In this document: piece after piece, positions 1 to 21,027 of the stretch
How the letters are laid out: each line of letters begins with the position of its first letter
Numbering within the stretch: position 1 is the first letter of the stretch
Origin: a virus
Length of the DNA stretch: 21,027 nucleotides
Reading direction: 5' to 3' (one strand)
Virus record (IMG/VR): IMGVR_UViG_3300010885_055241
Coordinates: 1-21,027 of that record
The notes under the pieces: generated by a model
The model's input: the letters and a program-made list of their open reading frames with translations, nothing else
What the model was told of the DNA's origin: nothing
Databases searched by the model: none
Made by a program: the position numbers and the translations under genes

Positions 1-1
1 A

Positions 2-448
2 TACGAGCAAAAGTATGGGTGTAAGCCGTCTAATGAAATTATTGCTGAAGCTCTTAGTATCTCGGTCAACGCAGTAATGAATGTCCAAGATATGGATCGT
101 CAAGTCGTTCATTTGGACGCGACTATGTTAGAAGGCGGAGATAGCTCTAATGAAGAGATTGTAATTACTGATACAGATAAAACTCCTGATAACTACTTCA
201 TGTCACAAGAAGCAGAAGAAATTATTCAAGAACTGCTTAATGACCTACCTAGCCGTGAGAGGGATATTATTATTCGTCGGTACGGTCTTAATGGTCATAA
301 GCAAGATACCCTTTTCGATATCGGTAGTGACTATAAGCTCACTCAAGAGCGTATCCGTCAGCTAGAGAATAATTGTATTGTTATTATGCGCACTAAACTT
401 AGTAACCGTGATATTGAGGAAAATCCGATTGGTGCTGCGTTCATCTAA
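2..448 (+). CDS. RNA polymerase sigma-70 family factor, 3' part (5' end outside window)
   Basis: The frame is open to the left edge, so the apparent ATG at 77 is internal and the true N-terminus (regions 1-2) lies outside. The visible 148 residues begin with a sigma region 3-like helix-turn-helix (YGCKPSNEIIAEALSISVNAV) and the linker VVHLDATM, as in RpoD-type factors. Region 4 follows: LPSRERDIIIRRYGL (region 4.1) and a recognition helix around LTQERIRQLE (region 4.2), matching the VTRERIRQIE pattern that contacts the -35 element. A phage-encoded factor of this kind would redirect host RNA polymerase to phage promoters; which class of promoter is not visible. It ends in a strong hairpin terminator. 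Conserved family membership is clear; promoter specificity is unknown. Confidence 0.87.
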   Translation, partial: YEQKYGCKPSNEIIAEALSISVNAVMNVQDMDRQVVHLDATMLEGGDSSNEEIVITDTDKTPDNYFMSQEAEEIIQELLNDLPSRERDIIIRRYGLNGHKQDTLFDIGSDYKLTQERIRQLENNCIVIMRTKLSNRDIEENPIGAAFI

Positions 449-464
449 TTTAGGTATATAAATT

Positions 465-499
465 AAAAACCCTAGCTGATTGCTCAGCTAGGGTTTTTT
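465..499. terminator. Bidirectional intrinsic terminator
   Basis: A perfect 15-bp inverted repeat (AAAAACCCTAGCTGA, loop TTGC, and its complement at 484-498) is flanked by A5 on the left and T6 on the right. It therefore forms a GC-cored hairpin with a U-tract on both strands. It sits between the convergent sigma factor and ribonucleotide reductase genes and can end both transcripts. Confidence 0.93.
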
Positions 500-511
500 C
501 GCAATCACCGC

Positions 512-2635
512 TTATACTATCTCGCAGGCTCCACCAGCACAAGCAGCCGTCTCTACGGCTTTTGTAGTATCGTCTTCTTCTGTTAAATGCTTATAATTAA
601 CAGGCTTGTACTTAGAGACGATATCATTCCACTTCGCTTCATCCTCGTCTGTGAGAATAGCTTCCATAGGCGCTTGCTTATAGATTTTATCTCCAGTCTT
701 AGGTAGAAGAGAAACTGCAGCAAAGTATTGCTTATTATCATAGATGTAGTTAAACACCTTATCCCATTCATTATCATCAACCAACACAGTGCATGATACA
801 TTATGAGTGACAGGCTTTGTATTATAATCCGAGGTACCCGGTACTACCCAATTCTGCTGAGTACTCTTAATAATTTCCAGATGCTTGAGAGCTGTTAGAT
901 CAGACTTAATCATAGCTTGATCCGGCACTGTAATCGGGAACGTAATTACATCGTCCGTCTTATTCGTACTCCATACACTAGGCTCGCACATATGAGGATT
1001 ATGCTTCTTGAAGAACTTATAAATAGGATCGTTTTTATTACATTGTACGCGTCTAAAGAACCGGCGTGCATGATACGCATGAATACCTGAAGCGCATCCT
1101 AGAGTAGCTCCAGTATTACCATCGGGCTTAATACAGGTAATACGCGCAGCAGGGTTAATGCCTATCTTCTTAGCCCACTTAGCATTTATTTCCTTAGCAA
1201 TTCTAGCGCCTTCTTGCTGGTACTCTGGATTCAACAACACCTCAGGGTTATTCATTAATCCTCCAATAGATACTCCTAATAGAGCTTCCTTCTCGGTAAT
1301 CTGCTTTGAGGCATTACCGAGGTACTTAAAGTCTGTATAAGAAGCTTGTAAAGTACCAATGATTGTTAGTGCCTTTACGGTATTATAGAAATCTTCAACG
1401 GTTTTAATCTTCAACCCGTTACCGGTTGTAAGGTTACAGAACTGTACCCCGCAGACACCATCATCAGTAATAGGTATCATGCCGATTTCAAAGCACGGGT
1501 TAAAGAGCTGATCTTCAGAATTAGCAAATACAAATCCAGGTTCACCAAATTGCTTTGTTTGCTCGTTAATTTTTAAGAACTCTTCACGGGTAGTTTTATT
1601 GCGCAAAAGGAGCACGCTATTATTTGACCGTGCACGCTGCGGCTCGATATAGAACCAGCTAATCTTCTTCTCGTTTTTAACTTGCTCGTAATCGTAGTCG
1701 AACAATTCGACATCGTACTTCTTACCATTAACAGTCACCTTACCATAATGAAGATTAGTATCATCATCGTAGCTAAATTTCGTATGCTTAGTTACAGGAA
1801 AGAAAGTCTTAGCATTTAGCATGTCTGTATCATCCTTATCGAAGATAACAGTAGAGGCACTACGACGGATACCGCCTGAGAGGACAGCATCTGCGCAATG
1901 CATTAAAATATCATATGCATCAACTGACCGCATGCGTGTCAAATGCATATCCTCAATCAAGTGATCGAGCAATTCTTTAACCTTATTTAGAGACCGCTTC
2001 AATCCCTTATATCCAGGAGCTTTACCTCCACCGGTTTTAACAGGAGCACCTTCAGGTCTAATTCTACTGTAATCGAATACAATCTTACGACCTGAATATG
2101 CAGTATTTTTAAAGTAGCAGGAGAGTAGAGCTTCCACTGTATCAGACCACCCTTCAATTGAATCTTGAATTGTATATGTGATAATGGTACCTGTTTTATC
2201 TTTAGGTCCGACCAAATCAGGTAAACGGTTCAAATATTTCTTCGTTAAACCAATCCCGATACCGCATCCAGATAATAGTAGGTAAAATAGCTCTGAAAAA
2301 GCTCTGACGCAGTCAACGTGACGGGTCGCGCAGTTATATACCCGAGCGTTATGAGCTAAGATTGCCTTACCACCGAATTGCATAGACCGCATAGACGGTA
2401 CAAGATGCTTCTGTTCAACTAAACTAAAGGCCCACTTAATATCGTCTATATCTTCTTTTGGTAAGTGCTTAAACTTATCGAGATGCATTTTCTCAACCCG
2501 GTGAGTACACTCTGCCCATGTTTCACGTCTATACATCGTATCGTTATATCGTGCGTATTTCGATATAAAATTAAAATCGCCTAATGCTTCTAGGAAGTCT
2601 ACGGGTTGCTTTGTTTCTGCTTGATCTTTATTCAT
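512..2635 (-). CDS. nrdJ: Adenosylcobalamin-dependent (class II) ribonucleoside-triphosphate reductase, monomeric type
   Basis: Makes deoxynucleotides from ribonucleotides using a cobalamin-generated thiyl radical, independent of oxygen and of a separate radical-storing subunit. The 707-residue length fits the monomeric Lactobacillus leichmannii-type enzyme (about 740). Visible hallmarks: Cys102 in YNCATRHVD and Cys400 in VQFCNLT as the candidate redox pair; NPCFEI at 379-384 holding the putative radical Cys381 with Asn379 and Glu383; GGIRRSA near 254-260; and the C-terminal shuttle pair Cys699/Cys704 in CAGGACEIV. All catalytic positions are intact. Residues about 300-335 (DVELFDYDYEQVKNEKK) look like a lineage-specific insertion, but this needs an alignment. 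The gene converges on the sigma factor gene across a shared terminator and diverges from the small gene at 2747. Together with the dCMP deaminase it suggests the virus controls its own dNTP supply. The start ATG has no Shine-Dalgarno sequence, only an A/T-rich leader. Confidence 0.95.
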   Translation of the reverse strand: MNKDQAETKQPVDFLEALGDFNFISKYARYNDTMYRRETWAECTHRVEKMHLDKFKHLPKEDIDDIKWAFSLVEQKHLVPSMRSMQFGGKAILAHNARVYNCATRHVDCVRAFSELFYLLLSGCGIGIGLTKKYLNRLPDLVGPKDKTGTIITYTIQDSIEGWSDTVEALLSCYFKNTAYSGRKIVFDYSRIRPEGAPVKTGGGKAPGYKGLKRSLNKVKELLDHLIEDMHLTRMRSVDAYDILMHCADAVLSGGIRRSASTVIFDKDDTDMLNAKTFFPVTKHTKFSYDDDTNLHYGKVTVNGKKYDVELFDYDYEQVKNEKKISWFYIEPQRARSNNSVLLLRNKTTREEFLKINEQTKQFGEPGFVFANSEDQLFNPCFEIGMIPITDDGVCGVQFCNLTTGNGLKIKTVEDFYNTVKALTIIGTLQASYTDFKYLGNASKQITEKEALLGVSIGGLMNNPEVLLNPEYQQEGARIAKEINAKWAKKIGINPAARITCIKPDGNTGATLGCASGIHAYHARRFFRRVQCNKNDPIYKFFKKHNPHMCEPSVWSTNKTDDVITFPITVPDQAMIKSDLTALKHLEIIKSTQQNWVVPGTSDYNTKPVTHNVSCTVLVDDNEWDKVFNYIYDNKQYFAAVSLLPKTGDKIYKQAPMEAILTDEDEAKWNDIVSKYKPVNYKHLTEEDDTTKAVETAACAGGACEIV

Positions 2636-2646
2636 ATTGTAAATTT

Positions 2647-2654
2647 TATTTATT
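2647..2654 (-). promoter_or_regulatory. AATAAATA box upstream of nrdJ
   Basis: On the minus strand AATAAATA ends 11 nt before the nrdJ ATG. It fits the NATAAATA form of the T4-type late promoter, but A/T-rich sequence is common here and it may instead be a start-context element. Confidence 0.35.
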
Positions 2655-2680
2655 CAATTCGAGCTACATATACAATATAT

Positions 2681-2694
2681 AACTCTATAGAGTT
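2681..2694. promoter_or_regulatory. Perfect 14-bp palindrome in the divergent nrdJ/2747 intergenic region
   Basis: AACTCTATAGAGTT is an uninterrupted palindrome lying in the 111-nt gap between two divergent genes, about 45 nt from the nrdJ start and 52 nt from the other start. The position suits an operator for a dimeric regulator; no regulator in the window can be matched to it. The rest of the gap is A/T-rich promoter-like DNA. Confidence 0.4.
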
Positions 2695-2733
2695 TAAAAT
2701 AACTCTTTTTTATGAAAAGTCATGTAACTTTTA

Positions 2734-2741
2734 AATAAATA
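2734..2741 (+). promoter_or_regulatory. AATAAATA box 5 nt before the 2747 start
   Basis: AATAAATA ends 5 nt upstream of the ATG at 2747. If it is used like a T4 late promoter (box at about -13 to -6) the message would begin at the start codon. It may equally be a Shine-Dalgarno-independent translation context. Confidence 0.4.
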
Positions 2742-2746
2742 ATAGT

Positions 2747-3016
2747 ATGCCAGAGCAGTTAGAAGAGCCTGAATTTAATCCAAATGCATATAACACTTTA
2801 TTCGCGAGATTTGAAGAGAAACTTGATAATATAGCTACTAATATCTCTGAATTAAAAGTTAATCACGCTAAGAACGAAGAAGAAATAAAGCGTGAGCTTA
2901 GTGAACTTAAAAAGCGAATTTCTATACTCGAAGCATTTAAAGCTAGAGCTCTAGGCGCCATAGCTGTAATAAGCGCAATAGGTGCTTATTTATGGCATAA
3001 AGCGTTCGATAAATAA
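2747..3016 (+). CDS. Small coiled-coil protein with C-terminal membrane anchor (XhlA/holin-like)
   Basis: An 89-residue protein. Residues about 15-63 are highly charged with heptad-like spacing (FEEKLDNIATNISELKV, then EIKRELSELKKRISILEAF) and should form a coiled coil. Residues about 67-83 (ALGAIAVISAIGAYLW) form one hydrophobic helix followed by a short basic tail. This build resembles the phage XhlA family, membrane-associated partners of holins and endolysins, but similar layouts also occur in other phage membrane proteins. A wall hydrolase gene lies 1.1 kb downstream on the same strand, which supports a lysis role without proving it. There is no Shine-Dalgarno sequence; the start is preceded by AATAAATAATAGT. 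The gene ends just before a hairpin terminator. Confidence 0.75.
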   Translation: MPEQLEEPEFNPNAYNTLFARFEEKLDNIATNISELKVNHAKNEEEIKRELSELKKRISILEAFKARALGAIAVISAIGAYLWHKAFDK

Positions 3017-3046
3017 AAAACCCGATACTATTTCTAGTACCGGGTT
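3012..3046 (-). terminator. Intrinsic terminator between convergent small genes
   Basis: A 12-bp hairpin (left arm 3019-3030, loop TTTC, right arm 3035-3046, core CCCG/CGGG) has one imperfect pair. That pair is a G-U wobble on the minus-strand RNA but an A-C mismatch on the plus-strand RNA. The U-tract (TTTTTTATTT) follows on the minus strand. It is thus built mainly to end the 3381 to 3064 transcript, with weaker action on the plus strand. Confidence 0.82.
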
Positions 3047-3063
3047 ATGTTGTTGTATACTTC

Positions 3064-3381
3064 TTAGATAGCTTTGAGTGAATTACTCAAAAAGCGAGTC
3101 ACAGCACCACCTGCAAAGACATAATAGTGTGTCTTCTTACAGCGAGGACTTGACATACGCTTACCATCAGTTGTAGAAGCAGCAACAACCGTACCCTGGG
3201 TACCATGGAGTTGACGACTCTCAACAGTATCCCAGTTGTTCTTCTTACTTTTAACAATAACACGGTCACCAGGCAGGAACTTGCAGGTGCGATTAAGGTC
3301 GCGGCTCCAACGAGTCATAACCGGATTATTGATATTACTATGACGAAGCATTGCTTCGATCTTACGTTTTGTTAATGTCAT
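3064..3381 (-). CDS. Small basic protein with KOW/SH3-like core, function unknown
   Basis: A 105-residue protein rich in Lys and Arg. The central stretch (FLPGDRVIVKSKKNNW at about 35-50, then HGTQGTVVAAS) follows the pattern of KOW/SH3-barrel proteins, where a GDxVxV strand and a GxxGxVV strand flank a loop. Such folds often bind nucleic acid or ribosomal or polymerase surfaces, so a nucleic-acid or transcription-linked role is possible but not shown. The second half (SSPRCKKTHYYVFAGGAVTRFL) is unfamiliar. Just upstream of the ATG is AGGGGG with only one spacer base, too near for a normal Shine-Dalgarno pairing. A TTGATA/TATACT pair with 16-nt spacing lies upstream, so the message may be nearly leaderless. 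The gene ends at a strong minus-strand terminator. Confidence 0.72.
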   Translation of the reverse strand: MTLTKRKIEAMLRHSNINNPVMTRWSRDLNRTCKFLPGDRVIVKSKKNNWDTVESRQLHGTQGTVVAASTTDGKRMSSPRCKKTHYYVFAGGAVTRFLSNSLKAI

Positions 3382-3423
3382 ACCCCCTAGTATAACTGCA
3401 TTATATATAATATCAACTCTTTA

Positions 3424-3431
3424 TATAAATA
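3424..3431 (+). promoter_or_regulatory. TATAAATA late-promoter-like box
   Basis: An exact match to the T4-type late promoter octamer, 91 nt upstream of the gene at 3523 and inside the 141-nt gap between divergent genes. It is embedded in the element AACTCTTT-N13-GTAACTT (3415-3442), which has a near copy at 2701-2730. Confidence 0.45.
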
Positions 3432-3475
3432 TGAAGTAACTTAATAATATACGTCAAAAAAAAGTTAAAAAGTAG

Positions 3476-3503
3476 TTGAGCAAAGTTATTTTGCATATAT
3501 TAT
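3476..3503 (+). promoter_or_regulatory. Possible sigma-70-type promoter for the 3523 gene
   Basis: TTGAGC and TATTAT are separated by 16 nt and end 19 nt before the ATG, suiting a host or RpoD-like factor promoter. The A/T richness makes chance matches likely, so this is a weak call. Confidence 0.3.
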
Positions 3504-3522
3504 TAGTCATAGACAATTTAAT

Positions 3523-3846
3523 ATGGAAACAGAAACAACAACAACGGAACAGCAACAAGCTGTTGAAACAAAGAGCAACAAAGTCAATACGCCTAAGTTG
3601 CGTTGCATCATCACTGGTAAGGAGCGTCTCACAAACAGCGCTTATCTGACCCAGAAAGCTGGTGCAACGAATGGAGACGTAGAGAAGTTTTTGTCTCTCT
3701 ACATTAGCCGTCCTGCTCTTAAGCACTTGCGTAAGAATAAGACTGTTGAAGAAACCCGTCATGCGCTTGTCTCAAACTGCACTGACGAAATTAGCGCTGA
3801 TCTTCTTGAAGAAGCGCTTAAGCTAAACGGTAAGTGGTCTAAGTAA
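3523..3846 (+). CDS. Small phage protein of unknown function
   Basis: 107 residues. The first 25 are low-complexity Thr/Glu/Gln (METETTTTEQQQ) and probably disordered. The rest is a compact basic domain with a CIITGKERLTN motif at about 28-38, LSLYISRPALKHLRKNKTVEE in the middle and an acidic helix EISADLLEEALKLNG at the end. I do not recognise the family; the single Cys and conserved-looking TGKxR patch do not identify an activity. Codon use is more balanced, with more CGT, GCT and CTT, than in the AT-rich genes nearby, which could mean higher expression. It has its own upstream promoter-like boxes and is followed by a strong terminator, so it is probably a monocistronic unit. Confidence 0.75.
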   Translation: METETTTTEQQQAVETKSNKVNTPKLRCIITGKERLTNSAYLTQKAGATNGDVEKFLSLYISRPALKHLRKNKTVEETRHALVSNCTDEISADLLEEALKLNGKWSK

Positions 3847-3864
3847 TGATCACGTAGCTAACAC

Positions 3865-3907
3865 AGGCACAAAAAGAGTAAAAAACTTGCTCTTTTTGTG
3901 CCTTTTT
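3865..3907 (+). terminator. Intrinsic terminator after the 3523 gene
   Basis: A perfect 14-bp inverted repeat (AGGCACAAAAAGAG at 3865-3878 and its complement at 3890-3903) with an 11-nt loop is followed by T-rich sequence on the plus strand. It ends the 3523 transcript before the next small gene. Confidence 0.88.
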
Positions 3908-3909
3908 AA

Positions 3910-3917
3910 TATAAATA
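3910..3917 (+). promoter_or_regulatory. TATAAATA late-promoter-like box before the 3931 gene
   Basis: An exact TATAAATA octamer directly after a terminator and 13 nt before an ATG. Starting a new transcript here would drive the 57-residue gene and then the wall hydrolase. The position just behind a terminator makes a promoter role more likely than for the other boxes. Confidence 0.55.
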
Positions 3918-3930
3918 TGAGCAGAATAAA

Positions 3931-4104
3931 ATGAAAATACTTAAATCTGATCAAGTAGAACATACTATCTTTACCATCCTCGAAACTATAGCCGATAACG
4001 ATCAAATTCGTGAAGTTATCTTAAATGAAATCGATATGGATGATGATACGTTTGCTAAGTTTATAGAGTCGGTTCAAATAACTTGCGAAGACGTTCGTCT
4101 CTAG
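3931..4104 (+). CDS. Small acidic protein of unknown function
   Basis: A 57-residue frame beginning MKILKSDQVEHTIFTILETI and ending CEDVRL. It is acidic and predicted mostly helical (IADNDQIREVILNEIDMDDDTFAKFIESVQ), with no membrane segment. It fills the gap between a terminator/TATAAATA box and the wall hydrolase gene, with only 15 nt to the next start, so it is probably co-transcribed with it. Support comes from the position, the promoter-like box upstream and the protein-like composition. No family recognised. Confidence 0.68.
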   Translation: MKILKSDQVEHTIFTILETIADNDQIREVILNEIDMDDDTFAKFIESVQITCEDVRL

Positions 4105-4105
4105 C

Positions 4106-4113
4106 AATAAATA
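4106..4113 (+). promoter_or_regulatory. AATAAATA box 6 nt before the hydrolase start
   Basis: AATAAATA lies between the stop codon of the preceding gene and the ATG at 4120, leaving 6 nt. It is either a late promoter giving an almost leaderless message or an A/T-rich start context; there is no Shine-Dalgarno sequence. Confidence 0.4.
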
Positions 4114-4119
4114 CATTTA

Positions 4120-4689
4120 ATGACAGATAATATTCAGACACCTATGTTTGAGGAAAACTGGAAAGGTATTTTAGCTGGACTCGGAATCGGTGCAGCTTCT
4201 CTTCTCCATCCTCATGATGCAGAAGCAGCTTCAACCCCAAAAGCAGCAGCTAGTATAGTACAGACGAATCTACCAGCTGCTACTAATAGTGTAACGCCTG
4301 CTAATATTATTGCTGCTACTTTAATAGGTGAAGCAGGCGGAGAAGGTAAAACCGGTATGCAAGCTGTCTTAAATGTTATCATGAAACGCTCAAAAAGCGA
4401 TTTCGATAAAGCGAGCGAGGTTTGCTTAGCACGTAAGCAGTTTAGTATGTGGAACGGCGCTACGAACAAATCAAAAATAATTTCAAAAAATAGTAATCAC
4501 CCTAAATGGAAAGAGGCCTTGGAATTAGTAGAGCAGGCTAAAAAGGGCACTCTTCAAGATATAACTAAAGGTGCATCCTCCTATTATGCGCATAAAAAGG
4601 TAACTCCCTATTGGGCTCCATCAATGGACGAGACAGTAGTTATTGGTAACCATACATTCATGAAACCCCGTGTTAAAAAACGTAAATAA
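4120..4689 (+). CDS. SleB-type cell wall hydrolase (Hydrolase_2 family), probable endolysin
   Basis: 189 residues. Residues 62-175 match the SleB/CwlJ fold of peptidoglycan hydrolases: LIGEAGGEGKTGMQAVLNVI with the likely catalytic Glu71, then KQFSMW (106-111), and SSYYAHKKVTPYWAP (153-167) before a C-terminal GNHTFMK. This family cleaves the glycan backbone of peptidoglycan. The N-terminus has a hydrophobic stretch (GILAGLGIGAASLL, 16-29) followed by HPHDAEAAS, which could be a signal peptide with cleavage after Ala37 or a signal-anchor. If so, export could use the host Sec system and a small coiled-coil membrane protein such as the 2747 product could act as partner. A low-complexity Ala/Thr linker joins this to the enzyme domain. 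A virion-associated hydrolase is the alternative. It converges on the GT32 gene without a clear terminator. Confidence 0.85.
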   Translation: MTDNIQTPMFEENWKGILAGLGIGAASLLHPHDAEAASTPKAAASIVQTNLPAATNSVTPANIIAATLIGEAGGEGKTGMQAVLNVIMKRSKSDFDKASEVCLARKQFSMWNGATNKSKIISKNSNHPKWKEALELVEQAKKGTLQDITKGASSYYAHKKVTPYWAPSMDETVVIGNHTFMKPRVKKRK

Positions 4690-4702
4690 CTTTATTTTTA
4701 TA

Positions 4703-4734
4703 GTAAGCAATTTTGAGTCTGCTATAATGCTTAC
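4703..4734. repeat. Short inverted repeat in a convergent intergenic gap
   Basis: GTAAGCA and its complement TGCTTAC are separated by 18 nt between the convergent hydrolase and GT32 genes. There is no U-tract next to it, so it is at best a weak terminator or RNA-end structure. Confidence 0.25.
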
Positions 4735-4765
4735 GGTACTAATGTTAAAATCTGTTACATAAAAA

Positions 4766-7423
4766 TTATATTCCTATTATTTTAAATATTCTTTCTTTTG
4801 ATAATTGCCATACGAAATTTGAATGATCAAACACTCCTCCTGAAAAAGTTAGATATTTGTCGTCATCTATTACAGAGGAGATGAAAAAGTATTCATACGG
4901 TAAAAATCTATGTAAAATAGGTGTCGTGCAAAACTTTATAGGTGTAAGTCCATTATTCAAAATTACTGCATAATGGTTGTATTTTTTTTCACTATACAAT
5001 TTTGTATGAATAAAATATAAATATATACATTTATCTTTTAAATAGAGAGGGTTTGATGAGCCACCGACTGCAATATTTGCTGTAAAATACCTTTCATTTG
5101 AAGGAATCACATCTTTTAGTGGCCACTCGATATCTATATATTTTTTAAAGTTTAGTTTTTGAAAATCAATACATTCGTACACTGTATACCTTGGCATCGT
5201 AGAGTAGATAAAAAATAGTTTTTTATCGCTTTCAAAAAATAGCCAATTTTTTTCCCATTTTTTTTCCTTTCCAGTGATAAAAGAGACGTGGTTATATTGA
5301 TCTATTTGAACATCGCCTTTAAAATTATAATCACTATCTAATACTGCTATTTTTGTATTAAAATTCACGTCAATATAAGACACACATAAATAAGACGCGT
5401 TATTATATTTAAACCACCGAAAATCTTCAAATTTAGCTATATCATTGTACTCCTTTATACCTCGTTCATGCTGTGAAACGATATTAAATTTCTTATCATA
5501 ATTAATTTCTAACAAAGTTCGACAGTCTCCTATGCATTCCATGAACTTCGTTAACGATGTATTCTTATCAATTCTTCCAGCACCTATATAGCCGTGTTCG
5601 GTTTCTCTTATAGTTTGGTTGTGTGATACACCTATAGGAGATTTAAAGATTTTAATCGGTAAGTTCCTATTACTACATCTCCATCGCCCTTCAAACATAT
5701 GAACGATATATGCATCGTCAGGACAATCAAACGGATTTGAATAGTTTTTATATGAACACGAATGAGATTGATTTGATCCGAATTTGTTTATATTTAAAAG
5801 TATGGACTTTTCTTTAGCAATATTTTCTGTATCTAATTTAGATAAGTCGCATCCTGCAAAATACTTAATTGCGTGTTTGGTAATTCTTCCAGGGCCAGTG
5901 TTAGTTAAAACATCACCGCTTTTATTGTTGCAGATATCTATGATTAGTGATTTTAAAAAAGCGTGCTTGGGCTTGGCAGCAAACGTCCAGTTGCACACAG
6001 TTATAATTTTTCCGTTAACTTCATGCCCTAGTCTATCCATATCAAAAGACTGTGCCTCCGATTTTAGTAAATTTGCTTCTATACCTAAAATTAAATCATG
6101 GTGTCTGATCCATTTTGTTAATTGAATATTACAATATGTGTCTGCGTCAGTATATACCCCTCCTTGCAAATAAATTAAACAATATCTCCAAAAATCAGAT
6201 TTTTCGCCACCATTATCCAGCTTTTTATAATACGATAAAACATCTACCCCTAATAATGTTTTAAATTCCTCGCTATTATGTTCAAAAAAACTTAAACATT
6301 CATTATCATTAAAATGATTTAATTTCCAATATTTGTTTTTATTTGTAAACGAATCTACCATGTATTGGTTAATGTCTAGATGATCGCGTGTTGTATAGTA
6401 TATATTTCTAGGAATTTCGCTGTAAACTATATTTTGCTGGACTAAGGAATAGTACGAAGGGATTTTTATTTTGTCTAGTTCTTTTTTTTTCCCGGGATAT
6501 TCTGTGAAAAGGACGCTTGTATTATTGTAATCAAATGTTTTTGTTGTCCATTCATGTTTTAAAATTTTTATTACAACCCCATTAATATTTACAATACCGG
6601 TTGGAAATTCACTATTTTCAGGTAATCCACAGACTTTATTTATAGATTTACCAAACAAACTAGGACCTGAAATTTCTAAATAATAACATTCTCTCTTATT
6701 TTCAACATTTTCAACAATAGAATCTATTTGTTTTTTTAAAAATGGGTGTTTAGGTATACTGGCGATAAAACCATTCGCCATAAATGATTTCGACATTGGG
6801 TCGTCTCTTGTAATTAAAAAGGTATCATCTGACTCAATATATTCTTTTAAGCTTTTTAAGCATATCATATCTGAATCAACATAAACTCCGCCGTGTTCAT
6901 AAAGTACGCAACATCTCCACAAATCAGCTTTCAATGCTCCTGGAAGTATTGATAAATACGCATTAAGAACTCTCTCATTAAAAAATTTTTCTATAAAATC
7001 TTGTCTATCTATATCCGTATAATAATAATGTTCATACTCAGGGTTTAAGTCTTTCCATGTGTTAATGCTATTGTACATCCCATCAGGTATATCGTATTCT
7101 TCAAAGGTTTGGTATATTACTCTAGGTATTTTTTGTGGAGTTAGTTCAGTAATTAATTCTACAGAATCAAATTCAATATCAATAAGCAATTCGGTTCCCC
7201 AACCGCCTACTTCCACATCACTTCTCCTTACTTTAATATATGCACCATCAATAGTTACATCAAATGTATCGGGATAGACTTCAAACTTTCTTGGATAAAA
7301 TTTTGGATTTTTGTAATGTTTAAATATAGGTATTAATTTAATGTTGTCGTCTGATGTACCTGCATTAATGATATCTCTCGTATTTTTTTTATGAGTAGAC
7401 GACGTATAGTGGGATACTATCAT
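4766..7423 (-). CDS. Double GT32 (Och1-like, DXD) glycosyltransferase fused to a GH130-like propeller region
   Basis: An 885-residue protein with four parts. Residues 1-95 form an unfamiliar N-terminal beta-rich region. About 97-300 is a glycosyltransferase with sugar-binding DXD motif (Gly_transf_sug/GT32): IPRVIYQTFE, then GALKADLWRCCVLYEHGGVYVDSDM with Asp183/Asp185. About 336-590 is a second copy: IPRNIYYTT, GGEKSDFWRYCLIY and GGVYTDADTY with Asp426/Asp428. Both copies keep the nucleotide-sugar and metal ligands, so both may be active. About 595-885 has repeated aromatic strands and phrases such as KNWLFFESDKKLFFIYS and AVGGSSNPLYL, reminiscent of five-bladed GH130-type propellers; this part is tentative. 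GT32 enzymes transfer a hexose from a nucleotide sugar. Being last in the structural block and 6 nt after the GT60 gene, it probably glycosylates virion proteins or a host/viral glycan. The gene is visibly AT-richer than its neighbours and has A8-A9 runs, suggesting transfer. Confidence 0.88.
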   Translation of the reverse strand: MIVSHYTSSTHKKNTRDIINAGTSDDNIKLIPIFKHYKNPKFYPRKFEVYPDTFDVTIDGAYIKVRRSDVEVGGWGTELLIDIEFDSVELITELTPQKIPRVIYQTFEEYDIPDGMYNSINTWKDLNPEYEHYYYTDIDRQDFIEKFFNERVLNAYLSILPGALKADLWRCCVLYEHGGVYVDSDMICLKSLKEYIESDDTFLITRDDPMSKSFMANGFIASIPKHPFLKKQIDSIVENVENKRECYYLEISGPSLFGKSINKVCGLPENSEFPTGIVNINGVVIKILKHEWTTKTFDYNNTSVLFTEYPGKKKELDKIKIPSYYSLVQQNIVYSEIPRNIYYTTRDHLDINQYMVDSFTNKNKYWKLNHFNDNECLSFFEHNSEEFKTLLGVDVLSYYKKLDNGGEKSDFWRYCLIYLQGGVYTDADTYCNIQLTKWIRHHDLILGIEANLLKSEAQSFDMDRLGHEVNGKIITVCNWTFAAKPKHAFLKSLIIDICNNKSGDVLTNTGPGRITKHAIKYFAGCDLSKLDTENIAKEKSILLNINKFGSNQSHSCSYKNYSNPFDCPDDAYIVHMFEGRWRCSNRNLPIKIFKSPIGVSHNQTIRETEHGYIGAGRIDKNTSLTKFMECIGDCRTLLEINYDKKFNIVSQHERGIKEYNDIAKFEDFRWFKYNNASYLCVSYIDVNFNTKIAVLDSDYNFKGDVQIDQYNHVSFITGKEKKWEKNWLFFESDKKLFFIYSTMPRYTVYECIDFQKLNFKKYIDIEWPLKDVIPSNERYFTANIAVGGSSNPLYLKDKCIYLYFIHTKLYSEKKYNHYAVILNNGLTPIKFCTTPILHRFLPYEYFFISSVIDDDKYLTFSGGVFDHSNFVWQLSKERIFKIIGI

Positions 7424-7429
7424 ATTGAT

Positions 7430-8653
7430 TTATAGGTCTCCTTCGATTTTATTACACCAACCTTTTGATTTGGAGTACGGCCATACCGTCCATTTTTTTG
7501 GAGTTTCAATACAATCAAATTCACGATATATTTTACAATTACTGCTCGAGTCTTTGAGCATTAATAACACTTCTGCAGCGTTTGCATCTTGTCTTACCAG
7601 CTCAACGTCATCTCTCGTTTTAAATGATATACACCAAAAATCATAATCTGTCTCTGGTACCTTACTACGTGCAACTTCTATACAATGTTTAAAACTCTTT
7701 GTAAATGATTGTACCCAGTCATCCGCCACTGGGTTAGGGGGTAGCTTGTGCTCTAATGTATATTGCTGTATAGCTCTAAGTTTAAAATTAACCCCCGCAT
7801 ATTTTTCATAATCTTCTAAACTACGCTCTTTACCAAAATAAAAAATGCCAAAATCGATATCTTGAGGTTCATTATCCATTCCAAATAATTTTCTGTTTCT
7901 TAGATGGGATAAATCGTTTTTACGGTACCAGTCTTTATCGTCGTCCCATTGCTTGGTTCTACCATTACGAGTATACTCGTGCCATGCTATTATTTTATGA
8001 GTATGAAATAAATCGTATCCATGGGTAAAAGATCTAACCGCTAAATTAATCTCTTCGCCATGGAAGTAATAATTAGGATCGTATGGAACTTCTTTATTCC
8101 AGACTCCTAGAGTAAACACGAAGTGAGCAGAAAAGAATCTCGCAGGTATTGGGCTTTCTAAATCTTTAAAATTATCTATACTACTAGGTAGAAAAAATAT
8201 AGCTCCCTCGGGTATAAATTTATCTATATTCATCTTCCAGGGTATGTCTCCCTGTGGTTCCTGCTTGGGGGTATACGAAGGTAGATAGCCAGTTAGTAGA
8301 GGTTTTTTAACTCCTTTACCCTGTAATCCTTTAATCATCTCTATACATGTAATATCCCAATCTTTAACAAACCGATGATGAGAATCTAAACACAGTGTAT
8401 ACTCTTCGTCACTATAATGTTGCTGAATTTGGCTTCTTGCCCAGCATACTCCTTGAGATTGTATATATGGTATATCTTCGATTATAACATTTGGGATGTT
8501 ACGTATTTCATCAACATGTTCTTCAGGGGAATATTGTCTTAATATATAAACCCTAAGATTATCTGGTTTAGCGGCATTTTGGAATAAGCTTTTTATTGTA
8601 GGTACTAACTCAGGGTCTCTATAAGCTGCAATTTGTACAAAGATTCTACTCAT
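7430..8653 (-). CDS. GT60-like polypeptide GlcNAc-transferase family glycosyltransferase
   Basis: 407 residues. Residues 1-270 match the GlcNAc (Skp1 GnT) family: FVQIAAYRDPELVPTI at 5-20, GVCWARSQIQ at 68-77, LDSHHRF with the metal-binding Asp90-Ser-His at 89-95, SAHFVFTLG at 175-183, YYFHGEEINLAVRSFTHGYD at 195-214 and WHEYTRNGR at 224-232. Eukaryotic members (CAZy GT60) put alpha-GlcNAc on hydroxyproline of Skp1 or on threonine of trypanosome mucins. Here the likely acceptor is a virion protein, which is inference. Residues about 305-407 form an extra domain I do not recognise (DYDFWCISFKTRDDVELVRQ), absent from the paralogue at 19646. The start overlaps the previous gene by 4 nt and has a good GGAG Shine-Dalgarno sequence, one of very few in the window. 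The GT32 gene follows after 6 nt. Confidence 0.86.
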   Translation of the reverse strand: MSRIFVQIAAYRDPELVPTIKSLFQNAAKPDNLRVYILRQYSPEEHVDEIRNIPNVIIEDIPYIQSQGVCWARSQIQQHYSDEEYTLCLDSHHRFVKDWDITCIEMIKGLQGKGVKKPLLTGYLPSYTPKQEPQGDIPWKMNIDKFIPEGAIFFLPSSIDNFKDLESPIPARFFSAHFVFTLGVWNKEVPYDPNYYFHGEEINLAVRSFTHGYDLFHTHKIIAWHEYTRNGRTKQWDDDKDWYRKNDLSHLRNRKLFGMDNEPQDIDFGIFYFGKERSLEDYEKYAGVNFKLRAIQQYTLEHKLPPNPVADDWVQSFTKSFKHCIEVARSKVPETDYDFWCISFKTRDDVELVRQDANAAEVLLMLKDSSSNCKIYREFDCIETPKKWTVWPYSKSKGWCNKIEGDL

Positions 8654-9093
8654 ATTACTCCAAATAGCTTACTCAGGATGTAGATGTTATCATGCTGCTG
8701 AGAAATAGTATTATCATTATTATAATCCCCGTACGGATCATCTTCTGATATTTGCCTAGTAGGGAGAGTTACTTGCTTTGCGCCCTTTTCGAGCATCAGG
8801 TATAGCAACTGAGAAGTTATTATATCAGTACTAGCTCTAGCAACGAAATCATTAATTTGCTCTAAACTAACATTCTTAGCTAATGCACCAAAAGGGTTTG
8901 CATATAATCCAAACACAAAATGGGGAAGATACCTATTTGCAACTGTTGCGCAGTCTCTGATTACATTAACTGCAGCAGGGTTGACAATAGTAATACCATT
9001 ACTAGGATCAGCCATAGCTTTTTTGCTAGGTCCATATAGCTTAGCCTCCTTCGCAGGGCTGTATTGAATTATAGCTTCTTCGAGTGAGGGCAT
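8650..9093 (-). CDS. Conserved-looking phage protein, function unknown
   Basis: 147 residues, soluble, no signal or membrane segment. The N-terminal half has a PAAVNVIRDCATVANRYLPHFVFG stretch and the middle a helix-rich LEQINDFVARASTDIITSQLLYLMLEKG. The last 35 residues are polar (ISEDDPYGDYNNDNTISQQH) and end in IYILSKLFGVI. I do not recognise a family. It overlaps the dCMP deaminase gene upstream by 25 nt and the GT60 gene downstream by 4 nt, so it is surely translated from the same message. Its place between metabolic and glycosylation genes gives no firm functional clue. Confidence 0.75.
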   Translation of the reverse strand: MPSLEEAIIQYSPAKEAKLYGPSKKAMADPSNGITIVNPAAVNVIRDCATVANRYLPHFVFGLYANPFGALAKNVSLEQINDFVARASTDIITSQLLYLMLEKGAKQVTLPTRQISEDDPYGDYNNDNTISQQHDNIYILSKLFGVI

Positions 9094-9506
9094 AATTTTA
9101 CTAAATTAATATTAAATTTATTCGCCATTGCAAATGTTAATTCTGAATCATAATTAGGCAGAATTAATGCGTAATATAAAGTACTTATTTTCTTCTGGGC
9201 TATTAACTTAATACACCGCTCACACGGTAGATGAGTTACAGCTAATACATCGAGTTCACCCGGCTTAACAAAGTTTAACACGTTCTCTTCGGCATGCAGG
9301 ACATATGGTCTACGAGCGTCTCTATCAGACCAGTCTATCACTACTCCTGAGGGAGCACCGTTGTATCCTAATACAAGGCTTTTATCGTGTTTAATGCCTA
9401 CAGCACCGACCTGTACCCAGGGGTCTTCACTACGATATTCAGCAATATTAAATGCTAAATTCATAGCTGCTTCAGGCCAACTAAGTCTTGGTCTACCGTT
9501 TGTCAT
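9069..9506 (-). CDS. Deoxycytidylate (dCMP) deaminase-like zinc enzyme
   Basis: 145 residues. It carries the zinc-binding cytidine/deoxycytidylate deaminase signature: His71-Ala-Glu73 (VLHAEENVLN), the zinc ligand plus proton-shuttling glutamate, and Pro94-Cys95-x-x-Cys98 (LPCERCIKLI). The N-terminal WPEAAMNLAFNIAEYRSEDPWVQVGAV and GYNGAPSG segments match dCMP deaminases of phages and eukaryotes more than nucleoside deaminases. It converts dCMP to dUMP, feeding dTMP synthesis, and complements the RNR in this window. The usual allosteric insert with extra zinc ligands seen in T4-type enzymes is not obvious. A tRNA- or free-nucleoside-deaminase role is less likely. It overlaps the nuclease gene by 14 nt and the next gene by 25 nt, with no Shine-Dalgarno sequence. 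Confidence 0.9.
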   Translation of the reverse strand: MTNGRPRLSWPEAAMNLAFNIAEYRSEDPWVQVGAVGIKHDKSLVLGYNGAPSGVVIDWSDRDARRPYVLHAEENVLNFVKPGELDVLAVTHLPCERCIKLIAQKKISTLYYALILPNYDSELTFAMANKFNINLVKLCPHSKKL

Positions 9507-10176
9507 TTAGAATATTAATTACTTCGGATTTAAGGTATGTTACAGGGTATTCCTGAAAGGTATTGAGATCGCGATTATAGTATAGCACGGCCATTCTACG
9601 TAGTTTTCTACCAGTTAGCATACTATATAGATAGGCATATATAGAGAGCTGTAAACTATACACACTATGTTCACATTCCATTAGATGATCAAGTGGAGCA
9701 TAAAGAAATTTATTGTATTTTGAATACAAGTTAAATTTCTTATTAGTTTTAGTATCAAATACGTCAAAATACGGTCCTTCAGGCTGAATTAAGTCGGCGG
9801 TACCTGCGATTTTATGAATATGACTATAGACTAACTGTTCACATAAAGTCTCTGAATTAGGTTCAAAAATCTCACCGAAAGCAGTTATTAGAGCTTTTTC
9901 TTCAGGTGTAGCAGTAGGGTAAAAGGTTAAGTCTTTAATAGACTTCTCAATTATCTTATGTATTTTTGTTCCGAAATCCGTAGACTCTTTATTTGTACGT
10001 TGCCAACGATCTAGAATCTCTTGCTGTGATACACCCTCTTTCTTAGCAACAGCCTTACTAATTTGATCTTTCTCGAATGGTTCTTTATACTTTCCGAGAA
10101 GAGTTGTAACAGAGATATATTGTTCTCTAGTAAACTCGTTAATGTAAGAGTGCTTTGCTTCGTTAAAAATAACCAT
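9493..10176 (-). CDS. PD-(D/E)XK superfamily nuclease (Cas4/RecB-like)
   Basis: 227 residues from the ATG at 10176. The frame continues to a TTG at 10212, but that would overlap the upstream gene and the added residues (MFYFKIRIIYIR) are not family-like, so the ATG is preferred. Numbered from it, the motifs are His73 (GTKIHKIIE), Glu113 (LCEQLVYS), GTAD with Asp128, DVFDTKTNKK with Asp141-x-Lys143, and the QLSIYAYLY helix with Gln176 and Tyr180. This is the order of RecB-type/Cas4-like exonuclease domains. There are no iron-sulfur cysteines arranged as in Cas4. It could act in DNA recombination, end processing or host DNA degradation. No helicase gene is adjacent. It overlaps the deaminase gene by 14 nt and follows the small 10409 gene by 11 nt, so it sits oddly inside a structural-gene operon. 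Confidence 0.84.
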   Translation of the reverse strand: MVIFNEAKHSYINEFTREQYISVTTLLGKYKEPFEKDQISKAVAKKEGVSQQEILDRWQRTNKESTDFGTKIHKIIEKSIKDLTFYPTATPEEKALITAFGEIFEPNSETLCEQLVYSHIHKIAGTADLIQPEGPYFDVFDTKTNKKFNLYSKYNKFLYAPLDHLMECEHSVYSLQLSIYAYLYSMLTGRKLRRMAVLYYNRDLNTFQEYPVTYLKSEVINILNDKR

Positions 10177-10187
10177 TCTTATATAAA

Positions 10188-10409
10188 TTATACGAATCTT
10201 AAAATAAAACAAGCGGTAACTGATGTACTAAACTCAGTTATATGTACACAGTAAAATCCACACGATATAAGAAACCTGGTAATTTCTGTAAAATACGGTT
10301 CATCTACGTTTACAATTAGACTGCCTCTAAGGTAATCAACTATAACATCTGCAAAAAACTCTGAACACCGCGCTTGAGCGTAATCGAGTTTTGAGACAAC
10401 TAAGTTCAT
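10188..10409 (-). CDS. Small protein of unknown function
   Basis: 73 residues from an ATG 5 nt after the stop of the appendage gene upstream, ending 11 nt before the nuclease start. It has a mixed hydrophobic composition (FFADVIVDYLRGSLIVNVDEPYF, then ITRFLISCGFYCVHI) and three Cys, but no convincing membrane helix or known motif. The C-terminus is hydrophobic (ACFILRFV). Support is mainly positional: it fits neatly into an otherwise gene-free 240-nt slot of a tightly packed operon. No Shine-Dalgarno sequence. Confidence 0.55.
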   Translation of the reverse strand: MNLVVSKLDYAQARCSEFFADVIVDYLRGSLIVNVDEPYFTEITRFLISCGFYCVHITEFSTSVTACFILRFV

Positions 10410-10414
10410 GGCAG

Positions 10415-11473
10415 CTATGTTACAGTAATTAGTGGAGTATTCTTAACAGTAATATTCAGTGCAATTGATCCACCAACACCCCATTTGTACCCACCTCCAG
10501 GGCTACCGGGACCAGGTCCCATATAAAAATTAATCGGGGCACCTAATTGAATAGGGTACTTTGATAAATCTACCTGTATACTAACGGAACCATAATTAAC
10601 CCCGCTTCTAGGTTCATGAGCATAACCAACCAGGTAACATAGGGGAGATGCAACAGTTTCATAGGTCGATAGATTCAGCGTTAGTTTTTTTGTTGCAACC
10701 TGGTAAGATATAGCGGTGATACTATATGTCTTTACACCTGTTAATTGCTTAAAATATAGATTTAATCTCGCTACAATAGTTTCGACGTTTGTAGCAAAGT
10801 AGAGCGTATCTTTTTTCGTTAAATTTGTGATTGCGTTAGGATCAACTACATATTTATTGCTTATATCTTGTACTATCTCAGGTGCAATAACTACATCTAA
10901 CCCCGCTTCTATCTGCTGAATAAACCCCTGAAACGTGGGCTGACTCATCGTTATATTCTTACTAGATATTTTTTTATCTTGATGAGTGTATGTGCTGTTA
11001 TTAATTTGCATCCACAGCCCTACGTCGTGATCCATTAACCCGCTCCAGGACGCAGTAACTATAGCAGATTTTAATGCAAATGTATCAGTTGATAAAGTAG
11101 ATGATCCTTTAGTTTGTAAGTTAAGCATTCTACTTATCTCACCTAAAGGCTTTACTTTGTAAGTGTTCTGTACAATATTACTATTGCTATAATAGTATAC
11201 GTTTATATTCTCGGCGCCTGAAGTAAGTCCTGCGTTTACTATTAAGCTATAGTTATAATTATAACTTACAGCTCCTTTGAAATTACTAAACTTAATTGGA
11301 TTAGAGCCTGACGGGATATCAAAGTCTTGCCCACGAAACTCACTCAGCCTATAGGGCTTAGTTGCAGCTCCGACAGATACCCCCTTAATACCGGAAAGAG
11401 AGGAAATCGCTGTTAAATTTAGCGCTCCTGACGCAGGTAATATAGTGGTAGTAGATACACTTGGGTAGCTCAT
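10415..11473 (-). CDS. Tail appendage/fibre-type structural protein
   Basis: 352 residues rich in Ser, Thr, Asn, Gly and Tyr, with few charged residues and beta-strand-like spacing, typical of virion appendages. The N-terminus has two short related phrases, KPYRLSEFRGQDF (39-51) and NPIKFSNFKGAVS (58-70), a pattern seen in phage tail-fibre and baseplate-associated proteins. The C-terminal part contains a Gly/Pro stretch (MGPGPGSPGGGYKWG). No enzymatic motif is visible. It starts inside the stop of the S74 fibre gene (4-nt ATGA overlap), implying translational coupling and probably a shared structure. The leader (GACAAAAACAA) has no Shine-Dalgarno sequence. Confidence 0.7.
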   Translation of the reverse strand: MSYPSVSTTTILPASGALNLTAISSLSGIKGVSVGAATKPYRLSEFRGQDFDIPSGSNPIKFSNFKGAVSYNYNYSLIVNAGLTSGAENINVYYYSNSNIVQNTYKVKPLGEISRMLNLQTKGSSTLSTDTFALKSAIVTASWSGLMDHDVGLWMQINNSTYTHQDKKISSKNITMSQPTFQGFIQQIEAGLDVVIAPEIVQDISNKYVVDPNAITNLTKKDTLYFATNVETIVARLNLYFKQLTGVKTYSITAISYQVATKKLTLNLSTYETVASPLCYLVGYAHEPRSGVNYGSVSIQVDLSKYPIQLGAPINFYMGPGPGSPGGGYKWGVGGSIALNITVKNTPLITVT

Positions 11474-12945
11474 TTGTTTTTGTCGAGCTCTTCAACTTTA
11501 TTGTTGAGTACTCTGATTGCTTCTACAAGTAATGGAATAACTTTCTCGTAATGTACACCAAGATAACCGTCATATCTAGTACCTACAGCTTCTGGTATTT
11601 GTAGCTGCACATCTTGCGCAATTAAACCTATATCGTTACCTGAATATGAAGCGCTGTTATTCCAAGTAAAGTTTACCCCTCTAAGTGCTAAGGTTTTATT
11701 TAAAGCATTCTCGATAGGCACGATATTACTCTTTAGTCTTTCATCAGAAGTATAGAATCCAATAATATCACCTGTTGCGCTTAAATCACCTTGTAGTGTA
11801 ACATTACCAGTTATAGCTAGCACGTTAGTACCGGTAGAGCCCACTATACGAACAGGACCGTCTTTAAAATATACTCCACCGCTTATAGCCGTACTTTCAG
11901 TACCGTACTTCGTATTCGTATGTACACCTAGATAAGGTCCTCCATCAGGAATACGCGCATTGAGAATACTTCTACTTGTTGCGCCTGACGTTCCTCCTCT
12001 TATATCAAGTAGGACCTGACCAGTAACAGCACTATCGTCTTTAACTAACAAAGAAGTAAGAGGGGAAGTTACTGTATCAGTAGTATTAATAACAAATGAC
12101 GTTACAGCGGAGACGTTCGTGGTGTTAGAGATTATAACAGTGCCGAAATTGGCTGATCCGGTGACCATTATGCTCGAGTTTATTTTTACTAATCCTCCAG
12201 TAAATTCAAACGTAGGTGAAGCAGATAGTTGAGCGTATGTACCAGATGCGAGACCATCTTTGATAACAAAGGACTTAGTACCATTTGTACCTAAAAGATT
12301 TGAATTAAAGCTTAGGCTATTAGCCGCTGAAATGGTTCCTGAGCCACCGAGAGTAATTGTTGAGCTGCCTGACCCGGCAGATAATTGAATTCTATTACTA
12401 GAGCCTAGTACGGATATAGGTCCTTGGGTATTTAAAATTGAATCGCTATATCTATTAGCAGGTACAGAGCCGATATAAAAACCGCTTAAACCTGCAGGAT
12501 AAGAATATACAGTAGCTAAATTAGAATCAAATTCTAATTTACCTGTACCAGAGTAATTAATATTAAATCCGGTTCCTGCAAACGTACTCGCAACTCTTAA
12601 CCCACCACCCGCATATTCAATAGTTGCATAAGGAGAGGAAGCTATTGCCGGGGCTACTGACGTCCATGCACCGCTTACAGACCATACATTGAGCGCACCT
12701 GCAGTAGTATCATATATAGTATCCCCTAAAAATCCGACAGTATTACTAATACTAGATGAGAAACCTAAAAATTTATTACCTGCAACAGTCTCGGTTCCCA
12801 GCTGCCCATTACCTATAAAAAGTCTCTGAGTATCTGTAGTGTATCCTAGTTCACCTTGGGCGAGAATAGATTGCTGTCTATCAGAATCAGGCCCTCTTCT
12901 GACGATGATTCTTACTACCGTATTATTATTGATTTCTATAGCCAT
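11470..12945 (-). CDS. Tail fibre/spike with C-terminal S74 intramolecular chaperone domain
   Basis: 491 residues. The N-terminal 55 (IIVRRGPDSDRQQSILAQGELG, then TDTQRLFIGNG) match the particle-anchoring domain of the major tropism determinant type. The middle (60-395) is a long Ser/Thr/Gly-rich beta region with short repeats, as in trimeric fibres. The last 92 residues are a peptidase S74 intramolecular chaperone: TSDERLKSNI with the self-cleavage Ser400 and Lys405 (Ser-x4-Lys dyad), then GVNFTWN, DIGLIAQDVQLQIPEAV and a helical end VIPLLVEAIRVLNNKVEELDK. This domain assists trimer folding and then cuts itself off, so the mature fibre should end near residue 399. A good Shine-Dalgarno AGGAAG lies 7 nt before the ATG. 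It is the likely receptor-binding fibre. Confidence 0.93.
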   Translation of the reverse strand: MAIEINNNTVVRIIVRRGPDSDRQQSILAQGELGYTTDTQRLFIGNGQLGTETVAGNKFLGFSSSISNTVGFLGDTIYDTTAGALNVWSVSGAWTSVAPAIASSPYATIEYAGGGLRVASTFAGTGFNINYSGTGKLEFDSNLATVYSYPAGLSGFYIGSVPANRYSDSILNTQGPISVLGSSNRIQLSAGSGSSTITLGGSGTISAANSLSFNSNLLGTNGTKSFVIKDGLASGTYAQLSASPTFEFTGGLVKINSSIMVTGSANFGTVIISNTTNVSAVTSFVINTTDTVTSPLTSLLVKDDSAVTGQVLLDIRGGTSGATSRSILNARIPDGGPYLGVHTNTKYGTESTAISGGVYFKDGPVRIVGSTGTNVLAITGNVTLQGDLSATGDIIGFYTSDERLKSNIVPIENALNKTLALRGVNFTWNNSASYSGNDIGLIAQDVQLQIPEAVGTRYDGYLGVHYEKVIPLLVEAIRVLNNKVEELDKNK

Positions 12946-12948
12946 ATA

Positions 12949-13272
12949 TTATCTTCCTATGTAAACGTAGTTCGACGAAAGACCGCTATTAGTATTTACT
13001 CCCGTTAGTGTATACAAATGACTATCGGCTAGATTGTACACTATATCATTTGTCTCAACGTATTGAACGGTATTATCGCTAAACCCTTGTATGATGTATA
13101 ATTTGCTCGCTACAGGCTTACCACCAGGTGATGCACCATCGCCGACAAATAAGCGGACGTTCTGACTGTCGGTAGTTACTCCTAACTCACCTTGAGCTAA
13201 GACTGTTTGTTTACGATCAGTATTAGATCCTCGTCTAATTAAAAATTTAACAATATTTGTCGGTGTTGCCAT
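12949..13272 (-). CDS. Short virion protein with the same N-terminal domain as the S74 fibre
   Basis: 107 residues. Residues 8-45 (VKFLIRRGSNTDRKQTVLAQ, GELGVTTDSQNVRLFVGDG) are clearly related to the start of the 491-residue fibre that follows 3 nt downstream. Residues 55-107 (IIQGFSDNTVQYVETNDIVYNLADSHLYTL) correspond to the next fibre segment (FLGFSSSISNTVGFLGDTIYDTTAGALNVW). It stops where the fibre continues into its beta shaft. It may be a separate adaptor or decoration subunit sharing a docking site, or the remnant of a duplicated fibre gene. Nothing enzymatic is visible. The leader has no Shine-Dalgarno sequence. Confidence 0.8.
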   Translation of the reverse strand: MATPTNIVKFLIRRGSNTDRKQTVLAQGELGVTTDSQNVRLFVGDGASPGGKPVASKLYIIQGFSDNTVQYVETNDIVYNLADSHLYTLTGVNTNSGLSSNYVYIGR

Positions 13273-13293
13273 ATAACTTAAATACTTATCAAG

Positions 13294-14919
13294 TTAGTCA
13301 ATAAATACAGCTTGATTTTCAGAGGTAGAAGAATCTTGTATAATTGTATTGCTTTTGCCTATTATGTTTAGCTGCAGGTTGTACATTTTTTCTAAACCTC
13401 TATTAATTACTGTATTAAGTAGTGCCTCATTATTACCAATAAAGTGGTCAAGCGTAATATTATAATCCGTCATATCTAGATCGTCGAGTAAGAAGTAGAA
13501 GAAACCGTGAAGGAGTAAATTATTATGATCATCGTAAGTACCGTAAAATCTACCGATAATTTTGTCTTTAAGTCTTACGTGGTTTAAAGCTAGTTTTTGT
13601 ATAGCTTTGTTAATTACCCACGTCTGAGTATATTCATCAGGCTTTACCTTTATGTCATCAAGCGTATAAACTTCAAAGTCAGGTAAAGTTAGTACATCAG
13701 CAAAATTAGTCGATTCTGCTACTTTAATAATAGTGCGTACGCTATCAGATGCACGTAAACCTAAAATATACACATCATCAATTCCTGCATTTAAGCTTGC
13801 TACACTAGATGCGTAGCTATATGTTTCACTCGCAGGCAAGCCGAATCTATACAAAGAATATACCCCGATGGGATTCTGTGGCTTACTTGCATAAAACTTC
13901 CAAATATTGTAATTTGTAACTATAAAATATACGTTAGTAAAATTCTTACTTGTAAAGATATTTTTTATATTTTCATCGGTTTTGAGAAAATTAGCAAAAT
14001 TTACAATTTGATATGTCTTGAGTTCACCATCAAAAGATACAATGTTATTCTGCTCTGTACCTACGTATAGTCTCCCAGTAGAATTACTACCAGCTATCGC
14101 AATAGGTGCATTATTATAAAATACTTCAATATGTTGATTTATATTTAAGAAGTTTAAATCTAAGTCATAGCTTTTAATAGCGTAATTACCCTTATCTAGT
14201 ACATATACAGTATCATTGAATATCGTTATACCACCAATACCATTAAACTGATATTTTTTCTCAGCATTACCTGTACCACCGATAAGCTTAGTCAGTATTA
14301 ATCCATTAGGATAAATTTGATCATTAAAAAGAGCAGTTAAGTCATATTTATATACACTATTATAGAAGGAATCTGCTATGTAGAGTGAGTTATTATAAAA
14401 TGAAGCTCCGACAATGCTTTGAAAAGTTAAGTGCTGATCTATATTAACTAAGTTAGTTGACAGTAATACGGATATAGAAGAATTATCCTTTGCTGCTTTA
14501 CTTAGAATAACAGTATTAGGAGTACAGGTAACTATTAAATCACTATTTAATAGTTCACTATATTGCACTTCGGTGATAATCGCGTTATCGAAAGCTGATA
14601 AACCAATAGAGCTAAACGTAGTGAAATTTGATACCCCATAACCACCAGACAACCATCCAAAGGTGCTCGTCGATGTTATTGCTCCTGCAATAACAGGCAT
14701 ACCATCAGGTACTACATTACTACCCATCTCTGTTAGACCGAAGATGTAAAGAAAATTATCATATAACTTCTCGAACGACAAATTAAGCGAGCGAAACGTG
14801 CTTAGCTCGTTGGGCTGTATTTTAATTTGATCAAAATTATACGGTAATTCGAATGACTCGTTAAAATACCGATCATGTCGAAAGTTTGATGTTGCGAATA
14901 TGTTAGATATATAGTCCAT
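13294..14919 (-). CDS. Virion structural protein with NHL/propeller-like repeats
   Basis: 541 residues. Residues 1-65 are aromatic and polar (RYFNESFELPYNFDQIKI). About 165-300 contains at least three blade-like repeats of the form gIxxfNdxxYVxDxxxxxIxxYD, for example SFYNNSLYIADSFYNSVYKYDL at 173-194, GGITIFNDTVYVLDKGNYAIKSYDL at 229-253 and the weaker GRLYVGTEQNNIVSFDG at 282-298. These resemble NHL-type beta-propellers, often sugar- or protein-binding. The C-terminal 110 residues (WVINKAIQKLALNHVRLKDKIIG onward) are more helical. The start overlaps the stop of the 1112-residue gene by one base (TAATG), so the two are translationally coupled and probably parts of one tail structure. Exact place in the virion unknown. 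Confidence 0.78.
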   Translation of the reverse strand: MDYISNIFATSNFRHDRYFNESFELPYNFDQIKIQPNELSTFRSLNLSFEKLYDNFLYIFGLTEMGSNVVPDGMPVIAGAITSTSTFGWLSGGYGVSNFTTFSSIGLSAFDNAIITEVQYSELLNSDLIVTCTPNTVILSKAAKDNSSISVLLSTNLVNIDQHLTFQSIVGASFYNNSLYIADSFYNSVYKYDLTALFNDQIYPNGLILTKLIGGTGNAEKKYQFNGIGGITIFNDTVYVLDKGNYAIKSYDLDLNFLNINQHIEVFYNNAPIAIAGSNSTGRLYVGTEQNNIVSFDGELKTYQIVNFANFLKTDENIKNIFTSKNFTNVYFIVTNYNIWKFYASKPQNPIGVYSLYRFGLPASETYSYASSVASLNAGIDDVYILGLRASDSVRTIIKVAESTNFADVLTLPDFEVYTLDDIKVKPDEYTQTWVINKAIQKLALNHVRLKDKIIGRFYGTYDDHNNLLLHGFFYFLLDDLDMTDYNITLDHFIGNNEALLNTVINRGLEKMYNLQLNIIGKSNTIIQDSSTSENQAVFID

Positions 14920-17900
14920 TAGTCAATCCAATCTATTGTATTTACTGCCACTGTACTCGGTAGTACGTTATTTGCACTACTTAATATCTTAGATACAAGT
15001 AGCTTCTTTAACTTATCACTCTGTATACCTGAATTTACCATTGATATATTTAGATTTAAAGATTTAAGCGACGGTACATCTAATTTGAAAAATCTTTCTA
15101 TTTCGTCATTTAAATTGCGCTTACCTGCAGGTAGGTTGATAAGCATTGTAGTACCTGTATACTTTTTGTTCGCAATAGCGGAAATATCACTATCGAGTAA
15201 CGGCTTTGTATATATTCTTAAATCTGATATCTTTGTGTTTAAGACGTAGAAATATAACCCTTTAAGATATTGAGATAGCAGAGCATTATTAAAGAATGGC
15301 GATGCGCCAATAGTAAACGGTACTGTAAGACCAGCACTACGCGCATATTCACCAGGTTCGAAATTACTTGTACCTACATTTAACCCGTCTATAAATAAAG
15401 CTAACTGACCTTGTACGTTATCAAATCTTACAGCTATATTATGAGTACCGCTATCGACTGCTGATAAAGACTGTGTGATAGCTACTGTAGTACTATTTCT
15501 ACCTAGTAAGTTAGGTAGAGAAGCTCTTACAGTTAGCGAATTGCTTGTTAAGTATGGGTAAATTTCTCGTGCGATAAAATTTCCATTTGATACATTAAAA
15601 GTATGAATAGGAGAATTAAGTGAAGGTATATTTACGTTAGATATAAATTTACCATCGCTATCATATTTAATAAGATTTGTGCCTATACCACCCGATGTAG
15701 CTGCAAACTGAGTAACAATAGTATTATACCGGTACCCCTCAGGAGTGAAGTCTCCAGCAAAATCAATATCAACATTTCTAAAATCAGGATTATATAAAGC
15801 AGCGGTGAGAACTAGCTGTCTTGTGCTCGTGTATTTAGATAATTTATTATCTTGAACTATACTGAAATTACCGTCTATGTCAATATTAAACGAATCTATA
15901 GGTGTAAATGCACTAATAAATGGTAAATCAGTTCCGCTACCGCCTGAAGTGATATCCCATTTTCTTATTTCGGTATCGCTCTTTAAATAGTATATTGAAC
16001 CCTCATAAAGTCTCGTAATATACGAGCTCGTACAATAGAAGACGTCGTTATATATGGTACAGCTATTAGCTGCGGATAAGGGTAGTGAATTTAAACTAAT
16101 TATATTACTTGAGGCAGGGGTATAAATAGATTCTGTCGTAAAGTCAAAACAGTATAACTGGTTCGATGATACGGAGTTGACAAGAATAGCAGCTGAATTA
16201 TTATTATAGAAAGTGCCTGTTACATTATCAAAAGAAGGTATGTTTGTTTGCGATTTAGAAATAATAACGTGATTAGCAGCTAGATTATACAATCTACCAT
16301 TAGAGAGGAGAGTATAATAACCTTTTAACTCTTCTTTTCTAAAAATACCTACGACATCCGCTTCGAATGTAACCTTATCAACAATCTTAAAATCGCTATT
16401 AAGAATAACAATAGTATTCCTTTGCGGTATCATATAATACGGTGTGATATTGGTCTGATTAAAGATACCGAATCCTGAATCTGTATAGTTACCGACTAAT
16501 TCGTAAGCAAAGTCAGATCTCCAGTCGCTTACATTTATATCGAACGTTAGTGTAAAGCAGTTACTGTTATTATAGATTTCATCTAATGTAATAGTCTGAG
16601 AATACTCTTGTCCGTTAAACTGATATTCAAGTAACTGATTTGTATTAGTGAGTAACTGAGTATTATTAACAAAATAATTGACTAAATTATTTTGTATTAG
16701 GCTACTGCTTAATAGGTTGACGTAATTAGATAAATCTGTACCACCAATATGGTGGTAAGCGTAGTATACCCCTTTTTCAATATATAAATTACTGATAGTA
16801 TCAAATACGATGCTACCTGTTGAAATAATACTCTGTAATGTATCGAACTCTGTAGTATAAGTTTGCGCAATTGAATTTGTTGCGCTTAGTGCATCAAAGA
16901 AAGATATCTGCTGCGGATTATAATATCTATCTACCCAGACTGGAGTGGTTTCACTGGTACCGTTTCCTGAAAGCCATGCACATAAGAATGTGCCGCTATT
17001 TTCATCGGAGCTGTTTCCTGAATATGAATAATTACTATAATCCGCTCTCTTCTTAAAAATCTTATCAGATTTAAGTGGGTGATCACTCGCAGCAGCTCCT
17101 TTGCTTGTAAAGTTTGTATCGTTTACATTAATTTTACTATAAGGAAAAGTATTTGCCGGTACATGAAAATAGGTGATTGTATTAGGTTCTAATTCTATCT
17201 TCGACGTAAAGCCAGTGTACGATAGAATAATGCTATCAGAACCTTTGACCTGATTTGTACCAGAAAATATTTTCTTATAATCTCTATATGTAAAATCATC
17301 GGCACCTATATAAGTGTCGTTATCAGCATTGTTATTTTGAGGCGACAGCTCATTTTTTAAAGTTAAAATATTAACCTTAACATCGCTACCTGTAATATTG
17401 GAGTATTCAGTATTAACTAAATAGTTATTTTGAATATTATTTCTTGAATTTATTTCCGATGTATCAAGGGTATTAATGCTCGTAGTCTTGCTATACCGTA
17501 CATTAAACTCTTCGAGGTCATATGAGTCATAAGGAGTATCGGCGTGTCTCAGTTTAATAATAGAGTCAAGAGGGAATGTATTGGTAGAGCCAAGCGGTGG
17601 TTGCTTCAAACCTAGTCTACCTAGGTTTGAATATGTCATGTAATACGGGAAATCTAAAATAGTCTTATAGAAAACTATATAATCATTAACTTCATCATAA
17701 ATGTAGTAGAATGTTTGTGGGTGATAGGATTGACCGTTAATATATGCTAAATCAAAGCGAGGAGCAAAGCTCAAATTAAAGGAGTAGTCGAGAGTAAGTA
17801 AGTAATCAGTATTTTGATCATTGTGATGAATCTCACAAAACATATCATCAAGAAATACGATTTCAAAAAAGTTCTCGTTAACAGGTAACGTAGGGTAGAT

Positions 17901-18257
17901 ATGCTCTACAAGGCATACTCTTGGATTCTCTCCTATTAAATTAGTATTAAACAGCCAATATAATGAATCGCTGTTTATCTCTTTAATAGAGTCAAAAGTG
18001 AGAAATGACGTAAACGCTCGCTGAACTTTAGGTAAACCTCTAACAGACAATACGTCTCCAAGTTTTTTTCTGTTTGTTAGATAGAGATTAGAGAAATTAT
18101 TAATTTTGACGTCATTTGCACCGGAAAGCATATTCGGCAGCGTCATATGCATCCCCTGCTCTGTATAAAACGGACGACTATTTACTGTTACTGTAGGGTC
18201 AGAGTAGACAGGGTTCACCTGTTTAAAGGTGCTTGTATTCAATATGCTGTTATACAT
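14919..18257 (-). CDS. Large virion structural protein with LamG-like C-terminal domain
   Basis: 1112 residues, the largest product in the window. It is rich in Asn, Ser, Tyr and Thr, with no enzymatic motifs, signal or membrane segments. Residues about 400-600 hold WLSGNGTSETTPVWVDRYYNPQQ and further aromatic strands. About 640-880 has alternating strands like those in the 541-residue neighbour (NQLYCFDFTTESIYTP). About 890-1030 follows the concanavalin/LamG pattern (HNIAVRFDNVQGQLALFIDG, TIGASPFF, ISDLRIYTKPLLDSDISAI). The last 80 residues are more helical (LNDEIERFF, SDKLKKLLVSKIL). LamG folds often bind carbohydrates, consistent with a host-surface-contacting appendage. Start context is GATAAATA then 6 nt, with no Shine-Dalgarno sequence. 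A 65-nt gap separates it from the preceding gene. Confidence 0.8.
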   Translation of the reverse strand: MYNSILNTSTFKQVNPVYSDPTVTVNSRPFYTEQGMHMTLPNMLSGANDVKINNFSNLYLTNRKKLGDVLSVRGLPKVQRAFTSFLTFDSIKEINSDSLYWLFNTNLIGENPRVCLVEHIYPTLPVNENFFEIVFLDDMFCEIHHNDQNTDYLLTLDYSFNLSFAPRFDLAYINGQSYHPQTFYYIYDEVNDYIVFYKTILDFPYYMTYSNLGRLGLKQPPLGSTNTFPLDSIIKLRHADTPYDSYDLEEFNVRYSKTTSINTLDTSEINSRNNIQNNYLVNTEYSNITGSDVKVNILTLKNELSPQNNNADNDTYIGADDFTYRDYKKIFSGTNQVKGSDSIILSYTGFTSKIELEPNTITYFHVPANTFPYSKINVNDTNFTSKGAAASDHPLKSDKIFKKRADYSNYSYSGNSSDENSGTFLCAWLSGNGTSETTPVWVDRYYNPQQISFFDALSATNSIAQTYTTEFDTLQSIISTGSIVFDTISNLYIEKGVYYAYHHIGGTDLSNYVNLLSSSLIQNNLVNYFVNNTQLLTNTNQLLEYQFNGQEYSQTITLDEIYNNSNCFTLTFDINVSDWRSDFAYELVGNYTDSGFGIFNQTNITPYYMIPQRNTIVILNSDFKIVDKVTFEADVVGIFRKEELKGYYTLLSNGRLYNLAANHVIISKSQTNIPSFDNVTGTFYNNNSAAILVNSVSSNQLYCFDFTTESIYTPASSNIISLNSLPLSAANSCTIYNDVFYCTSSYITRLYEGSIYYLKSDTEIRKWDITSGGSGTDLPFISAFTPIDSFNIDIDGNFSIVQDNKLSKYTSTRQLVLTAALYNPDFRNVDIDFAGDFTPEGYRYNTIVTQFAATSGGIGTNLIKYDSDGKFISNVNIPSLNSPIHTFNVSNGNFIAREIYPYLTSNSLTVRASLPNLLGRNSTTVAITQSLSAVDSGTHNIAVRFDNVQGQLALFIDGLNVGTSNFEPGEYARSAGLTVPFTIGASPFFNNALLSQYLKGLYFYVLNTKISDLRIYTKPLLDSDISAIANKKYTGTTMLINLPAGKRNLNDEIERFFKLDVPSLKSLNLNISMVNSGIQSDKLKKLLVSKILSSANNVLPSTVAVNTIDWID

Positions 18258-18263
18258 TGTAAT

Positions 18264-18271
18264 TATTTATC
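18264..18271 (-). promoter_or_regulatory. GATAAATA box 6 nt before the 18257 start
   Basis: The minus strand reads GATAAATAATTACAATG. The box-to-ATG distance is the same as before the hydrolase gene at 4120. It could be an internal late promoter for the structural operon or a start-context element. Confidence 0.4.
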
Positions 18272-18276
18272 AGCAG

Positions 18277-18321
18277 TGCTGTATTAACATATGCACCCTT
18301 ACCGTTTTCGTAATTACAGCA
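18277..18321. repeat. Inverted repeat downstream of the 18586 gene
   Basis: TGCTGTA (18277-18283) and TACAGCA (18315-18321) can pair, extended by TTA/TAA past a one-base bulge, with a loop of about 25 nt. No U-tract follows on the minus strand, so it is not a typical terminator; it might be an RNA-processing or attenuation hairpin. Confidence 0.25.
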
Positions 18322-18322
18322 T

Positions 18323-18586
18323 TTAACCGCCTGAAGATAACATCTGTACAATTGCTTCGGCTGTAGTTTTATATTTACGTGCAAGAAGAGTTTCGAATCC
18401 GCTTACTCCGTTATCTATGCAGTATTGGTAGCAACCGGAAAGACTATCTGCCTGTATGATACTGCACGAGACATTTTCGTTTACATAAGCAGTGATTGGC
18501 AGCTGCGTAACAGGTTGCCCGGTAATATAAATTACACTATTGTCCAACACAATAGCAAACCGTGGGGTTGTTATTTGTATATCCAT
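18323..18586 (-). CDS. Small protein of unknown function
   Basis: 87 residues starting 3 nt after the stop of the Pro-Thr/LamG gene. The N-terminal half looks like a small beta domain (MDIQITTPRFAIVLDNSVIYITGQPV). The second half has three Cys (CSII, GCYQYC) and a helical tail (FETLLARKYKTTAEAIVQML). No known family. Tight spacing implies co-expression with the adhesin before it; an assembly partner or cap is possible but not shown. Confidence 0.68.
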   Translation of the reverse strand: MDIQITTPRFAIVLDNSVIYITGQPVTQLPITAYVNENVSCSIIQADSLSGCYQYCIDNGVSGFETLLARKYKTTAEAIVQMLSSGG

Positions 18587-18589
18587 AAA

Positions 18590-19576
18590 TTATGTAGGTA
18601 CACTGTACGGGGAACTATTTAGACCAGAACCTATAAGCGTAAAGGCTCCTGATGAGTTTGTACTACCGGATTTAATATATACTCGCGGTAGCGCACTAAA
18701 AGGACCAAATCCATTAGCTCCAAGGCTCTTAGGTGCTGTCCCAGTTCTAAAGAGACTTGTATCGGTTGTATATTGATTTATGATAAAGAATAGCTCGCAA
18801 TATGCGAATCTATCTGGTGCAGTGGCACCGGTAACACCAGAAGTATCATCACCTACCTGCGCAATTAAACTACTATCAGTAAACACGATATTACCAGTAC
18901 CATCGGGGGTGGAGGTTGATGAAGATACAGCTACACCGTTTTTATAGACGCTTATAGTGTTTGTACTTACATCAACAGAAACAAGTAAATGATACCACGC
19001 TCCAGTAGATATCGCGTTAATAACGCTTGTCCATATAAATGTTCCGTCACTTCTTCCCACCTGTACTGCCAATCCATTAGTTCCCGTTCTATAAATACTA
19101 AACGGCTCAGGAATAGAAGGGTTATCAGAACCGCGGTTAACAGCGAATAATGTCGAGTCTGTACTATTATTAGCATGGTAAAACCATCCCGAGAATGTAC
19201 ATTTTGTACTATCGGTTGCAGCATTAGCAAAATCAGGTGTATTACTCTGTAAGTAACTACTATTTAAAATACTATCAAATAAAGAGGCTGTAACAGAGAA
19301 TGCAGGCGTCGGAGTAGGAGTAGGTGTTGGTGTCGGAGTTGGTGTCGGAGTTGGTGTCGGAGTTGGTGTCGGAGTTGGTGTCGGAGTTGGTGTCGGAGTT
19401 GGTACTACGACTGACGCAGCTCTATGACCAGGTGCACTATTAAAGGGTATATTGTTACCTACATTTTTAGATCTCCTACCCGTATCACTAAAAGGCGACC
19501 CATACTGAACCGGTAATTTCGTAGTCGGTGCTTTCGTGAGCCTTCTAGCATCTGTAAATGTAGGTAATATCGGCAT
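18590..19576 (-). CDS. Virion adhesin with (Pro-Thr) stalk and LamG/concanavalin-like head
   Basis: 328 residues in three parts. Residues 1-58 are a basic, Pro-rich N-terminus (DARRLTKAPTTKLPVQYGSPF) that probably docks to the virion. Residues 59-91 are an uninterrupted Pro-Thr repeat, 17 Pro and 16 Thr, expected to form a stiff extended rod; in eukaryotes such tracts are typical O-glycan acceptors. About 95-270 is a LamG_3-type domain (CTFSGWFYHANNSTDSTLFAV, GAWYHLLVSVDVSTNTISVYKNG, CELFFIINQYT), usually carbohydrate- or surface-binding. The end (PRVYIKSGSTNSSGAFTLIGSG) is a small beta tail. It heads the long minus-strand block, with an exact TATAAATA box 26 nt upstream. A GT60-type gene starts 69 nt away on the other strand. 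No signal peptide, so a virion rather than secreted protein is assumed. Confidence 0.85.
   Translation of the reverse strand: MPILPTFTDARRLTKAPTTKLPVQYGSPFSDTGRRSKNVGNNIPFNSAPGHRAASVVVPTPTPTPTPTPTPTPTPTPTPTPTPTPTPTPTPAFSVTASLFDSILNSSYLQSNTPDFANAATDSTKCTFSGWFYHANNSTDSTLFAVNRGSDNPSIPEPFSIYRTGTNGLAVQVGRSDGTFIWTSVINAISTGAWYHLLVSVDVSTNTISVYKNGVAVSSSTSTPDGTGNIVFTDSSLIAQVGDDTSGVTGATAPDRFAYCELFFIINQYTTDTSLFRTGTAPKSLGANGFGPFSALPRVYIKSGSTNSSGAFTLIGSGLNSSPYSVPT
19304..19402 (-). repeat. Tandem repeat encoding (Pro-Thr)16-Pro
   Basis: A 99-nt in-frame tract of alternating Pro and Thr codons. Within it, 19331-19402 is six perfect copies of a 12-mer (plus strand TGTCGGAGTTGG). Identity at synonymous positions points to recent expansion by slippage or recombination rather than selection on the protein alone. 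Confidence 0.95.
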
Positions 19577-19602
19577 ATTCTATATAGCTGTAAGCTTATA
19601 GT

Positions 19603-19610
19603 TATTTATA
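19603..19610 (-). promoter_or_regulatory. TATAAATA late-promoter-like box for the structural operon
   Basis: An exact TATAAATA on the minus strand, 26 nt before the first ATG of the thirteen-gene minus-strand block. Spacing and orientation suit a T4-type late promoter with a short leader. It is the best-placed box in the window. Confidence 0.6.
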
Positions 19611-19631
19611 GTATATTTTATGTAATTCTCT

Positions 19632-19639
19632 TTTAAATA
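19632..19639 (+). promoter_or_regulatory. TTTAAATA box 6 nt before the plus-strand GT60 gene
   Basis: TTTAAATA differs from the NATAAATA form at one position and ends 6 nt before the ATG at 19646, the same spacing as at 4120 and 18257. There is no Shine-Dalgarno sequence. Confidence 0.3.
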
Positions 19640-19645
19640 TCGTAA

Positions 19646-20563
19646 ATGGACAAAATTCTTGTACAAATATGCTCTTATAGAGATATTCACCTTATATCGA
19701 CTGTAAAAGATTTATTTAATAAAGCTAGTGAACCATCGAGGTTACGTGTTGTCATAGCATGTCAGCGCGATACTAATGAAGATATAGATGAATTGAAAGC
19801 AATGCCTAATGTAACGGTTATAGACATTTATTATAAAGACACGAAAGGCGTGGGTTGGGCTCGGAATCTGTTACAGCGACAATATAACGACGAAAAATAC
19901 GTCTTACAATTAGACTCTCATCATAAATTTGTTCAAGATTGGGATGCTATGTGCATTAAGATGATAGAGGATCTACAAAATAAAGGTTATAGCAAGCCTA
20001 TGCTCACTACGTACTTACCGGATTATAATGAAACTACCGGGGATCTATCTACAACAGCTCCGACAAAAATGACGTTCTGTAATTTTGAAAAAAATGGATT
20101 AATCGCATTTGCATATACAGAGGTTAAAGATTATAATAAGTTAACTCTTCCGGAACGTGCAAGATTTTATTCAGGTCACTTTGTATTTACTTTAGGTAAA
20201 TGGGATTTAGAAGTTCTCTACGACCCTGATTGTTGGAGTATTTTTGCAGAAGAGCTCAATATGGGTGTTCGCTCATATACTCATGGGTATGATTTGTTTC
20301 ATCCTCATAAGCTTATAGCTTATCATTGTTACAGCAGAAGCTCACGCTGGGCGCATCACTATGATGTAGATAACTTAGATGAACGGTTAGATCAATCCGC
20401 CTCACGGTTGCGGCAGCTATTGTATGTTGATAATGTAGATTTTGGTATATACGGTGTAGGAAAATTTAGGTCTATTAAAGATTACGAAAATTATACAGGT
20501 ATAGATTTTAAAAATAAATCTACTATACAGAGAATAAATTATACCCCTCTACCGCATATATAG
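19646..20563 (+). CDS. Second GT60-like polypeptide GlcNAc-transferase family glycosyltransferase
   Basis: 305 residues, a paralogue of the 407-residue enzyme at 7430-8653; the first 100 residues align without gaps and about half are identical. Motifs: VQICSYRD at 6-13, GVGWARNLLQ at 68-77, LDSHHKF at 89-95 with Asp90, SGHFVFTLG at 176-184, GVRSYTHGYDLFHPHK at 207-222. The FHGEEI motif of the paralogue is changed to IFAEELN (199-205) and WHEYTRNGR becomes YHCYSRSSR, so acceptor or donor preference may differ. It lacks the paralogue's C-terminal extra domain. It is the only plus-strand gene in the right 16 kb and lies exactly between two minus-strand genes encoding (Pro-Thr)n proteins. The GT60 family is known for modifying Thr or hydroxyproline, so these stalks are attractive acceptors (inference). 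Only 5 nt separate its stop from the convergent gene. Confidence 0.86.
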   Translation: MDKILVQICSYRDIHLISTVKDLFNKASEPSRLRVVIACQRDTNEDIDELKAMPNVTVIDIYYKDTKGVGWARNLLQRQYNDEKYVLQLDSHHKFVQDWDAMCIKMIEDLQNKGYSKPMLTTYLPDYNETTGDLSTTAPTKMTFCNFEKNGLIAFAYTEVKDYNKLTLPERARFYSGHFVFTLGKWDLEVLYDPDCWSIFAEELNMGVRSYTHGYDLFHPHKLIAYHCYSRSSRWAHHYDVDNLDERLDQSASRLRQLLYVDNVDFGIYGVGKFRSIKDYENYTGIDFKNKSTIQRINYTPLPHI

Positions 20564-20568
20564 TATTC

Positions 20569-21027
20569 CTAGTAAGTTATTATTTTTTTAGCAGCAGCGT
20601 ATCCGCCAGGACACGATCTAGTATCGTCTTGTACATCAAAGACATCCGGGAAGCAGTTATTTATCATTGTTTGAATATCACCATGTGACCAACCGTAGTT
20701 AAACTCAGTTGCATATAATGTTATAAACGCATCGGGTGTAGTGCTTATACCAAGTAAACTGCTATATATAGCAGCTTCATTATTAGACAAAGTATAATTA
20801 CAAGGAGGTACACCGTATGGTAGAGATACAGGAGTCGTATCAAAACACGCTACATCACAACAAACTGTCGGAGTAGGAGTAGGTGTAGGCGTTGGTGTCG
20901 GTGTCGGAGTAGGTGTTGGTGTCGGCGTTGGTGTCGGTGTCGGAGTAGGTGTTGGTGTCGGCGTCGGAGTAGGCGTTGGAGTAGGCGTTGGAGTAGGCGT
21001 TGGAGTAGGCGTTGGAGTAGGCGTTGG
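20569..21027 (-). CDS. (Pro-Thr)n protein with Cys-containing C-terminal domain, 5' end outside window
   Basis: The minus-strand frame is open from the right edge to the stop at 20569. A TTG at 20788-20790 that could pass for a start is internal. The visible product is a (Pro-Thr)26-Pro tract running off the window (20869-21027), then a 99-residue C-terminal domain with six Cys (VCCDVACFD, PPCNYT, NNCFPD, RSCPGG). Its middle reads AAIYSSLLGISTTPDAFITLYATEFNYGWSHGDIQTMI and it ends AAAKKIITY. The domain is not recognised; paired cysteines could form disulfides outside the cell. The layout (stalk then compact head) matches the LamG adhesin at 18590-19576, and both are probably virion surface proteins. 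Upstream sequence is needed for the N-terminal anchor. Confidence 0.82.
   Translation of the reverse strand, partial: PTPTPTPTPTPTPTPTPTPTPTPTPTPTPTPTPTPTPTPTPTPTPTPTPTPTPTVCCDVACFDTTPVSLPYGVPPCNYTLSNNEAAIYSSLLGISTTPDAFITLYATEFNYGWSHGDIQTMINNCFPDVFDVQDDTRSCPGGYAAAKKIITY
20869..21027 (-). repeat. Tandem repeat encoding (Pro-Thr)26-Pro, continuing past the window
   Basis: 53 codons alternate Pro and Thr without a break. There is nested structure: two exact 36-bp units at 20890-20961, then five exact copies of a 12-mer (plus strand GGAGTAGGCGTT) from 20966 to 21025. The first 20 nt of the tract region (20867-20886) are identical to 19308-19327 in the other Pro-Thr gene. Confidence 0.95.

Follow-up and report, generated by a model that had tools for sequence, protein, structure and literature searches.

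The window analysed here is the whole of IMG/VR virus record IMGVR_UViG_3300010885_055241, a stretch of 21,027 bases. A first-pass annotation, made from the letters alone, had called it phage DNA, and rightly so: the record carries genes of a tailed phage, namely a sigma factor, a ribonucleotide reductase (RNR), a cell-wall hydrolase/endolysin, a dCMP deaminase, an exonuclease and tail proteins bearing S74 and Mtd_N domains. The Mtd_N domain is common to two adjacent tail proteins (11470-12945 and 12949-13272), one of which has a C-terminal S74 chaperone; a further tail protein, encoded at 14919-18257, had no match among GenBank phages. The features on which the analysis centres are the following.

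18590-19576, minus strand: gene A, a stalk protein of 328 residues with a short N-terminal segment, a Pro-Thr (PT) stalk and a Laminin_G_3 head
19304-19402, minus strand: perfect PT stalk of gene A, (PT)16P, 33 residues (59-91), in which only third codon positions vary
18890-19228, minus strand: Laminin_G_3 / ConA-like lectin head of gene A (residues 117-229; PF13385, E 1.1e-10, 42.3 bits against a cut-off of 27.6)
19646-20563, plus strand: GT60-type polypeptide glycosyltransferase of 305 residues, catalytic domain only (PF11397 (GlcNAc), phrog_24687, GT27-like fold)
19913-19921, plus strand: DxH motif of this enzyme, D90-S91-H92, replacing the DxD of a GT-A active site
20569-21027, minus strand: gene C, a second stalk protein, open at the contig edge, with its 5' end beyond the contig
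20866-21027, minus strand: PT stalk of gene C, (PT)27, at least 54 residues (1-54 of the visible part)
7430-8653, minus strand: second GT60 homologue, 407 residues (PF11397, 8e-65, 220 bits against a cut-off of 21)
4766-7423, minus strand: double GT32-type glycosyltransferase, with two PF04488 stretches

The first-pass annotation had described two minus-strand genes encoding perfect (PT)n stalks. Both are there, and the tract of gene A has the 33 residues claimed; that of gene C is likewise a perfect PT repeat, with at least 54 codons rather than the 53 given. Every difference between adjacent 12-bp units falls at a third codon position, with 7 in the stalk of gene A and 26 in that of gene C. 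Such a pattern indicates that conservation acts on the PT protein sequence rather than merely on a DNA repeat, and both stalks are dense Pro/Thr tandem domains with protein-level constraint, as in mucin-like glycoproteins. A plus-strand reading of the repeat, as (GV)n, was rejected because no plus-strand open reading frame of at least 60 residues covers it, and also because the PT frame encodes the Laminin_G_3 domain. That genes A and C encode adhesins is suggested by a lectin-like head and by the tail genes nearby. A single relative of the gene A head was found, and it has no PT stalk, which suggests that the heads are modular, or swappable; the C-terminal head of gene C (~98 residues) has no recognised domain, and no relatives of it were found.

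Between the two stalk genes, and on the opposite strand as first described, lies the gene for the 305-residue enzyme, whose match to PF11397 (4.7e-56, 191 bits) is far above the cut-off of 21. Residues D90, H92, W99, D100, E203 and H227 are invariant in an alignment of 19 homologues. A DxH motif instead of DxD is the mark of families GT27 and GT60, both of which are said to O-glycosylate Ser/Thr of polypeptides (PMC7185993). The AlphaFold2 model (pLDDT 92.6, pTM 0.93) found only polypeptide GalNAc-transferases as its top Foldseek matches, and in a VIA fold comparison 29 GT27 polypeptide GalNAc-transferase entries scored Z 20.2-23.7 over ~260-275 residues, with the next fold at 17.9; the fold search alone was informative in this respect, single-sequence and profile comparisons with PDB sequences having given no match. 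A profile match over the cut-off, the DxH motif and a GT-A fold related to, and closest to, that of GT27 all agree with the earlier assignment to the polypeptide O-glycosyltransferases. All of its nearest relatives act on polypeptides, and a polypeptide is the predicted acceptor here too, although a common fold does not prove function. The enzyme closely resembles mucin-glycosylating enzymes of animals and parasites.

GT27 enzymes carry a ricin-type lectin domain, and Skp1 Gnt1 of Dictyostelium is a GT60 polypeptide alpha-GlcNAc-transferase. The phage protein has the closest solved fold to GT27 polypeptide GalNAc-transferases over its residues 1-296 (Z up to 23.7) and shares their DxH, but is only ~14% identical to them and lacks a second domain. 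With the GT60 enzymes Skp1 Gnt1 and TcOGNT1 it shares the PF11397 profile and the DxH motif, and the latter, from T. cruzi, makes GlcNAc-alpha-Thr in mucin-like molecules (PMC9472816). It differs from both in that its gene adjoins its candidate acceptors, in having 305 residues without a fused stalk or anchor, and in that its activity is predicted. T. cruzi, an organism with GT60 enzymes, also offers a parallel to the stalks: its surface protein gp72 has a Thr/Pro (PTPT...) domain and is heavily glycosylated (PMC3630849). The glycans of gp72 differ in being phosphosaccharides, and they are made in a eukaryotic secretory pathway.

The second GT60 homologue and the double GT32 enzyme that had been noticed elsewhere in the window are also confirmed by their domain matches. 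The 407- and 305-residue homologues are 47% identical; the longer has an extra C-terminal beta domain (~90 residues, about 315-407), which is present in most viral GT60 homologues and absent from the 305-residue enzyme. The double GT32 gene starts 6 nt downstream of the second GT60 gene, and its product is a possible glycan-extending enzyme.

Whether GT60 homologues and PT-repeat genes co-occur across viral genomes had been set beforehand as a point on which the proposal could fail, and the two proved to be associated in both directions. PF11397 was present in 10/50 viral records with an in-frame (PT)8, versus none of 50 with (PA)8 and none of 50 with collagen repeats (Fisher p 9e-6); in reverse, (PT)4 DNA occurred in 25/50 GT60 records versus 1/50 collagen records (p 9e-9). 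Ordinary GT2 genes were found in 14/50 PT records and 7/50 collagen records (p 0.07), and this roughly twofold difference implies a link with fair specificity for GT60. A set of 80 viral GT60 loci was also fetched with a query blind to PT. When a PT-rich gene was defined by a 24-residue window with at least 70% Pro+Thr, these loci had 80 such genes per Mb, versus 2.8 where (PA)8 had been the selection criterion and 0.0 where collagen repeats had. GT60 was lacking from 40 of the 50 PT-stalk records, many of which are fragments, and PT stalks do not need GT60.

The association has a preferred geometry. With a 60% cut, the gene directly upstream of the viral GT60 gene was Pro/Thr-rich in 34/77 cases, versus 31/467 for far genes (p 1e-15, a value inflated by near-identical loci). 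A PT-rich gene stood one to three places upstream of GT60 in 41 loci, versus 19.7 expected when labels were permuted within loci. The 34 directly upstream genes were on the strand of GT60 in 32 cases, at a median gap of 53 nt. The window differs from most of its relatives in this respect, its enzyme being encoded on the strand opposite both stalks. A 229-kb viral contig (L092) has the window's layout too, with two PT-stalk genes flanking a GT60 gene, all three of them on one strand there (1-2709, 5426-6628 and 7467-9098). An N-terminal motif like P-x-x-K-V-F-G-L-I-G-E recurs in PT proteins upstream of GT60 (L009, L010, L012, L013, L027, L031, L032, L047 and L049); all nine genes found by this motif were PT-rich, which suggests a common virion-anchoring module. 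A phage-encoded transferase is thus genetically linked to genes of putative virion proteins.

Such linkage might reflect chance or lineage hitchhiking: a single clade of large phages could carry GT60 and also abound in PT linkers without the two being functionally connected. In keeping with this, the label 'PT neighbour' is clustered on the GT60 tree, and PT-rich genes are common in these genomes even far from GT60, as the 31/467 count shows; record-level counts may be inflated by shared phage lineage. Among GT60 clusters at 70% identity, a PT-rich gene lies within positions -3 to +1 in 10/22, and directly upstream in only 4/22. However, the label changes 11 times on the tree, with at least nine changes forced by well-supported branches, and the excess found by permutation arises within loci. 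Once the stalk is masked, moreover, the PT proteins at positions -3 to +1 fall into 16 unrelated families (including the window's two), 13 of which have at least 100 non-stalk residues, and the stalk is their sole common element. A weaker signal recurs in unrelated bacteria, where PT-rich genes make up 7/426 genes within 3 kb of GT60 in chromosomes versus 2/600 beyond (p 0.03), examples being a Jiulongibacter strain, a Sphingomonas MAG and an Azospirillum strain. This stricter count supersedes an initial one (8/345 versus 1/530), in which the gene caller had missed GT60 in 18 loci. The two isolates with GT60 that were examined, XacN1 and RAS14, both have PT linkers as well. A lineage control based on the window's RNR gene gave three relatives only, too few for use. 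The family, tree, cluster, permutation and bacterial checks have reduced lineage effects, not abolished them, and we regard hitchhiking as a very improbable account of the pairing.

Alternatively, the GT60 enzyme and its neighbours could act on the host, modifying surface glycans or proteins for superinfection exclusion or serotype change and being merely co-located with PT stalks in a hypervariable tail-fibre region. Glycosyltransferases near tail genes in the host-recognition clusters of pelagimyophages have been read in this way, as modifiers of host O-antigen (PMC7029224); among the families flanking GT60 are some that are usually LPS-linked (GT25), and the many PT records without GT60 would fit as well. 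On the other hand, none of the 50 collagen-fibre records has GT60, while GT2 is not much rarer in them; the linkage is to the PT stalk itself, across the 16 unrelated families and mostly directly upstream on the same strand; and fold and DxH motif alike place the enzyme with polypeptide transferases and not with enzymes that use lipid or glycan acceptors. Host modification therefore seems to us unlikely, though the least so of the alternatives considered.

Another alternative is a broad action of the enzyme on Ser/Thr of virion proteins, including those of baseplate, capsid and tail tube, with PT stalks as just one substrate or a minor one. In its favour, no PT-rich gene lies within reach in 19 of the 80 GT60 loci, and there is precedent: mycobacteriophage glycosyltransferases modify capsid and tail-tube proteins at their C-termini (Freeman et al. 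2023, cited in both PMC12619734 and PMC10877033). That system resembles the one predicted here in that phage-encoded transferases glycosylate the virion's own proteins, and differs in its acceptors, the candidates here being PT stalks; tblastn with the 305-residue enzyme gave no mycobacteriophage match. The only GenBank phages with a homologue by tblastn were Xanthomonas phage XacN1 and Stenotrophomonas phages RAS14 and CM1 (35-37% identity). Proteomics of XacN1 reportedly revealed two or more virion glycoproteins (PMC5852040). The genome of XacN1 has a carbamoyltransferase gene directly after the GT60 gene and a single (PT)5 DNA match, in ORF325, a 3313-residue protein encoded beside a baseplate wedge gene, and RAS14 has PT linkers in a 739-residue protein; unlike the stalks of the window, these linkers are shorter and lie roughly 10-40 kb from the GT60 gene. 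Against a general virion substrate stand the strong positional preference of GT60 for PT-rich genes and the fact that PT is the sole recurring common element, and we consider such breadth of action improbable, a little more so than host modification.

Downstream of viral GT60 genes, hmmscan found GT25, HtrL_YibB, GT34, DUF273, GT2, GT10, a PLOD-type glycosyltransferase, GT17 and GT32, as well as methyltransferases, a sulfotransferase and a carbamoyltransferase. This gene set looks like one for initiation followed by extension and decoration, although which of these enzymes would act on one glycan is our conjecture.

Gene layout, PT conservation, enzyme family and fold, recurrent linkage and downstream glycan enzymes, all directly observed, point to phage-encoded mucin-type O-glycosylation of adhesin stalks, with the enzyme adding the first sugar to PT threonines in the cytoplasm; we hold this to be probably correct, with catalysis, sugar, acceptor, virion location and function as its predicted parts. 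The isolate XacN1, with reported virion glycoproteins and PT linkers as well as a GT60 homologue, fits this reading too. The 305-residue protein would be a soluble, cytoplasmic, mucin-type initiating GT60 glycosyltransferase that moves a single sugar from a UDP-sugar onto threonines of the phage's own PT stalks before virion assembly. The candidate sugars are GlcNAc, as the family would suggest, and GalNAc, as the modelled fold would; by family precedent alpha-GlcNAc is the most likely. In many related phages the neighbouring GT25, GT34, GT10, GT2 and methyl-, sulfo- and carbamoyl-transferases would probably extend or decorate this first sugar. The product would be a stiff, extended, glycan-coated spacer bearing a variable, swappable adhesin head; protease resistance, mimicry of host glycans and immune masking would be speculative further roles.

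A broader proposition, on which we lean slightly to doubt, is that environmental phages carry whole mucin-type O-glycosylation cassettes, in which a PT-stalk adhesin is joined by a GT60/GT27-like initiator and by a varying set of enzymes for extension or decoration. Working in the bacterial cytoplasm and needing no lipid carriers, such cassettes would coat virion stalks with glycan brushes, as a prokaryotic counterpart of eukaryotic mucin-type O-glycosylation.

Phage virion glycosylation is known from few cases, with capsid and tail-tube acceptors. Phage-encoded glycosylation of virion proteins is thus already established, in mycobacteriophages by the accounts cited above, and the new element would be a GT60/GT27-type PT-stalk system; the literature searched contained no such system tied to Pro-Thr adhesin stalks and no phage PT-repeat glycosylation. 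An initiator of the mucin type dedicated to PT stalks would, if confirmed, explain why phages keep long and otherwise floppy PT tracts. Glycoengineering would gain an O-glycosylation system that works in bacterial cytoplasm with one soluble enzyme, and such an initiator would bear on the origin of the eukaryotic GT60/GT27 enzymes.

Two further arrangements were seen among the loci. In L105 (PT at 9417-9463) and L131 (PT at 1889-1935) there is no GT60, and an ordinary GT2 lies ~0.3-1.4 kb from the stalk; GT2 might substitute for GT60 at PT-stalk loci such as these. In two bacterial loci, L508 (6382-9990, a Sphingomonas MAG) and L522 (8460-10001, a Vicinamibacterales MAG), a PT-rich gene abuts GT60 (0-11 bp), and bacteria may have the GT60-PT pairing as a system of their own.
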